A DNA stretch of 64,000 bases from Aggregatilineales bacterium (GTDB lineage: Bacteria; Chloroflexota; Anaerolineae; Aggregatilineales; Ch27): positions 62,001 to 126,000 of the forward strand of contig JARKOQ010000208.1 of the NCBI GenBank assembly GCA_029976005.1, written 5' to 3'. Positions 1 through 64,000 of this stretch are shown one piece after another. The notes beneath the pieces are model-generated. The model was given only the letters and a program-made list of their open reading frames with translations. It was not told the DNA's origin and did not search any database. Numbering within the stretch: position 1 is the stretch's first letter; every line of letters begins with the position of its first letter. The position numbers and the translations under genes are program-made.

Positions 1-454
1 CGTCCATCTGTTCCAGCGGGCCAAACTCGGAGATGCGGTAGGTGTGATTGCCGATCAAGACCTGGTCGGTGACATCCTCGACGTACAGGTAACGGTACCA
101 GTCGTCGTACCAGAAGTCAGGTCCCCAGGGGATGTCCGCGATACGCTCCACGCCCGCCGCGCCGTCAACGGCGAAGCGGATGGTATCGTCTCCGCCGCTC
201 GTCGCGGTATCGAACCCGGCCCAGTACAGGTAGGCCGCGACGACCCGCGTGCCGGGTACGTTCAGGACGATGTCTCCCGCGCCGACAGTCTCCAGACCAA
301 CACCACCTGAGACGATGGCATAGCGACCTTCGGCCGCGAAGCGCACAACCAGCGGCGCATCGGCGCGCGCCAAACCGGCGGCGGTGGCGACCAGCACCAC
401 AACCAGTGCTATGGATGCAAACTGTAGCCAACGAAGGGAATACCGCGTAGGCAT
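1..454 (-). CDS. Secreted protein of unknown function (3' end outside window)
   Basis: The leftward frame opens at an ATG at 454 behind GGGGGA (458-463) and runs off the window edge, leaving about 151 residues. The first 30 residues look like a Sec signal peptide: Arg near the start, a hydrophobic core (IALVVVLVATAAG) and a plausible cut after ARA. The mature part is beta-rich and contains VVAAYLYWAG followed by an acidic, Trp/Tyr-rich stretch (PWGPDFWYDDWYRYLY). That 'AYLYW' signature recurs in surface proteins of Chloroflexota and archaea that I cannot name more precisely. No catalytic motif is visible in this part. The gene stands alone, divergent from the AAA+ ATPase gene, and has a structured leader described separately. 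The secretion call is good; the function is unknown. Confidence 0.75.
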   Translation of the reverse strand, partial: MPTRYSLRWLQFASIALVVVLVATAAGLARADAPLVVRFAAEGRYAIVSGGVGLETVGAGDIVLNVPGTRVVAAYLYWAGFDTATSGGDDTIRFAVDGAAGVERIADIPWGPDFWYDDWYRYLYVEDVTDQVLIGNHTYRISEFGPLEQMD

Positions 455-457
455 AGG

Positions 458-589
458 TCCCCCACTCTCTATTAAAAACGGGGAGGTGCAGCGGCGCACG
501 GGTAGGAGTATCTCAAAAACCCGTCTGCACCAGAAGTATTCGAGAATCATTTAAGTCTATAGCTGGATACTCCTCGTACCAGTGTACCA
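458..589 (-). promoter_or_regulatory. Promoter and pseudoknot-capable 5' leader of the secreted-protein gene
   Basis: Reading leftward, an extended -10 (TGG-TACACT, 589-581) predicts transcription from about 573. The RNA would begin with GGAGTATC (573-566), which is the exact complement of GATACTCC (512-505). The latter lies in the apical loop of a hairpin whose stems are GGTGCAG/CTGCACC (531-525 with 491-485) and ACGGGT/ACCCGT (524-519 with 503-498). This is pseudoknot topology. Immediately downstream, TCCCC (484-480) is complementary to the ribosome-binding site GGGGA (462-458). The arrangement resembles a translation-controlling riboswitch, but I cannot match it to a known class. Confidence 0.5.
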
Positions 590-788
590 TACATGCTCTT
601 ACCAATTGTGAGAAAATCATAAAAAAACTGTGATTCGGGTTCTGATATCTGGCGCGGGGGCGAGCCTGAGTCGGGGAATGGTTTGAAAAGTCCGTCAGAC
701 AGGGTGGGGTGACTGTCTCTGGGCGAGCAGCGGGCCTATACTGTTTCTTGGCCGGGCGATCGAGGTTTTAGGGGAAAGGGGCAACATC
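590..788 (+). promoter_or_regulatory. Upstream region of the AAA+ ATPase gene
   Basis: With the leader above, this makes up the 334-base gap between the divergent genes. It holds an AT-rich stretch (590-640) and, near the ATPase gene, a TATACT -10-like hexamer at 737-742 without a convincing -35. The ribosome-binding site of the ATPase gene is the purine run GGGGAAAGGGG just before the GTG at 789. I see no gene here. Confidence 0.35.
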
Positions 789-2069
789 GTGGTCTTGCGT
801 GAGGTGACGATCAAGGATGTGCTGGCCGCGGCCCAGACGGTGGAAGAACTGGGAATCCCGGTTTCGCTGGTCAATGACCTGCTGCTGCGGGTGATCTACA
901 ACGAGGGGCACGTCAGCCTGGGGCGCGCGGCCGAAGTCATTCGCATTCACGGGCGCGCGCTGGATGGCTTGCTGGAGCAGATGCAGTACGAGCACATCGT
1001 TGAGGTGGCCTCCGCAGGGGCGATGGGCCGCATGAGCTACGTCTATACGCTGACGGATACCGGCCGGGCGCGGGCGCGGGACGCTTTCGAGCGCAGCCAG
1101 TACGTTGGCCCGGCTCCGGTTTCGCTGGAGCGCTACCAGATCGCCGTAACCCTCCAGACGGAGAGCCGGGAGGTGGTCAGCCCGGACGTGGTCAAGCAGG
1201 CGCTCAGTGAGATGGTGCTGCCGGAAGATTTTCACCGGCGGATTGGCCCGGCGCTCAACATGGGCAAATCCCTGTTCCTGTATGGACCGCCGGGCAACGG
1301 CAAGACCAGCGTGGCCCAGATCATGGCCCGGCTGATCGGCGGCGAGAGTCCGATCTACCTGCCGTTCGCGGTAACGGTCGGCGGGCAGATCATCACCATC
1401 TACGATCCACTGGTGCACCGGCCGCTGTCCACCGCCGCCGGGAAATCGGGCGAGCTGGGTATTGACCGGCGCTGGTCCCTGTTCCAGCGACCGGCGGTGA
1501 TGGTCGGCGGCGAGCTGACCCTGGAGGCGCTCGACCTGCGTTTCGACCCGGTGGCAAAGTACTACGAGGCCCCGGTGCAGATGAAGGCCAACGGCGGCAT
1601 GCTGCTCATCGACGATTTCGGCCGCCAGCAGATCAGTCCCTCCCAACTCCTCAACCGCTGGATCGTGCCGCTGGAGACCGGGATCGACTTCCTCCGGCTG
1701 CGCACCGGGCAGGCGATGGAAGTGCCCTTCCGCCAGATGCTCGTCTTCAGCACCAACCTGGACCCGGAGAAGCTGGTCGACGATGCCTTCGCCCGCCGCA
1801 TTCAGATGAAGGTCTGCGTGGAAAGCCCGGATGCCAATCGCTACTACCAGATTTTCAGTCTGAGCTGCCAGGAGATGGGCTTCCCCTTTGACAAGGAGGC
1901 GTTCGTTCACCTGGTGCAACAGTGGTATCGCGCCCAGAACCGCGAGATGCAGGCCGTCCACCCGCGCGACATCCTGCGGATCGCGGCTGCCGTGTGCGAC
2001 TACGAGGGCGTGCCGCGCCAGCTCACCCCGGCTCTGATCGACGAAGCCTGCCGGAGTTACTTCGTGTAG
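789..2069 (+). CDS. AAA+ family ATPase with N-terminal helical/winged-helix-like region
   Basis: This 426-residue protein starts at GTG 789 behind GGGGAAAGGGG. Residues 1-110 are helical with a winged-helix look (VSLVNDLLLRVIYNEGHVSL...YTLTDTGRARA). The ATPase core follows: Walker A GPPGNGKTS at 166-174, Walker B MLLIDDF at 271-277, a sensor-1-like STNLDP at 321-326, and candidate arginine fingers R336/R337 in FARRIQ. Proteins of this build, often annotated only as 'ATP-binding protein' or tentatively linked to type IV pili, occur in Chloroflexota and Actinobacteria. No pilus gene lies nearby, so I leave the role open. It could act as a remodelling ATPase on a protein partner. A strong terminator closes the gene. 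Confidence 0.8.
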   Translation: MVLREVTIKDVLAAAQTVEELGIPVSLVNDLLLRVIYNEGHVSLGRAAEVIRIHGRALDGLLEQMQYEHIVEVASAGAMGRMSYVYTLTDTGRARARDAFERSQYVGPAPVSLERYQIAVTLQTESREVVSPDVVKQALSEMVLPEDFHRRIGPALNMGKSLFLYGPPGNGKTSVAQIMARLIGGESPIYLPFAVTVGGQIITIYDPLVHRPLSTAAGKSGELGIDRRWSLFQRPAVMVGGELTLEALDLRFDPVAKYYEAPVQMKANGGMLLIDDFGRQQISPSQLLNRWIVPLETGIDFLRLRTGQAMEVPFRQMLVFSTNLDPEKLVDDAFARRIQMKVCVESPDANRYYQIFSLSCQEMGFPFDKEAFVHLVQQWYRAQNREMQAVHPRDILRIAAAVCDYEGVPRQLTPALIDEACRSYFV

Positions 2070-2097
2070 TCCTCATCAACCGATCTGGAATGTACCA

Positions 2098-2126
2098 GGC
2101 CGCCCGGCAGATGGGCGGCCTTTTTT
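2098..2126 (+). terminator. Intrinsic terminator of the AAA+ ATPase gene
   Basis: A perfect 8-bp stem GGCCGCCC/GGGCGGCC with a 7-base loop is followed directly by six T. The T-run exists only on the plus strand, so it serves the rightward ATPase gene and not the convergent zinc-ribbon gene. Confidence 0.9.
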
Positions 2127-2135
2127 GCGGCCGGA

Positions 2136-3668
2136 TCAGGAGGTTTTCTCGCGGGAGCCGAGCGCGACCTTGCCCGTCTGCCCGTTGACGAGCACCGGCT
2201 GGCGGTCGCCGTCCTCCTCCAGCAGGAAGCCGATCCAGACCGGTAGCAGGGCGAAGCGGTAGGTCAAAAACTGGGTGGCGGCGTGGGTTTGCAGGCGGCC
2301 CGGATCGTCATCGTTGTTGTAGCCGCGCGGCTTGTTGATCCGCAGGCCCGGCTCCGCCTGGCGACAGGCCTGGCGGGTAAGGCGGGTGCGCACGTCGATC
2401 GAGGCCTGGGGCAGATCGACGCTGTACAGCAAGGCGGGATAGGTCGCCAGCAGGCGCGGATCGTAGTCCACGCCGCGCCGCAGGTCGAACGGCTCGATCT
2501 TCTCCAGTAGCTCGCGGGAGGGGGCCGGCGCGGCCAGGTAAGGCACGTCGCTGAGCAGGACGGGGTGCTTGCCGTGGGCCGGGGCGCTGGTCCACGACCA
2601 GGTCACCACCATGTCGGCGTCAAAAACCCAGAAGGGCAGGTAGACTCCTTCCAGGCTGATCCGGTCGACCGCATCCGCGAACAGGCGAGTCAGGCGGCGC
2701 ATGCCGCTGGTGAGGTGCTCGCTGATGGCGGCCCCGGCCTGGTCGCCGCTGACGCTGAAGGGCACGATCAGATCGGGCTGCTCGAAACGCAGGTTGACGT
2801 TCTCCTGAAGGACGTGCCGGGACTGGCAGAAGCGGCAGGTGCTGGTCAGGGTCTGGCGGGAGAGCGTGGTGATCGCCCCGCACGAATCGCAGCGCAGCCA
2901 GCGCGTCCCGATGTTCCAGGCCACGGCCTCTTGCTTGCGCTTGAGGTTGCCCTGGAGCAGGGTTTCGTGCCGGTCGGTGCGGGCCAGGTCGTCGGCGTCG
3001 AGGACGCGGTAGCCGCAGTGGTGGCAGACCACCTCCTTGTTGTGTTCGAGGTAGGTCAACTGGCCCCCGCACTGCGGGCACTTGAGGGTCTGGGCCGCGA
3101 GCTGGCCCGGCTCCGGCTGGGACGGGCCGGATGGCGCGGCCGTTTCTGCCAGGCTGCCGTCCAGGCGGGCCAGGGTGTGCATGGCCAGGGTATGGCCGGG
3201 CTGGCTGGCGAGGACGTGTTCCAGGCAGGCGCGCTGCTCTTCGGCGTCCTCCGCCAGGGCGGCGAGTTGGAGCCAGCCGTCGGCGTAGTCAGGGCTGATC
3301 TCCAGCGCGGCTTTCAGGGCGCGGTAGGCGGCCTGCCGCCGGCCCTGGGCCAGAGCATACATGACCGTCTCCAGCCGCCCGCGCATCCGCACCTTTTCGA
3401 AGTCGTTGAGCTGTTCGGGCAGCGCGTCGAGGTCCATCCCGACCGGTACATCGAAGGCAATCGGCGGACGCTTGCCGGAGGAAAAGACCGTGGGGGTGGC
3501 CGGATCGGCCTGAGCCGGCGGGGCGGGGGGAAGCGCCGCCAGCGGTTCCGGCGCGGCAGGCGACGGCGCGTCATCCTCGTACAGCCGGTGGCCGCAGCTC
3601 TCGCAGCGCATCGTGCCGATGGCCCAATCGAACACCAGGCGATCCTGATGGCAGCGCGGGCAGTTCAT
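2136..3668 (-). CDS. Multi-zinc-ribbon protein with a TPR-like segment
   Basis: I chose the ATG at 3668 (MNCPRCHQDRLVFDW...) because AGGGGGAGG lies just upstream; an in-frame start 13 codons earlier lacks this. The 510-residue protein has three CxxC-type zinc ribbons. One is at the N-terminus (CPRC...CESC), one near residue 200 (CPQC...CHHC), and one about 55 residues later (CDSC...CRFC). A helical, TPR-like segment (residues about 85-170) lies between the first and second, after a Pro/Ala-rich linker. The C-terminal half is a beta-rich domain with many aromatic residues and ends in EEDGDRQPVLVNGQTGKVALG. Similar proteins are annotated as 'zinc ribbon domain-containing'. No enzymatic signature is visible; nucleic-acid or protein binding is a guess. 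Confidence 0.75.
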   Translation of the reverse strand: MNCPRCHQDRLVFDWAIGTMRCESCGHRLYEDDAPSPAAPEPLAALPPAPPAQADPATPTVFSSGKRPPIAFDVPVGMDLDALPEQLNDFEKVRMRGRLETVMYALAQGRRQAAYRALKAALEISPDYADGWLQLAALAEDAEEQRACLEHVLASQPGHTLAMHTLARLDGSLAETAAPSGPSQPEPGQLAAQTLKCPQCGGQLTYLEHNKEVVCHHCGYRVLDADDLARTDRHETLLQGNLKRKQEAVAWNIGTRWLRCDSCGAITTLSRQTLTSTCRFCQSRHVLQENVNLRFEQPDLIVPFSVSGDQAGAAISEHLTSGMRRLTRLFADAVDRISLEGVYLPFWVFDADMVVTWSWTSAPAHGKHPVLLSDVPYLAAPAPSRELLEKIEPFDLRRGVDYDPRLLATYPALLYSVDLPQASIDVRTRLTRQACRQAEPGLRINKPRGYNNDDDPGRLQTHAATQFLTYRFALLPVWIGFLLEEDGDRQPVLVNGQTGKVALGSREKTS

Positions 3669-3937
3669 CCCAGCCTCCCCCTGCTCAATCCAGCGTCCGC
3701 CTCTCATTGTAGCATGAGGCGGCGCGTGTCAGCCGGATGTCAGAAAAGCGGAGGCCAGAGACCGGGAGTCCAGAGGCCAGAGAAAGCGAGTCGGTATAGC
3801 CGAACCTGGATCAGAAGATCACACACTCTGTTTTTACTAATAACCGATAACTAAGAACTGAGAACTGTTTCTCGACGCCTGACGGGGCGCGTGTTACGCT
3901 TGGGGTGCGCACAATGGGAAGGATACGAGGAACAGGC
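3669..3937. repeat. Intergenic stretch with short tandem-like repeats
   Basis: This gap lies between the divergent zinc-ribbon gene and hutH. It contains two copies of AGGCCAGAGA (near 3750 and 3773) and a run of degenerate 10-mers reading CCGATAACTAAGAACTGAGAACTG (3845-3867 region). Such 'aactgagaact' runs resemble dispersed intergenic repeats. A short GAGG ribosome-binding site precedes hutH. No gene is seen. Confidence 0.4.
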
Positions 3938-5503
3938 ATGGCGAAGACGATCATCCTCGACGGCGAAAGCCTGAAGATTGAAGATGTATGGGCGGTGGCG
4001 GTGGAAGGCGCGGATGCCGTCCTGGGCGACGAGGCCCGGCGGCGCGTCCAGACCTGCCACGAGGCGGTGCTGCGTCTGGTGGCCGAGGGCGAAATCGCCT
4101 ACGGAGTCACGACCGGGTTCGGCGCGTTCAAGCGCAAGCTGATCGCCCCGGAGCAGACGGCGGCCTTGCAGGTCAACCTGCTGCGCAGCCACGCGGCGGG
4201 GGTCGGGCCGCTGGCCGACGAGGAGACCCTGCGCGCCATGCTCCTGGTGCGGGCCAACACGCTGGCGAAAGGCTATTCCGGGGTGCGGCCGGTCGTGATC
4301 GACACCCTGCTTGAATTGATGCGCAAGCGGGTCTATCCGGTCGTGCCGGTGCAGGGATCGCTGGGGGCCAGCGGCGATCTGGCTCCGCTGGCGCATCTGG
4401 CCCTGGTGCTGATCGGCGAGGGGGAAGCCGTGATCGACGGCGAGCGCCTGCCGGGGGACGAAGCCCTGCGCCGGGCCGGAATCCCGCCCCTGACCCTGCT
4501 GGCCAAGGAAGGACTGGCCCTGCTCAACGGCACGGCCTTCATGACGGCTCTGGGGGCGCTGACCACGCTGCGGGCCGAGCGCCTGGTCTGCGCGGCGGAC
4601 GTGGCCGGGGCGCTCAGCCTGGAGGCCCTGCGCGGGACTCCGGCTGCCTTCGACGCGCGGCTGGTTGCGGTGCGGCCGCACCCGCGTGCCATCGACGCGG
4701 CCTACCACCTGCGCCGGCTGCTGGCGGGCAGCACCTTCCTGCGCCCGCACGATCCGGCCGACATCCAGGATGCCTACTCGCTGCGCTGCATGCCCCAGGT
4801 GCACGGCGCGGTGCGCGATGCGGTCGCTTACGCCAACTGGGTGCTCAACATCGAGCTGAATTCCGCAACCGACAATCCCCTGGTCTTCGTGGACGAGACC
4901 GGCCACGCCGACGTGATCAGCGGCGGCAACTTCCACGGCGCGCCGGTGGCGATGGCGATGGACTACCTGGCGATGGCCCTGACCGACCTGGGCAGCATCA
5001 GCGAGCGGCGGCAGGCCCGGCTGGTCGATCCGACCAAACACGACGGCGCGCTGCCCCTCTTCCTGACCGAGCACGGCGGCCTGGAGAACGGCCTGATGAT
5101 CGCCCAGTACACGTCCGCCGCGCTCGTCTCCGAGAACAAGGTGCTGTCTCATCCAGCGGTGGTCGATAACATGTCTACCTCGGCCGACGTGGAGGATCAC
5201 GTCAGCATGGGGGCGACGGCCACCCGCCAGGCCCACGAGGTGCTGGTCAACACCGAGACCGTGATCGCGATCGAGCTGCTGTGCGCGGCCCAGGCGGCCG
5301 ACTTCCGGCGGCGATCCCTGCCGGCCGACGCGCGGCTGGGGGAGGGCACCCAGGTCGCCTACGACCTGATCCGCTCGGTCGTCCAGTTCTGGGATCACGA
5401 CCACATCCTCGCGCCGGACATCCAGGCCGTGCACCGCCTGGTGCGCAAGGGCAAGCTGATGGCCGCCGTAACGGCTCAGGTCGGCGGGCCGAAGGCGCCC
5501 TAA
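3938..5503 (+). CDS. hutH: Histidine ammonia-lyase
   Basis: This enzyme deaminates L-histidine to trans-urocanate, the first step of histidine degradation, in the cytoplasm as a homotetramer. The 521-residue frame (ATG 3938, MAKTIILDG) carries the MIO-forming Ala-Ser-Gly at 144-146 within GSLGASGDLAPLAHLAL, the catalytic Tyr in IAYGVTTGFG (Y55), and the SGGNFHG and Q..YS family motifs. Length matches the family (about 510). An in-frame ATG 11 codons upstream is less likely because the family's N-terminus starts at the chosen Met. No hutU, hutI or hutG is nearby, so the rest of the pathway must lie elsewhere. Related aromatic-amino-acid lyases share the fold, but the His-lyase motifs fit best. 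Confidence 0.93.
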   Translation: MAKTIILDGESLKIEDVWAVAVEGADAVLGDEARRRVQTCHEAVLRLVAEGEIAYGVTTGFGAFKRKLIAPEQTAALQVNLLRSHAAGVGPLADEETLRAMLLVRANTLAKGYSGVRPVVIDTLLELMRKRVYPVVPVQGSLGASGDLAPLAHLALVLIGEGEAVIDGERLPGDEALRRAGIPPLTLLAKEGLALLNGTAFMTALGALTTLRAERLVCAADVAGALSLEALRGTPAAFDARLVAVRPHPRAIDAAYHLRRLLAGSTFLRPHDPADIQDAYSLRCMPQVHGAVRDAVAYANWVLNIELNSATDNPLVFVDETGHADVISGGNFHGAPVAMAMDYLAMALTDLGSISERRQARLVDPTKHDGALPLFLTEHGGLENGLMIAQYTSAALVSENKVLSHPAVVDNMSTSADVEDHVSMGATATRQAHEVLVNTETVIAIELLCAAQAADFRRRSLPADARLGEGTQVAYDLIRSVVQFWDHDHILAPDIQAVHRLVRKGKLMAAVTAQVGGPKAP

Positions 5504-5513
5504 AAGCATTTCT

Positions 5514-5594
5514 GAACCGCCAAGACGCAAAGAGCGCCAAGGAAAAGCATGTTGGTTTGTGCCTTTCTTTGCGTCCTCCGCGCCTTTGCGGTTC
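5514..5594. repeat. Imperfect inverted repeat (CCGCCAAGACGCAAAG type)
   Basis: The left arm GAACCGCCAAGACGCAAAG (5514-5532, continuing AGCGCCAAGG) and a right arm ending CGCGCCTTTGCGGTTC (5579-5594) are imperfect reverse complements around a short centre. The element sits directly behind hutH. It resembles the elements at 29930-30040 and 46868-46929 in base composition and unit structure. It is probably a dispersed intergenic repeat. Confidence 0.6.
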
Positions 5595-5697
5595 GATTGT
5601 CTGTTTGCCGTCTCTAATGCGGCAACCCTCTCCTGGATTTCCCCGTATAGCATTGCAGCGATGAGACATAACGAAGTTCTTGATTGGGGGGAGAGGC

Positions 5698-6672
5698 ATG
5701 AAGGCGATCGTTTGCACGAAGTATGGTTCCCCGGATGTTTTGCAGTTCCAGGAAGTGGACACACCCGCACCTAAGGACGATGAAGTCCTGATCCGCGTGC
5801 ATGCCGCATCCGTCAACTCGCGGGACTTGCGCCGGATGAGAGCCAATCCACCCTTCATCCGCCTGATGAAAGGCGGCCTGCTGCGGCCCAGCCAGCCGAT
5901 CCTCGGCGCGGACATGGCCGGGCATGTGGAGACGGTGGGTGCCAGCGTCCGGCAGTTCAAGCCGGGGGATGCGGTTTTCGGGTACCTGTCCAGGTATGGG
6001 GGGAAGACCCTGGCCGAATACGTTTGCGCCGGGGAGGACGAGATCGCGCTGAAACCCGCCAATCTATCTTTCGAGCAAGCCGCAGCCGCGCCGCTGGCGG
6101 CGATCACGGCCTTGCAGGGTCTGCGGGACAAAGGCAATATCCAGCCAGGCCAACGGGTGGCAATCCAGGGCGCATCGGGCGGGGTGGGAACGTTCGCGGT
6201 GCAGATCGCGAAAGCGTTCGGGGCTGAAGTCACGGGCGTATGCAGCACGAAGAACCTGGATATGGTGCGCGCGCTTGGAGCGGATTATGTCGTCGATTAC
6301 ACCCAAGAAGATTTCACGCGGAATGGGCGGCAGTACGACCTGATTCTGGCGGTGAACGGCGCGCACCCGATCAGGGACTATCTGCGGGCGCTGACTCCGG
6401 CGGGCACGCTCGTCATCGTTGGCGGGGCGATGTCGCAATTGTTCCAGGCGGGACTGCGCGGACGGCGGAATGCACAGTCCGGCGGCCAGAAGGTTACCAT
6501 TCTCACGCTCGTGGACGGCCGGAAGGATTTGGGCCTGGTGAAGGAATTCCTGGAAGCCGGGAAGCTCATGCCCGTGATCGACGCCTGCTACCCGTTGAGC
6601 GAAACCGCCGACGCCTTCCGGTACTTCGAGGAAGTGCACGCCCAAGGCAAAGTTGTCATCACGACCGTCTGA
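5698..6672 (+). CDS. NAD(P)H-dependent quinone reductase-like MDR oxidoreductase
   Basis: The ATG at 5698 follows the ribosome-binding site GGGGGGAGAGG. The 324-residue protein is a medium-chain dehydrogenase/reductase without the structural zinc loop. It has a GroES-like N-terminal half (ILGADMAGHVETVG) and a Rossmann half with the nucleotide motif GASGGVGTFAVQIAKAFGA (about 156-174). It also has the family's LGADYVVDYTQEDF segment. Such enzymes reduce quinones or alpha,beta-unsaturated carbonyls with NADPH in the cytoplasm. The substrate cannot be read from sequence. The gene stands alone between a repeat and a convergent terminator. Confidence 0.88.
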   Translation: MKAIVCTKYGSPDVLQFQEVDTPAPKDDEVLIRVHAASVNSRDLRRMRANPPFIRLMKGGLLRPSQPILGADMAGHVETVGASVRQFKPGDAVFGYLSRYGGKTLAEYVCAGEDEIALKPANLSFEQAAAAPLAAITALQGLRDKGNIQPGQRVAIQGASGGVGTFAVQIAKAFGAEVTGVCSTKNLDMVRALGADYVVDYTQEDFTRNGRQYDLILAVNGAHPIRDYLRALTPAGTLVIVGGAMSQLFQAGLRGRRNAQSGGQKVTILTLVDGRKDLGLVKEFLEAGKLMPVIDACYPLSETADAFRYFEEVHAQGKVVITTV

Positions 6673-6678
6673 AACGAT

Positions 6679-6718
6679 GCCTCCGATCCGACGCCTTTGC
6701 GAGGGTCAGATCGGAGGC
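6679..6718. terminator. Bidirectional hairpin between convergent genes
   Basis: GCCTCCGATC (6679-6688) and GATCGGAGGC (6709-6718) form a perfect 10-bp stem with a 20-base loop between the stop codons of the MDR gene and the exonuclease gene. Tails are only weakly T-rich (TCTCTCT on plus, ATCGTTTC on minus), so termination may be moderate. Confidence 0.65.
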
Positions 6719-6730
6719 TCTCTGAGCTGC

Positions 6731-7312
6731 CTAGAACAGCGATGGTTGGGTCGGGCGGGCTTCGGCGGCCATTTTTTGCAGCAGGTAGAGCGTCATGTGG
6801 CAGTCGGCGGCGGCGCGGTGTGCGTTGATGACCTGGACGCTCTCCGCCTTGCAGGCCTGGCCGAGGGCCACGTAACGTTCCTTCTGGCGGAAGGCGGCAT
6901 AGGCCCGCATGGCGCACCACCATTCGCGGGGGGCAAGCTCCGCCAGGCCGTGCTGGCGGCAGACCGCGCGCAGGATGTTCAGCTCGAAGGTGTAGTTGTA
7001 CGAGACGACGATCTGGCCGTTGAGCAGGCGCACCAGGTCTGGGTAGACCTCTGGGAAGGTGGGCGAGAAGCTCACGTCGCTGTTGCGGATGCCGTGGATG
7101 GCCGAGGCGTCCGGCGGGATCGGGTTGCGCGGTTTGATCAGGGTATTCAACAGCGTCTCGTCGCGGTGACTGACGACGGCGACCTCGACTGCTTCGACCG
7201 CCGGGTTGTCGTCCAGGCCGGTCGTCTCCAGGTCGATCAGCACGCAGCCGTCGCGCAGCAGGTCCGCCGTCGCCTGGGCGATCTCGGTCGGGCTCATGAT
7301 CTGAAAGTCCAT
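6731..7312 (-). CDS. DEDDh-type 3'-5' exonuclease (DnaQ/RNase T fold)
   Basis: This 193-residue protein starts at ATG 7312 behind AGAGGAAACAAC. ExoI motif DLETTGL is at 27-33 and the ExoIII motif His165-x4-Asp170 (HRAAAD) identifies a DEDDh enzyme. In the ExoII position, where N..FD is typical, the sequence reads YNYTFELNIL with Glu110 instead of Asp. This may keep metal binding or may reduce activity. The protein is a stand-alone exonuclease domain, likely acting on DNA or RNA 3' ends. It is the last gene of a leftward group, 30 bases after the MFS gene. Confidence 0.85.
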   Translation of the reverse strand: MDFQIMSPTEIAQATADLLRDGCVLIDLETTGLDDNPAVEAVEVAVVSHRDETLLNTLIKPRNPIPPDASAIHGIRNSDVSFSPTFPEVYPDLVRLLNGQIVVSYNYTFELNILRAVCRQHGLAELAPREWWCAMRAYAAFRQKERYVALGQACKAESVQVINAHRAAADCHMTLYLLQKMAAEARPTQPSLF

Positions 7313-7342
7313 GTTGTTTCCTCTTCTTTTTCCCGGATGGGA

Positions 7343-8599
7343 TCAGCGATCGGCTGTCTGGGGCGCGGGCGCGGACTCCACGCTCGCCGCTTTGGATCGG
7401 AAGGCAGCAGAACGTGCCATGGCCGCGAAGCCGCCCGCCGAGAGCAGCGCCGCCAACGCGCCAAACCACCATGTCGCCGCCGGGGCGACGCGATCGTTGA
7501 GCAGGCCGCCGACGACCGGGCCGATACCCCCGCTGACCCGGTAGGAGAGGCTGTAGAGACCCATGTAACGGGCACGCATGTCCGCCGGGGAGAGGTCGGC
7601 GACCAGGGTCGTCGAGGTCGGCGAGATGAGCAGCTCCCCGGTCGTCATGATTACCATGCCCACCCAGAACGCCGGAAAGCTACTCCCCACGGCGTAGATG
7701 CCCACGCCCACGGTGTAGAACAGCCCGCTGACGGCCATGACGGCCAGCGGCGAATAGCGCTTCGAAATCCGGGTGACGGCATACTGGAAGAAGACGACCA
7801 TCAGGGCGTTGGTGGTCAGCAGCCAGCCGTACTGCGCTTCGGGGATGTTGAACTGCTCCTTGGCGTAGACCGCCAGCAGGGTGAAAACGAGCGAGGCGGC
7901 GATCTCCACCAGCAGGTAGACCCCCCAGAAGCTCATGAAGACCCGGTCGCGCAGGACGGGGCCATAACCCAGCCCCTGGCCGCCCGGCACGGTCAGCCCA
8001 CCGCCGTGCCTGATCTCCGGGGTCAGGGATTCGCGGATCACCACCAGGACGAGCAGCCCCATCACGATCTGGAAGATCGCGGCGATGAGGAAGGTCAGGT
8101 CGTAGGAGACGGCGACCAGGAATCCGCCAATCGCCGGGCCGATTGCGATTCCCACGTTGTGAGACATGCGCAGCAGGGCATAGGCTTCTATCCGTTCTTC
8201 CGGCGGGTGCAGGTCGGCGATCATGGCCTGGCTGCCGATGCGGAACAGCGCGCCGGCGATGCCGTACAGCGAGAGCAGGGCGGCCCAGCCGAGAAAGGTG
8301 CTGGTACCGATCATGACGATCAGCGCCGCGCCGCTGCCAACCAGGCCCACGACCATGCCCCATTTGCGCCCGGAGCGATCCATCGCCGGCCCGGCGATGG
8401 CCGTCCCGACCAGGGCGGTGATCGACTGGATCGTGAACAGCAGGGTGATTTCGGTCAGGGGCAGGCCGAGCTGCTGGCGGATGAAGATCGTCAGGAACGG
8501 CCAGACCAGGCTTTGCCCCGTCGAACTGATGAGGGTGCCCCAGAACAAGAGCCAGAATTGGGACGAATAGGTAACTTCGGAGGACTTGAACAGGCGCAT
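7343..8599 (-). CDS. MFS transporter
   Basis: This 418-residue integral membrane protein has about 12 predicted helices, a charged central loop, and the MFS cytoplasmic motif between helices 2 and 3 (GPAMDRSGRKWGMVVG). It also has motif-like GLYSLSYRVSGGIGPVVGG late in the chain. It is a secondary transporter, probably a drug or metabolite exporter of the DHA type, but the substrate is unknown. It lies 27 bases after the phzF-like gene and 30 bases before the exonuclease gene, so the three probably share a transcript. The ribosome-binding site is weak (GATCCTCTT-ATG). Confidence 0.9.
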   Translation of the reverse strand: MRLFKSSEVTYSSQFWLLFWGTLISSTGQSLVWPFLTIFIRQQLGLPLTEITLLFTIQSITALVGTAIAGPAMDRSGRKWGMVVGLVGSGAALIVMIGTSTFLGWAALLSLYGIAGALFRIGSQAMIADLHPPEERIEAYALLRMSHNVGIAIGPAIGGFLVAVSYDLTFLIAAIFQIVMGLLVLVVIRESLTPEIRHGGGLTVPGGQGLGYGPVLRDRVFMSFWGVYLLVEIAASLVFTLLAVYAKEQFNIPEAQYGWLLTTNALMVVFFQYAVTRISKRYSPLAVMAVSGLFYTVGVGIYAVGSSFPAFWVGMVIMTTGELLISPTSTTLVADLSPADMRARYMGLYSLSYRVSGGIGPVVGGLLNDRVAPAATWWFGALAALLSAGGFAAMARSAAFRSKAASVESAPAPQTADR

Positions 8600-8626
8600 A
8601 AGAGGATCGAATGCTTTCGGGATGTG

Positions 8627-9514
8627 CTAGAGAATCAGCTCGCCGGTGATGACCGTGACCGCCGTGCCGGCGATGCGCACGGCCGTGATCGCGTCCGGCG
8701 TGCCTTCCAATTCGACGTCGACCAGGCCGGGGCGGCCCATGATGTGGCCTTGCTCGACCGTGAAGATGGCCCGGTCGACCAGGCCATAGCGGTACAGGTA
8801 GCAGGCCATGCCGCCGGTCGCGGAGCCGGTCACGGGATCTTCGAAGACGTTGTCGCCGGGGGCGAAGTGGCGGGCGTGGGCGGCATTGCCAGGATCGAGC
8901 GTTTCCGGCGTGAAGACATGCAGGCTGAACCAGTCGCCGCCGGCATGCAGGGCCTTGAGCTTGCGCTCGTCGGCCTGGAGGCGGCGCAGGGCGTCCAGCG
9001 AGCGGACCGGGATCATGGCCTGGGGCGTGCCGGTGGAGACGGTCTGCGGCGCGACCCCCGGCAGGAGGTCTTCCACCCCCAGGCCGAGCGCCTCGGCATA
9101 GAGAGCCGGATCGAGCCGGGCCAGGAACTGGGGCGGGCGCTGGGTCATGATCACGCGCTGGGGAACGCCATCCCACAGGTCGATATCGACCGGCAGCACG
9201 CCGACCTTGAGTTCCTGGGTGACGCGCACGCGGCCCTCGCCCTGGATGCGGCCGACCTCGGCCAGGGTGTGAAAGGTGGCGATGGTGGGGTGTCCGGCCA
9301 GCGGAATCTCGCCAAAGGTGGTGAAAAAGCGAACCTTGAAGTCGGCCACGGCCGAGCGCATGACGAAAGCCGTCTCGGACAGATTCATCTCGATGGCGAT
9401 GGCCTGCATCTGCTCGTCGCTCAGGTCGTCGGCATCGAGGACGACCGCGGCCGGATTGCCGCCGAGCGCCTGGCGGGTGAAGGCGTCAACCTGGCGGAAG
9501 GGATAGCTGGGCAT
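8627..9514 (-). CDS. PhzF family isomerase/epimerase-like protein
   Basis: I took the ATG at 9514 (MPSYPFRQVDAF), 295 residues, because GAGGAG lies upstream and this is where the family begins. The protein has the two-lobed diaminopimelate-epimerase-like PhzF fold. GNPAAVVL is at about 19-26, the catalytic Glu47 lies in NLSETAFV, GEIPLAGHPTIATFH follows, and GSATGG is near residue 210. PhzF isomerises dihydro-3-hydroxyanthranilate in phenazine synthesis, but most homologues have other, unknown substrates. No phenazine genes are present, so the specific reaction is open. It is the first gene of the leftward group that includes the MFS transporter. Confidence 0.88.
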   Translation of the reverse strand: MPSYPFRQVDAFTRQALGGNPAAVVLDADDLSDEQMQAIAIEMNLSETAFVMRSAVADFKVRFFTTFGEIPLAGHPTIATFHTLAEVGRIQGEGRVRVTQELKVGVLPVDIDLWDGVPQRVIMTQRPPQFLARLDPALYAEALGLGVEDLLPGVAPQTVSTGTPQAMIPVRSLDALRRLQADERKLKALHAGGDWFSLHVFTPETLDPGNAAHARHFAPGDNVFEDPVTGSATGGMACYLYRYGLVDRAIFTVEQGHIMGRPGLVDVELEGTPDAITAVRIAGTAVTVITGELIL

Positions 9515-10011
9515 GGGGGGATTGCTCCTCGACACAGGCGGGGAAAAACCGCCCGCAAGAAAGCGCACGACCTATGAACATACCAGACTTCGGGCGGAAC
9601 GACGAGTTTCCTTGCATGCTAGATCGGTGTATAGTAAGGCATGACAGATCATCACCGATCCGTTTTGGGAGCGGAAGGTTAGTGCTCTGGCCGTATGGTG
9701 AAATTCATCGACATTCGGGGTGGTTCCGGCCCGGCGGGCGATTGGCCGTGGAGAAACACCCATGCGGGACCAGGTCATAATAGATTTGCGATAGTCGCGC
9801 CTCAAGCTCGTAGAAACAGTAAATATCCTCTTTGCTCGACATAGAAACGCTTATCTGGGTGGTGCAGCCGTCCCCCGGCCGGTGGGATGCGGGGGCAACC
9901 TTTGACCATGCCGGTTCGGTTTCTATGGCCGGTTGGCGCTGGCCGGTGGCTTGCAGCGGCCAGCATGGCCGGGCGTGATGCAGGGTGTAACCTGGAGAAA
10001 AAGAGGACGCC
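9515..10011. other. 497-base gap between divergent genes, no convincing gene
   Basis: This region separates the phzF-like gene and the anmK-like gene. A TATAGT hexamer at about 9635 (rightward) is a possible -10 with a poor -35 (TTTCCT, 17-base spacer). Closer to anmK there is a GC-rich hairpin with arms GCTGGCC/GGCCAGC at 9938-9964. Short ORFs in all frames lack ribosome-binding sites and look random. The anmK ribosome-binding site (GGAGAAAAAGAGGA) occupies the right end. Confidence 0.5.
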
Positions 10012-11181
10012 ATGATCGTGGTTGGATTGATGTCTGGGGCCGCGGCGGATGGCATCGAGGTGGCGGTGTGCGAAATCGTCGGGGCGCCTCCCGGCCTGCG
10101 CGCCGAGGTCCTCTCCTCGCTGAATATCCCCTGGCCGCTGGAAATCCAGAAGATGGCGGAAAAAGCGGGCGAGCCAGGTCCGATTGATGTCGCCGATCTG
10201 TGCCTGCTGGATGTCGCCATCGGCGAGGCGTTCGCGGCTGCCGCACTGGAGGGCATTGCCCATGTGGGCTACTATCCGGAGCAAATCGATCTGATCGGCT
10301 TGCAAGGGCAGAACGTGCGCCACGAGGTCCGCGAGGATGGGCACGTCGAGACCTCGCTGCACCTGGGCCAGGCCGCGATCGTGACCGAGTGGACGGGCAT
10401 CACGACCGTGAGCGATTTCCGCCAGCGGGACGTGGCGGCCGGCGGGCAGGGCGCGCCCCTGCTGGGGTTCGTCGACTGGCTGCTGGTGCGCCATCCCCAT
10501 CGTTTTCGGGCCGTGCACTACCTCAACGATATCGCCAGCGTGTCGTTCCTGCCGCCGCTCAGCCAGCCGGAGCTGGCCCCGGTGGCCTTCGATATCGGGC
10601 CGGGCACGGTGCTGCTCGACTATGCCCAGGCCCGGCTGGATGAGTACCACCAGCCCAATGGGCACAGCCTTAGCGGCGTGATCGACGAATCGCTGCTGCG
10701 CAGCCTGATGGGGCATCCCTATCTCCACCGGCGGCCGCCCAAGACGGTCGGCCACCTGACCTTTGGCCGGGCGGTGGTGGAAGACCTGTGGCGCGAGGCG
10801 GGGGCGGCCGGGTTGTCTCCGGCGACGATCATGGAGACGTTCACAACTTTCGTGGTGGAGAGCATGCGGGAGGCGTACCAGCGCTTCGCGCCCGGCCCGA
10901 TCGAGGAGATCATCCTGACCGGCAAGGGGCGGCGCTACCCGCATCTGATGCAGCTCGTGCGGGGCATGTTCGCGCCGGTGCCGGTGCTGTCGCACGAGGA
11001 CATCGGGATGGATTCGGAGAGCAAGGAGGCCCTGGGCGTGGCGGTGCTGGCCTATGAGGCGTGGCACAACCGGCCCGGCACGCTGCCTTCCTTGACCGGC
11101 GTGCAGCGCGCGACCCCGCTGGGGGCGATCATCCCTGGGCCGAACTTCCAGACGCTGCTCAAGGAGACCTGGCAGGCCTGA
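10012..11181 (+). CDS. anmK: Anhydro-N-acetylmuramic acid kinase-like protein (divergent)
   Basis: AnmK phosphorylates and hydrolyses 1,6-anhydroMurNAc during cell-wall recycling. This 389-residue protein keeps the N-terminal nucleotide loop as GLMSGAAADG (5-14; canonical is GLMSGTSxDG). It also keeps the catalytic-region motif DFRQRDVAAGGQGAPL (about 138-153). The motif usually reading NIGGIAN is replaced by LNDIASVSFLPP, and the later phosphate loop reads DIGPGTVLLD instead of DTGPGN. The C-terminal LTGKGRRYPHL replaces the usual GGGxxN. These changes make a divergent or reassigned sugar kinase possible. It stands alone with a good ribosome-binding site and a strong hairpin after it. Confidence 0.8.
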   Translation: MIVVGLMSGAAADGIEVAVCEIVGAPPGLRAEVLSSLNIPWPLEIQKMAEKAGEPGPIDVADLCLLDVAIGEAFAAAALEGIAHVGYYPEQIDLIGLQGQNVRHEVREDGHVETSLHLGQAAIVTEWTGITTVSDFRQRDVAAGGQGAPLLGFVDWLLVRHPHRFRAVHYLNDIASVSFLPPLSQPELAPVAFDIGPGTVLLDYAQARLDEYHQPNGHSLSGVIDESLLRSLMGHPYLHRRPPKTVGHLTFGRAVVEDLWREAGAAGLSPATIMETFTTFVVESMREAYQRFAPGPIEEIILTGKGRRYPHLMQLVRGMFAPVPVLSHEDIGMDSESKEALGVAVLAYEAWHNRPGTLPSLTGVQRATPLGAIIPGPNFQTLLKETWQA

Positions 11182-11204
11182 GCGGCCAGAGTCCGGACAA
11201 CAAA

Positions 11205-11240
11205 ACACGGGCGCTTGCGATTATCCGCAAGCGCCCGTGT
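11205..11240. terminator. Strong 15-bp hairpin terminator between convergent genes
   Basis: ACACGGGCGCTTGCG (11205-11219) and its exact complement (11226-11240) form a 15-bp stem with a 6-base loop. The T-rich tail (TTTTGTTG) is on the minus strand, so it mainly ends the SH3-like gene. It probably also stops anmK transcripts. Confidence 0.85.
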
Positions 11241-11251
11241 CGATTCAATGG

Positions 11252-12430
11252 CTAACCGATCGGCTCGGCCCGTTCGGGGGCGGTAGTTCCGGCCAGACCG
11301 CGATAGCTCAGGATCGCCGCCGCGCCGTTCGCGCCGCGCACCCAGTCCACGAAAGTTCGGGTGCTGGTGTTGGGGCTGCCGCTGATGCAGAAGTTCAGGG
11401 TGTGGGCCGCCGATCCGCTGTACAGGGTGGCAACCGGGACTGTCACGGCCGCGCCGCAGCCCGCGTCCACGGCCATGCTCAGGTCGACCACACCGACCTC
11501 GACCGCATTCGCCCCCTGCGCGTTGTTGGAGCAGATCAGGCCGGTGGCGCGGGCCGGGCTGCGCTGGACGAGGTAGTTCACCAGGGCCAGCGGCGAGCAG
11601 TCCCCACCCAGGACCATGCCGAAACGCCCCACCGGGGCGGCGGGGACGCTGGTGGGGGCGGCGGCAGCGGGCGCCTCGGTGGCCTCGACGGTGACTTCCG
11701 CGACGGCCGCCGGAGCCTGGACGGTGGCGGTCAGGGTCGGGACGACCTGCGGAGCAACGGGGGCATCCAGCACCGGGGCGGGCGGCGGCGGGACGAGAAT
11801 CCCATCGGCGGAAGGCGTCGAGCGCGGCAGGGCGAAGGCCTGCTCGCGGGTGTAGACGCGCACCCGATCCACGAAGCCATACAGGGCCAGCCCCTCGATC
11901 TGCGGCAGCCAGGCCTGGCCGGTGGTCGTTTCCACGAGCCAGTACCAGGTATCCGTGCCGCTGAAGTAGCTGCGGGCGACGATCGGGAAACTGGAATCGG
12001 TCAGAGCACGGCCGAGCACTTGCCCGCCGGGATTGGGCACGGCATAGCCCGCCATCGGCTGGCCCACGACGATCGCGCGCGGCTCCTCCAACATGCCAAA
12101 TTCGGAGACGATGGGCACGCCCCGGAAGCTGTTGCGGGTGACCACGAACTCGTTGCTGACCCAGCCGGTGCCGAACTCGGAGACGACCTGCCACCAGGTC
12201 CGGTCGCTGGTGCGGCCGATGACGGGCAGGATCGTGCCGCCGGGGTGGGTGCCCTGGATGGCATATTCCGGGCCGGGGCCGGTGCGCTGGTTGAGCGCGC
12301 TGGTATCCACCACGACCACGGGGCCGCCCTGGCCGAGCGGACCGGCCAGAGCCAGCGGGACGGCGATCAAGAGGGCTGCCAGGCACAGCAGCACCAGTCC
12401 GGGTTGGGTCCATTTCGCGTAGATGGGCAT
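11252..12430 (-). CDS. Secreted protein with SH3-like repeats and a Cys-containing C-terminal domain
   Basis: The frame starts at ATG 12430 behind AGGGGGAATGTG (a GTG one codon earlier is possible) and gives 392 residues. A signal peptide or N-terminal anchor (LVLLCLAALLIAVPLALAG) is followed by two bacterial SH3-like modules (about 38-100 and 115-185). These contain LNQRTGPGPEYAIQGTHPGG, WWQVVSEFGTGWVSNEFV and a second WYWLVETTTGQAWL. A Pro/Ala/Val-rich linker (about 210-265) leads to a C-terminal domain with Cys pairs (GGDCSPLALVNYL, GLICSNN, DAGCGAAV, FCISGS). SH3b modules usually bind cell-wall peptides, so an envelope-associated role is likely. No enzymatic motif is seen. Confidence 0.78.
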   Translation of the reverse strand: MPIYAKWTQPGLVLLCLAALLIAVPLALAGPLGQGGPVVVVDTSALNQRTGPGPEYAIQGTHPGGTILPVIGRTSDRTWWQVVSEFGTGWVSNEFVVTRNSFRGVPIVSEFGMLEEPRAIVVGQPMAGYAVPNPGGQVLGRALTDSSFPIVARSYFSGTDTWYWLVETTTGQAWLPQIEGLALYGFVDRVRVYTREQAFALPRSTPSADGILVPPPPAPVLDAPVAPQVVPTLTATVQAPAAVAEVTVEATEAPAAAAPTSVPAAPVGRFGMVLGGDCSPLALVNYLVQRSPARATGLICSNNAQGANAVEVGVVDLSMAVDAGCGAAVTVPVATLYSGSAAHTLNFCISGSPNTSTRTFVDWVRGANGAAAILSYRGLAGTTAPERAEPIG

Positions 12431-12586
12431 CACATTCCCCCTGGGTTGTCGAGACGGATAAAGCCTTGGGTTGGCGCGAAGGCGTCGCGCACGCCTTCAG
12501 TATAGATCAATTTGAAATTTCGCGTGCGGGCGCGAGGCGGGTGCATTGCGGGGGGGCGGGCGCGGCGATCGACGTTTCAATGCAAC

Positions 12587-12649
12587 ACGGATTGGATGGA
12601 TGAACGCGGTTTTCTTGAAGGAAAGGCCGTGTAGACCCGTCCAATCCGT
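12587..12649. repeat. Inverted repeat ACGGATTGGATGG / CCGTCCAATCCGT
   Basis: Thirteen-base arms (12587-12599 and 12637-12649) are reverse complements apart from one G-T pair, with a 37-base centre. The gap 12431-12686 otherwise holds no gene. A related sequence (TCAACACAGATAACATGGATG) lies near 36700. It looks like a dispersed intergenic repeat. Confidence 0.55.
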
Positions 12650-12686
12650 AGACTGCGAGTTGAGTAAGCCGGGGCAAGCGCCTGGG

Positions 12687-13607
12687 TCAGCGGCTCTGGT
12701 CGGGGGCGGGCTGCCACAGGCGCTCCCACAGGCCGACGCCTTCCGGGGCGAGGCGGGCGGCATAGTGGGCCAGGGCGCGGCGGGCCAGGCTTTCGGTCCC
12801 GAAGAGCATGGGGAGCTGCGACCGGTAGTCCAGCACGGCGTCGACCTTGGCAGCCAGGTTGATGGCGTACAGGTTGGCCAGCCAGCGCTCGCCCTGGGCG
12901 ATCCGGCTGGCGACCAGGGTCAGGCGCGGCCCGCTGTGGAGGCCGGGGAGGCTCTGCAGGCGGGCAACCGGCAGGGCGAGCCGTCCGCCACTGTAGCCCT
13001 GCGCGGCAGGCAGGCGCTCGGAGAACGCGGCCAACAGACGCAGGATCGGCGGGGCCAGGTTGCCCAGCAGGACATAAGGCATGTCCTCGTAGAAGCAGAC
13101 CGGCCCTGGCGTTCGCCGTGCAGCCGTGTAGACCAGGGCGTGATCGACATGCACGCCGATCCCCAGCGGCGCGTAGAACATCGCGTCGGGATTGTCGCGG
13201 CGCAGATCACGCAGCAGGCGGCCGATCTGTACCTGAAGCCGGGCGTCGCTCTGCGCAATCCGGCCGAAATAGTTCAACCCTCGATAGAGGAAGCGACCGT
13301 TTTTACCCCGGCGGTAGAGCGCGCCCTGCCAGCCCATGTGGCGGTAGTCCGCGCCCAGGCGACGCAGGGCGGTGCTGTCCTCGATGCGGCGGACGGCGAA
13401 CGGATCGATCCCGCTGCATCCCCAGGCGGCGTGCATCCGGCGCAGGTGCGCGGGCAGATTGTCGGGTTCCAGACCCGCCGTGAACATGGTCACGACCAGC
13501 ACGCGCTCGCCGCGCGCGGTCTGGGTGGCGATCAGGCCGCCGCAGGACAGCGCGGCGTCATCCAGGTGAGGCGACAAATAAATGTGGTCCCAATGTTCGT
13601 GGTTCAT
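12687..13607 (-). CDS. PIG-L family deacetylase
   Basis: The start is the ATG at 13607 (MNHEHWDHIYLSPHLDD), which overlaps the stop of the upstream GNAT gene as ATGA; a longer upstream frame is a shadow of that gene. The 306-residue protein has the zinc-site signature SPHLDDAALSCGG near the N-terminus and a second metal-ligand region PLGIGVHVDHALVY. PIG-L enzymes remove acetyl groups from N-acetylglucosaminyl conjugates such as GlcNAc-inositol or bacillithiol precursors. Many have other or unknown substrates. The C-terminal part carries no other recognised domain. Translational coupling to the acetyltransferase suggests a shared pathway. Confidence 0.9.
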   Translation of the reverse strand: MNHEHWDHIYLSPHLDDAALSCGGLIATQTARGERVLVVTMFTAGLEPDNLPAHLRRMHAAWGCSGIDPFAVRRIEDSTALRRLGADYRHMGWQGALYRRGKNGRFLYRGLNYFGRIAQSDARLQVQIGRLLRDLRRDNPDAMFYAPLGIGVHVDHALVYTAARRTPGPVCFYEDMPYVLLGNLAPPILRLLAAFSERLPAAQGYSGGRLALPVARLQSLPGLHSGPRLTLVASRIAQGERWLANLYAINLAAKVDAVLDYRSQLPMLFGTESLARRALAHYAARLAPEGVGLWERLWQPAPDQSR

Positions 13608-14257
13608 GACGCGATCGGCGTATCCAATGCTTTTCGGACGCGAATAATCCCCGCTGTGCGAAACAGCGGCCAGGTCAGCGGGGCAACCCAGTAATTGCGG
13701 TGGATGATGGCCCAGCCCTGCTGCCGGAACAGCCCGCCCACGCGATAATTGCTGCTCATCACGTCGGCCACCAGCCCCTTGAGGCCCAGCCGCCGGCATT
13801 CCTCGTATATCAGCGGGGCGGCCTGGGTGGCGATGCCCTGGCGGCGGTGGGCCGGGGCGACCACGAGGTTGTCCAGGTAGGCTTCGTCCGGCGCGACGCG
13901 CGGCCCGATGGATCGGCGCAGCACCGCCACCGCCCACCAGGCACGCCAGCGGCCCGCTTCAGACTGCAATACGTCCCTGGCGGCCTGATAGTTGCGCGCG
14001 GTCGGGGTGGTGGATGCCAGGCGGAGGGTCAGCGTGGCGACGACGGCCCCTTCCATCTCGACGACATAGATCGGGCCAGGGCACAGGATGCCGGCCGGCA
14101 GGAGGGCGAGCATGCGCCGGGCGCGGTCATGCGCCGACCAGCCCAGGGCCACGGCGTACTTGCCGCGAAAGGCGTGGGCCAGGAGGTCCGCGATGGCCGG
14201 GTCATCGTCCGGGGTGGCGCGCCGCAGGCGCAGGGGAGGGAGAGCGTCCATCACCAT
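13604..14257 (-). CDS. GNAT family N-acetyltransferase
   Basis: This 217-residue cytoplasmic protein has a GNAT core. LRLRRATPDDDPAIADLLAHAF marks the N-terminal strand and helix. The acetyl-CoA-binding segment LDNLVVAPAHRRQGIATQAAPLIYEE contains the R/Q-x-x-G-x-A motif (RRQGIA). Late motif SSNYRVGGLFRQQGWAIIHR is also typical. It starts at ATG 14257 after GGAACGAATGTT. The stop overlaps the start of the PIG-L deacetylase gene by four bases, so the pair is translationally coupled. An acetyl-transfer and de-acetylation pair acting on one small molecule is an attractive but unproven reading. Confidence 0.87.
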   Translation of the reverse strand: MVMDALPPLRLRRATPDDDPAIADLLAHAFRGKYAVALGWSAHDRARRMLALLPAGILCPGPIYVVEMEGAVVATLTLRLASTTPTARNYQAARDVLQSEAGRWRAWWAVAVLRRSIGPRVAPDEAYLDNLVVAPAHRRQGIATQAAPLIYEECRRLGLKGLVADVMSSNYRVGGLFRQQGWAIIHRNYWVAPLTWPLFRTAGIIRVRKALDTPIAS

Positions 14258-14362
14258 AACATTCGTTCCAAAATACTTTCAAGCCCAATTTTATACCCAC
14301 TTGGCGCGGGTGCGTTACAATCTACCTGATCTGTTCCCGAAAATCGAGTGTTTGTGCCGTCC

Positions 14363-14390
14363 GGGGGAGTGGCGGACGCCATCCCCCGTT
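14363..14390 (+). terminator. GC-rich hairpin in the leader of the ABC export operon
   Basis: GGGGGAGTGGCG and CGCCATCCCCC pair with one bulged G and are followed by GTTTGTCTT. It lies 20 bases before the first permease gene. It could be an attenuator or a weak terminator; a TACAAT hexamer at about 14317 is the nearest promoter-like element. Confidence 0.35.
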
Positions 14391-14409
14391 TGTCTTGAGC
14401 CGGAAACCC

Positions 14410-17400
14410 ATGCTCCGTTCCCTCATTCACCGTCTTCCGCTCGGTTGGGCGCTGCGCCTGGCCCTTCTGCGGCTGCTGGCCCAGTGGCAGTCGCTTCTGA
14501 CAATCGTAATCGGCGTGCTGCTGGCGGCCGTGATCGGGGCCAACGCGCCGCTGTACACGGCAGCCGTGGCCCAGGTTGGGATGGTGCAGCGCCTCGACCA
14601 GCAGCCCGACGCCGACGCCAACATCTTCAGCCGGATCAGCCTGACCTCGCTCGACGTGGCCGACCTGGACGCGACCTGGACGGCCGCCGACGCGGCGGTG
14701 CGCGGGCAGGTCGATGTGGTGTTTGAGTCGGCTTTGCCCGGTTGGGCCGCCCGGACGGTCACCTGGGCTGAGTCGGCCCCGATGCTGGTCGTCAAGGATG
14801 GGGCTGACCTGGAGGCCGTCCGGATGCGGGTGGCCTACTACGACGGTTGGCAGGAGTCGACGCAGATCGTCGAGGGCGAATGGCCGTCCGCCACGCCGCC
14901 GGAAGGCGTTGACATGGAAGTGGCGCTCGGCCTGAATGCCTCGATCGACCTCGATCTGGAGGTCGGCGATGTGATCGTGCTCGACCAGCGCGGCTGGGAG
15001 AGCAGCCGGGCGATCCGGGCGCGAATCAGCGCCGTGGTGCGCGAGGCCGACGAGAGCAGCCCGTACTGGATGGCCCCCTCGCCGCTGCGCCTGGAAGCCT
15101 CCGGCCAGTACCAGGCCGAGACCAACGTCCTCGTCTCCCGCGCGGATTTCCTGCGGGCCGTCGTCGCCTTCATCCCGGAGACGCGCTCCCTGATCGGCTG
15201 GCGCGTGCTGTTCGACCATACCCGCCTGCCGTTCTCGGAGACTCCGGCGGCCCTGGCCCGGCTGGAGGCGTTCAGCCGCAACCTGGGCGAATTGTTCCAG
15301 TCGCCGGGCGGTCCGCAACTGAACTTCGTTTACCAGACCAACCTGGGGCCGCTGCTGTCCGCCTATGCCGGCGAGGTCAGTTTGTTGGGCGCGCCGTTTG
15401 GATTGCTGCTGTTGCAGATCGGGGCGCTGGTGCTGTTCTTCCTGGTGGCGACCGCGACTCTGGTGCGGCGCGGCGAACGGCGCGAGCTGGCGATGCTCCA
15501 GAGCCGGGGCGCGTTCGACCGCCAGTTGATCCTGCTGCGCGGGGTGGAGGCGCTGCTGATCACGGTCCTGGCCGCGCTGGCCGCGCCGCTGGTCGCCCAG
15601 CAGTTTCTGATCGGACTGGCCCCGGTCTTCACCGGGATCGAGCGCCTGCCGCTGGCGCTGGATCGCAGCGCATTTATCTTTGCGGCGCTGGCCGGGGGCG
15701 CGGCCCTGCTGGCCCTGATGGGCACCCTGCGCCCGGTGCTGCGCCTGCCGCTGATCCTGGCCGGGGGCAGCGCGGCCCGCAGCGACAAACAGGCCTGGTG
15801 GCAGCGCTACTACCTGGATGTGCTGCTGGTGATCGTCGGCGGGGCGGCCCTGTGGCGGCTGGTCAGCACGTCTTCGCCGCTGTCGGGCACGCAGTTGGGC
15901 GGCCTGGAAGCCGATCCGCTGCTGCTGCTGGCTCCGGCCCTGCTATTCGTGGCCCTGGGCAGTGTCTTGCTGCGCCTGTTCCCGGCGGTGATGCAGGTGT
16001 TGGCGCGCTACTTTGCCCGGCGGGATGGGCTGGGCGGGGCGCTGGCGACGTGGCAGGTCAGCCGCGAGCCGGTGCATTACGGCCGGATTGCCTTCCTGCT
16101 GACCCTGGCGATCGGGATCGGCTGGTTCGCCACCAGCTTCCGGGCGACGGTCAGCCGCAGCCAGAACGACCAGGCCCGCTACCAGGTCGGGACCGACATC
16201 CGGTTGACCGAGCGCGACGTGGCGCTCGACGTCGACCGGACGCGCCCGGCCGAAACCTTCCTGGCGATGGACGGGGTCGAGGCGGCCAGCCCGGTGACGC
16301 GCTTCGTCAACGCCGACGTCTCGATCGACCGCCGCCAGCCATTGGCCGGCGAAGTGCTGGCGATCGATTCGGATTCGTTCGGCAGCGTGGTCTACTGGCG
16401 GAGCGATTTGGGGCCGGTCAAGGCCCCGCGCGCGCCGGGCCAGCCGGTCAGCCTGCCCACGCCGGGCCGGGCGCTGCCCCTGACTCCGGCGCGGATCGGC
16501 CTGTGGGCGCGGGTGGATTTGCCCCGCTTCAGCTATTCCAGCGGAGGGCTGTACCAGCCCGACCTCGACCGGCTGCTCAACCGGATGACGATCCACATGC
16601 GGCTGCGCGACGCGACCGGGACCTTCGTCGTGGTGAAGTTCGCCCCGGTCGAGGTGGAATGGACTCGCTCCGGGCTGGATCAGCCCGGCCTGTCGATGCG
16701 GGCCTTCCTGACGACCGGCTGGGCCTATTTTGAGGCCGACCTGGCGGGACTGGCCTATACCCCCCAGGGCGAGCTGCGCCTCGAATCGATCTACTGGACG
16801 AACCGGGGGCGGGCCAACGCGGAAAACGACGTGCGCTTCTCGCTGGCCGGGCTGCGTCTGATCGACGGCGGGGGCGCGGTCACGGAGCTGGACTGGCTGG
16901 CCGAATCCGGCTGGGAACTGGTCTACGACTCCGGGGCGCTGATCCGGGGCACAACCGGGATTTATTCCGCGCCTGAACGGCCGAATCTGTCCGCCCGCCA
17001 GGTCGTCTGGGATCAGGACGGCATGATCAGCACGCTGGGGATCGTGTTCAACTACCCCAAAGCCGGGCCGATCCCGGCGGTGGCCAGCCGGACGCTGATG
17101 GCGCGCAACGGCCTCCAGCCGGGGGATACCTACGATCTGGTCAACATCGGCCGGGTCAGCCCGACCGTCCAGGTGCTGGACGTGGTGGATTATTACCCGA
17201 CGCTCTACGACGAGCGGCGGCCGTTCCTGGTGGTTGACCAGGCGGCGCTGCTGTACGCGATCAACCGGCGGCCGAGCGCCACGGCCTACCCCTCCGAGAT
17301 GTGGCTGCGCCTGAATCCGGGTGTCTCGTCGCAAACGTTCGCGGCGGGGGTGGACACTGAAGGCGATTCGAGCGCGGTCGTCCGCGCGGTCACGCTCGAA

Positions 17401-17865
17401 CGGACGCTGCGCACCATCCAGACCAACCCGCTGGCGCTGGGCCTGATGGGGCTGCTGTTCCTGGCCTTCATGGTCGCCCTGGCGCTGAGCGTGGTCGGCC
17501 TGCTGACCTACGCCGGGCTGACCGCCCAGAGCCGCCGGGCCGAGTTTGGCGTGCTGCGCGCGCTGGGCCTGTCGCTCAAGCGGCTGGTGCTCAGTCTGGC
17601 GCTGGAACAAACGCTGGTAATCCTGACCGGCGCGCTGCTGGGCGGGGTGCTGGGGGCGCTGCTGAGCGACCGGGTGGTGCCGACGCTGGCGATCGGCGCG
17701 ACCGGGGAGGCGATCACGCCGCCGTTCGTGGTTCAGGTGGAGGTCGCGGCTCTGCTCCAGTACGGCCTGATCATGCTGGCCGTGCTGGCGGGAGTGCTGA
17801 CGGCCAGCTTGCTGCTGGTGCGCCGCCTGTCGCTGGCGCAGACGCTCCGGCTCGGTGAGGAGTAG
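14410..17865 (+). CDS. FtsX/MacB-like ABC transporter permease, large extracytoplasmic domains
   Basis: I chose ATG 14410 (MLRSLIHRLPLGW) over a TTG five codons upstream. The protein has 1151 residues, much longer than a typical MacB or LolC/E (400-800). An N-terminal membrane segment (about 25-45) precedes a long extracytoplasmic part. An FtsX core with three or four helices spans about 320-445, more helices lie near 475-580, a second extracytoplasmic domain follows, and a final FtsX core spans about 1005-1145 (LRALGLSLKRLVLSLALEQ). The C-terminus ends LRLGEE, nearly the same as the next permease (LRMGEE). It is first in a five-gene operon with two ATPases, so it likely forms one half of a heteromeric, mechanotransmission-type exporter. 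Cargo is unknown. Confidence 0.85.
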   Translation: MLRSLIHRLPLGWALRLALLRLLAQWQSLLTIVIGVLLAAVIGANAPLYTAAVAQVGMVQRLDQQPDADANIFSRISLTSLDVADLDATWTAADAAVRGQVDVVFESALPGWAARTVTWAESAPMLVVKDGADLEAVRMRVAYYDGWQESTQIVEGEWPSATPPEGVDMEVALGLNASIDLDLEVGDVIVLDQRGWESSRAIRARISAVVREADESSPYWMAPSPLRLEASGQYQAETNVLVSRADFLRAVVAFIPETRSLIGWRVLFDHTRLPFSETPAALARLEAFSRNLGELFQSPGGPQLNFVYQTNLGPLLSAYAGEVSLLGAPFGLLLLQIGALVLFFLVATATLVRRGERRELAMLQSRGAFDRQLILLRGVEALLITVLAALAAPLVAQQFLIGLAPVFTGIERLPLALDRSAFIFAALAGGAALLALMGTLRPVLRLPLILAGGSAARSDKQAWWQRYYLDVLLVIVGGAALWRLVSTSSPLSGTQLGGLEADPLLLLAPALLFVALGSVLLRLFPAVMQVLARYFARRDGLGGALATWQVSREPVHYGRIAFLLTLAIGIGWFATSFRATVSRSQNDQARYQVGTDIRLTERDVALDVDRTRPAETFLAMDGVEAASPVTRFVNADVSIDRRQPLAGEVLAIDSDSFGSVVYWRSDLGPVKAPRAPGQPVSLPTPGRALPLTPARIGLWARVDLPRFSYSSGGLYQPDLDRLLNRMTIHMRLRDATGTFVVVKFAPVEVEWTRSGLDQPGLSMRAFLTTGWAYFEADLAGLAYTPQGELRLESIYWTNRGRANAENDVRFSLAGLRLIDGGGAVTELDWLAESGWELVYDSGALIRGTTGIYSAPERPNLSARQVVWDQDGMISTLGIVFNYPKAGPIPAVASRTLMARNGLQPGDTYDLVNIGRVSPTVQVLDVVDYYPTLYDERRPFLVVDQAALLYAINRRPSATAYPSEMWLRLNPGVSSQTFAAGVDTEGDSSAVVRAVTLERTLRTIQTNPLALGLMGLLFLAFMVALALSVVGLLTYAGLTAQSRRAEFGVLRALGLSLKRLVLSLALEQTLVILTGALLGGVLGALLSDRVVPTLAIGATGEAITPPFVVQVEVAALLQYGLIMLAVLAGVLTASLLLVRRLSLAQTLRLGEE

Positions 17866-17868
17866 CCC

Positions 17869-20800
17869 ATGCCTCTGGGGATGATCGTGCGCCGCATCTG
17901 GCGCGAGCGCCGCTTGCTGAGTGTGCTGCTGCTGGCCGTCTGTCTGGTGACCGGCTTCTTCGCGCTGGGGCCGCTGTACGTCCGCGCGGTCTCCGAGGCG
18001 GGCATCCGCTTCGCCGTGGAGAACGCCGATCCGCGACAGTTGAACCTGGTCTTCAGCAACCTGCAGCCGTTCGGCCCGGAGGTCTACGACCTGCTCAACC
18101 GGGAACTGGGCGGGCTGGCTTCCGATCTGGTGCGGATTACCCGCTCGACGCGGGTCGTGCCCGGTTTCGGCTACGAGCTGGGCCAGCCGGTGAGCGTCTA
18201 CAGCAGCCGCACCGAGAACAACTACCAGATGGCGGCCTTCTCCAACCTGCGCGACCTGTTCACCCTGAGCGAAGGGCGCTGGCCGGCGCGCCTGTCCACG
18301 CCGGAGGAACTGCGTGCGCTGAGTCGCGGCCTGTCGGCCGACGAGCTGGCCGAGCGCCAGTTGGGGGTCTACAGCCGGGGGCAGGTCGAGGCGGTGATCA
18401 CCCGCCAGTCGGCTGAGGAAGCCGACCTCGAGATCGGCAACCGGATCGTGATCGGGCAGGACATCGATACCACCGCGATCGTGCGCATCGTGGGGATCGT
18501 CGAGCCGGCCCTGCCGGCGGAAGACCCCTTCTGGGAAGGGATGCGCGTGGTGCTGACCGGGCAGTACGTGCCGATCAATGCCCTCCAGGAGCGTTATGAT
18601 TTCGCGCTGATCGTGCCCGAAGGCGCTTACGACGACTGGGTCGCCCCGGCCACGGCCGGGAATACCTACGAATGGCGGCTGAAGCTCAGCCCGGACGTGG
18701 TGCACGCCGATACTTTGGACGAACTGGACGCCCGGTTGAGCCGGGTACAGGACAGCCTGCGGGCGCGCTATCCCGACGTCGTGTTCATCAGCGGTCTGTC
18801 CGACCTGGTGGCGACCTTCCGCAGCACGCTGCGCAGCACCGAAGGGCCGATCGTCCTGCTCTCCGGCGCGGTGCTGATCCTGATGCTGTATCACCTGGTG
18901 ACCACGGTGGCGCTGGTGCTGGAACAGCAGGGCACTGAGTGGGCCTCGATCACCAGCCGGGGCGGGAGCATCCCGCAGTTGATTCAGATGCAACTGGTCA
19001 CGATGGGCGTGCTGGGGGCGATCGGGCTGGTCGTCGGGCCGTTCATCGCCCAGGGGATTCTGATCCTGCTGGAGCACATTGGCCCGCTGGCGCGCACCCT
19101 GAACGGTGCGACGCTGGGCGTGCGCAGCCTGCCGCCCTCGATCTTCGGCCTGAGCGCGGCGGCGGCGCTGGCCTCGGTGGTGGTGCTGACCCTGCCCGCC
19201 TGGCCGGCGGCGCGGCGCAGCCTGCTGCGCCTCAAACAGTTGATCAGCCGCCCGCCGACCCATCCCGCCTGGGCGCGCTACTTCCTGGACCTGATCTTCC
19301 TGCTCGTGGGTCTGGCGTTCATGCTGCGCCTGTACTTCCTGATCAGCGGGGATGTCGGTGGCAGCCTGGAAAACCTGCTGCACGACCCGGCTTCGCTGAT
19401 TCGGCTGATCGCCTCCGGCGCGAACGAGGCAGGCGGGCTGAGCGATCCGTTCAACCTGCTCGGCCCGGCGCTGATTCTGACCGGGGCGGCGTTGCTCTGG
19501 CTGCGCCTGTTCCCGCTGCTGATGCGCCTGATTGGGCGGCTGTTCAGCGCGGACGACGGCCTGACCCTGCCGCTGGCCCTGTGGAGCGTGGAGCGCGATC
19601 CGGGGCACTACGCCCAGCTCGTGCTGCTGCTGATCGGGACGCTGGCCCTGGGGACGGCCTCACTGGCGCTCAACGCGACCCGCGACGCCGGGGCGTGGAC
19701 TCTGGCCCGCACGGAAACGGGCGGCCACGCCCGGCTGAGCTTCGACCCGCGTACGGGGGTGGACGATGCCGCGTGGCGGGCGCTGCCGGGTGTGACCGGC
19801 GGCGAGGCGCTACTGGCGGCGGAAACCGTCCACCGCGCCGGGCGGGCGGATACGACCCTGTTCGGCCTCGATCCGGTTTCCTTCGGCCAGACCTATCCGG
19901 AACTGAGAGCGACCGTGGCCCCGCTGGCCTCCACGCCGCCACTGACCCTGCCCGGTCTGGCGCTGCCGGAGAACGCGGCCGAAGTGAGCCTCCAGGTGTA
20001 TGCCGAAGCCAGCCCGGATGAGCCGACCGAGACTGCCCTGGCCGTGCAACTGGCCGACGCGCGCGGCGTGCCGGTCAGCCTGCCGCTGGAGACGGTCGCG
20101 GCGACCGATTCGGGACGCTTCGTGACCTACAGCGCGGCCCTGCCCGAAGTCGGGCAGGCCCCCTGGCGGGTGGTGGGCCTCCAGGTGCAGAGCCGGCGCG
20201 GCGAGCTTCAGGATTTCACCCATACCCTCTACCTGGATGATCTGGCCGCGATCGACGGCGAGGGCAGCGAGACGGTAGTCGAGGACTTCGAGGCCGGGGC
20301 GTCGGGCTGGGCGCCCAGTTCGGCCCAGTTCCAGCGCCCGGACGATCTGACCGTCGCGCCGGGCGCGGATCGGGCCGCCAGCGGCGTGGGCAGCCTGAGC
20401 GTGACCTACCGCATCCGGCGGATGGGCGGAGGCGTCCTGGAGCCGCTGATCGGTGTGAACGAGACCGCCAGCACCTTTGTGCCGGTGGTGATGTCCCGCC
20501 GGATGGCGGAGAGCCTGGGCGGCCTGACCAGCGCCCGCGCCCCGCTGGAAGTCGGGGACGAGGGGTCGGTCGAGTTGCAGATGCCCTACGGGAACGTCGC
20601 GTTTCGCTATCGGGTGGTGGGGATCGCCGACTCGTTCCCGACCCAGGACGAGCGCGCCCAGTTTATGCTGGTTGAGGGCGAGACCCTGCGCGCGCTACTC
20701 AACCGGACCTCCTCCCTGACCGGTTTCTATGATTTCAACCGGGTCTGGCTCGATCTGGACGAACGCCAGCCTTCGGAGGACTTCCGCTTCGAAGCGGCCG

Positions 20801-21279
20801 GTCTGCCGGGCCTGATCGAGGCGTCGTATGCCTGGGATCGCTTCAACGAGATTCAGCGCGAGCCGCTGCCCAATTCGGTCACCGGGATGCTGTTCGCGGG
20901 GTTCTGGGTGTCGCTGGCCCTGAGCGTGCTCGATTTCGGCTTCTATCTGGCCGTCACGGCGCGCCGCCGGGCTGTCTCGTTCGCCATCCTCCAGTCGATG
21001 GGCTGGGAATCGCGCAATATCTGGAGCCAACTGGCGGTCGAACAGGCGGCGCTAATCGCCCCGGCGCTGCTGGTCGGGGTGGCGCTGGGCGGGGCATTGG
21101 CCTACCTGTTGCTGCCTTTCCTGGAACTGGTCGGCGGGGAGGCCCTGCGCTTCCCGCTGCTGGAAGTGGGCGGGCTGCTGCTGGCGCTCGTGATCTCGTT
21201 CAGCCTGCTGCTGGGGATGACCGCGCTGTTCCTGCGGCGGCGGCAGGTGCATCAGGTACTGCGCATGGGTGAGGAATAA
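17869..21279 (+). CDS. FtsX/MacB-like ABC transporter permease, second subunit
   Basis: The ATG at 17869 lies three bases after the previous stop, behind GGTGAGGAGTAGCCC. The 1136-residue protein repeats the architecture of the first permease. An N-terminal membrane anchor (LLSVLLLAVCLVTGFFALG) is followed by an extracytoplasmic domain, a central FtsX-like helix group (about 320-560), and a second extracytoplasmic part with a jelly-roll-like segment (VEDFEAGASGW, SLSVTYRIRR). A last FtsX core (about 1005-1130) includes AILQSMGWESRNIWSQLAVEQ. The two permeases are probably a heterodimer. The beta-rich extracytoplasmic inserts could bind carbohydrate or protein cargo, but this is inference. Confidence 0.85.
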   Translation: MPLGMIVRRIWRERRLLSVLLLAVCLVTGFFALGPLYVRAVSEAGIRFAVENADPRQLNLVFSNLQPFGPEVYDLLNRELGGLASDLVRITRSTRVVPGFGYELGQPVSVYSSRTENNYQMAAFSNLRDLFTLSEGRWPARLSTPEELRALSRGLSADELAERQLGVYSRGQVEAVITRQSAEEADLEIGNRIVIGQDIDTTAIVRIVGIVEPALPAEDPFWEGMRVVLTGQYVPINALQERYDFALIVPEGAYDDWVAPATAGNTYEWRLKLSPDVVHADTLDELDARLSRVQDSLRARYPDVVFISGLSDLVATFRSTLRSTEGPIVLLSGAVLILMLYHLVTTVALVLEQQGTEWASITSRGGSIPQLIQMQLVTMGVLGAIGLVVGPFIAQGILILLEHIGPLARTLNGATLGVRSLPPSIFGLSAAAALASVVVLTLPAWPAARRSLLRLKQLISRPPTHPAWARYFLDLIFLLVGLAFMLRLYFLISGDVGGSLENLLHDPASLIRLIASGANEAGGLSDPFNLLGPALILTGAALLWLRLFPLLMRLIGRLFSADDGLTLPLALWSVERDPGHYAQLVLLLIGTLALGTASLALNATRDAGAWTLARTETGGHARLSFDPRTGVDDAAWRALPGVTGGEALLAAETVHRAGRADTTLFGLDPVSFGQTYPELRATVAPLASTPPLTLPGLALPENAAEVSLQVYAEASPDEPTETALAVQLADARGVPVSLPLETVAATDSGRFVTYSAALPEVGQAPWRVVGLQVQSRRGELQDFTHTLYLDDLAAIDGEGSETVVEDFEAGASGWAPSSAQFQRPDDLTVAPGADRAASGVGSLSVTYRIRRMGGGVLEPLIGVNETASTFVPVVMSRRMAESLGGLTSARAPLEVGDEGSVELQMPYGNVAFRYRVVGIADSFPTQDERAQFMLVEGETLRALLNRTSSLTGFYDFNRVWLDLDERQPSEDFRFEAAGLPGLIEASYAWDRFNEIQREPLPNSVTGMLFAGFWVSLALSVLDFGFYLAVTARRRAVSFAILQSMGWESRNIWSQLAVEQAALIAPALLVGVALGGALAYLLLPFLELVGGEALRFPLLEVGGLLLALVISFSLLLGMTALFLRRRQVHQVLRMGEE

Positions 21280-21281
21280 CC

Positions 21282-21746
21282 ATGATCATTTTCGGGACGC
21301 GCCACAAACTCAAGACGATCGATCGCGGGGAGTTCTACTGCCCGCACTGCCGGACGAAGCGGCCCTACGAGCGCAAGGAAGCCCGCCCGTATTTCGCGCT
21401 GTATTTCATCCCGGTCTTTCCGATCGGGCATGGCAGCGAAGTGATTGAGTGTATGACGTGTGGGACGCTGTTCGCGCCGGATGCGCTCAATGCCGCGCCG
21501 CCCCAGACTCCGCCCGACCTGGCGGCCCTGATTAACGGCGTGGGCAGGCAACTGGCCGGCGGTACGCCGGTGGAATTCGTGGTGCGCGCCCTGACCGGGC
21601 GCGGCCTGGACTACGACATGGCGCGGGCCATCGTCGAGCGCGAGTTGGGCGCGACCCGGCGCACTTGCCCGGCCTGCAACCTGACCTACGCCTCCGGCGT
21701 TGAGACCTGCACGGAATGCGGCCGCGCGCTAGAAAGCCCGCGTTAG
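21282..21746 (+). CDS. Double zinc-ribbon protein inside an ABC export operon
   Basis: This 154-residue cytoplasmic protein starts at ATG 21282, two bases after the permease stop, behind GGTGAGGAAT. An N-terminal zinc ribbon has YCPHC...CMTCG separated by about 35 residues with the aromatic/Pro segment YFALYFIPVFPIG. A C-terminal ribbon has CPAC...CTECG. The middle part is helical (VGRQLAGGTPVEFVVRALTGRGLDY). N-terminal ribbons of this shape are annotated 'zinc-ribbon domain-containing'. It has no transport motif, yet it is translationally close to its neighbours on both sides. A regulatory or assembly role for the exporter is possible. Confidence 0.75.
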   Translation: MIIFGTRHKLKTIDRGEFYCPHCRTKRPYERKEARPYFALYFIPVFPIGHGSEVIECMTCGTLFAPDALNAAPPQTPPDLAALINGVGRQLAGGTPVEFVVRALTGRGLDYDMARAIVERELGATRRTCPACNLTYASGVETCTECGRALESPR

Positions 21747-21769
21747 CCCGGTGAGAGCCGAGGAAAAGT

Positions 21770-22675
21770 ATGAGCGACGTGTTTATCGAGTGTGACAATC
21801 TGGTCAAGATTTACAAGGTCGCGGACCTGGAGGTGGTGGCGCTCCAGGGCCTTGACTTGCAGATCGCCGAAGGGGAGATGATGGCCCTGGTTGGGCCGTC
21901 CGGCTCCGGCAAATCGACCCTGATGAACATCCTGGGCGGGCTGGACCAACCGACGGCGGGCAAGGTGCGGGTAGGGGACTACAACCTGCTCAACATGAAC
22001 CGCCGCCAGCAGGTGCTCTACCGCCGCCGGATGGTGGGTTTTGTCTGGCAGCAGACGGCCCGTAACCTGCTGCCCTACCTGACCGCGCAGGAGAACGTCG
22101 AACTGCCCATGTCGCTCAACCACGTCCCCGGCAAGGAACGCCGAGCGCGCTCCAGACACCTGCTGGAGATGGTCGGGCTGGGCGGGCGGCTCAACCATCA
22201 CCCCGACCGGCTGAGCGGCGGCGAGCAGCAGCGCGTGGCGATCGCGGTGGCGATGGCCAACCAGCCCTCGCTGCTGCTGGCCGACGAGCCGACCGGCGAG
22301 GTGGACAGCGAAGCCGCCAACACGATCTTCGATTCGATGCGCGCCCTGGCCGACGAGGCCAGGGTGACGGTGGTTATCGTGACCCACGACTACACCGTCG
22401 CCACTCGGGTTGACCGGGTGGTGGGCTTCCGCGATGGCCGGACGAGCATCGAGGTGCTCCGGCGGCGGGGCGATAACGGCGTCGACATCACCGAGGAAGA
22501 GTTCGCCATCCTCGACCGGGCCGGGCGCTTGCAGCTTCCCCAGGTGTTCATCGAGTCGCTGGACATGCGCGACCGGGTCAAGCTCCGCCTGCGCGAGGAC
22601 CACGTCGGCGTTTACCCGGACCGTGACGGCCAGAGTGACCGGGACGGAGCGAATGGGAAGGAAAGGGAACGCTGA
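21770..22675 (+). CDS. ABC transporter ATP-binding protein (MacB/LolD type) with C-terminal extension
   Basis: ATG 21770 follows GAGGAAAAGT. The 301-residue cytoplasmic ATPase has Walker A GPSGSGKS (about 42-49), Q-loop VWQQTARNLLPYL, signature LSGGEQQRVAIAVAMA, Walker B LLLADEPTGEVD and the switch His in VTHD. It extends about 70 residues past the usual LolD length with a charged tail (RRRGDNGVDITEEEF). It presumably powers the two upstream FtsX-like permeases. Its stop codon overlaps the start of the next ATPase by one base (TGATG). Confidence 0.92.
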   Translation: MSDVFIECDNLVKIYKVADLEVVALQGLDLQIAEGEMMALVGPSGSGKSTLMNILGGLDQPTAGKVRVGDYNLLNMNRRQQVLYRRRMVGFVWQQTARNLLPYLTAQENVELPMSLNHVPGKERRARSRHLLEMVGLGGRLNHHPDRLSGGEQQRVAIAVAMANQPSLLLADEPTGEVDSEAANTIFDSMRALADEARVTVVIVTHDYTVATRVDRVVGFRDGRTSIEVLRRRGDNGVDITEEEFAILDRAGRLQLPQVFIESLDMRDRVKLRLREDHVGVYPDRDGQSDRDGANGKERER

Positions 22676-23406
22676 TGAGCCAGGCTGACCCAATCATCCG
22701 CATCAAGAACCTGCACCGGGTGTATCACCTGGGCGGGGAAGATATCCACGCCGTACGCGACGTGTCGCTGGACATCCATCCCGGCCAGATGACGGCCATC
22801 GTGGGCCGTTCCGGCTCCGGCAAGACGACCCTGCTCAACCTGATCGCCGGGCTGGACGATCCGACCGAGGGCGAAATCTGGATCGAAGGCCAGCGTCTGG
22901 CCGACCTCGACCCGGTGGCCCGCCTGGCCCTGCGCCGCGACCGGATCGGATTCGTGTTCCAGAGCTTCGGGCTGCTGCCCCTGCTTAGCGCGGAGGAGAA
23001 CGTGGGTGTGCCGCTGCGCATGCGCCGCCTGAGCCGGCGCGACCGCCAGCAGGCCGTGAAGAACGCGCTGGATTGGGTTGGGCTGAACGAGCGCGCCCAC
23101 CACCGGCCCTACGAGCTTTCCGGCGGGGAGCAGCAGCGCGTGGCGCTGGCCCGCGCCCTGGCCGCCCATCCGCACTTCATCCTGGCCGACGAGCCAACCG
23201 GCCAGCTTGATAGCCAGACCGGCAAGAAAATCCTGGCCCTGCTGCGCCGGTTTGTCAGCGAGCAGGCCATCACCGTGGTGATCGTGACCCACGACCCGCA
23301 GGTGATGGAAGAGGCCGACGTCGTCCACGAACTGCGTGACGGCCACCTGATCGACACTCGGCTCAAAAACCCGGCGGCGAATGGGGGGACCGTCAACGCA
23401 CGGTAG
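22675..23406 (+). CDS. ABC transporter ATP-binding protein (MacB/LolD type)
   Basis: This 243-residue ATPase overlaps the upstream ATPase gene by one base and ends the operon. It has Walker A GRSGSGKTT (about 43-51), Q-loop FVFQSFGLLPLLSAEENVG, signature LSGGEQQRVALARALA, Walker B FILADEPTGQLD and VTHD. With the preceding ATPase it could form a heterodimer, matching the two non-identical permeases. A strong bidirectional terminator follows at once. Confidence 0.92.
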   Translation: MSQADPIIRIKNLHRVYHLGGEDIHAVRDVSLDIHPGQMTAIVGRSGSGKTTLLNLIAGLDDPTEGEIWIEGQRLADLDPVARLALRRDRIGFVFQSFGLLPLLSAEENVGVPLRMRRLSRRDRQQAVKNALDWVGLNERAHHRPYELSGGEQQRVALARALAAHPHFILADEPTGQLDSQTGKKILALLRRFVSEQAITVVIVTHDPQVMEEADVVHELRDGHLIDTRLKNPAANGGTVNAR

Positions 23407-23436
23407 AAGCCTGTTTCAGGAAAGAAAGCGCATAAC

Positions 23437-23477
23437 GCACAAAAAACGGGGACCCACAGGCCCCCGCTTTTTTGTGC
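23437..23477. terminator. Bidirectional terminator between the ABC operon and prmA
   Basis: GCACAAAAAACGGGG (23437-23451) pairs with CCCCGCTTTTTTGTGC (23462-23477) with one bulge. The symmetric A and T runs give U-tails in both directions, ending the rightward ABC operon and the leftward heat-shock operon. Confidence 0.92.
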
Positions 23478-24395
23478 CTACGCTTCCTTGCGGGCTTCGA
23501 TGCCCACCCAATCGCCCATCGTGCGGCGGCGCACCGGGATCAGGCCGGTGGCGCGCAGGGCGGCTTCCACGTCGTCGGCCTGCTCGTGGATCAGGCCGCT
23601 GAAGATCGCCACGCCGCCCGGCTCGACCAGGCGGCCCAGGCCTTGCTCGCACATCGGGATGATCGTCTTGGCCAGGATGTTGACCAGGATCAGCCCGAAG
23701 GTCCGGCCAGAGGCCAGCAGCGCTTCCAGGCTGCCCTGCTCGGCGGTCAGGTGGTCGGAGACGGCGTTCAGCCCCGCGTTGCGCAGGGTGGCGTCCACGG
23801 CAAGCTGGTCGATGTCCAGCGCCCAGAGATGCTCGGCGCCCAGTTTGGCGGCGGCGATCGCCAGGATGCCGGAGCCGCAGCCGAGGTCCAGCCCGTGGGC
23901 GGGCAGGGGGCGGGGCAGGTCTTCCAGGGCGATCAGGCAGAGCTGGGTGCTGGGATGGGTGCCCGTCCCGAAGGCCGTGCCCGGATCGAGAATGATCTCC
24001 AGGTCGCCCGGCCTGGCTTCGGAGGCGCACCACTCCGGCCGGACGCAAATCTGGCGGCCGATGCGCACCGGCTTGTAGTGCACCTTCCAGGCTTCGGCCC
24101 AGTCCTGCTCCTGGACGATTGCATAGGTCGGCTGACGCGGCACGATCGGGTAGATCATCGCCAGATGGTTGAGGCCGTCTTCCAGGCGGCGCTTGAGTTC
24201 GGCGGCCTGGGCGTCTTCGGGCAGGTAGGCCCGCACGATCATGTCGGTCGGGGCGGGCAGGTCGTCTTCCCAGGCGTCGGCCACGATGCCCAACTGCTCG
24301 ATGGCGACGCCCTGGTAGCCGTACTGCTGGAGCAGGTCGGCGATGGCTTCGACGGCCTCGCCGTCGGCATGGAGTGACACTTCGATCCAGTTCAT
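23478..24395 (-). CDS. prmA: Ribosomal protein L11 methyltransferase
   Basis: PrmA trimethylates ribosomal protein L11. The ATG at 24395 (MNWIEVSLHADGEAVEA) fits the family's start and gives 305 residues, close to the usual 290-310. An N-terminal substrate-recognition domain (1-115) and linker precede the SAM-binding Rossmann domain. Visible motifs are DPGTAFGTGTHPSTQLCL, LDLGCGSGILAIAAAKLGA, ALDIDQLAV and the NPPF-like catalytic region LILVNILAKTIIP. It is the last gene of the hrcA-grpE-dnaK-dnaJ operon, the same neighbourhood known in Bacillus, which supports the call. It is 16 bases downstream of the small protein gene. Confidence 0.95.
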   Translation of the reverse strand: MNWIEVSLHADGEAVEAIADLLQQYGYQGVAIEQLGIVADAWEDDLPAPTDMIVRAYLPEDAQAAELKRRLEDGLNHLAMIYPIVPRQPTYAIVQEQDWAEAWKVHYKPVRIGRQICVRPEWCASEARPGDLEIILDPGTAFGTGTHPSTQLCLIALEDLPRPLPAHGLDLGCGSGILAIAAAKLGAEHLWALDIDQLAVDATLRNAGLNAVSDHLTAEQGSLEALLASGRTFGLILVNILAKTIIPMCEQGLGRLVEPGGVAIFSGLIHEQADDVEAALRATGLIPVRRRTMGDWVGIEARKEA

Positions 24396-24411
24396 GCGGG
24401 CATGGAATCCT

Positions 24412-24801
24412 TTAGCGGGCTGCTTCCTGGTAGCTGATGCTCTTGATGTTGGCGAACGGGACGCAATCAATGTTGGAGGTACGGCTGAATGCGCGCGACA
24501 GGCAGAAGTAATCCTGCCCGATACGGCTGATCTGGAGGGAGTTCAGATTCTGGCCCAGTGTGACGGTGCCTCCGATCCCCGACAGGGATTGGTTGAAGTT
24601 GATGGTGAACACGAAACTGGACGAGGTCGCGCCGGTCTGCTGCGTGGTCACCCGATCCCATAGCTCGGTCAGGAACTGGCCGGTTGAATCCGGGTTGTTC
24701 TGCGCGACTGCCGCGGGACGTGTAGTCAGGACAAACACCACGAGCAATGCCAGAACAAACAACGTGCTGAATAGCCAGACCGATCGCTTGCTCATCATCA
24801 T
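24412..24801 (-). CDS. Small membrane-anchored or secreted protein in the dnaK operon
   Basis: ATG 24801 follows GGAAAGAAG and gives 129 residues. Positions about 6-33 are a hydrophobic signal/anchor (VWLFSTLFVLALLVVFVLTT) with a possible cut after VAQ. The remaining 90 residues are Ser/Thr/Asn-rich and beta-like, with two Cys (YFCLSRAFS, NIDCVPF) that could form a disulfide outside the membrane. The last part (VPFANIKSISYQEAA) resembles no family I know. It lies 24 bases after dnaJ and 16 before prmA, so it is transcribed with the heat-shock operon. Function is unknown. Confidence 0.75.
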   Translation of the reverse strand: MMMSKRSVWLFSTLFVLALLVVFVLTTRPAAVAQNNPDSTGQFLTELWDRVTTQQTGATSSSFVFTINFNQSLSGIGGTVTLGQNLNSLQISRIGQDYFCLSRAFSRTSNIDCVPFANIKSISYQEAAR

Positions 24802-24825
24802 CTTCTTTCCGGCGCCTGAGCGCAC

Positions 24826-26031
<1,206 letters not shown>

Positions 26032-26045
26032 CTAGACGACAAATC

Positions 26046-26075
26046 GCACCCGTCCGTCCGAGGGCGGACGGGTGC
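26046..26075 (-). terminator. Hairpin between dnaK and dnaJ
   Basis: GCACCCGTCCG (26046-26056) and CGGACGGGTGC (26065-26075) form a perfect 11-bp stem. No T-run follows in the leftward direction (GATTTGTC), so it may be a partial terminator or an mRNA-stability element that lowers dnaJ relative to dnaK. Confidence 0.6.
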
Positions 26076-26109
26076 GCAGGGAGTCAACCAGTTGTCATTC
26101 GGCGGCGGA

Positions 26110-28008
<1,899 letters not shown>

Positions 28009-28074
28009 AGTCCGTCTCCTGAAGTGTCAGATCTGAGATGATAGCCGATGTCCAATGGCCCGTCGCCGGGCGGA

Positions 28075-28620
28075 TTACTGCGCCACCCGAACCAGTGCCG
28101 GCCGCACGACGCGATCGCCGTACACGTAGCCCTTCTGCAGGACGACCGTGACGTGGCCGCTTTCCGTTTCCGTGCCGGCGTCGACCCCGATGGCCTCGTG
28201 CAGATTGGGATCGAAGGCCTCGCCGAGCGGGTCGATCTCGCGCATGCCGTAGGTTTCGAAAATGGTGTTGAACTTTTGACCGACCAGGGCGATTCCCTGT
28301 GCCCAGGCGTGATCCTGCAGATCTTGCGGCAGGTTGTCCAGGGCCCGGTTGAAGTCATCCATGGCCGGGAGGAGCTTCTTGAGGACGTCGATGTAGGCAG
28401 ACTGCCCGTGATCCTCGCGCTCCCGTTCGACGCGCTTCTTGAAATTGATGAACTCGGCTCGCGCGCGCTGCCATCCGTCCAGGTATTCCGCGGCCTGGGC
28501 GCGTGCCTTGTCCAGCTCGGCCTGAAGCTGTTCCAGCGTCAGACCTTCCGGCATCTCGCCGGGCGCAGCCGTATCAAGCGCGTCGGCGGGTGGGTTTGGC
28601 TGGTTTACGTTGTCATTCAC
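28075..28620 (-). CDS. grpE: Nucleotide exchange factor GrpE
   Basis: GrpE releases ADP from DnaK. The 181-residue frame begins at a GTG (28620) behind CCGGAGAATC. An acidic, Pro-rich N-terminus leads to a long helix (LTLEQLQAELDKARAQAAEYLDGWQRARAEF, about 27-57, then NFKKRVERER) for dimerisation. The C-terminal beta domain has DPLGEAFDPNLHEAIGV and ends in VLQKGYVYGDRVVRPALVRVAQ, the GrpE signature. It is followed by dnaK after 66 bases. Confidence 0.95.
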   Translation of the reverse strand: MNDNVNQPNPPADALDTAAPGEMPEGLTLEQLQAELDKARAQAAEYLDGWQRARAEFINFKKRVEREREDHGQSAYIDVLKKLLPAMDDFNRALDNLPQDLQDHAWAQGIALVGQKFNTIFETYGMREIDPLGEAFDPNLHEAIGVDAGTETESGHVTVVLQKGYVYGDRVVRPALVRVAQ

Positions 28621-28747
28621 GACGATTCTCCGGTGGACACAAGCTTTTCCATCCCTATGCTGAGGGCAGTGTAACGCATCTCTAATAGAATTCCGTTAGC
28701 AAAGCATCAGATTCGTGCAAGCGTTTCCAGGCTCCGTTTGGGTCCGA

Positions 28748-29800
28748 TCAGGGAGCCGGGTCGCCGGGTTCCTCGCCGTAGATGCCGACGATCAGACTGG
28801 TCATCAGGTCCGACATGAAACGGACGGCGCTGATGGCCCGCCCGTAGCGCATCCGGGTTGGTCCCAGGACGCCCAGCATGCCGGTGGCCTGACCGGCCAC
28901 CCCATAACGTCCCAGGATGATGCTCAACAGGCTGATGCTGTCCCAGCGGCCTTCGCCGGCGATCACGACCCGGACGTCGCCCACGCTGGGGTTGGCCTCG
29001 TCGATCAGGGTTTCCAGGATCGACTGCTCCTCCAGCACACGCAGGGCCTGTTCCGCGCCCTCGCTCTGATCGAAACGGGTCAGGATTTCGGCGAGGCCAT
29101 CGCGGTAGACCTGATGGGGACGGTCGGCTTCCTCGATGAGCGCGATCACCAGGTCCATGACTTCGCGCTCCATGGTGGAGAGGCCCTTGAGCCGGTCGCG
29201 AAGCTGCTGGACGTGCAGGCCGAGGCTGAGCGTGGTCAGCCGCGCGGCGATGGCGCTGAGCTGTTCCTGGCTGACCGGCTCGTTCAGCATCAGCATGCGC
29301 TGGCGAACGTCGCCGTTGTGCAGCACCAGCACCATCAGTACCAGGCGGCCCTGGGTGGCGATCAGTTCCAGGTGCTTGAAGCGATTGACCTGGCTGTAGG
29401 GCGCGGTCACGAGTGAGGCGCCCTGAGCCGTGCGAGCCAGCACGGCGGCGGAAAGCCGCATCCACTGCTCGATGTCGAGCGGGGACTGGTGGAACTGGTG
29501 GGTGATCATGCGCCGCTCGTCCAGGCTGATCTGGCCGTTGCCGGCCAGGCGTTGGACAAAGTAGCGGTACCCGGCCTCGGTCGGAACCCGCCCGGCGGAA
29601 GTGTGCGGCGACCCGAGTAGCCCGGCTGCTTCCAGCGCGGACATCTCGTTGCGGATCGTGGCCGAGCTGACTCCCAGCGCATCCATCAGCGACTTGGAGC
29701 TGACCGGATGCCCGCTGTGGATATACTGCTGGACGATCAGTTCCAGGGTTTTTTCCTGGCGCTCCGTAAGGTCAGGTGAGTTGGCCGCGTCAGTAGTCAT
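28748..29800 (-). CDS. hrcA: Heat-inducible transcription repressor HrcA
   Basis: HrcA binds the CIRCE operator and represses class I heat-shock genes. The 350-residue protein has an N-terminal winged helix (LTERQEKTLELIVQQYIHSG...VSSATIRNEMSALEAAGLL, HTSAGRVPTEAGYRYFV), a GAF-like middle part and a C-terminal HrcA region (GVLGPTRMRYGRAISAVRFMSDLM). It starts at ATG 29800, 22 bases downstream of a near-perfect CIRCE, so it controls its own operon. A 127-base gap separates it from grpE. Confidence 0.97.
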   Translation of the reverse strand: MTTDAANSPDLTERQEKTLELIVQQYIHSGHPVSSKSLMDALGVSSATIRNEMSALEAAGLLGSPHTSAGRVPTEAGYRYFVQRLAGNGQISLDERRMITHQFHQSPLDIEQWMRLSAAVLARTAQGASLVTAPYSQVNRFKHLELIATQGRLVLMVLVLHNGDVRQRMLMLNEPVSQEQLSAIAARLTTLSLGLHVQQLRDRLKGLSTMEREVMDLVIALIEEADRPHQVYRDGLAEILTRFDQSEGAEQALRVLEEQSILETLIDEANPSVGDVRVVIAGEGRWDSISLLSIILGRYGVAGQATGMLGVLGPTRMRYGRAISAVRFMSDLMTSLIVGIYGEEPGDPAP

Positions 29801-29822
29801 GATCCAGCCTCGGCGAATGGAT

Positions 29823-29849
29823 TTTTAGCACTCTTGTGGTGAGAGTGCT
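29823..29849 (-). promoter_or_regulatory. CIRCE operator of the heat-shock operon
   Basis: TTAGCACTC-N9-GAGTGCTAT matches the CIRCE consensus TTAGCACTC-N9-GAGTGCTAA with one change at the last base. It lies immediately upstream of hrcA. On the leftward strand, TTGAAT/TTGATA just upstream of the operator and TAAAAAT at its far edge could be the -35 and -10, so HrcA binding would block the promoter. Confidence 0.95.
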
Positions 29850-30179
29850 ATCAATTCAAAACACCATGATACCATGCGCGAATTGGCGCGTCAAAAGGGA
29901 CGCGCCCCTTTTTGCGGGGCAATCGTATCGGGCCGAAAAAGTCCTCTCGCCACGGAGGGCACGGAGAACGTGGAGAGAGAACAGGTTCACGCGCTTTTGA
30001 TTCGCAGCCTTGGCGGTTCCATTTGTTTTTGAGACGGCCCTGGGCCTTTTCGGGTGGATGCGAGGCCTGCGCGAGGTGTTACAATAGCCGGCGTTGCGTT
30101 GAAGATGTGCCAGTGCAATTGTCCGGGCTGGATGTGAAGCCGGATCGTTCGTGGAAGCGACCAAGAGGGAGTGTGCGTA
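29850..30179. repeat. 330-base gap with a degenerate inverted repeat and the thioredoxin promoter
   Basis: CTCGCCACGGAGGGCACGGAG (about 29945-29965) and the later GCAGCCTTGGCGGTTC (30004-30019) resemble degenerate arms of the CCGCAGAG-type elements at 5514 and 46868. Nearer to the thioredoxin gene, TGT-TACAAT (30077-30085) is a good extended -10. No gene is seen. Confidence 0.45.
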
Positions 30180-30515
30180 ATGACTGAGTCTGTGGCTGCA
30201 TTCGATGTCACCGAGGCGACTTTCAAACAGGACGTGCTCGAGTCGGAACTGCCTGTCCTGATCGATTTCTGGGCGGAATGGTGCGTCCCCTGCAAGATGA
30301 TCGAGCCGCACGTGCTGGCCCTGGCGAGCGAATTCGCGGGCAAGATGCGGGTCGGACGCGTGGATGCGGATGCCAATCCCAACGTCATGATGGAGTACGG
30401 CATCATGGGCATCCCGACCCTAATCCTGTTCAAGGGCGGGCAGCCCGTGGAGCGCCTGACGGGCTATATGCCCAAGGAACGGATCGCGAGCAAGCTGGAA
30501 GCGCACCTCGGCTAG
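30180..30515 (+). CDS. trxA: Thioredoxin
   Basis: This 111-residue cytoplasmic thiol-disulfide reductase has the thioredoxin fold with active site WCVPC (34-38) in IDFWAEWCVPCK. It also has the cis-Pro motif MGIPTLILF (about 78-86) and the conserved late Gly-rich turn. The usual Gly between the cysteines is Val, which may shift redox potential. ATG 30180 follows AGAGGGAG; an upstream GTG three codons earlier is less likely. It has its own promoter and terminator and is a single-gene unit. Confidence 0.95.
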   Translation: MTESVAAFDVTEATFKQDVLESELPVLIDFWAEWCVPCKMIEPHVLALASEFAGKMRVGRVDADANPNVMMEYGIMGIPTLILFKGGQPVERLTGYMPKERIASKLEAHLG

Positions 30516-30541
30516 AGCTGCTCAGGCCGCCGGGCGATCAA

Positions 30542-30579
30542 GGGTGTATCGGATGAATTTATCCCGATACACCCTTTTT
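30542..30579 (+). terminator. Intrinsic terminator of the thioredoxin gene
   Basis: GGGTGTATCGG (30542-30552) pairs with CCGATACACCC (30564-30574), followed by TTTTT. Confidence 0.93.
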
Positions 30580-30643
30580 GTCTTTGGCGAGACATATGAC
30601 ATCCCTTAGATGAAATGGACTAGTGTTTTTTCCTCGATTTCTG

Positions 30644-30691
30644 TACACTGAGGTTGTCAGGCATCACCCCAGAATCATGCTCGATGCCTGA
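30644..30691 (+). promoter_or_regulatory. Possible -10 and inverted repeat ahead of the BMP transporter operon
   Basis: A TACACT hexamer (30644-30649) is followed by an inverted repeat, TCAGGCATC (30657-30665) and GATGCCTGA (30683-30691), a perfect 9-bp pair with a 17-base centre. The repeat starts at about the predicted +1, so it could be a repressor operator or a leader hairpin. The -35 is poor. Confidence 0.4.
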
Positions 30692-30736
30692 TTGCCCTCG
30701 TGTCACAGTGGTTGGAGGAGAGGAGAAAAATACTCC

Positions 30737-31969
30737 ATGACTCGTAGGTCTTTGGTGATTCTTGTCCTTCTGGTTGCGATGCTGGTTACGGCCTCCGGTA
30801 GTTTCGCTCAGGGTGGCGAGGAATTCGTGTTTGGCATGATCCTCGTCGGACCCCACAACGACCACGGTTGGAGTGAGGCTCATTACACCGCCGGGCAGTA
30901 CGTGGAGGAGATGATCCCCGGCGCGCGGATGGTGTACCTGGAGAGCCTGAACGCGGCGGACCGCCCTGAAACGACCCTGGAACAGGTCGTGGAAGACATG
31001 GTCAGCCTGGAAGGCGCCAAACTGATCCTCACCACATCTGACGAGTTCGAAGAAGATACCCTGGCCGTCGCGGCCAAGTATCCGGATGTCACCTTCATCA
31101 ATGTGTCTGGTGATGACGCCCTGACCGGCGATGCGCCCTCGAACCTGGGCAATGTCATGGGCGCGATGGAGTGGGGCAAGGAAATCGCGGGCTGCGCGGC
31201 TGCCCTGGCGACCGAGACCGGCAGCATCGGCTACCTTGGGCCGCTAATCAATGCGGAGACCCGCCGCCTGGCCTCCAGCGTGTATCTGGGCGCGCGCTAC
31301 TGCTACGAGAACTATCGTGGCATGGACCCCGCCGACCTGACCTTTACCGTGACCTGGATCGGCTTCTGGTTCAACATCCCCGGCGTGACGCTCGACCCGA
31401 CCGAGCAGAGCAACCTGTTCTTCGACCAGGGCGCGGATGTGGTCATCAGCGGCATCGACACGACCGAAGCGGTGGTCGTGGCCGGCGAGCGCGCGGCCCG
31501 GGGCCAGGCAGTCTGGGCGATCCCGTATGACTATGCGGGCGCCTGCGCCGAAGCGCCCGAAGTCTGCCTGGGCGTCCCGTACTTCAACTGGGGCCCCTCC
31601 TACGTCCAGATCGTCCAGTCCGTTATGGACGGCACCTGGGAACAGGGGTGGGCGTGGACGGCCCCCTATTGGGAAGACCTGACCGACAACAGCAAGACTC
31701 CGGTGGGCTGGGTCAACGGCGAGGCGCTGAGCCCAGAACAGGCCGCGCAGCTTGACGAGTTCATCGCCATGCTGGCCGAATCGGGCACGGGCGACATCAC
31801 CGCCGATAACATCGACGATGAGGGCCTGAGCCTGGGGCTGTGGGTCGGCCCGCTGAACCTCCAGGACGGCACTCCCCTGGCGGCCGAGGGCGAGATCGTC
31901 CCGCCGCGCAGCGTGTGGTACCTGGAACAGCTTCTGGAAGGCATGACCGGCGACAGCTCGGCTCAGTAG
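30737..31969 (+). CDS. BMP family ABC transporter substrate-binding protein
   Basis: ATG 30737 follows AGGAG; 410 residues. A signal peptide (LVILVLLVAMLVTASGSFA) lacks a lipobox Cys, unlike many Gram-positive BMP proteins. The mature part has the Med/BasM-like periplasmic-binding fold with FVFGMILVGPHNDHGWSEAHY near the start, FINVSG in the middle, and GADVVISGIDTTEAV. This family binds nucleosides or related purine compounds. It heads a four-gene importer: this protein, a dual ATPase and two permeases. A terminator follows the gene, so this binding protein is probably made in excess over the membrane parts. Confidence 0.9.
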   Translation: MTRRSLVILVLLVAMLVTASGSFAQGGEEFVFGMILVGPHNDHGWSEAHYTAGQYVEEMIPGARMVYLESLNAADRPETTLEQVVEDMVSLEGAKLILTTSDEFEEDTLAVAAKYPDVTFINVSGDDALTGDAPSNLGNVMGAMEWGKEIAGCAAALATETGSIGYLGPLINAETRRLASSVYLGARYCYENYRGMDPADLTFTVTWIGFWFNIPGVTLDPTEQSNLFFDQGADVVISGIDTTEAVVVAGERAARGQAVWAIPYDYAGACAEAPEVCLGVPYFNWGPSYVQIVQSVMDGTWEQGWAWTAPYWEDLTDNSKTPVGWVNGEALSPEQAAQLDEFIAMLAESGTGDITADNIDDEGLSLGLWVGPLNLQDGTPLAAEGEIVPPRSVWYLEQLLEGMTGDSSAQ

Positions 31970-31989
31970 TCAAACTGGTATCGAGAATA

Positions 31990-32020
31990 GGGCGACCACC
32001 CGCGGGTGGTCGCCCTTTTT
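31990..32020 (+). terminator. Intrinsic terminator inside the BMP operon
   Basis: GGGCGACCACCC (31990-32001) and GGGTGGTCGCCC (32004-32015) form a 12-bp perfect complement with two bases between the arms, followed by TTTTT. In practice the inner pairs open to form the loop. It separates the binding-protein gene from the ATPase gene and probably lets only part of transcription through. Confidence 0.9.
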
Positions 32021-32048
32021 CCTCCGATCATCGGCTGTAGGAGTCCGC

Positions 32049-33533
32049 ATGAGCGTTGAAGTCCGCAATATCCACAAGCGCTTCGGCCCCGTTCACGCCA
32101 ACAACGCCATTTCCCTGCATTTCGAAGACGGACGAATTTACGGCATCCTCGGCGAGAATGGGGCGGGCAAGTCCACCCTGATGAAGATTCTGTCCGGGTT
32201 CTATCTGGCCGACAGTGGCCAGATTCTCGTGGACGGGCGCGCGGTCAGCGTGGCCTCGCCCGAGGGCGCGATCCGGGCCGGGATTGGCATGTTGCAGCAG
32301 GACCCGCTGGACGTGGGGCCGTTCACGGTGCTGGAGAACTTCATCTACGGACAGCCGGGCGCGGTGCGGCCTGATTGGGACGGCGCGCGCGCCCAGTTCG
32401 TCGATCTGGCCGGGCGGTTGGGATTCACGATCAGCCCGAACACGCTGATCGAGGACCTCAGCATCGCCCAGCGCCAGCAGTTGGAGATCATCCGCCTGCT
32501 GGCCTTCGGCGTGCGCCTCCTGATCCTGGACGAGCCGACGACCGGCATTTCCGCCGAGCAGAAGACGATTCTGTTCGAGGCGCTCAAGCGTCTGGCCCGC
32601 GAGGATGGCCTGACCGTGCTGTTCGTCTCCCATAAGCTGGAAGACGTCCTGGAATTGTGCGACGAGGTGGCCGTGCTGCGCCTGGGCAGGCTGGTCGGCC
32701 AGGCGCACCTGCCGGTGACGACTAACGCTCTGGTGGCGATGATGTTCGGCCAGGAGCTGGCACCCGCCTCGCGCTCCGACGTGGTGTTGGGAGACTCAAT
32801 GTTGGAAGTGCGCGAGCTGTCCCTGACCAGCGAGCGGGTGACGATCCAGGGCTGCAACCTCAGTGTGCGGGCCGGCGAAGTCATTGGTCTGGCGGGGCTG
32901 GATGGCAGCGGGCAGGAATTGCTGACGCGGGCGATTGTCGGGCTGCGGCGGCCAGCGGCGGGGCAGGTGTGCGTGGGCGGCCAGGACCTGACCGGCAAGC
33001 ACTACCGCGAATACCTGGCGGCGCGAGTCTGTTTTGGGGCGGCGGGCCGGCTGGAAGAGGGATTGGTCAGCGGGCTGACCCTGACGGAGCACTTTGCCCT
33101 GGTGGACCCGGAGCAAGGGGCCTGGATCGATTGGGAGCGCGCCCGGCGGATCGCAAGCGAGCAGATCGCGCATTACAATATCTACGGCCGTCCCGAAAGC
33201 CCGATTGAAACGCTCTCCGGCGGCAACCAGCAGCGCGTGCTGATGGCATTGATGGCCGCCGCGCCCCGGCTGTTGGTGCTGGAGCATCCGACCCGCGGCC
33301 TGGATGTCGAATCGTCGCGCTGGATCTGGGAGCAAATCCTGGCCCGGCGCGCGGAGGGGACGGCGGTGGTTTTTACCTCGGCCGACCTGGACGAAATCGT
33401 GACCTACAGCGACCGGATTCTGGTCTTTTATGCCGGGCAGATCAGCGAAGTGCCCGACGCGCGGCGGACCACGGTCGATGAGCTGGGCCATTTGATTGGC
33501 GGCCAACGCCTGACCAAGGAGTCCGTTGCATGA
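32049..33533 (+). CDS. BMP-type ABC importer ATP-binding protein (two ATPase domains)
   Basis: This 494-residue protein has two ABC domains in one chain, as in nucleoside and simple-sugar importers (NupA/RbsA type). Domain 1 has Walker A GENGAGKST (about 36-44), a degenerate signature LSIAQRQQLEI and Walker B LLILDEPTTGIS. Domain 2 (about 255-494) has a non-canonical P-loop region GLAGLDGSGQELLTRAIVG, signature LSGGNQQRVLMALM and LLVLEHPTRGLDVES. The degenerate P-loop in domain 2 is normal for this family. The stop overlaps the next gene by four bases (ATGA). Confidence 0.93.
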   Translation: MSVEVRNIHKRFGPVHANNAISLHFEDGRIYGILGENGAGKSTLMKILSGFYLADSGQILVDGRAVSVASPEGAIRAGIGMLQQDPLDVGPFTVLENFIYGQPGAVRPDWDGARAQFVDLAGRLGFTISPNTLIEDLSIAQRQQLEIIRLLAFGVRLLILDEPTTGISAEQKTILFEALKRLAREDGLTVLFVSHKLEDVLELCDEVAVLRLGRLVGQAHLPVTTNALVAMMFGQELAPASRSDVVLGDSMLEVRELSLTSERVTIQGCNLSVRAGEVIGLAGLDGSGQELLTRAIVGLRRPAAGQVCVGGQDLTGKHYREYLAARVCFGAAGRLEEGLVSGLTLTEHFALVDPEQGAWIDWERARRIASEQIAHYNIYGRPESPIETLSGGNQQRVLMALMAAAPRLLVLEHPTRGLDVESSRWIWEQILARRAEGTAVVFTSADLDEIVTYSDRILVFYAGQISEVPDARRTTVDELGHLIGGQRLTKESVA

Positions 33534-34636
33534 CGCGAGAGTCGATACCTGCCCGGCGCTTGATCGGAATCGGCGTGGCCGTGGGATCGATCGCCGTGGC
33601 CCTTCTGTTGACGGCCCTGCTGATCGTGGCGGTCAACGCTTCACCCCGCGACGTGTTCGACAAAATCTGGGAAGGTGTGGGACTGGCCGGTGGCAGGCTG
33701 GACATGCCGCGCTTTTCCGGCGTGATCAACTTCTGGATCCCGCTGATGCTGGTGTGCACCGGCCTGCTGGTGACCTTCACCGCCGGTCTGTGGAATATCG
33801 GCGTCGAGGGCCAGATGGTGATGGGTGCGATCTTCGCCACCTGGGTCGCGCAGGAAGTGAGCCTGCCGTCCGTGCTGCTCGTCCCGCTGGAGATGGCCGC
33901 GGCCGCGCTGGGCGGGGCGCTATGGGGGCTGCTGGCGGGCGTGCTCAAGACGCGCGGCGGCGTGCACGAGATTTTCGGCGGGGTCGCGCTGAATAACCTG
34001 GCGAACATCTTTGGCATCTACCTGATTTCTGGCCCGTGGGGCAACCAGGGCGGGCAGGCCACGCCGCCGTTTCGCGAGGAAGCGCTGCTGCTGCCCGCCA
34101 GCTCGGAGTTCCGGGTCAGTCTGGTGGCACTGGTCATGGTCGGGGTGGCCTTCGTGGTCGTGGTGATGGCCCTGCGCGGCACGCATTGGGGCCTGGAACT
34201 GAAAGCCCTGGGCAAGAGCGCCCGCTCGGCGCTGCTGCTGGGCGTGCCGACCCAGCGCAATGCCCTGCTGGCGATGGCGATCTGCGGCCTGCTGGCGGGG
34301 ATCGCCGGATCGATCCGGGTGCTGTTCACCTATGGCAACCTGCGCCCGCTGGTCAGCGGCGGGATCGGATTCCTGGGCGTGCTGGTCGTGCTTCTCACGG
34401 GCACGCGGGCGCTGTGGGCGCCCATCGTGGCCTTTTTCTTCGCGGCGATCATGGTCGGCAGTACGCGCCTGAACATCGCGCTGCAACTGGATCAGAGCCT
34501 GGCCGGGGTGGTGCAGGGCATCCTGGTGCTGGTGTTCATCCTGGCCAACGGGATCAGCGCCCGGCTGCGGGCGCGGCGGCAGGCTCCGGCGGCCGAGGCA
34601 GCTTCGATCCCACCCAAGGAGGCGGCGCATGGATGA
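33530..34636 (+). CDS. BMP-type ABC importer permease, subunit 1
   Basis: This 368-residue integral membrane protein of the BPD_transp_2 family has about 9-10 helices. Features are LLVTFTAGLWNIGVEGQMVMGAIFATWVA, the typical EGQ(M) family motif, and GGVHEIFGGVALNNLANIFG. It forms the channel together with the next gene. It starts inside the ATPase stop (ATGA) and overlaps the second permease by eight bases, so the four genes form a tightly coupled unit. Confidence 0.93.
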   Translation: MTRESIPARRLIGIGVAVGSIAVALLLTALLIVAVNASPRDVFDKIWEGVGLAGGRLDMPRFSGVINFWIPLMLVCTGLLVTFTAGLWNIGVEGQMVMGAIFATWVAQEVSLPSVLLVPLEMAAAALGGALWGLLAGVLKTRGGVHEIFGGVALNNLANIFGIYLISGPWGNQGGQATPPFREEALLLPASSEFRVSLVALVMVGVAFVVVVMALRGTHWGLELKALGKSARSALLLGVPTQRNALLAMAICGLLAGIAGSIRVLFTYGNLRPLVSGGIGFLGVLVVLLTGTRALWAPIVAFFFAAIMVGSTRLNIALQLDQSLAGVVQGILVLVFILANGISARLRARRQAPAAEAASIPPKEAAHG

Positions 34637-35678
34637 GCTTTCGCGGATTCTGGGATCGGTGGTGGCCAACGCCACCCCGCTGGTGATCGCCAGCATTGGC
34701 GAGACCATCACCGAGCGGGTGGGGGTGATCAACCTGTCGTTGGACGGGAGCATCACCCTGGCGGCGATGCTGTCCTTCGTGGTGGCTTATTCGACGGGCA
34801 GCGCCGCCGCCGGTTTGCTGGCGGGTATGCTGGCGGGCATGCTGATCGCGCTGCTGATCGTCGTGGCCAGCATCGAGCTGCGCCAGGATCAGGTGGCGGT
34901 TGGCTTCGTGCTGACGATGCTGGCGGCCGACCTGGCCCAGTTCCTGGGCCAGAACTACACCCGCCGTCCGGGGCCGACCTTCCCAACCGTGCCGGTCCCG
35001 CTGCTGGCGGAGGTGCCCTTCCTGGGCAATTTCCTGTTCAATCACAACATCCTGATTTATTTCAGCTTCCTGCTGCTTTTCGCCACGTGGTACGTGATGT
35101 ACCGCACGCGCTGGGGGCTGGCTCTGCGGGCGGTGGGCGAGCGTCCGGCGACGGCCTTCGCACGCGGCACCAACGTCAACCGCACGCGCTACCTGTATGC
35201 GGCGCTGGGCGGGGCGCTGGTCGGCCTGGCCGGGGCGAGCTACTCCCTGGCGATCAAGGCGGGCTGGGCCAATCCGCCCGTGATGCGCGGCGACGGCTGG
35301 ATCGCGCTGGCGATCGTGATCTTCGGCGGGTGGCATCCGGTGCGGGTGGCCTTCGGCGCGTACCTGTTCGCCGGGCTGCGCATCCTGGCAAGCACGATCC
35401 AGCAGACCACGGATTTCCCGTTGGTGCTGGTCAACGCGGTGCCGTGGGTGTTGATGATCCTGACCCTGCTGATGGTCTCCAGCGGGGCGGTGGACTGGTT
35501 GATGCGCTTCACGCCGCGCCGGCTGCGCTGGGTGGTCCGGCTGCTGGCGCTGTTTGGAGTGCGCGGCCAGGAGGAGACCGCCGCCAGCCGGACGCCGGGC
35601 CGGCTGCGTCGGGTGCTGCGCAACTTCCTGCGCTCCGATCCGCCGGGCGCGCTTGGCTCGACTTTCTCCCGCGAGTAA
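34629..35678 (+). CDS. BMP-type ABC importer permease, subunit 2
   Basis: This 349-residue membrane protein of the same family has the equivalent motif ERVGVINLSLDGSITLAAM and a conserved cytoplasmic loop RTRWGLALRAVGERPATAFARGTNV. About nine helices are predicted. The last 70 residues form a charged cytoplasmic tail (RRVLRNFLRSDPPG) that is longer than usual. It is the last gene of the operon, followed by a terminator whose stem overlaps the next gene's promoter. Confidence 0.93.
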   Translation: MDELSRILGSVVANATPLVIASIGETITERVGVINLSLDGSITLAAMLSFVVAYSTGSAAAGLLAGMLAGMLIALLIVVASIELRQDQVAVGFVLTMLAADLAQFLGQNYTRRPGPTFPTVPVPLLAEVPFLGNFLFNHNILIYFSFLLLFATWYVMYRTRWGLALRAVGERPATAFARGTNVNRTRYLYAALGGALVGLAGASYSLAIKAGWANPPVMRGDGWIALAIVIFGGWHPVRVAFGAYLFAGLRILASTIQQTTDFPLVLVNAVPWVLMILTLLMVSSGAVDWLMRFTPRRLRWVVRLLALFGVRGQEETAASRTPGRLRRVLRNFLRSDPPGALGSTFSRE

Positions 35679-35707
35679 GCGGGCGGGACTCTCCCCATGA
35701 ATCGACG

Positions 35708-35743
35708 CCGGCCGGGAAATTGATCTCCCGGCCGGTTGTGTTT
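35708..35743 (+). terminator. Intrinsic terminator of the BMP importer operon
   Basis: CCGGCCGGGA (35708-35717) and TCCCGGCCGG (35726-35735) form a 10-bp stem with an 8-base loop, followed by TTGTGTTT. Confidence 0.85.
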
Positions 35744-35748
35744 ATAAT
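35720..35748 (+). promoter_or_regulatory. Promoter of the AlkZ-related gene, embedded in the preceding terminator
   Basis: TTGATC (35720-35725), a 17-base spacer and a perfect TATAAT (35743-35748) make a good sigma-70-type promoter. Its -35 lies in the terminator loop and its spacer contains the terminator's right arm. The predicted start is about 35755, giving a 33-base leader before ATG 35788. Confidence 0.75.
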
Positions 35749-35787
35749 GAACCCTGTTAGAAAATTTGTTCTCAGGGGTGGGTTGCC

Positions 35788-36663
35788 ATGTTGATTCTCC
35801 AGCCGGATTGGATTGCGACCGAGCGCGAGCGACGTTACCGCCGCCTGCCGGCGCTGCGCGTGCAGACCATCGAGGCCGCGACGGCATTCATCGACGACGT
35901 GGGCTTTGCCATGTTCTGGCCGATCAAGGACATCGAAGCGCCGAGTCTGTTCCATGCCATCGCCGGGCGCGAGCGCAGCGTCCCCAACGAGCACGACGAT
36001 CCGGACATCAGCAAGTGCTGGGGCTGGAAGGACGACTCGCTGGGCGGGCCGCGCTGGTACTACAGCCACCTGCTGCGCCGCAAGGCGACCCTGGTTGCGC
36101 CGCGCCTGTGGGCGGCTTTCTACGCTCTGACACGCAACTATGGCGACCTGCGCGACTATCTGGAGCAGGTGCGCGACGGGATCATGACGCACGAGGCGCG
36201 CCTGATCTACGAGGCGCTGCTGGAGCACGGCCCGTTGCACACGGTCGAGCTGCGGCGCAAGACCGGCATGACGGCCAACGAGAGCAAGGCGCGCTTCGAG
36301 CGCGGCCTGCTGGCCCTCCAGGTGGACATGAAGGCGCTGCCGGTGGGAGTGGCGGAGGCCGGGGCGTGGCGCTACAGCTTCGTCTACGACATCCCGATGC
36401 GCCACTATCCGGGCCTGGCGGAGCAGGCGCGCCAGATCGGGACGCGCCAGGCCTGGGAGCTGCTGATCGGCCAGCACATTGACAACATCGTGGTTGCCAG
36501 CACCCGGCAGATCGGCCAGCTCTTCCATGTGTTCGAGCCGACAGCCCGCGAGTTGGAGCGCGCGCTGGAGAGCCTGGTTGGGGCCGGGCGAATCGAGGCG
36601 GCCCGGATCGAGGGCGGGGGCGAGGTGTGGGTCTCCAGGCGGGTGCTGGACGGGGCGTGCTGA
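35788..36663 (+). CDS. AlkZ-related winged-helix protein
   Basis: This 291-residue protein resembles the family annotated as AlkZ/YcaQ-related, whose full-length members are DNA glycosylases that unhook crosslinks. Here FIDDVGFAMFWPIKDIEAPSLFHAIAGR, CWGWKDD, and RWYYSHLLRRKATLVAPRLWAAFYAL are followed by winged-helix segments (LIYEALLEHGPLHTVELRRKTGM). The usual AlkZ catalytic QxQ/D motif is not obvious, so glycosylase activity is doubtful. The protein may only bind DNA. It has its own promoter and terminator. The assignment rests on my memory of the family's sequence pattern. Confidence 0.6.
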   Translation: MLILQPDWIATERERRYRRLPALRVQTIEAATAFIDDVGFAMFWPIKDIEAPSLFHAIAGRERSVPNEHDDPDISKCWGWKDDSLGGPRWYYSHLLRRKATLVAPRLWAAFYALTRNYGDLRDYLEQVRDGIMTHEARLIYEALLEHGPLHTVELRRKTGMTANESKARFERGLLALQVDMKALPVGVAEAGAWRYSFVYDIPMRHYPGLAEQARQIGTRQAWELLIGQHIDNIVVASTRQIGQLFHVFEPTARELERALESLVGAGRIEAARIEGGGEVWVSRRVLDGAC

Positions 36664-36697
36664 GCGCCGGTCGAGTTGGCGGCCGGGCAGCTTTTCA

Positions 36698-36786
36698 ATT
36701 CAACACAGATAACATGGATGAAACGGAAAGACACCGTTTGATGGGGGCTGCGACTCCGCGCTGGCGGGGTGGGGATGCCCCCTTTT
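36698..36786 (+). terminator. Dispersed-repeat fragment and hairpin after the AlkZ-related gene
   Basis: TCAACACAGATAACATGGATG (about 36700-36720) resembles the left arm of the inverted repeat at 12587. It is followed by GGGGGC (36743-36748) and GCCCCC (36777-36782) with TTTTGATTT, a long-looped terminator-like hairpin for the rightward gene. Confidence 0.45.
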
Positions 36787-36830
36787 GATTTCTCCGCTTG
36801 CCGCTTGTTTCCTCGCCGCCTGCCTCATTG

Positions 36831-37757
36831 TCATTCCGCGCGCGGGTTGTAGGCCGGGGCGGCATACAGGGCGCGCAGGGTGTTCAGATCGCGCTGGCTG
36901 TAGCGCGCTTCGGAGCAGGTCTGCATGAAGTACATGATGTCGCCCCGGCTGGGGCTGTGCACCAGCAGGCCGAGGGCGTGGGTCAGCTCGTGGAGCAGGG
37001 TATTCGCGAAGCAGTCATCCGTTGCGTGCATCCATACCGTGTTGATCAGGATGCCCACGCTGGTGAAGATCGGCGAGGTACAACCCGCGGCGACCTCGAT
37101 GTGATTGCAACTGGCGTAGGTGTTGAACTGCTCATCGGTCATCAGCCACAGGGTGATGTGCGCGAAAAGCCGATCCTCGACGCGCTGGATGGGCACGACC
37201 TGGTTGATTTCCCGGATGGCGGCGTCGACGATGGCTTCCTGCTGCGGGGTCAGCTCGACGCCACCGTAGCCGCCGACCCACAGGTTGATTGGGAAGACCG
37301 TGAACCGGGCGAAACTGCCATCCGGAAACTGGTAGTCCCACATGCCGCCCTCGCCGTCGCCTTCCCAATAGGTGTTGGCAAGCTGGGTCGGGGAGAGCGT
37401 CGGCGCGCGAGTCGGCAGGGGCAGAGTCGCGGTCGGCGTGGGCGTCAGGGTGGGGGCCAGGGTCGCGGTGACCGTCCAGGTGGGCGGCAGCGTGGCCCGC
37501 GCGGCGGGTTCGGCGGGCGGCCGGGTGGGGGGATCGGTCGGCGTGGCCTTGGCGGCTGCTTTGGTCTCCTCGGCCCCGGCGGTCGCCGAGGGGAGGACCG
37601 CCACGGTTGGAATGGCGGCCAGGCTCGTCGGGCGCGAACCCTGGGTCGCCAGCAGCACGACCACGAGCAGAACGACCAGCGCGATCGCGGCGATTCCACC
37701 GAGCAGGAGGGCTGGCCCGATCCAGCGGGGCCGGGGGGATGGAGCGGTAGGGGACAT
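36831..37757 (-). CDS. Membrane-anchored metzincin-like metalloprotease
   Basis: The 308-residue frame starts at ATG 37757 (a GTG one codon earlier is possible). A single N-terminal membrane helix (about 14-37) is followed by a Pro/Thr/Ala-rich stalk (about 45-125) and a compact C-terminal domain. That domain has HELTHALGLLVHS (256-268), the HExxHxxGxxH zinc signature of metzincins, and a downstream Met-turn candidate in RGDIMYFM. Four Cys (positions about 218, 226, 249, 281) could make disulfides, consistent with an extracellular domain. It resembles matrixin-type or other secreted peptidases. The substrate is unknown. The gene stands alone on its strand. Confidence 0.82.
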   Translation of the reverse strand: MSPTAPSPRPRWIGPALLLGGIAAIALVVLLVVVLLATQGSRPTSLAAIPTVAVLPSATAGAEETKAAAKATPTDPPTRPPAEPAARATLPPTWTVTATLAPTLTPTPTATLPLPTRAPTLSPTQLANTYWEGDGEGGMWDYQFPDGSFARFTVFPINLWVGGYGGVELTPQQEAIVDAAIREINQVVPIQRVEDRLFAHITLWLMTDEQFNTYASCNHIEVAAGCTSPIFTSVGILINTVWMHATDDCFANTLLHELTHALGLLVHSPSRGDIMYFMQTCSEARYSQRDLNTLRALYAAPAYNPRAE

Positions 37758-37852
37758 CACACGGACCTGTGGTGCGACATTGTGTTGACGAAGCGCAAAG
37801 TCAGTTCGATTGTATCACAATTCTTTAGTGCGCATCCCCGCCTTGCTGGCAC

Positions 37853-37881
37853 AAAAAAGCCCCTCCGGGGAGCGGAGGGGC
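37853..37881 (-). terminator. Intrinsic terminator of prs
   Basis: On the leftward strand GCCCCTCCG (37881-37873) pairs with CGGAGGGGC (37867-37859) and is followed by TTTTTT. Confidence 0.93.
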
Positions 37882-37899
37882 CAGATTGGGTGAGGTGGA

Positions 37900-38916
37900 C
37901 TATTCGTCGAACAACTGCCCGACGCTGCTGCCCTCGTGGGCGCGGATGATGACCTCCGCCAGCAGCGGGGCGATGGACAGGATGGTCATGTTGGGCAGGC
38001 GCTTGGCCTCCGGGATCGGCACCGTGTTGGTGGTGATGATCTCCTTGATGGGCAGGGAAGCCAGCCGCTCCACGCCGGTGCCGCTCAGGATGGCGTGCGT
38101 GAAGGCCAGGTAGATGTCCTTCGCGCCGCGATCCTTGACGGTGCGCACCGCGTTGGCGACGCTCTTGGCTGTGTTGACCTCGTCGTCGACCAGGATCACG
38201 TTCTTGTCCTGGACGTCGCCGATCATGGACAGCATTTCCGGGCTTTCGGCGTTGGTGGAGCGGCGCTTTTCCACGAAGGCCAGCGGGCAGTTCAGCCGGT
38301 TGGCGTAATTGCGGGCGCGCTTGGCGAAGCCCAGGTCGGTCGTGACCACGACGGCGTCTTCGATCTTCAAATCCAGCAGGTAATCGCTGAGCAGATAAAA
38401 GGCGCTCAGCGTGTCGCCGGGGATATTGAAGAAACCCTGAATCTGGCCGGAATGCAGATCGACCGTGATGTAGCGGTCGGCCCCGGCCACCTGGATCATG
38501 TCGGCGATGAGGCGAGCCGTGATCGGGACGCGCGGCTGATCCTTCTTGTCGGAGCGGGCGTAGCTGAGGTAGGGGATCACGGCGGTGATACGCCCGGCCG
38601 AGTCGCGCTTGAAGGTGTCCATCATGATCAGCAATTCCATGATGTTGTCGCTGACCGGCGAGCACAGGGTCTGGACGAGGTACACGTCCTGGCCCCGGAC
38701 GCTCTCCTGAAGCTGGACAAAGATGTTCTCATTGGAGAACTGCACACGGTCGTATTCTCCCGGTTCCAGGCCCAGGTAGGTGCAGATTTCCTTGCCGACT
38801 TCCTGGCTGCCTGAACCGCAGAAGACCTTGATCTCGCCGTACAGGTTGCTTTCCGAGCGGGCATGATACTTGCGGAAGTACCGGGTTCCGGGAACCTTGT
38901 GCGCAGTGGGACACAT
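37900..38916 (-). CDS. prs: Ribose-phosphate pyrophosphokinase
   Basis: Prs makes PRPP from ribose-5-phosphate and ATP for nucleotide, His and Trp synthesis. ATG 38916 (MCPTAHKVPG) follows AGGAG at a longish distance and gives 338 residues; a longer frame upstream overlaps meaB and is unlikely. Motifs are FSNENIFVQLQESVRGQDVYLVQT (ATP/regulatory region), IPYLSYARSDKK (flexible-loop Arg/Asp region), TVDLHSGQIQGFF, KRRS and the PRPP loop VILVDDEVNTAKSV. VDDEVNT varies from the usual VDDMIDTGGT, so this belongs to a divergent Prs branch. It is the last gene of a leftward group with meaB and the mutase subunit. Confidence 0.9.
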   Translation of the reverse strand: MCPTAHKVPGTRYFRKYHARSESNLYGEIKVFCGSGSQEVGKEICTYLGLEPGEYDRVQFSNENIFVQLQESVRGQDVYLVQTLCSPVSDNIMELLIMMDTFKRDSAGRITAVIPYLSYARSDKKDQPRVPITARLIADMIQVAGADRYITVDLHSGQIQGFFNIPGDTLSAFYLLSDYLLDLKIEDAVVVTTDLGFAKRARNYANRLNCPLAFVEKRRSTNAESPEMLSMIGDVQDKNVILVDDEVNTAKSVANAVRTVKDRGAKDIYLAFTHAILSGTGVERLASLPIKEIITTNTVPIPEAKRLPNMTILSIAPLLAEVIIRAHEGSSVGQLFDE

Positions 38917-38959
38917 GGGCTTGAATGACTCCTGATCTCTCTGTCTACCTGATGCTACG

Positions 38960-39979
38960 TCAATGCGCCTGATGGTTGGTCCGGTCGAGGAGCTGGTCCA
39001 CCGCCGCCGATGGGGCAAGTTCGCGCCGGGCGAGCCGGTCAATCGTCGTCCGCAGGGTGGCTGGCCCGACCGCGCGAACGAAATCCGCCAGCAGGGCTTG
39101 CTGGAGGCGGGCGGCCAGGTCGGCTTCGATGTGCACCCGCTCCCAGCGGGCCAGGGACCCGCTGCGCTGGAGATAGTCGCGGTGCGCGTCGATCGCGGCC
39201 AGCAGGTCGTCGATCCCGGTACCGGCAGTCGCCACACTCTCAATAATGGGCGGTTGCCAGCCTTCACCGTCGGGTTCCGCATGCAACGGCGTCTCGCTTT
39301 GATCCAGCAGCCGGCCGTGATGCCAGGCGCGGCCCGCCTGCGAACGCCCCAGGTCGAGCATGGCTTTCAACGCCCGGACGGTATTCTGGGCGTCCGGCCG
39401 GTCGGCCTTGTTGACGACCAGGATGTCGGCGATCTCCAGGATGCCGGCCTTGATGGCCTGCACATCGTCGCCCAGGCCGGGCGCTTCGACGACCAGGGTC
39501 GTGTGGGCTTCGCGGGCGATGTCGACCTCGCTCTGGCCCGCGCCGACCGTCTCAATCAGGATAACGTCAAACCCGGCCGCGTCAAGGGCGTGAACGGCGT
39601 CCCCGGTCGTGCGGGCCAATCCGCCGAGGCTGCCCCGCGTGGCCATGCTGCGAATGAAGACGCCGCGATCCCCCGCCAGATCGCGCATCCGGATGCGATC
39701 CCCCAGGACGGCGCCGCCCGAAAACGGGCTGGTGGGGTCCACGGCGATGATGCCGACGGTGCGTCCCCTGGCCCGGTAGGCATGGGCCAGGCTGTTGACC
39801 AGCGAGCTTTTCCCGGCGCCCGGCGAGCCGGTGACCCCAATTCGGTGGGCGCGGCCCGTGAAGGGATAGAGTTCGGCCAGGGCGGCGCGGGCCTCAGGGT
39901 GTTCGTCCTGGATGTAAGACAGCAGCCGGGCCAGGGCGCGGCGATTGCCAGCGCGGAGCTGTTCCACCAACTCAAGCAT
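38960..39979 (-). CDS. meaB: MeaB-like GTPase, methylmalonyl-CoA mutase chaperone
   Basis: MeaB (ArgK/MMAA family) is a G3E GTPase that protects and reloads the B12 cofactor of methylmalonyl-CoA mutase. The 339-residue protein has the P-loop GSPGAGKSSL (51-60), VDPTSPFSGGAVLGDRIRM, the family's FIRSMATRGSLGGLA, IETVGAGQSEVDI and the base-recognition motif NKAD. It starts two bases after the B12-binding subunit gene, which supports this partner. A 43-base gap separates it from prs. Confidence 0.95.
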   Translation of the reverse strand: MLELVEQLRAGNRRALARLLSYIQDEHPEARAALAELYPFTGRAHRIGVTGSPGAGKSSLVNSLAHAYRARGRTVGIIAVDPTSPFSGGAVLGDRIRMRDLAGDRGVFIRSMATRGSLGGLARTTGDAVHALDAAGFDVILIETVGAGQSEVDIAREAHTTLVVEAPGLGDDVQAIKAGILEIADILVVNKADRPDAQNTVRALKAMLDLGRSQAGRAWHHGRLLDQSETPLHAEPDGEGWQPPIIESVATAGTGIDDLLAAIDAHRDYLQRSGSLARWERVHIEADLAARLQQALLADFVRAVGPATLRTTIDRLARRELAPSAAVDQLLDRTNHQAH

Positions 39980-39981
39980 GC

Positions 39982-40389
39982 CTACTCCGCTGCGGCTCCG
40001 ACCATCCGGTGGATATCGGCGATGATGTCGGCGGTGCTGGAGCCGGGGCCATACACTCCGGCGATCCCCATCGCCTTCAGGGCGGCGATATCTTCTTCCG
40101 GGATGATCCCGCCGATGATCACGCGGACTTCGGCCAGGTCGTTCTCGCGCAGCAGTTCCAGGATGCGCGGCGCGAGGGCCATGTGCGCTCCGCTCAGGAT
40201 GCTCAGGCCGATGAGGTCCACGTCTTCCTGGAGCGCGGCTTCGACGATCATCTCCGGCGTCTGCCGCAGGCCGGTGTAGATGACTTCCATCCCGGCGTCG
40301 CGCAGGGCGCGGGCAATCACTTTAGCGCCCCGGTCGTGACCATCCAGACCGGGCTTGGCGACCAGGACACGGAGTTTCCGTTCGGGCAT
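39982..40389 (-). CDS. Methylmalonyl-CoA mutase, B12-binding subunit
   Basis: This 135-residue protein is a stand-alone cobalamin-binding domain. [14 protein letters not shown] carries the DxHxxG motif that provides the cobalt-ligating His. [10 protein letters not shown] and [11 protein letters not shown] give the conserved SxL and GG motifs. Such domains form the C-terminal part or small subunit of acyl-CoA mutases (methylmalonyl-, ethylmalonyl- or isobutyryl-type). The large TIM-barrel subunit is absent from the window. It is first in the transcript with meaB and prs. A leftward TATAAT at 40442-40437 may be its promoter. Confidence 0.92.
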
Positions 40390-40452
40390 GAAACGCCAAC
40401 CTTTTCACATGGGCGAACAACGCTAAACTCTGGAACATTATAGCCGGATTCC

Positions 40453-40526
40453 TGCTATACTGAAACAGAACACACACCGGCTACCCGTCCCATGAAACAG
40501 CGACCATCCCCCGATTGTGCTAGAAT
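40453..40526 (+). promoter_or_regulatory. Two extended -10 elements ahead of the four-GAF sensor kinase
   Basis: TGC-TATACT (40453-40461) and TGC-TAGAAT (40518-40526) both have the TGn extension. The second gives an 86-base distance to the GTG start and is nearly the same as the element ahead of the other large kinase (TGC-TAGAAT, 53942-53950). Confidence 0.5.
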
Positions 40527-40612
40527 CATAAGCTATCATTGACTGCGGGTCTATACCGAACCTGAGCGTTTATGGAGTTGGCGCGGAATTCCGCCGGAGT
40601 AGAGGACAAGAC

Positions 40613-43600
40613 GTGGCATCGGCAACCAGGAACGACTCGACCCCGAAACGCAAGCTACTCTGGAGTGAAGCGGCAGGCAAGCTGCTGGCGCTCGTCTCGG
40701 TGGCTGCCGCCGCGATTCTCCTGATCGTGTATGGGTGGCTGGCGCTGCGCTGGCAGCAGCAGCCGTTCGTTGGCGCGTTCTTTTCGTACATGCTGAGGGT
40801 GGAAAACATCCCGTCGATTTCGGGCGAGGCGCTGCCGGCATTCGCCGTGGGCGTGCGGCCCGGCGACCGGCTGATCGCCATCAACGACGTCAGGCTCAGC
40901 CAGAACCCGCACGTGGCTCAGGCCCAGTTCCAGCAGGAGCTGTCCCGTCTGGAGCCGGGCCAACTTGTCACAATGCGGCTGGCGCGCGCCGCCGGGGGGC
41001 CGACGGTCCAGACGCGGACGCAGTGCGCGCCGGACAGCGCGTCGGGGGCCGGCGACCGCCTCCTGTGCAGCACGATGTACCGCCTGGCGCCGATGCAGAC
41101 CATCGATTTCGTCAGCCTGTTCGTGGTCAGCTTCGGGGTGGGCGTGCTGGGGGTGATTTTTGCCGGCGTGCTGCTCTGGAAGCGCTGGAATCAGCCTGTC
41201 GCGCGCCAGATCGCCGTGTTGAGCGCTTTGTTGAGCGTGGTGGCGAGCGGCCTGTACGACACGTATACCGGCCATCAGATCACGCCGCTGGTGCAGCTTT
41301 CCGGCATGGTGTTGGTCGGGGGCATGCTGTTGATCCTGGCGCTGACTTTCCCCTCCGCGCAGGCTGCGTTGCGGCGGCGACCGGCCCTGCGCTTCGCGCC
41401 GCTGGCTCCGGTGGCGATCGTGCTGGGATTGATGGCGCTGATGCTGTATTCTCCCAGTCCGGACCGCGTGTGGTTCCCCGGTCCGCTGGCCTACAGCTTC
41501 GTGCTGATCTGCGCCGCGATCTATGTCGTGGCGCTGGCGCGCCGCCTGAATCAGAGCGTTTCCCCAACGGCGCGCGATCAAACCACGATTGGTCTGGTAA
41601 GCCTGCTGCTGGCGATCGCGCCGAGCGTGGTGTGGGTCATCACCATCGGGCTGCAATCCCTGTTGCCGGCGGAGAATCTCACGTTTCACTTCTCGCTGGC
41701 GACGCCGTTTTTCCTGCTGCTGCCGCTGGGATTGGTGTACGCCCTGGCCCAGGACCGGCTGCCTGACAGCGACCGGGTCATCACGCGCGGGATCGTATAC
41801 GGCCTGATGGCCGGGGGCGTGGGGGTGGGATACGGGCTGGTCGTGGCGGGCGCGACGCTGTTCGCCGGGTCGGCCGTCCAGATGAACAACCCGGTGGTGA
41901 TCGCGGTCCTGGTGTTCCTGATGGCGCTCCTGTTCGTGCCGGTGCGCAACCTGCTGGAACGACGGGTCGACAGCGCGTACTTCCGGACGCACCGGCTGTA
42001 CCAGCAGCGGGTGGAAAGCCTGGCGCAAGACCTGACTCGCGTCAATACCCTGGGCGGCATCGTGGACGCCATCCGGCGCCATCTGACCGAGACCCTGGCT
42101 CCGACTCACGCCTTCCTGTTCTTCCCCGACCCGGAGTCCGAGCAGTACATCGCACACGGCGTCCCGGTTCCGGAGACGGATGTGCGCTTCAGCGCGCGCA
42201 GCCCTCTGGTGCAGCTTCTGGGCCGCCAGCAGCGCGTTCTGTACCTGGAAGCCGGGCAGCCGCTGCCGGCCGATCTGGCCCCGGAACGGGCGCGGCTGGC
42301 GGTGCTCGGCGCGCCGGTGCTGGTGCCCCTGCGCGGGCAGGAACGGTTGAGCGGCATTCTGTTCGTCGGGCCGCGCCAGTCGTTCGAGCGCTACCACTAC
42401 GACGACCTGCGCTTCATCCAGAGTCTGGCCGATCAGGCCGCGCTGGCGGTCGAACGCGCCCAGGTTATCGCCAACCTGGAGCAGCGCGTGCGCGAGATGA
42501 ACGTGCTCGGCCAGGTGGCCCAGGCGGTCAACTTCACGATCGAATTCGACGACCTGCTGGAGCTGATCTACGCCCAGACCAACCGCGTGATCGTCGCGCC
42601 GAATTTCTACATCGCCCTGCGCGACCCGAATACCGACGAGATGTACTTCGCTTTCTACTCCGAGAGCGACGAGCGCATCCAGGAGAACGAAGGCGATCGC
42701 TGGCGCATGGGCCGCGACCTGTTGAGCGAGATCGTGCGCGGCGGCCAGCCGATGCGCGTCGAGAACTACGCGGCCGAAGCGGCCCGGCGTGGCGGATTCC
42801 AGCCGCTTAAGAACCCGAACCTCAAAGCGTGGATCGGCGTACCCCTCAGCGCGCCGGGCACGGCGATCGGCGTGATGTGCGTGGGCAGCACCCAGGCCAA
42901 TGTGACCTACGGCGACGACCAGTTGAAAATCCTGTGGCAGATTGCCGACCAGGCCGCGACCGCCATCGACAAGGCGCGGCTGTTCCGGGAGACGCAAATC
43001 CGCGCCCGCCAGCTCAGCGCCCTGAACCAGATCAGCACCCAGCTTGCCAATGTGTTCAAGGAACCGGAACGCCTGCTGGAGCTGATCACCGAAAGCGCGG
43101 TCACCATTCTGGAAGCCGAGGCCGGGTCGCTGTTGATGATCGATTCGGAAACCAACGAGCTTGAATTCAAGGTGGCGATCGGCAGCGAGGCCGATCACCT
43201 GGTCGGGACGCGCCTGGCCCCCGGCACGGGCCTGGTCGGCACGGTGGCCGACCGGGGCGAGCCGGTGATCGTCAACGATACCACCCGCGACCCGCGCTGG
43301 TTCTCCGGCGTGGACGACGACATCCAGTTCCGGACGGATACCCTGATGGCTGCGCCGCTGATTGGCTCGGCCGGCGTGATCGGGGTGCTGGAAGTGATCA
43401 ACAAGCACGATGGCGGCGTGTTCGTCGAGGATGACAAACGCCTGCTGATGACCTTCGCGGGGCAGGCGGCCATCGCCATTGAAAACGCGCGTCTGTTCCA
43501 GATGACCGACCAGCAGCTTGCGGCGCGCGTGGAAGAGCTGGACACCATGCAGCGCATCGACCGCGAGCTGAACGAGACCCTGGAACTGCGGCGCGTGCTC

Positions 43601-44785
43601 GACCTGACCCTGGGCTGGGCCATGCGCGAGAGCGATGCCGTGGCCGGGGCGGTGGCGATGCTCGTGGGCGAGGGCGATGCGCTGGAGGTGGTGGCGCACC
43701 AGGGTTATCCGGACGGGGTCGAAACCGGGATGTTTGGGATGCCCCTGCCGGTCGATCACGGCGTCGCCGGGCGCGTGGTGCGTTCCGGCCGTCCGGAGCT
43801 TGTCTCGGACGTCCGGTTCGACGATGACTACATGGAAGTTCTGCCGGGTGGACGCAGCCAGCTCACGGTGCCTCTGGTGACCGGCGGTAAAGCCAGCGGC
43901 GTGATCCTGCTGGAGAGCGACCGTGAGAACGCATTCTCCTTGCTGGACCTGGACTTCGTGACCCGTCTGGCCGAACATGCCAGCCCGGCCATGGCCAACG
44001 CCTCGCTGTTCGACCAGCTCCAGCGAGCCAATGCGGCCCGCAGCGAGTTCGTGGGCGTGGTGGCGCACGAGTTGAAGACCCCCATGACCAGCATCCGGGG
44101 CTTCGCCGACCTGCTCCTGGGCGGCGTGGTTGGCCCGATGAACGAGCAGCAGCGCAACTTCCTGGGCACGATCCGGTCCAATGCAGATCGACTGACGTCC
44201 CTGATCAACGATCTGAACGACGTGACCAAACTCCAGACCGATCGCATGGCTATGGAGATGGCCCCGATCAACTTCGGGGATGTGGTTCAGGAGACCCTGC
44301 GGCCATTGCAGCGCCTGATCGAGGACAAGGGACAGCGCATTGATCTTCAAGTCTCCGACAAACTGCCGGCGATCTATGCCGACCAGAACCGCCTGATCCA
44401 GGTGATGACCAACCTGATCACCAACGCCCACAAGTACACGCCGGACGAGGGCACGATCGTGATCACGGCCCGGCCGGGCCGCAACGTGTGGGATTCGAAG
44501 GGCGCGCCGGAAGTCCTGCACGTGACCGTCAAGGACGATGGGATCGGGATCAGCGAGGAAGACCAGGCCCAGCTCTTCAAGCCCTACTTCCGCACGACCA
44601 ACCCGGAGGCGCTCGATCAGCCGGGGACCGGGCTGGGGCTGGTCATCGTGCGCGGGATCATCCAGCAGCACGGTGGCCAGATCTGGCTGGAGAGCAAGCT
44701 GGGCCAAGGCTCCACCTTCCATGTCACGATTCCGCTGGCTTCGGCCGTACCGGAGGCTCGCCAGAAGGCGACCGCAGCCGACTGA
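40613..44785 (+). CDS. Large membrane sensor histidine kinase with PDZ-like domain and four GAF domains
   Basis: This 1390-residue protein starts at GTG 40613 behind GAGGACAAGAC. A first membrane helix (about 23-46) is followed by a PDZ-like extracytoplasmic module (about 55-130; AVGVRPGDRLIAINDV). Several helices (about 165-440) lead to four consecutive GAF domains (about 466-620, 629-786, 799-959, 977-1132). The HisKA domain has phosphoacceptor H1152 (VVAHELKTPM) and HATPase_c has DDGIGIS and GTGLGLVIVRG. The cognate response regulator is not in the window, so it is an orphan kinase. The PDZ-like part suggests sensing of a peptide or envelope protein. Inputs to the GAF domains cannot be named. 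A terminator closes the gene. Confidence 0.9.
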   Translation: MASATRNDSTPKRKLLWSEAAGKLLALVSVAAAAILLIVYGWLALRWQQQPFVGAFFSYMLRVENIPSISGEALPAFAVGVRPGDRLIAINDVRLSQNPHVAQAQFQQELSRLEPGQLVTMRLARAAGGPTVQTRTQCAPDSASGAGDRLLCSTMYRLAPMQTIDFVSLFVVSFGVGVLGVIFAGVLLWKRWNQPVARQIAVLSALLSVVASGLYDTYTGHQITPLVQLSGMVLVGGMLLILALTFPSAQAALRRRPALRFAPLAPVAIVLGLMALMLYSPSPDRVWFPGPLAYSFVLICAAIYVVALARRLNQSVSPTARDQTTIGLVSLLLAIAPSVVWVITIGLQSLLPAENLTFHFSLATPFFLLLPLGLVYALAQDRLPDSDRVITRGIVYGLMAGGVGVGYGLVVAGATLFAGSAVQMNNPVVIAVLVFLMALLFVPVRNLLERRVDSAYFRTHRLYQQRVESLAQDLTRVNTLGGIVDAIRRHLTETLAPTHAFLFFPDPESEQYIAHGVPVPETDVRFSARSPLVQLLGRQQRVLYLEAGQPLPADLAPERARLAVLGAPVLVPLRGQERLSGILFVGPRQSFERYHYDDLRFIQSLADQAALAVERAQVIANLEQRVREMNVLGQVAQAVNFTIEFDDLLELIYAQTNRVIVAPNFYIALRDPNTDEMYFAFYSESDERIQENEGDRWRMGRDLLSEIVRGGQPMRVENYAAEAARRGGFQPLKNPNLKAWIGVPLSAPGTAIGVMCVGSTQANVTYGDDQLKILWQIADQAATAIDKARLFRETQIRARQLSALNQISTQLANVFKEPERLLELITESAVTILEAEAGSLLMIDSETNELEFKVAIGSEADHLVGTRLAPGTGLVGTVADRGEPVIVNDTTRDPRWFSGVDDDIQFRTDTLMAAPLIGSAGVIGVLEVINKHDGGVFVEDDKRLLMTFAGQAAIAIENARLFQMTDQQLAARVEELDTMQRIDRELNETLELRRVLDLTLGWAMRESDAVAGAVAMLVGEGDALEVVAHQGYPDGVETGMFGMPLPVDHGVAGRVVRSGRPELVSDVRFDDDYMEVLPGGRSQLTVPLVTGGKASGVILLESDRENAFSLLDLDFVTRLAEHASPAMANASLFDQLQRANAARSEFVGVVAHELKTPMTSIRGFADLLLGGVVGPMNEQQRNFLGTIRSNADRLTSLINDLNDVTKLQTDRMAMEMAPINFGDVVQETLRPLQRLIEDKGQRIDLQVSDKLPAIYADQNRLIQVMTNLITNAHKYTPDEGTIVITARPGRNVWDSKGAPEVLHVTVKDDGIGISEEDQAQLFKPYFRTTNPEALDQPGTGLGLVIVRGIIQQHGGQIWLESKLGQGSTFHVTIPLASAVPEARQKATAAD

Positions 44786-44806
44786 TCCAGTTGCCTGGAA
44801 ACGCGA

Positions 44807-44838
44807 CGGCCCGCCACTCACGGCGGGCCGTTTTGTTT
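44807..44838 (+). terminator. Intrinsic terminator of the four-GAF kinase gene
   Basis: CGGCCCGCC (44807-44815) pairs with GGCGGGCCG (44822-44830), followed by TTTTGTTTT. Confidence 0.92.
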
Positions 44839-44904
44839 TGTGCCGGTTCGACCGTGCGAAGTCAGGGCCGCAGCCAAAAGCAGCCGGCGCGGGCCATGAG
44901 GGCG

Positions 44905-44939
44905 AAAAAGGGTGGGGCCCTGCCGGTGAGGGCAGGGCC
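44905..44939 (-). terminator. Probable terminator of trpB2
   Basis: Leftward, GGCCCTGCC (44939-44931) pairs with GGCAGGGCC (44924-44916). A TTTTT run follows after six bases (44909-44905), so the tail is slightly displaced. Confidence 0.6.
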
Positions 44940-44982
44940 TTGAGGAGGAGAGAAGACTTCCGGGACAGACAAGGGGTGCGGA

Positions 44983-46365
44983 TCAGTCCGCCATGGCAGG
45001 CTCGACCGCCGGCAGGGCGGCGATGGCCTTCTGGACGTCCTCGACCGGGTATTCGTAGTCGTCCAGGTTGCCGGACAGGTAGGCTTCGTACGATCCCAGG
45101 TCCAGGTAGCCGTTCCCGCTCAGATTGAACAGGATCACGCGCTCCTGGCCGGCTTCCTTCGCTTCCAGGGCCTGATCGATGGCGGCCTTGATGGCATGGG
45201 CGCTTTCCGGCGCGGGGGTGATGCCCTCGGCACGGGCGAAGGTGATGGCCGCCTCGAAGACCGGATTCTGATGGTAGGCGACGGCCTCGACGATCCCCTC
45301 GTCGTGCAGCAGGCTGACCAGGGGGGACATCCCGTGGTAGCGCAGACCGCCCGCGTGGATGCCGGCCGGCATGAAAGTGTGGCCGAGCGTGTACATCTTG
45401 ACCAGCGGGGTCAGGTGAGCCGTGTCGCCGAAGTCGTAGGTGTAGGTGCCCCTGGTCATGCTGGGGCAGGCCATTGGCTCGACGGCCAGGAAACGGGTCG
45501 CCTTGCCGTTGACCAGCCGCTCACGGATGAACGGGAAGAGCAGGCCGGCCATGTTGCTGCCCCCGCCCGCGCAGCCGATCACGACGTCCGGGTAGTCGTC
45601 GGCCAGGGCCATCTGGAGCAGGGCCTCTTCGCCGATGATGGTTTGGTGCAGCATGACGTGGTTGAGGACGCTGCCCAGGCTGTACTTGGTGTCGTCGTGG
45701 GTGGCGGCGACTTCCACCGCCTCGCTGATGGCAATGCCCAGGCTGCCGAGGCAGTCCGGGTTCTGCGCCAGGATGCCACGTCCGGCATTGGTCAGGTTGG
45801 TCGGGCTGGCGTGCACGGTTGCGCCGTAAACTTCCATGAGATTGCGGCGGTAGGGCTTCTGCTGGTAACTGACCTTGACCATGAAGACTTCGATGTCGAT
45901 TCCGAAGAGCGAGCCGGCCATGGCCAGGGCCGATCCCCATTGGCCCGCGCCGGTTTCGGTCGCGATCTTGCGGATGCCTTCCTCGCGGTTGTAATAGGCC
46001 TGGGCGATGGCGGTGTTGGGCTTGTGGCTGCCCACCGGGCTGACGCCCTCGTTCTTGTAATAGATGCGGGCCGGGGTATCCAGGGCCTTTTCCAGGCGGC
46101 GCGCCCGGTAGAGGGGCGAGGGCCGCCACTGGCGGTAGATGTCCCGCACCGGGGTGGGAATCTCGATGTAGCGGTCCTGGCTGACTTCCTGCATGATCAG
46201 GGCCATCGGGAACAGGGGGGCCAGATCGTCGGGGCCGATCGGCTGGTGGGTGCCGGGATGCAGGACGGGGGCGGGCGGCACGGGCAGATCGGGCACGATG
46301 TTGTACCAGGTCTTTGGCATCTGGTCTTCGGTCAGGACGTATTTGATGGTACTCTTGTCGGGCAT
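44983..46365 (-). CDS. trpB: Tryptophan synthase beta chain-like PLP enzyme (TrpB2 type)
   Basis: TrpB condenses indole with serine to Trp. This 460-residue protein is of the longer TrpB2 type, common in Archaea and Chloroflexota. The PLP Lys is K115 in [19 protein letters not shown], the phosphate site is GCAGGGSN (264-271), and [15 protein letters not shown] and [18 protein letters not shown] are typical of the subfamily. TrpB2 may serve as a free indole salvage enzyme or have another PLP function. The Trp-type T-box leader upstream ties it to Trp supply. ATG 46365 follows GAGAGAGG. No trpA is nearby, which fits a stand-alone TrpB2. Confidence 0.93.
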
Positions 46366-46443
46366 GGCAAACCTCTCTCGTTAAAAAAAAACCTTCCGGC
46401 GAGCAGGAATGCGGCCTTGCCGTGCGAATTCGGGCCAAACAAA

Positions 46444-46494
46444 AGAGCACCCATCCCCATGCGCCGCACGGATGCCGCATGAGGACGAGTGCTC
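46444..46494 (-). terminator. Second terminator hairpin between the T-box and trpB2
   Basis: Leftward, GAGCAC (46494-46489) and CATGCG (46481-46476... with a mismatch) pair with CGCATG (46463-46458) and GTGCTC (46450-46445). TTTTGTT follows. It forms a 50-base stem-loop about 40 bases after the T-box terminator. Confidence 0.65.
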
Positions 46495-46533
46495 CTTGCC
46501 AGCCGGAGAGGGATCGATCCCGACCCGACCAAC

Positions 46534-46800
46534 AAAAAAGCCCGTCCTCGACAGAGGACGGGCTTAGAGCTTACCCGCGGTACCACCTCGTTTGACAGCG
46601 TTTGATGGGGTGAACCAACACCAAACGCCATCCTCTCTGGCCGTGTAACGGCGGCAAACCCGGCGCGGGATTGCCCCCGCGCGACTCCCCGGCCCATTCA
46701 GCGCTCGTTCACACGCCGGGCCTTGCAGCCTGAGGGTCCGGCTCTCTGGGAGGAAACACCGCGCTTACTTTTCCGGTTCAACGTCTTTATTGATTCAATT
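46534..46800 (-). promoter_or_regulatory. T-box riboswitch, probably tRNA-Trp responsive
   Basis: The leftward leader contains the conserved T-box GAGGTGGTACCGCG (46589-46576), a match to AGGGTGGNACCGCG in 12 of 14 places. It is followed by the terminator arms AGCCCGTCCTC/GAGGACGGGCT (46539-46549 and 46554-46564) with TTTTTT. The bulge reads UGGU. Upstream lies a long Stem I region; on its 3' side, GAATGGGCC offers UGG (46696-46694) as specifier codon, matching the Trp enzyme downstream. Uncharged tRNA-Trp should favour readthrough. The specifier is inferred by position, not by a folded model. Confidence 0.88.
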
Positions 46801-46807
46801 ACTGAGC

Positions 46808-46836
46808 ATGATAACGGTGCTCGGCAAGCCTGTCAA
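46808..46836 (-). promoter_or_regulatory. Promoter of the T-box / trpB2 transcript
   Basis: Leftward TTGACA (46836-46831), a 17-base spacer and TATCAT (46813-46808) form a near-consensus sigma-70-type promoter. The start is expected at about 46801, giving a leader of about 435 bases before trpB2. Confidence 0.85.
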
Positions 46837-46867
46837 GCATTTTGTGCACGATAACAACAAAAACGCC

Positions 46868-46929
46868 CACCGCAGAGAACGCAGAGACCACAGAGAGGCG
46901 AATTGCTCATCCCTGCGTCCTCCGCGGTG
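46868..46929. repeat. Inverted repeat CACCGCAGAGAACGCAGAG type
   Basis: CACCGCAGAGAACGCAGAG (46868-46886) and CCCTGCGTCCTCCGCGGTG (46911-46929) are reverse complements at 16 of 19 positions. The element sits just after the VWA gene's stop (46941, leftward). It is the best-preserved member of the dispersed repeat family seen here. Confidence 0.65.
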
Positions 46930-46940
46930 AGATGTTCTCC

Positions 46941-48605
46941 TTAGCGGCCGATCCCGGCGCTGCCGCCGAAGGCCGCCGAGATTTCGGCATAGATGGCGCC
47001 GATGTTGCCCACGTTGCCCTCGTAGAAGATGCCGTTGGTCGCCAGCGCGATATTCCGCATGGTCGTCCGGTCGGCGTCGTCGCCGTAGGCGATGGTATAG
47101 ACTGACGCGCCGGAGTCGAAGACGATGCGGGAGAACGTCGCGTCCGGGCTGTGGAAACGGCTGCTGGACGTGTCCTGGCCGTCGGTCAGGACGACCATGG
47201 CGTTGGCCGTATCCGCCCGGCTGGTCTTGAGCATGGCCTCCGCCGTGAAGGCGATGCTGTCATACAGCGCCGTGCCGCCCCCGGCGGTAATGGTGTTGAT
47301 CTGGTTGATGATGTTCTGGCGGTTGCCCTCGATTCGGGTGGCGGGAACCAGGATGCGCGGGTAGTTATCGAAGATGATCACCGTCACCTGGTCACGGTCG
47401 CCCATCTGGGCCACGAACTCGATCGCGGAGAGGCGCAGCAGTTCGATCTTCTGGCCTTCCATGCTGCCGGAGATATCCAGCACCATCGCCAGATTGACGT
47501 TCTTGCGCTGGGCCTGCCACAGTTCCTGGATGGCGAAGACGCTTTCCGGGCTGGTGGAGGCGAACACGCGCGCCGGCTGGGCCGGATCGGCCCCATGCGC
47601 GGCGTCGATCGGCGCGCCGAGGGCCACCGCGTCGTTGATCGGGCGCAGGCCCAGCGCCAGGGCCTGGGTCTGGGCCGGGACATCGCGCAGGTAGGCCAGG
47701 AACGTCTCGGCTGCGTGGGTGGTCGTGTCGTCCATTTCCGCCCTGACGCAGGTCGGGAAGGTTGCCACGAAGGTCCCCTCGTAGGGATAGATGGCGACCA
47801 GGCGCGGGTCGCGCTCGCCCTGGGTGATCACGGCGTTTTCGTACATGATCCCAGCGTTGAGGTAGGTGATTCCGCGCTCCAGCATGGTCGCGGCGAGCTG
47901 ATCCGTGCTGGTGCTGAACCACGCCACGGCGCTCTCGAACGCGCCGACCGAGGCCTGGACGATCGGGTTCTGGACTGCGTCGACCGAAATCTGGTCGGGC
48001 GAGGCTTCGGCGGCATAAACCAGCGCCAGCAGGGTTTGCGCGCCGCTCTCCGACAGGCCGGGATGGCTGTGGCCGAGACGCAGGGTCTGGCCCCATTCCC
48101 CGCCGCTGTAATAAGCCCAGCCGGAGGGATCGGCGGCCAGACTGGCCGTGTCCAGCCAACCCAGGGTGCTGCCCGGCCAGCCGAGGGCGCGCGCGACCGG
48201 CTCCCACATGGCGATCACCAGCGGGCTTTCGGCGATGCTGACGCAGTTGGGCAGGAAAATCTCGCGCCCGGCCGACTGGTGCAGCACCTCGCGCCACTGG
48301 GGATCGGCGGCCGTCCACAGGACGGGCAGTTCGGCCCCGGCCAGCATGTCGGCCACGGCCTGGCCGGCGTCGGCGCTCACGGCCTCGATGTAGATCGGGC
48401 GGCCATCTCCGGCGTTGATGCGCTGCCGGTTGAATGCATCGGTGACCTGCGCGGCCCAGGCGTTCAGGCTGGTGCTGTGCACCCAGCGCAGCACCAGGGC
48501 ATTGCTGGGCTGGCCGCCCAGGCCGCTGCCGTCGCAGGCGGCAAGCAGCAGCACGACGGCCAGCAGCCCCAGCGCCAGCCGGCGCGGAAGGTTCGAGTGA
48601 GGCAT
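46941..48605 (-). CDS. Lipoprotein with substrate-binding-like domain and VWA domain
   Basis: ATG 48605 follows GGAGGAGACC. The 554-residue protein begins with a lipoprotein signal (LALGLLAVVLLLAAC, lipobox Cys24). Residues about 35-330 resemble an extracellular solute-binding protein (LRWVHSTSLNAWAAQVTDAFN, VLWTAADPQWREVL, FLPNCVSIAESPLVIAMWEP). Residues about 368-550 are a von Willebrand factor A domain with a complete MIDAS start DISGS (377-381) and VVLTDGQDT. The combination of solute-binding fold and VWA on one surface lipoprotein suggests a ligand- or metal-gated contact. It is followed upstream-to-downstream by the substrate-binding/OmpA gene, 19 bases apart, in one transcript. Function is unknown. 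Confidence 0.85.
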   Translation of the reverse strand: MPHSNLPRRLALGLLAVVLLLAACDGSGLGGQPSNALVLRWVHSTSLNAWAAQVTDAFNRQRINAGDGRPIYIEAVSADAGQAVADMLAGAELPVLWTAADPQWREVLHQSAGREIFLPNCVSIAESPLVIAMWEPVARALGWPGSTLGWLDTASLAADPSGWAYYSGGEWGQTLRLGHSHPGLSESGAQTLLALVYAAEASPDQISVDAVQNPIVQASVGAFESAVAWFSTSTDQLAATMLERGITYLNAGIMYENAVITQGERDPRLVAIYPYEGTFVATFPTCVRAEMDDTTTHAAETFLAYLRDVPAQTQALALGLRPINDAVALGAPIDAAHGADPAQPARVFASTSPESVFAIQELWQAQRKNVNLAMVLDISGSMEGQKIELLRLSAIEFVAQMGDRDQVTVIIFDNYPRILVPATRIEGNRQNIINQINTITAGGGTALYDSIAFTAEAMLKTSRADTANAMVVLTDGQDTSSSRFHSPDATFSRIVFDSGASVYTIAYGDDADRTTMRNIALATNGIFYEGNVGNIGAIYAEISAAFGGSAGIGR

Positions 48606-48624
48606 GGTGATGGTCTCCTCCTGG

Positions 48625-50232
48625 CTAGCGGCCGACCGTGATCAGCGACATTTCGACGAAACGGTCGAGCGCCTGAAGATCGGGATCGTCGGTGTTGCGG
48701 CGCTCCTCCGGGGGGAGGGCGGCATCGACCACGAAGCGGGCCGGGTCGAGGCCCTGCGTGACGAGGTAATCCACGACGGCCTGGCCGCGCGCCAGCCCGA
48801 AGTCGTAGATGTCCTGCTCGGTGTAGGTGCCGGCCGGGCCAGGCCAGGCCGAGGAGCCGGTCACGCGCAGGAAGATGCCCACGCTGCTGCTCATGATCGG
48901 GATCACGCAGTCGTCCAGGATGCGGCGCGATTCAAGCGTCAGCTCGGCCGACTCGGGCAGGAAGGTGAAGCGCCGGCAGGGCAGCACGCCCAGCGTCTCG
49001 CCGGATTCGGGCGCGATCGTGGAGAGGTCGGGCCGCGAGCCAATCGAGAAGGTGGTGTTGATGGGCAGGGCGCTGGTTTGAAGCTCCGGGCGCGCCCCGG
49101 CTTCCAGCACGAAGCGGGGATCGATCAGGTCGGCCACGGCGTCCTGCGGCACCGCGACTCCGGAAGCGGCCCACACCCGGCGGGCCACGTCCAGGCGCTG
49201 GGCCAGGGCGCTGGTATCGCGCATCACGGTCAGGTTATTGAGCAGACTGGCCTGGGCGATGTGCTCCAGCCAGGCGGTCAGGTCGGCGCTGGCCGTTGCG
49301 GTGTAGACGAACGTCCAGTCATTATGCCCCCAGGCCGCGATCTGGCCGGCGGCGGTGTCGAAGTCCTCGAACTGGGCCTTGAGGGTCTGGAACCAGGCGT
49401 TGTGGAAAGCCTGGACGACGTCCGGCTTGCCTTCGATGGCCTGTTTGGAGGTGGCGATTACGTCGATGATGATGCGAAGCTGCTCGGAACTGAGCAGGGA
49501 TACGCCGCCGCTTTCCGCCGCGTCGTAGATGTTCGGCTCCCAGCCGGATACCGCGTCGGCCTGCCCGCGATTGAACAGGTCGACCGCTTCGCTGACCGAG
49601 CTGGCCGGAACGAGCGTCACGTTGGAGCGCGGGTTGAGACGGGCGACGTTGAGGGCGAACAGGGTGAAATACTCACCCACGCTGCCCCGCGAAAAGGCGA
49701 TGCGCTTGCCGCTCAGGTCGTTGATCGTGGGGATATCGCGCACCCAGAGCTGGTCGGCCCCGGCGCTTTCGTCCACAATGGCCGTGATCACCCCGGCGCT
49801 GCTGAGGGCCAGGCTGTTGGCGGTGGTCAGCAGGCAGTCCCATTGCCCGGCGCTGAGCGCGGCGATGCGCCGGTCTTCGGTGATGCTGAAGTCGCTCATG
49901 CCGTCCAGATCGAAGGGAATCAGGCCCAGGTGAAAGCCGTTCTCGACGTCGATCCCCGCCACGACCATCTGCTGGAGCGTGAAATAGCTGCCGAAGGAGT
50001 CGGCGGCGCAGACGTAGGTCGGCAGCCCATCATTCCGGTTGACGCCAGCCGCGAACAGCGGCTCGGCCAGGATGGGCACTTCGGTGGGCAGCGGGGCGAT
50101 GACGGCGACGGTGGCGCTGGGAACAGGGGTGGGGCCTTTCAGAATCCCGGTCTGGCTGACCAGGCTCGCCCCAATCACGATCAGCGCAACGACGATGATG
50201 AACAAAAATAACACGACTCGGCCACGATTCAT
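48625..50232 (-). CDS. Membrane-anchored substrate-binding domain fused to OmpA-like domain
   Basis: This 535-residue protein starts at ATG 50232 after AAGGAGCA. One N-terminal helix (LFLFIIVVALIVIGASLVS) is followed by an NMT1/NrtA-like substrate-binding domain (about 60-330). This contains YFTLQQMVVAGIDVENGFHLGLIPFD, LSGKRIAFSRGSVGEYFTLFAL and ADAVSGWEPNI. A C-terminal OmpA-like peptidoglycan-binding region (about 430-530) has FLPESAELTLESRRILDDCV, VTGSSAWPG and GLARGQAVVDYLVTQGLDPARF. The OmpA part should hold the protein on the cell wall. No ABC ATPase or permease is nearby, so it is not a classical importer component. It is first in a two-gene unit with the VWA lipoprotein. Confidence 0.83.
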   Translation of the reverse strand: MNRGRVVLFLFIIVVALIVIGASLVSQTGILKGPTPVPSATVAVIAPLPTEVPILAEPLFAAGVNRNDGLPTYVCAADSFGSYFTLQQMVVAGIDVENGFHLGLIPFDLDGMSDFSITEDRRIAALSAGQWDCLLTTANSLALSSAGVITAIVDESAGADQLWVRDIPTINDLSGKRIAFSRGSVGEYFTLFALNVARLNPRSNVTLVPASSVSEAVDLFNRGQADAVSGWEPNIYDAAESGGVSLLSSEQLRIIIDVIATSKQAIEGKPDVVQAFHNAWFQTLKAQFEDFDTAAGQIAAWGHNDWTFVYTATASADLTAWLEHIAQASLLNNLTVMRDTSALAQRLDVARRVWAASGVAVPQDAVADLIDPRFVLEAGARPELQTSALPINTTFSIGSRPDLSTIAPESGETLGVLPCRRFTFLPESAELTLESRRILDDCVIPIMSSSVGIFLRVTGSSAWPGPAGTYTEQDIYDFGLARGQAVVDYLVTQGLDPARFVVDAALPPEERRNTDDPDLQALDRFVEMSLITVGR

Positions 50233-50509
50233 ACCATTGCTCCTTATGCGCTAATGCCCGTTGCTTGGCAGTGAAAACGTGTTGTATTCCAAAAACAGAC
50301 GCAGACTCAGTGTATCTCGCCAGGACGGCCGTTTCCTGATGCGGAGCAGTCAAAGGCCCGACTTTTCGGCCGCGATCCGTCAGGATCATGCCCCAATGCT
50401 AGGTTGGAAGGGCGAGAAAATCAAACGTCCCGGCGGGGGGACTACCCATGTCGAATCAAAACCGGGATGGCATCCGCGCCATCCCGGTTTGCTATCCGGT
50501 GACTATCGC
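50233..50509. terminator. Gap with terminator of the 2-oxoacid dehydrogenase operon
   Basis: Hairpin arms AAACCGGGATGGC (50459-50471) and GCCATCCCGGTTT (50478-50490) form a 13-bp stem, and the leftward tail is GGTTTTGATT, so it ends the E2 gene. The rest of the gap (50233-50458), upstream of the substrate-binding/OmpA gene, shows no gene and no clear promoter. Confidence 0.8.
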
Positions 50510-51781
50510 CTAGATCAGCAGACTCAGCGGGTTTTCGATCAGGCGCTTCATTTCCTGCATGAACTGGGCCGCCTCGGCTCCATCGGTGACGCGGTGATCG
50601 GCGCTGATCGTGATCTTCAGGCGCGCGCCGGCGCCCAGCGTGCCGTCCGGGTGAACGACCGGGACCTGTTTGGCCGCGCCAATCGCCAGGATGGCCGCTT
50701 CCGGTGGGTTGATGATGGCGACAAAGGTGTCGACGTCGAATGGTCCCAGGTTGCTGACCGTGAAGGTGCTGCCTTCGACGTCATCCGGGCGAACCTTGCC
50801 ATCGCGGGCGCGCTGGATCATCTCCCTGGTCTGGACGGCCAGCGTGCCGAGCGCGGTTTTGTCCGCGTCCCTGGCGACCACGTTGATCAGGCCGCTTTCC
50901 AGGGCGACGGCGATCCCGATGTTGATCCGCTTGTGGCGCACGATCTTGTCCCCGTAGAAGTGCGAGTTGAGGTTGGGGAACTTGCGCAGGGCCAGGGCGG
51001 CGGCCTTGACGATCAGGTCATTGACGCTGATCCGGGCTTCTTCCGGCAGGGTCGCGTTGATCTGTTTGCGCAGGGTCAGCAGGGCCTGGACATCCATTTC
51101 GGTGGTCACGTAGAAGTGCGGGACCTGCTGTTTGGCCTCGACCATGCGCTTGCCGATCCGGGCGCGCAGCTTGTTGGTGTCGATGATCTCGACGTCCGGG
51201 CCGGAAGGCAGCGCGCCGAAGCTGGGAGCCGGGATGGCCGCCGGAGCTGCGCCAGCCGGGGCCGCCGGACGGGCCGCGCCGGGCCTGGCGCTCTCGACGT
51301 CCTTCCTGACGATGCGGCCGCCGGGGCCGCTGCCCGCGACCTGGGCCAGGTCCACCCCGCGATCGGTGGCGATCTTACGCGCCAGGGGGCTGGCCTTGAC
51401 CCGGCCTCCCTCCTGACCATTGCCTCTGGGGAGCGAGGGCGCGGCGGCGGGGGCGGCTGGTTCCGCCGGAGCGGTCTGTTCCGCCGGAGCCGGAGCGGCC
51501 GCCGCCTTGGGCTGGGGCGCTGCCCCGCCTTCCACGGCCTCGCCGGCCTGGCCGACGAGGGCGATGTCCGCGCCAACGGGCACCACTTCGCCGGGGTTGG
51601 CCAGATGCTTGAGCAGCACGCCGCTGGCGCTGGTCTCGATTTCGATCGTGGCCTTGTCGGTCTCGATCTCGGCGATCACGTCACCCTTGTTGATCGTGTC
51701 GCCCGGATTCTTGACCCACTTGACCAGCGTGCCTTCGGCCATGTCGAAGCCCAGCTTGGGCATCTGAATGGGTTCCGCCAT
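50510..51781 (-). CDS. pdhC: Dihydrolipoamide acyltransferase, E2 of a 2-oxoacid dehydrogenase complex
   Basis: E2 forms the complex core and transfers the acyl group to CoA. The 423-residue chain has one lipoyl domain with lipoylated K43 (AEIETDKATIEIE) and an Ala/Pro-rich linker (about 85-125). The E1/E3-binding domain spans about 128-163 (KASPLARKIATDRGVDLAQVAGSGPGGRIVRKD when read in full). The catalytic domain ends with DHRVTDG (H396, D400). Its ATG overlaps the E1-beta stop by one base. The E3 gene is not in the window. Pyruvate is the likely substrate, but branched-chain 2-oxoacids or acetoin cannot be excluded from sequence. Confidence 0.93.
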   Translation of the reverse strand: MAEPIQMPKLGFDMAEGTLVKWVKNPGDTINKGDVIAEIETDKATIEIETSASGVLLKHLANPGEVVPVGADIALVGQAGEAVEGGAAPQPKAAAAPAPAEQTAPAEPAAPAAAPSLPRGNGQEGGRVKASPLARKIATDRGVDLAQVAGSGPGGRIVRKDVESARPGAARPAAPAGAAPAAIPAPSFGALPSGPDVEIIDTNKLRARIGKRMVEAKQQVPHFYVTTEMDVQALLTLRKQINATLPEEARISVNDLIVKAAALALRKFPNLNSHFYGDKIVRHKRINIGIAVALESGLINVVARDADKTALGTLAVQTREMIQRARDGKVRPDDVEGSTFTVSNLGPFDVDTFVAIINPPEAAILAIGAAKQVPVVHPDGTLGAGARLKITISADHRVTDGAEAAQFMQEMKRLIENPLSLLI

Positions 51782-52761
51782 TAGAGCACCTCTTTCACCG
51801 CCGCGACGACCTTCTGCGCGTCGGGCAGGGCCATCATCTCGATGTTGCTGGCATAGGGCAGGGGGTTATCCAGGGCGCTGACGCGCTTGACCGGGGCGTC
51901 CAGGTAGTCGAAGACCTGATCCTGAATCTGGGCGGTCACTTCCGCCCCCACATTGTAGCGCGGCAGCGATTCCTCGACGATTACGGCGCGGTTGGTTTTC
52001 TTGACGCTTTCGAAGACCGGCTCCAGGTCCAGCGGACGCAACCAGCGCAGGTCGATGATCTCGGCCTCGATGCCGTCCTTGGCGAGGATGTCGGCCGCCT
52101 GGGTCGACCATTCCAGACCCTTCTGGTAGGTGACGATCGTGACGTCCTTGCCCTGGCGCTTGACATCGCTCTTGCCGATGGGCAGCACGAAATCGGGGTC
52201 ATCCGGAACCACGCTGCGGCGCTGGAGCATAGTCGAGTGTTCAACGAACATGACCGGGTTATCGTCGCGGATGGCGGCCTTGAGCATGCCCTTGGCGTCG
52301 TAGGCGGTGCCGGGAACGGCGACGTACATGCCGGGGAAATGGGCGAAGACGACTTCTGGCGCATGCGAGTGGGTCGCGCCAAGCTGCTTGCCGCCGCCGG
52401 TCGTGGTACGCAGGACCATGGGCACCTTGAACTGGCCGTTGAACATGTAGCGCACCTTGGCCATGTGGTTGACGATGGCGTCCATCGCCACGAAGGCGAA
52501 GTTGATGGTCATGATCTCGGCGATTGGCCGCAGGCCGGCCATGGCCGCGCCCACCGCCGAGCCGGCGATAACCATCTCCGAGATGGGGGTATCGCGCACG
52601 CGGCGCGCGCCGAATTCGTCCAGGAAGCCGCGGGTGACCGCGTAGGTGCCGCCCCAGACGCCGACTTCCTCGCCCATGATGAAGACCCGCTCATCGCGGA
52701 GCATCTCTTCGCGCAGGGCGGCGCTGAGTGCTTCGCGAATGGTGATATTCTTCTCAGCCAT
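51781..52761 (-). CDS. pdhB: 2-Oxoacid dehydrogenase E1 component, beta subunit
   Basis: I start at ATG 52761 (MAEKNITIREALSAAL) since AAGGAA lies nine bases upstream; an ATG three codons earlier would abut it. The 326-residue subunit has the transketolase-like pyrimidine domain (RVFIMGEEVGVWGGTYAVTRGF, RVRDTPISEMVIAGSAVGAAMAG) and C-terminal domain (LRWLRPLDLEPVFESVKKTNRAVIVEE when read through). It pairs with E1-alpha in an alpha2beta2 tetramer that decarboxylates the 2-oxoacid using ThDP. It is linked to E1-alpha (14-base gap) and E2 (1-base overlap). Confidence 0.94.
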   Translation of the reverse strand: MAEKNITIREALSAALREEMLRDERVFIMGEEVGVWGGTYAVTRGFLDEFGARRVRDTPISEMVIAGSAVGAAMAGLRPIAEIMTINFAFVAMDAIVNHMAKVRYMFNGQFKVPMVLRTTTGGGKQLGATHSHAPEVVFAHFPGMYVAVPGTAYDAKGMLKAAIRDDNPVMFVEHSTMLQRRSVVPDDPDFVLPIGKSDVKRQGKDVTIVTYQKGLEWSTQAADILAKDGIEAEIIDLRWLRPLDLEPVFESVKKTNRAVIVEESLPRYNVGAEVTAQIQDQVFDYLDAPVKRVSALDNPLPYASNIEMMALPDAQKVVAAVKEVL

Positions 52762-52775
52762 GACAGTCATTTCCT

Positions 52776-53753
52776 TTAGGCGTAAACGTAACTGACCAGG
52801 TCTTCGTAGGTGGGAACGGGGCTGCTTTCGGCGAATTCCACCGCTTTGGCGATTTCGTCCACGACCTCGACCTCGATCTTGTCCAGGGTGGCCTGCACGC
52901 TCTTGTGTTTCTCAATCAGCCGGTTGCGCAGGACGCCGATCGGGTCGCCTTCGGCATAGCGGGCGACTTCGTCCTTGGTGCGGTAGCGCTCCGGGTCGCC
53001 CATGCTGTGACCCTGGAAACGGTACGTGCGCGATTCCATGAACAGCGGGCGGCCGTTCCTGGAAATCCACTCGATGCCCTTGCTGACTGCCTCGTGCACT
53101 TCCACGACATCCATGCCGTTGAAGCTGAGCGAGAAACCGGGGTCCTGCTCCAGGCCGTAGCCGATGCCTTTCTTGACCAGATCGGCCTGGCCGCTGGCGC
53201 GGTCGACCGCGGTGCCCATGCCGTAGCCGTTGTTTTCCACCAGCCACAGGACGGGCAGACCCCACACCGCGCTCAGGTTCAGGGACTCGTGGAAATAGCC
53301 GATGTTGGTCGCGCCGTCGCCCATCATGGCGACCACGACTTCATCTTCTTCGAGATACTTGGCCTTGAGGGCGATCCCGGCGGCCAGGGGCAGATGGCCG
53401 CCGACGATGCCGTGGCCGCCCCAGAAGTTCTTCTCACGGGAGGCCAGGTGCATGGAGCCGCCCTTGCCGCCGCTGACGCCGGTGCGCTTGCCGAGCATTT
53501 CCGCCATCACGGCGTTGACGTCCAGGCCCATCGCCAGGGCGATGCCGTGGTCGCGGTAGGCAGTGATGGCGTGGTCATTCTGACGAAGCGCCGCGGCGAT
53601 TCCGACGCCCGTGGCTTCCTGGCCGATATAGAGATGCAGGAACCCGCCGATTTTGCCTTGCTGATAGAGTTCCGCGCATTTCTCTTCGAACCGCCGGATC
53701 AAAACCATCTGGCGGTACCAGTTGATCATGGTTTCCTTCGTAGGTGCTGCCAT
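52776..53753 (-). CDS. pdhA: 2-Oxoacid dehydrogenase E1 component, alpha subunit
   Basis: This 325-residue subunit binds ThDP. The motif GDGATNIGYFHESLN (145-159) through VENN (172-175) gives the GDG-x(~26)-NN cofactor signature. RTGVSGGKGGSMHL and the phosphorylation-loop region YRFQGHSMGDPERYR are typical of pyruvate/acetoin-type E1-alpha. It is first in the leftward three-gene operon, followed by E1-beta and E2. The 232-base gap upstream is shared with the divergent sensor kinase gene. Confidence 0.95.
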   Translation of the reverse strand: MAAPTKETMINWYRQMVLIRRFEEKCAELYQQGKIGGFLHLYIGQEATGVGIAAALRQNDHAITAYRDHGIALAMGLDVNAVMAEMLGKRTGVSGGKGGSMHLASREKNFWGGHGIVGGHLPLAAGIALKAKYLEEDEVVVAMMGDGATNIGYFHESLNLSAVWGLPVLWLVENNGYGMGTAVDRASGQADLVKKGIGYGLEQDPGFSLSFNGMDVVEVHEAVSKGIEWISRNGRPLFMESRTYRFQGHSMGDPERYRTKDEVARYAEGDPIGVLRNRLIEKHKSVQATLDKIEVEVVDEIAKAVEFAESSPVPTYEDLVSYVYA

Positions 53754-53921
53754 AATACTCCTCGATGCGCAAATAATGAGTGTGTCTTAACACTCTTCAA
53801 GGGGGGATATGCGCTTGGTTCGATTCGCCAGTTTACCGTAAGAAAACGGGGCTTGGCAAACCGCATCCGCGATTTTATCCAATTCTAATAAAAACTGTCT
53901 GAAACGGGTCCCGCGCCCGAT

Positions 53922-53950
53922 TTATCTTGTATTGGCAGCGGTGCTAGAAT
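53922..53950 (+). promoter_or_regulatory. Promoter of the PAS/GAF sensor kinase gene
   Basis: An extended -10, TGC-TAGAAT (53942-53950), is preceded at 17 bases by TTATCT (53922-53927), a weak -35. The predicted leader is about 30 bases, ending in the ribosome-binding site GGAAGGT before ATG 53986. Confidence 0.6.
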
Positions 53951-53985
53951 ACAGGCGGGTTCCTGATTCACTCGGAAGGTATTTC

Positions 53986-56900
53986 ATGCCTCAGGTTCGT
54001 GTCGGCCGGTTCGATGCGCGGTGGCGGGCGCTCTTGCTGGCGGCAGGCGGGCTGTTGCTGGCAGGGTTGCTGAGCCTTGGCATTGGCGGCTACCGCAGTG
54101 TGTTGATCCGGCAGGCCCAGCGCGACCTGCGCCAGAATCAGGCGGACGCGCTGCTTCGGTTTGAGGCCGAGCTGGAAAATACGATCGACGCGCCGCTCTG
54201 GCTTCAGATGACTCTGACCGGAGCCGGCGGCTCCGATCTCCAGACGCCGGACCAGGTTTTCGAGCAGATCATGGCCGAGCGTCCCTGGATCCGGCTCCTG
54301 GCCGCGTTTTCCCCGGAAGGCGAGGTGCAAATTCATCCGGTCGGGGAGGCGGCCCTGCTGGACCGGCTGCCTCTTTCCGAGGGAGAGCCGAACGTGCCGC
54401 TGGTGGGCCGTCCGGTGGAACTCGCCGCTGGGCAGTGGCTGATTGGGGTGGACTACCTGATCCAGACCGGCGGCATGCCGCCAACCCACCTGCGAATGGT
54501 CGTGGACATCGGCTTGCTGATCGAGCGCATGCTCCGGCCTGAGTCTGGATCGGGCCTGGAGATTGGGCTGAGACTGGCTGATGGGACAGTCCTGATCGAT
54601 CCGGGCGTGTTCGAGCAAGAGCCAGTCCTGGAGTCGCTCGCGGTTCGCGCGCAGCGTTTGGAGATCGGCCTGGCGCCGGCAGGTGGATGGGCGGCCCAGA
54701 TTCAAGGGCCGCTTCTGGCGGCGATCGCCGTGACGCTCGGCTCGATTCTGCTGGTTGGCGGACTGGGATATGTGTTCGTGTCCAGGAACGCCTATCTGAG
54801 ACAGCGGACTCGAACGCTGGAGGAGCTTAACCAGGCGCTGCGCGACAGCGAAGCGCGCGCGCAATCGCTGGTGGAAATGGCTTTCGACGCGACCCTGGGG
54901 CTGGATTCCACTGGCCGCGTGGCGTTCTTCAATGCCGCGGCTCGCCAGATGTTCGGCCATTCGGCCGAGGAAGCGACTCACCTGCCGCTGGCTGCTCTGC
55001 TGCCCGCTCTGCCGCTGCCCGAGGATGGCTCCAGTCCGGTCGACGCGCTGATGCGGCTACAGCAGAGGCCGGATGCGTCCAACGCGCCGCTCGAAACCCA
55101 GGGGCGGCGCGCCGATGGCACCCGGTTTCCGGTGGAAGTCTCGATGGTCACCATGGATTGGGAGGCGGGCGAGCGCCTTGTGGTGATGAGCATTCGAGAC
55201 ATCACCCAGCGCGTGCGGCAGGCGGAAGCCCTGCTGCGCAGCGAGGCGGTGTACCGTTCCCTGGCCGAAGACGTGCTGGACAGCTCCGCCGTGGGGATTT
55301 TCATCCTGGATTCGACGTTCAGCGTGTTCTGGATCAACCAGGCCATGGAGCGCTACTTTGGTATTGACCGGCTGGAGGTGATCGGCCAGGACAAGCCGCG
55401 CCTGATCCGGGAACGGCTCCGGCAGAAATTCGAAGCGCCTGAGGAGTTCGAGGCGCGCGTGCTGGCCACCTACGCGAACAACACCTACATCGAAAACTTC
55501 GAGTGTCACATTCTGGCAGGGCCTGAGCAGGAGGAGCGCTGGCTGGAGCATTGGAGCCAGCCAATCACGAGTGGTCTGTTCGCGGGCGGCCGGATCGAGC
55601 ATTATTACGATATCACGGCCCGCAAACGGGCCGAGCACGCGCTGCTGGCGTACCAGGAGGATTTGCGCAGCAAGAGCTATTCGCTGCAAGTACTGAATGC
55701 GGTGTCCGATCTCCTCTACCAGTCTCTCGATTTTCGGACGGTGGCCCAGCAGGCTCTGAATTTCGCACAGGCCTATACCGGCGTGCCAGGGATTGCCCTG
55801 TATTTTCTGCCGGTGGAAGGCGACCAACTGCGCCTGGTGGTTTCGCGGGGCTTCTCACCGGCGATGCAGACCGTCATGGCCACGCTGCCGATGCGGAGTC
55901 TGACCGGCACTGCCGCGATCGAGGGGGAAATCCTGGTCGTCCCCGACATGATGCAGGACGATCGCACGGCGGTGACCATCCGGGACCAACTGCGGGAAGA
56001 AGGCTATGTCGGTGGGGTGTTCATCCCGCTGTTGTACCAGGGGCAAAGTCTGGGGGCCATTAACCTGCTCTACAAGGACGTCTACGAGCCGGTGCCGCAG
56101 CAGTTGGAGACGCTCGAATCGATCGCCAAGACGATCGGCGTGGCGCTTTCCAACGCGCGCTACGTGGAGCAGATCGAAGCCGAAATCAACGAGCGGGCGC
56201 GCGCCCAGGAAGCCGAGCACGAGCAGCGGATGTGGGCCGAGGTCTTGCAGGACAACGCGGCCGCGATCACCCGCACCCTGGACCTGGAGGAAGTTCTTGA
56301 CCGGATTCTGGACGGCATTCGAAGTGTCATGCCAGAGTACGAGGATGCGGTCCTCATCCTGGTCGAAGAGGGCGTAGGACGGGTCATGCGCTTGCAGGGT
56401 GAATATCCCCTGGCCTTCGACGACGATCCCTTACACTGCGATATTCAGGTGTATGCCAACCTGCGCTGGATGCACGAACACCAGCAGGCGCTGGCGATCC
56501 CCGATACAAAGGCGTATCCGGGCTGGGTGATCCGTCCGGGAACGGGCTGGGCGATGTCCAGTGTTGGGGCGCCGATCTGTATGGAAGGGGTGGTCATCGG
56601 GTTCCTGCTGCTCTACAGCGACCAGGTGGGTGCCTTTACCGATCAGCATGCCCGGCGTCTGCAATCCCTGGCGGACCAGGCCGGGATTGCCATTTCCAAT
56701 GCGCGGCTGTTTGGCGCCGTCCAGCGCCAGCGCGGGATCGACAGCGCCTTGCACGATCTCAGCATGCTTCTGAACAGTTCGCTCTCGCTGGAAGAAACGC
56801 TCGATCGGCTTCTGGCGGGGGTGCGCACGGTGGTGGCCTGTGATGCCGCCAATCTGCTGATGATCGAAGGCGATAGAGCGCGTGTCGCGCGCGCGTTGGG

Positions 56901-59358
56901 ATACGAGCAGCGCGGCCCCTTTGATCCGTTCGGCCTGGTCATCGAGATGAAAAACGCGCCTAATCTGAAGCAGGTGTTGGATCAGCGCGGCGTCCTGATC
57001 ATTCCCGATGTCACCCAGTACCCAGGCTGGCTGCCGATCGAGGGGGTGGAGTGGATCCGATCCTGGGCCGGCGTCCCCATCGTCCTGAGGGATGGCAAGA
57101 TCGCTGGCATCCTGGCGCTCGACAGCGCGTTGGCCGATGCCTACAATGATGCGCAGCGGCCCGTGCTGATGTCGTTCGCCAATTCGGCGGCGATCGCCAT
57201 CGAGAACGCGCGCCTTTTCGAGGCGGAAAAACGGGAACGTCATTTTGCCGAGGTGCTGCGCGACATCGCGCTGCTGCTCTCGTCCTCCCTGGATCGGACC
57301 AGCATCTTCACGGAAGTGCTGCATCAGGTGCGGCGCGCGCTGCCTTTCACCACGGCTGCGGTCTGGCTGCCCAGCCCGGATGGCCTGCTCAGGGCGGTGG
57401 CGACTGTCGGCTATGAGGAACTGGGCCTGTACGAACAGGTTCTTTCGCTCGCCTTTCCACCCGCCATTAATCTGTCAGACTACGGTGACCTGAAAGACTT
57501 CCCGATCGTGATCCGCCCTGACGTGCGAGATTACCCAGGATGGCGCCGCGAGCCGGGATTCGAGTGGATCCGTTCCTGGGCGGCCGTGCCATTCGTGATT
57601 CGCGGCGAGCTTGCTGGCCGCCTGACCCTGGATGGCGATCAGGTCGGCATGTATCAGACCGAACACGAGCCATTTTTGACTGCCCTGGCCCGGCAGATGT
57701 CGCTGGCGCTCCAGAACATGCGGTTGTTTGACAAAACCCAGCAGTATCTGAACCAGATGTTCGCCCTGCGCCACATCAGCCTGGAATTGGCGGCCAGCCA
57801 GCAGGCTCGCCTGGCGATTCTGGACGTGGTCGCCGACCGGTTCGTGGAGCTGCTCGACGCGGACGAACACGTGGTCTGGCTGTGGGATGGGATGGAGGAC
57901 GCGCTCTACCCGATGGCATTCCGGCGCAGCTTCGAGCACGGCGGCGAGGATCTGCCCCGGCTGGAATGGGGGGAAGGGATGCCTGGCCGGGCGCTGGCCC
58001 AGCGCCAGACCTTGCGGACCAATGCCTATGCCGGATCGGTCGGCCAGCCCGATCCGCTGCGCGGGATGCCCTATCACGCCATGCTGGCCGTGCCGATGTG
58101 GTGGCAGAATGCGCCGGTTGGGGTTCTGACGGCGGTGATGGCGCGCCCTGACCGGCGCTTCAGCGAGGACGACGAGCGCCTGATCCAGCTCTTCGCCGGG
58201 AACGTGGCTTCGGCGCTGGTCAATGCCCAGTTTTACGAGGAAATCCAGGGCTATGCCTCGACGCTGCAAGAACTGGTCGATGAAAAGACCGTGCAGCTTC
58301 AGGCCGAGCGTCGCCAACTCGATGCCATCCTGAACGGCATGGCTGAAGGCGTGACTTACGTCGAGAACGGCGTCACGCGTTACGTCAACCGGGCGTTGAG
58401 CGAGATGACCGGGTATTCAATCGAAGAACTGCTTCAGATGAGCGGGCATCCCCAACTGCTGACCCTCGGCCATGACTCCGGCCAGAGCCGGGAATACTCA
58501 GAACGACTGGCGCGCGTCCTGGCGCTGGGTGGGGTGTGGCGCGAGGAAGCGCTCCTGCGACGGAAGGATGGCAGCGAATTCGACGTCGGAGTAACCACAA
58601 CGCTGGTCAGCCCGGACCAGACAGGCAGTGGAACCGTGACGATTCTGCGGGATATCAGCCAGGAGAAAGCCCTCCAGGAACAGAAGGACCAGTTTATCGC
58701 GCATGCGTCGCACGAGCTGCGCACTCCGATCGCCAATATCAAAACCCGGCTGTATCTCTCCCGGCGGCAGCCCGAACGGCTGGAAGAGCACCTGGCGGTG
58801 CTGGACTACGTTTCGGAGCGGATGCGCCTGCTGGTGGAAGACTTGCTGGATTTCTCGCGGTTTGGCCGGGGCAAGATCACGCTGCATCTGGAGGAGATGA
58901 TCTTGCAGACGGTGATCGAGCATGCCGTGTGGGTGCTCCACTCCGACGCGGAGCAGAAGCAGATTCAACTGGCGGTCGATCTGCCGGTCGAGCCGGTCGT
59001 CGTCCTGATCGATCCGGGGCGCATGGAGCAGGTGCTGACCAATCTGGTGGCGAACGCGATCAACTATACGCCGGCCGGGGGACGAATCGCCATCCAAATC
59101 GAGCTGGAGACTCAGCCGGAGTCGCTCGTGCACGTTCGGGTGAGCGATACCGGGATCGGGATTCCGGCCGATCTGCTGGAGCATATCTTCGAGCCGTTTT
59201 TCCGCGTCAACGAGAAAGCGGTCGGCGGCACCGGGCTGGGCCTGCCCATCGCCCGGAACATCGTCCGGGCGCACGGCGGCGAACTCAGCGTGGAAAGCAC
59301 GCCGGGCATGGGCAGCACCTTCCACTTCACCCTCAAGCGCATTGTGAACCCGGAGTGA
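53986..59358 (+). CDS. Giant membrane sensor histidine kinase with three PAS and five GAF domains
   Basis: I chose ATG 53986 (MPQVRVGRF) with GGAAGGT at ideal distance; a longer TTG-started frame runs through the promoter. The protein has 1790 residues. TM1 (about 14-36) and TM2 (about 242-266) enclose a CHASE-like extracytoplasmic sensor (PLWLQMTLTG, IDYLIQ-type region). Two PAS domains (about 283-411, 421-551) precede five GAF domains (about 563-1416), then a third PAS (about 1441-1561). HisKA has H1576 (HASHELRTPI) and HATPase_c has GIGIPADLLEHIFEPFF and GTGLGLPIARN. GAF2-4 share the motif YPGW followed about ten residues later by W-x-x-S. No response regulator is nearby. It is divergent from pdhA. 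Confidence 0.9.
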   Translation: MPQVRVGRFDARWRALLLAAGGLLLAGLLSLGIGGYRSVLIRQAQRDLRQNQADALLRFEAELENTIDAPLWLQMTLTGAGGSDLQTPDQVFEQIMAERPWIRLLAAFSPEGEVQIHPVGEAALLDRLPLSEGEPNVPLVGRPVELAAGQWLIGVDYLIQTGGMPPTHLRMVVDIGLLIERMLRPESGSGLEIGLRLADGTVLIDPGVFEQEPVLESLAVRAQRLEIGLAPAGGWAAQIQGPLLAAIAVTLGSILLVGGLGYVFVSRNAYLRQRTRTLEELNQALRDSEARAQSLVEMAFDATLGLDSTGRVAFFNAAARQMFGHSAEEATHLPLAALLPALPLPEDGSSPVDALMRLQQRPDASNAPLETQGRRADGTRFPVEVSMVTMDWEAGERLVVMSIRDITQRVRQAEALLRSEAVYRSLAEDVLDSSAVGIFILDSTFSVFWINQAMERYFGIDRLEVIGQDKPRLIRERLRQKFEAPEEFEARVLATYANNTYIENFECHILAGPEQEERWLEHWSQPITSGLFAGGRIEHYYDITARKRAEHALLAYQEDLRSKSYSLQVLNAVSDLLYQSLDFRTVAQQALNFAQAYTGVPGIALYFLPVEGDQLRLVVSRGFSPAMQTVMATLPMRSLTGTAAIEGEILVVPDMMQDDRTAVTIRDQLREEGYVGGVFIPLLYQGQSLGAINLLYKDVYEPVPQQLETLESIAKTIGVALSNARYVEQIEAEINERARAQEAEHEQRMWAEVLQDNAAAITRTLDLEEVLDRILDGIRSVMPEYEDAVLILVEEGVGRVMRLQGEYPLAFDDDPLHCDIQVYANLRWMHEHQQALAIPDTKAYPGWVIRPGTGWAMSSVGAPICMEGVVIGFLLLYSDQVGAFTDQHARRLQSLADQAGIAISNARLFGAVQRQRGIDSALHDLSMLLNSSLSLEETLDRLLAGVRTVVACDAANLLMIEGDRARVARALGYEQRGPFDPFGLVIEMKNAPNLKQVLDQRGVLIIPDVTQYPGWLPIEGVEWIRSWAGVPIVLRDGKIAGILALDSALADAYNDAQRPVLMSFANSAAIAIENARLFEAEKRERHFAEVLRDIALLLSSSLDRTSIFTEVLHQVRRALPFTTAAVWLPSPDGLLRAVATVGYEELGLYEQVLSLAFPPAINLSDYGDLKDFPIVIRPDVRDYPGWRREPGFEWIRSWAAVPFVIRGELAGRLTLDGDQVGMYQTEHEPFLTALARQMSLALQNMRLFDKTQQYLNQMFALRHISLELAASQQARLAILDVVADRFVELLDADEHVVWLWDGMEDALYPMAFRRSFEHGGEDLPRLEWGEGMPGRALAQRQTLRTNAYAGSVGQPDPLRGMPYHAMLAVPMWWQNAPVGVLTAVMARPDRRFSEDDERLIQLFAGNVASALVNAQFYEEIQGYASTLQELVDEKTVQLQAERRQLDAILNGMAEGVTYVENGVTRYVNRALSEMTGYSIEELLQMSGHPQLLTLGHDSGQSREYSERLARVLALGGVWREEALLRRKDGSEFDVGVTTTLVSPDQTGSGTVTILRDISQEKALQEQKDQFIAHASHELRTPIANIKTRLYLSRRQPERLEEHLAVLDYVSERMRLLVEDLLDFSRFGRGKITLHLEEMILQTVIEHAVWVLHSDAEQKQIQLAVDLPVEPVVVLIDPGRMEQVLTNLVANAINYTPAGGRIAIQIELETQPESLVHVRVSDTGIGIPADLLEHIFEPFFRVNEKAVGGTGLGLPIARNIVRAHGGELSVESTPGMGSTFHFTLKRIVNPE

Positions 59359-59540
59359 TCCAGGTCGCCCGCCGGCTCAACTGGATAGTCTCCCCGACAA
59401 TTCGAAGACGATATTTCTTGTAGAACTCTTATTTTGTTTCCTCCTAAAACTGTCTAGAATGTTGAGCGATGGCCCGGCCAGAACAGCGTGCCCGGCCGGG
59501 GGCCTGGGATTGTGCGTGGCGCGGCATTCTGGAGGATGGC

Positions 59541-59990
59541 GTGTATACCTTGCTTCTGACTCTGCATTCGTTGGTCCGCTGGCTGGTGGTGATCGCAGCC
59601 GTCGTCGCGGTGATCCATGCCTGGACGGGCTGGTTGGGCAAGCGGCCGTGGACTTCGCTGGCCGACCGGCTGGGCCTGATCTTCACCGTGGCTATGGACG
59701 TGCAGCTCTTGCTGGGGGTGATTCTGTACTTCATCAGCCCGCTGATTCAGGGTGCGTTCGCCGACTTCGGTCAGGCGATGGCGACGTCCGGGGTGCGCTT
59801 CTTCGCGGTGGAGCACGTCGCGTTGATGATCGTGGCGGTGATTGTCGCTCACGTGGGGCGGACGCTGGCAAAGCGCGCCCAGACCGGAGAGGCCAAATAC
59901 AAGCGGGCCGCGCTGCTGTTTACGCTGGCGGTGGTGCTGGTGCTGGTCGCGATCCCCTGGCAGGCGCGTCCCCTGTTCCGGCTGGGATAA
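59541..59990 (+). CDS. Four-helix membrane protein, cytochrome b-like
   Basis: I start at GTG 59541 (VYTLLLTLHSLVRW) because GGAGG lies six bases upstream; a longer ATG-started frame has no ribosome-binding site. The 149-residue protein has four predicted membrane helices. Conserved-looking polar residues within or next to them are LHSLVRW, DVQLLLGVILYFISP and VRFFAVEHVALMIVAVIVAHVGR (two His). Similar proteins are often annotated 'cytochrome B', based on His pairs that might bind haem, but there is no proof of haem binding. A TAGAAT -10 lies at 59455-59460. It ends 94 bases before the convergent B12 regulator gene. Confidence 0.7.
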   Translation: MYTLLLTLHSLVRWLVVIAAVVAVIHAWTGWLGKRPWTSLADRLGLIFTVAMDVQLLLGVILYFISPLIQGAFADFGQAMATSGVRFFAVEHVALMIVAVIVAHVGRTLAKRAQTGEAKYKRAALLFTLAVVLVLVAIPWQARPLFRLG

Positions 59991-60083
59991 CCGAGCGGTG
60001 AAGCCGCTTCAATGACTGCCCTGGCCGGGCTGGTGGCGCGGATGATGCGTGGCGCCAGCCCGGCCGGATTGCGTGGACTTGCA

Positions 60084-61085
60084 TCAAAGATTTTCGAGCA
60101 ACTGCGCCAGAGTCCCCATGCCTTCCTGCAATGTTTCGCCCAGATAAACCCCGGACACGCGCTCGCGCCAGGCCGGCTCCTGGGTGAAGATGCGCCCTCC
60201 GAAACACACCACGGGATGTCCGCTCTCGGCGGCTTCAGGCAGCCAGCGTGGCCAGTCCAGCAGATTGCGAGCCGTTTCCTCGCGCATGGCGATCAGCACC
60301 ACGACTGAGGGCTGGGTCTCATCGACGAAGGCGGCCAGATCGGGCAGGGGCAGCGACTGGCCCAGGTAGGTCACGGGCCAGCCCTGGCGGCGCAGGAGCA
60401 CGCCCAGCATCAACAGACTGCCCTCGTGGAATTCGTCCGGCGCGCAGGCCAGGATAACGGGCGCGGCCGAGCGCGGCTGCGGGCCGGTGGCCATCCACAT
60501 CAGCAGCCGGTGGCGCAGGAAATTGCTGGCCAGGTGCTCGACCGCCACATTGATCGTACCGTCCCGCCAGGCTTCGCCGAGGTCGGCCAGGGTGGGCTGG
60601 ATCAAGTCCAGGATCAGACTTTCCAGGGGATAGAGGGCCAGGGCTTCGCCCAGCAGACGATCGGCTTGCTGGGTGTCGGGGACGAGCAGCGCCTCGGTCA
60701 ACTGGCGGCGGTAGGAAGCCAGCGAGGTGTCGACGGGGTAGGGCGCGGGGGTGGGCCGCTGGACCAGGCGGCTTGCCGGAGCCGCCGGAAGGGCGGCGCT
60801 CAGGCGATTCTCCTGCTCCAGGTGCTGGAGGGCGCGGATGGCCCGTCCGGTCTGCATCCCTTCGTCGATCCGGGCCTTGATCCAGCGCAGGCGAAGGATC
60901 TCCTGTTCGGAATACAGGCGGTGGCCGCCGCCCGTGCGGGCCGAGCTGGGGAAGCCGTAGCGGCGTTCCCAGACGCGCAGCGTGGCGACCGGGATATCGG
61001 TCATGCGGGCGACGACGCCGATGTTGTAGAGCGGCTCGTCACTGGGGTCTTGCGATTTGGGTGGGATCATGGTTGGATACATCAT
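60084..61085 (-). CDS. MerR-type regulator with B12-binding domain (CarH/LitR-like photoreceptor)
   Basis: This 333-residue regulator has an N-terminal MerR helix-turn-helix (YNIGVVARMTDIPVATLRVWERRYG, with RTGGGHRLY, about 20-58). A helical cobalamin-cap domain has the CarH signature W173-x9-E183-H184. A Rossmann B12 domain follows with H220 in DEFHEGSLLMLG as candidate lower axial ligand. The 36-residue spacing from H184 to H220 is close to that in Thermus CarH. CarH with adenosylcobalamin represses in the dark and is released by light. It is divergent from an oxidoreductase operon, with an inverted repeat between them. ATG 61085 has a poor ribosome-binding site. Confidence 0.9.
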   Translation of the reverse strand: MMYPTMIPPKSQDPSDEPLYNIGVVARMTDIPVATLRVWERRYGFPSSARTGGGHRLYSEQEILRLRWIKARIDEGMQTGRAIRALQHLEQENRLSAALPAAPASRLVQRPTPAPYPVDTSLASYRRQLTEALLVPDTQQADRLLGEALALYPLESLILDLIQPTLADLGEAWRDGTINVAVEHLASNFLRHRLLMWMATGPQPRSAAPVILACAPDEFHEGSLLMLGVLLRRQGWPVTYLGQSLPLPDLAAFVDETQPSVVVLIAMREETARNLLDWPRWLPEAAESGHPVVCFGGRIFTQEPAWRERVSGVYLGETLQEGMGTLAQLLENL

Positions 61086-61137
61086 TTCAATCGATGTTCA
61101 AGAGTCTGTGGTTGAGCTTAACTACCGGACGATGTTT

Positions 61138-61201
61138 TGTCAAGATAATCTATACAAAAAATCTCCAATATCTTGACGTTACTTGATCAGAATGTTATCA
61201 T
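61138..61201. promoter_or_regulatory. Divergent promoters and inverted-repeat operator at the CarH-like locus
   Basis: Leftward TTGACA is at 61143-61138 with a weak -10 (TAAGCT) after 17 bases. Rightward TTGACG (61173-61178), a 17-base spacer and TATCAT (61196-61201) form a good promoter. An inverted repeat TCAAGATA (61140-61147) and TATCTTGA (61169-61176) overlaps both -35 boxes. It is an obvious candidate operator for the adjacent regulator. A further TTGAC copy lies at 61214. Confidence 0.7.
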
Positions 61202-61469
61202 GAAAATCGTATTTTGACAATAATGATAGAAAAACGCCGGTCAGGGATATGCGGCGGGAATGGATGCCCCTGGCCTCGCGCGGCCGGCCGCGCCGGCCAC
61301 GGTTCATTGTTTGCGCGGTATGGCGTAGAATGAGACTAACGCCAGACGCGCCCAAGACTCCCTTTGGCTGGAAACAGGCCGGACTCTGATTGCCCGGACG
61401 GAGCAAGGGCGTCTTTTTGCCGGAACGAATGAACAAGTCCTGATCGCTCTTTTCACAGGAGGCAGTCGC
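61202..61469 (+). promoter_or_regulatory. Leader of the TIGR01777 operon with terminator-like hairpin
   Basis: This stretch completes the 384-base divergent gap. It contains the GC palindrome GGCCGGCCGCGCCGGCC (near 61290), a second -10-like TAGAAT (61326-61331), and a long hairpin. Its arms are AGACGCGCCC (61344-61353) and GGGCGTCT (61407-61414), followed by TTTTT. The hairpin could be an attenuator. AGGAGG precedes ATG 61470. I looked for a cobalamin riboswitch and did not find its B12 box. Confidence 0.4.
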
Positions 61470-62405
61470 ATGCGTGTCGTGATCACTGGAGGGACGGGCC
61501 TGATTGGCCGCGCGCTGGTGAACAGCCTCGCCGCGGATGGGCACGAGGTTGTCATTCTCAGCCGCAGCCCCGGCAATGCGGTCCGGTTGCCGCATGGGGT
61601 CGAAGCCGTGTTCTGGGATGGGCACTCCGGGGCGGGCTGGGCCGACCGGGTGGATGGCGCGGGGGCGGTGGTGAACCTGGCGGGCGAGTCAATCGGCGGG
61701 AGCGGGTTCTTCGACGTGCGCTGGACGCCCGGCCGCAAGAAGCGTATCTACGAGAGCCGGATTCAGGCCGGGCAGGCCGTGGTGGAGGCGATCAAGGCCG
61801 CGAAGAACAGACCCGGCGTGCTCGTCCAGGCCTCGGCGGTGGGCTACTACGGCACGGAGACGGGCGACACGGACGTGACCGAAAGCGCCGACCCGGCCAG
61901 CGACTATCTGGCCGAGATTTGCGTGGCCTGGGAACGCTCCACCGCGCCGGTGGAGAAGCTCGGCGTGCGGCGGGTGATCCTGCGCACGGGGGTCGTGCTC
62001 AGCACCCGCGGCGGCGCGCTGCCGCGCCAGATGTTGCCCTTCAAATTCTTCGCGGGCGGCCCGGTGGGCAGCGGCCGGCAGTGGTACCCCTGGATTCACA
62101 TCGCCGACCAGGTGGCGGCGATCCGCTTCCTGATGGCTAATGAAGAAGCCAAAGGCGCGTTCAACCTGTCCGCGCCAAATCCCCTGACCAACGCCGAATT
62201 CGGCAAAGCCATCGGCCGGGCGATCGGCCGGCCGTCGTTCCTGCCGGTGCCAGCGGCGGCGTTCAGACTGCTGTTTGGAGAGGCATCGGTCATCCTGCTC
62301 GAAGGTCAGAAGGCCGTGCCCCGGCGGCTGCTGGACCTGGGATTCCAGTTTCAGTTCCCTGAGGCCGAGGCCGCGATCCGCGACCTGGTGGAGACGAAGC
62401 GATGA
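61470..62405 (+). CDS. TIGR01777 family SDR epimerase-like protein
   Basis: ATG 61470 follows AGGAGG. The 311-residue protein is an extended short-chain dehydrogenase with the NAD(P)-binding loop [10 protein letters not shown] (7-16). The Ser-Tyr region SAVGYYG and [23 protein letters not shown] are the family's hallmark. C-terminal [19 protein letters not shown] is also typical (YfcH-like). The substrate is unknown in all members. It is the first gene of a rightward operon with SRPBCC and FAD-oxidoreductase genes, divergent from the CarH-like regulator. This gene set recurs next to light/B12 regulators, so light-induced protection or pigment metabolism is plausible. Confidence 0.93.
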
Positions 62406-62842
62406 AGTACGTCCACCGCTTTCGCGTCCGGGCCGGGCGGGAGGCCGTGGCGACCTTCCATAGCAGCGCGGCCAGCCTCAAAGCCATCACCCCGCCGCCG
62501 ATTGTGATGCGGGTTCACGCGGCCCCGGCCCATCTGGGCGAAGGCGACACGATGGATTTCACGATGTGGCTGGGGCCGATTCCGGCGCGCTGGGTGGCCC
62601 GGATTGAGGATGTGAGCGAGGCGGGCTTTGTCGACCGGCAGATCAGCGGGCCGTTTGGCGCGTGGGTCCACCGCCACACCTTCCAGCCGGTGGACGAGCT
62701 GACCACCGACGTGCTGGACGAGGTCACGGCCGAACTGCACCCGGCCCTGGGCTGGAAGCTGATCGGGCTGGGGATGTGGTTGGGGCTGCCAATCCTGTTT
62801 GCGTTCCGGGGATGGAAGACGCGCCGGATTTTGGAAAAATGA
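62402..62842 (+). CDS. SRPBCC family protein
   Basis: The 146-residue protein starts within the stop of the preceding gene (ATGA overlap), so the two are translationally coupled. It has a START/polyketide-cyclase-like fold: [22 protein letters not shown] at the first strand, a central [20 protein letters not shown], and [19 protein letters not shown]. It continues into a long C-terminal helix that may touch the membrane ([16 protein letters not shown]). Such proteins bind hydrophobic ligands. In this operon it could handle a lipid or carotenoid intermediate, but this is inference. Confidence 0.88.
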
Positions 62843-62884
62843 CCGGCGGGTGTGCCGCCGGATGGACTTCCGAGGCTTACTGGG

Positions 62885-64000
62885 ATGCATAAAATCGTCG
62901 TGATTGGCGCGGGCGTGGGTGGGCTGACGACCGCTGCCGTGCTGGCCCGCGCCGGGTTGGACGTGACCGTCCTCGAATCGCATATCTATCCGGGCGGGTG
63001 CGCCGGGACGTTCTTTCACAAAGGCTACCGTTTCGAGGTCGGGGCGACGCTGGCCGGCGGGTTCTACCCCGGCGGCCCGATGGATCGCGTGGCCCGCGCG
63101 GCCGGGATTGAAGCCTGGCCAGCCCACGAATCGAACCCGGCGATGATCGTCCACCTGCCGGATGGGGCGCGGGTGCCGCGCTGGACGGACGATGCCCGGC
63201 GTGAAGCGGCTCACCGGGAAGCGTTTGGGACGGCCGGGGACTCCTTCTGGCGCTGGCAGGAGCGCACCGCCGACGCGCTGTGGGCCCTGGCCTTGCGCCT
63301 GCCGCCCTGGCCGCCGCAGACGATCGGGGAGGCGCTGCGCCTGGCCGGGCACGGGTTGGGCTGGCTGGGCGAGGATGGACGCCGGATCGATCCGGGGCTG
63401 GCGGCGGATGCCTTCCGCCCGGTAGCGGCCCACCTCAGGAACGCCCCGGAGCGACTGCGCCTGTTCGTGGATGGGCAGCTTTTGATCTCTGCCCAGACGA
63501 CGAGCGGTTTCGCCAATGCGCTCTACGGCGCGTCGGCGCTCGACCTGCCCCGGCGGGGCGTCGTCCATCTGGAGGGCGGGATCGGCCGCATCGCGGAGGA
63601 GCTGGCGGCGGCGGTGACCCGGGCCGGCGGGCGGGTGATCCATCGCCAGCATGTCACGCGGATCGTGCGCGAGGGTGGGCGGCCGGTGGCGGTGGAAACG
63701 AAGCGCGGCGATTCTTTCCCGGCGGATGTGGTGATTGCCAACCTGCCGCCCTGGAACATCGCGCCGCTGCTGGCCGGGGAGGATGGCCGGGGCGATCTGC
63801 CCCCGGCGCTGCGCCGCCTGTCCCCCCAGCCGGAGGATGGCTGGGGCGCGTTCGTGGTCTATCTGGGCCTGGATGGCGGTCTGATCCCGGCCGACTTCCC
63901 GCTGCACCACCAGGTGATCGCGCGCGAGCCGTTGGGCGAGGGTAACACGGTTTTCCTGTCGCTCAGTCCGAACTGGGATGCAAGCCGCGCGCCGGCCGGG
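62885..64000 (+). CDS. FAD-dependent oxidoreductase, phytoene desaturase/CrtISO-like (3' end outside window)
   Basis: The frame opens at ATG 62885 and stays open for 372 codons to the window edge. The N-terminus has the Rossmann FAD motif [20 protein letters not shown] (residues 5-24) and the [13 protein letters not shown] segment typical of the carotenoid desaturase/isomerase and related amine-oxidase-like families. [21 protein letters not shown] and [15 protein letters not shown] also fit. The enzyme may saturate, desaturate or isomerise a polyene. Its exact family cannot be fixed without the C-terminus. It follows the SRPBCC gene by 42 bases and is part of the CarH-linked operon. Confidence 0.85.

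Follow-up and report, generated by a model that had tools for sequence, protein, structure and literature searches.

The carH-like gene and the divergent operon

The window, by which we mean the whole 64,000-nucleotide stretch of Aggregatilineales DNA analysed here, contains near its end a short intergenic region from which a carH-like gene and an operon are read in opposite directions. The features of the locus are:

60084-61085, minus strand: carH-like gene, 333 aa, with MerR DNA-binding, B12-binding four-helix and Rossmann domains (Pfam)
61120-61115, minus strand: -10 box of the carH promoter, TAAGCT, weak (3/6); a sequence reading, the offset being kept as a -10 in 28 loci
61143-61138, minus strand: -35 box of the carH promoter, TTGACA, the mirrored half-site, overlapping the left palindrome arm
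61140-61147, plus strand: left palindrome arm, TCAAGATA, overlapping the carH -35
61147-61157, plus strand: 11-bp repeat 1, AATCTATACAA, TATACA, a full TnnACA (register peak -22)
61158-61168, plus strand: 11-bp repeat 2, AAAATCTCCAA, TCTCCA, 3/4 of TnnACA (register peak -11)
61169-61179, plus strand: 11-bp repeat 3, TATCTTGACGT, TTGACG, holding the right arm and the operon -35
61169-61176, plus strand: right palindrome arm, TATCTTGA, within repeat 3
61173-61178, plus strand: -35 box of the operon promoter, TTGACG, inside repeat 3
61196-61201, plus strand: -10 box of the operon promoter, TATCAT, after a 17-bp spacer (promoter scan; offset conserved in relatives)
61470-62405, plus strand: gene 1, SDR-family oxidoreductase (TIGR01777, 337 bits, above cut-off)
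62402-62842, plus strand: gene 2, 146 aa, no family match
62885-64000, plus strand, running beyond the window: gene 3, CrtD-like carotenoid desaturase/isomerase-type flavoprotein

The regulator is matched in Pfam by MerR_1 (55 bits), B12-binding_2 and B12-binding. Its closest solved structure is Thermus thermophilus CarH (5c8d, E=2.6e-36), and the top PDB matches of its AlphaFold model (AF2 pLDDT 85.9) are all T. thermophilus CarH, led by 5c8e, the DNA-bound form, and 5c8d; the B12 domains superpose with an rmsd of about 2.3-2.7 Å. These domains and structure matches bear out the first-pass annotation of a CarH-like locus, in that the gene encodes a member of the CarH-type B12 photoreceptor family. 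No second gene of this kind was found in the genome, the assembly of which is 82% complete.

The RxWERRY recognition helix is present as LRVWERRY, with W39, E40, R42 and Y43 invariant in 15 sequences. W173, E183, H184 and H220 are invariant in the same number of sequences, preserving the lower-ligand histidine and the Wx9EH motif that separates CarH from CarA, in which it is lost (PMC9304148). The classic B12 motif is D/ExHx2G/P...SxT/V...GG, and the light signature comprises GxxW, EH, GxxH and GxxxP (PMC11796333). The window protein has ExH (His220), GxxW, EH, GxxxP and GG; it departs in the SxT/V serine, which is replaced (LIAM), and in GxxH, which reads DxxH. The best-scoring NCBIfam model is the CarH equivalog NF052513, at 171.7 bits and thus below its cut-off of 400. 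Given this score and the SxT/V departure, we name the protein CarH-like and infer its light control. The same departures and score would also suit a relative that does without B12, as CarA does, or that is insensitive to light, and that works through this operator with no light control. Such a regulator is improbable, however, since Wx9EH and the lower-ligand histidine are intact and invariant, the divergent operon with its photolyase and carotenoid enzyme is what light control would predict, and the genome has a gene for a cobalamin adenosyltransferase. By analogy with characterised CarH, the protein would bind AdoCbl, oligomerise in the dark and disassemble in the light. A second, longer CarH-like subfamily also occurs in the class (L024-L029, L032 and others), with open frames of 440-490 aa, a C-terminal extension of ~120 aa and two tandem repeats, TTGACAAACATTGAACA, at the promoter of its own gene.

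On the other side of the intergenic region, the plus strand continues past the window with genes for a lactate dehydrogenase, an aldo/keto reductase and a DNA photolyase. The photolyase gene (L005:7402-8829, ~66401-67828 in window numbering and beyond the window end) closes the run that starts with the SDR gene. Their close spacing suggests that SDR-crtD-ldh-akr-photolyase form one transcript. From its gene content, this run is a plausible light-protection operon, and its control by light may join carotenoid modification with light-driven DNA repair. The leader of the SDR gene (61208-61470) is G+C-rich and, at ~260 nt, unusually long, exceeding that of most relatives. An RNA element in this leader was considered and rejected, as no Rfam family matches it and its folding is no better than that of shuffles (z -0.81). 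Elsewhere in the window, a plus-strand gene (53932-59358) encodes a histidine kinase of 1808 aa that carries about five GAF domains and three PAS domains, and just downstream of it (59469-59990) lies a 173-aa protein that matches no family.

Mirrored promoters and the tandem repeat array

The first-pass annotation had drawn attention to an inverted repeat between the minus-strand carH-like gene (60084-61085) and the plus-strand operon that starts at 61470, each arm of which was said to overlap the -35 box of one of two divergent promoters. Both points hold. The palindrome TCAAGATA-N21-TATCTTGA is exact, occurs once in the window and is found in 0/100 dinucleotide shuffles, and its arms overlap TTGACA (61143-61138) and TTGACG (61173-61178). 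The carH promoter reads TTGACA-N17-TAAGCT, with a perfect -35; its -10 matches at only 3/6 positions, which accounts for its absence from the list of the promoter scan. In relatives, a good -10 stands at this position, its key letters (T, A and the final T) being kept in 89-96%. The operon promoter, TTGACG-N17-TATCAT (61173-61201, plus strand), scores 10/12 and has an extended TG. The additional TTGAC-like half-sites that had been proposed exist as sequences (TTGATC at 61183-61188 and TTGACA at 61214-61219), but a conserved counterpart was sought in related carH promoters and none was found.

What would CarH read at this site? The known operators of CarH consist of 11-bp units in tandem, each of the form nnnnTnnACAn (PMC9304148). 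The window carries such an array at 61147-61179, made of one full TnnACA and two 3/4 repeats (one letter is off in repeat 2 and one in repeat 3) and overlapping the operon -35; in the terms of PMC9304148 it has one DR and two drs. On its upstream side, the array stops 3 bp short of the carH -35 hexamer, and the repeats between the mirrored outer hexamers all share one orientation. The registers of each arm were scored against TnnACA (maximum 4) across the 28 related loci that have a mirrored pair. For the operon-facing arm, the mean scores are 3.00 at -11 and 2.82 at -22, with all other offsets at or below 2.07. The -11 repeat scores 3/4 or better in 21/28 loci, and the -22 repeat does so in 15 of the 21 loci that have a spacing of 28-30 bp. 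Behind the carH-facing arm there is no array, with 0 full repeats at -11. Thermus and Meiothermus loci served as a positive control: in most of them the scanner recovers the arrays that are expected there, which face carH.

In 28/39 carH promoters from related Anaerolineae, the arm that faces the operon forms the final unit of a tandem TnnACA array with an 11-bp pitch, and it is this head-to-tail array, instead of the palindrome, that forms the conserved protein-facing feature. The palindrome appears to be largely the conspicuous end of an ordinary CarH-type array together with the mirrored -35 of carH itself. It would stem from the double role of TTGACA, which is the -35 consensus and also fits the TnnACA repeat, and from the placement of the two -35 boxes in mirror image at a fixed distance.

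Spacing and conservation in relatives

Conservation in relatives had been set beforehand as a test capable of overturning the palindrome, and the geometry withstands it. The sample consists of the upstream regions of 39 related carH genes from Anaerolineae (L020 and L063 are one genome and were counted once). The mirrored -35 geometry is strongly kept, an inverted TTGACA pair being found upstream of carH in 28 of the 39, against a mean of 0.19 loci and a maximum of 1 of 39 in resampled upstream regions. The pair is absent in 11/39, including the same-order genomes G166 and G282. The distance between the -35 boxes is 29 bp in 15 loci, 28 in four, 30 in two, 18 in six and 17 in one. A step of 11 bp separates the two spacing classes (28-30 and 17/18). 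Loci of the 18-bp class do not form a single clade: the class arose at least twice, and parsimony places about four changes on the tree.

The surroundings of the pair are far less constant. Its distance to the start of carH similarity varies widely, from 72 to 316 bp, and the divergent partner may be an SDR, crtI, crtB, aldo-keto reductase, lactate dehydrogenase or NmrA-like SDR gene (partners were named by resemblance to the window operon or to known families, with family libraries run for part of them only). Since both the distance and the partner gene vary, the module is kept by constraint and not merely by recent descent.

On another reading, the palindrome would be merely two back-to-back consensus -35 boxes with their spacing set by polymerase crowding, and CarH would act elsewhere. 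Both hexamers are indeed close to the -35 consensus, and each has its -10 box after 17 bp. Nevertheless, we consider this most unlikely. The TGTCAA-N-TTGACA spacings of same-order genomes that lack this CarH are scattered, with two N29 among the matches listed (G003:C137 and G225:C28), and in genomes with CarH most of the N29 cases among the matches listed are the carH promoter. Moreover, crowding leaves the conserved TnnACA repeats between the boxes unexplained.

A dyad operator would call for a recognition sequence symmetric about the dyad and conserved as an inverted repeat. On this point the locus points both ways: the outer hexamers are mirrored at a fixed spacing and the arm flanks co-vary, but the repeats that lie between run in a single orientation. 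The inner four bases, which flank the -35 hexamers, agree within loci more often than expected (57 vs 41.4, p ~1.5e-4); shifted registers lack such an excess, one outer control pair (+14..17) gave p=0.008, and kinship among the loci is only partly controlled in this test. As the arm flanks co-vary, the mirrored half-site may also be bound, and the quantised spacing likewise points toward a contact there. Alternatively, the array may need a fixed face relative to the carH -35 in order to exclude polymerase.

The fourth DNA-binding domain of the CarH tetramer is unbound in the T. thermophilus structure. It is possible, although we hold the idea only tentatively and would not expect it to prevail, that the operator is a hybrid of two or three head-to-tail 11-bp cells and one inverted cell, namely the -35 of carH itself. 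In its four-cell form, with three direct repeats and one inverted cell, the fourth domain would grip this -35 in flipped orientation and shut the carH promoter while the other domains shut the pigment/photolyase operon, so that both promoters would be locked in one complex. A hybrid operator comes close to the initial idea of a palindromic site, with the cells now held at whole repeat-unit steps. Spacings that fall at 29 and 18, a step of one 11-bp unit, the matching inner four bases and the persistence of the mirror geometry while partner genes change all speak for an inverted cell. Against it, CarH is known to bind head-to-tail repeats, the flank match must be set beside the signal in the outer control pair and the partial control of relatedness, and carH transcription needs a -35 box at this position anyway. 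There is also the precedent of CarA, for which inverted repeats once proposed proved not to be the feature recognised (PMC9304148).

Proposed regulation of the locus and comparison with known systems

The array pattern (at most one mismatch) occurs at three places in the 4.76-Mb genome. The first is carH, and the second lies 40-70 bp upstream of crtI-crtB-lycopene cyclase. This second locus (L125, G000:C103, 1026-6318) comprises a cytochrome P450 gene, a 148-aa ORF and crtI-crtB-lycopene cyclase, with the three-repeat array before crtI. The third (G000:C159:31713-31740, L126 ~3714-3741) is a good three-repeat array between genes, with no obvious target, and is treated as a possible chance match. 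Among relatives with this CarH, arrays scoring 11-12 of 12 are found upstream of crtI in L158, L159 and L167; scores in 10 crtI upstreams from genomes without it are at most 9. A convincing crtI array was not found in the upstreams of L160, L162-L166, L168, L170, L171 and L173, and control of crtI is therefore not universal. The three-repeat pattern with one mismatch was also tried as a definer of the regulon across relatives and rejected as too loose, its counts being comparable in genomes with and without this CarH. The palindrome, which the first-pass annotation had suggested seeking at other loci, fares worse than the direct repeats in the genome search: TGTCAAN{10,40}TTGACR gives four places other than carH, with spacings of 10-23 and none at N29, and the palindrome thus marks no regulon.

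The reading we favour, with a probability of about 0.7, is that AdoCbl-CarH bound to the array in the dark represses both promoters and that light or missing B12 releases them. It draws on the protein family, the array and its register, their conservation, the quantised spacing and the similar array before crtI-crtB-lycopene cyclase. Binding by the protein, its oligomer state, the shutdown of both promoters and their response to light and B12 are predicted by analogy with known CarH proteins. Weighing on the other side are the imperfect repeats 2 and 3, the weak carH -10, the 11 relatives without the mirrored pair, the departures in the B12 motif and the equivalog score below its cut-off. In the dark and with adenosylcobalamin, a presumed CarH tetramer would fill the three repeats at 61147-61179. 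On repeat 3 it would mask the operon -35, and the array-bound protein would sterically exclude RNA polymerase from the carH -35, the hexamer of which ends 3 bp away. Both promoters would then be off and carH would limit its own expression. Light would break the Co-C bond, the oligomer would fall apart and both promoters would open; without B12, both would remain open. The earlier proposal that a single bound complex could shut both promoters is hence plausible and the layout suits it, with the array in place of the palindrome as the site.

If this is true, a B12 light sensor controls from one site both itself and a whole light-protection operon, including a carotenoid enzyme and a DNA photolyase. 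Such one-site control would operate in the mostly uncultured Anaerolineae, through a promoter-operator module that survives exchange of its partner genes. The 11-bp quantised spacing offers a testable handle on how a head-to-tail tetramer may act on two promoters that point in opposite directions. As a tool, the module could provide a compact bidirectional green-light switch.

A close parallel comes from Sorangium cellulosum, whose crtI and carH diverge from a shared promoter region (P crtSc1) in which one DR and two drs make up the only CarH site (PMC9304148). There, crtI and carH are both repressed in the dark with B12 and released by light, and the one footprinted site is considered to act on both promoters (PMC9304148). 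As in Sorangium, carH of the window diverges from a carotenoid gene, the divergent promoters overlap, and one full and two imperfect repeats are present. In contrast, the window belongs to another phylum and has a photolyase in the operon as well. A mirrored -35 geometry kept across many genera and quantised at 29/18 bp is not described in the available part of PMC9304148. With T. thermophilus CarH (5c8d/5c8e), the window protein shares the fold and the signature residues, and the operators share three tandem 11-bp repeats that include a -35; His132 beside the tryptophan in T. thermophilus corresponds to Arg174 in the window protein. Across the Thermus and Meiothermus loci that were compared, the array is mostly directed toward carH, and the mirrored -35 pair is absent. 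The P crt operators of Myxococcus and Cystobacter, which are bound by CarA/CarH, are again tandem 11-bp repeats including the -35; they differ in having a single promoter, five repeat units, a dimeric CarH in Cystobacter and the CarS antirepressor. In these operators too, inverted repeats were spotted first and later shown not to be the recognised feature, and the present locus repeats that lesson: a striking inverted repeat at a CarH/CarA promoter can conceal a direct-repeat operator.
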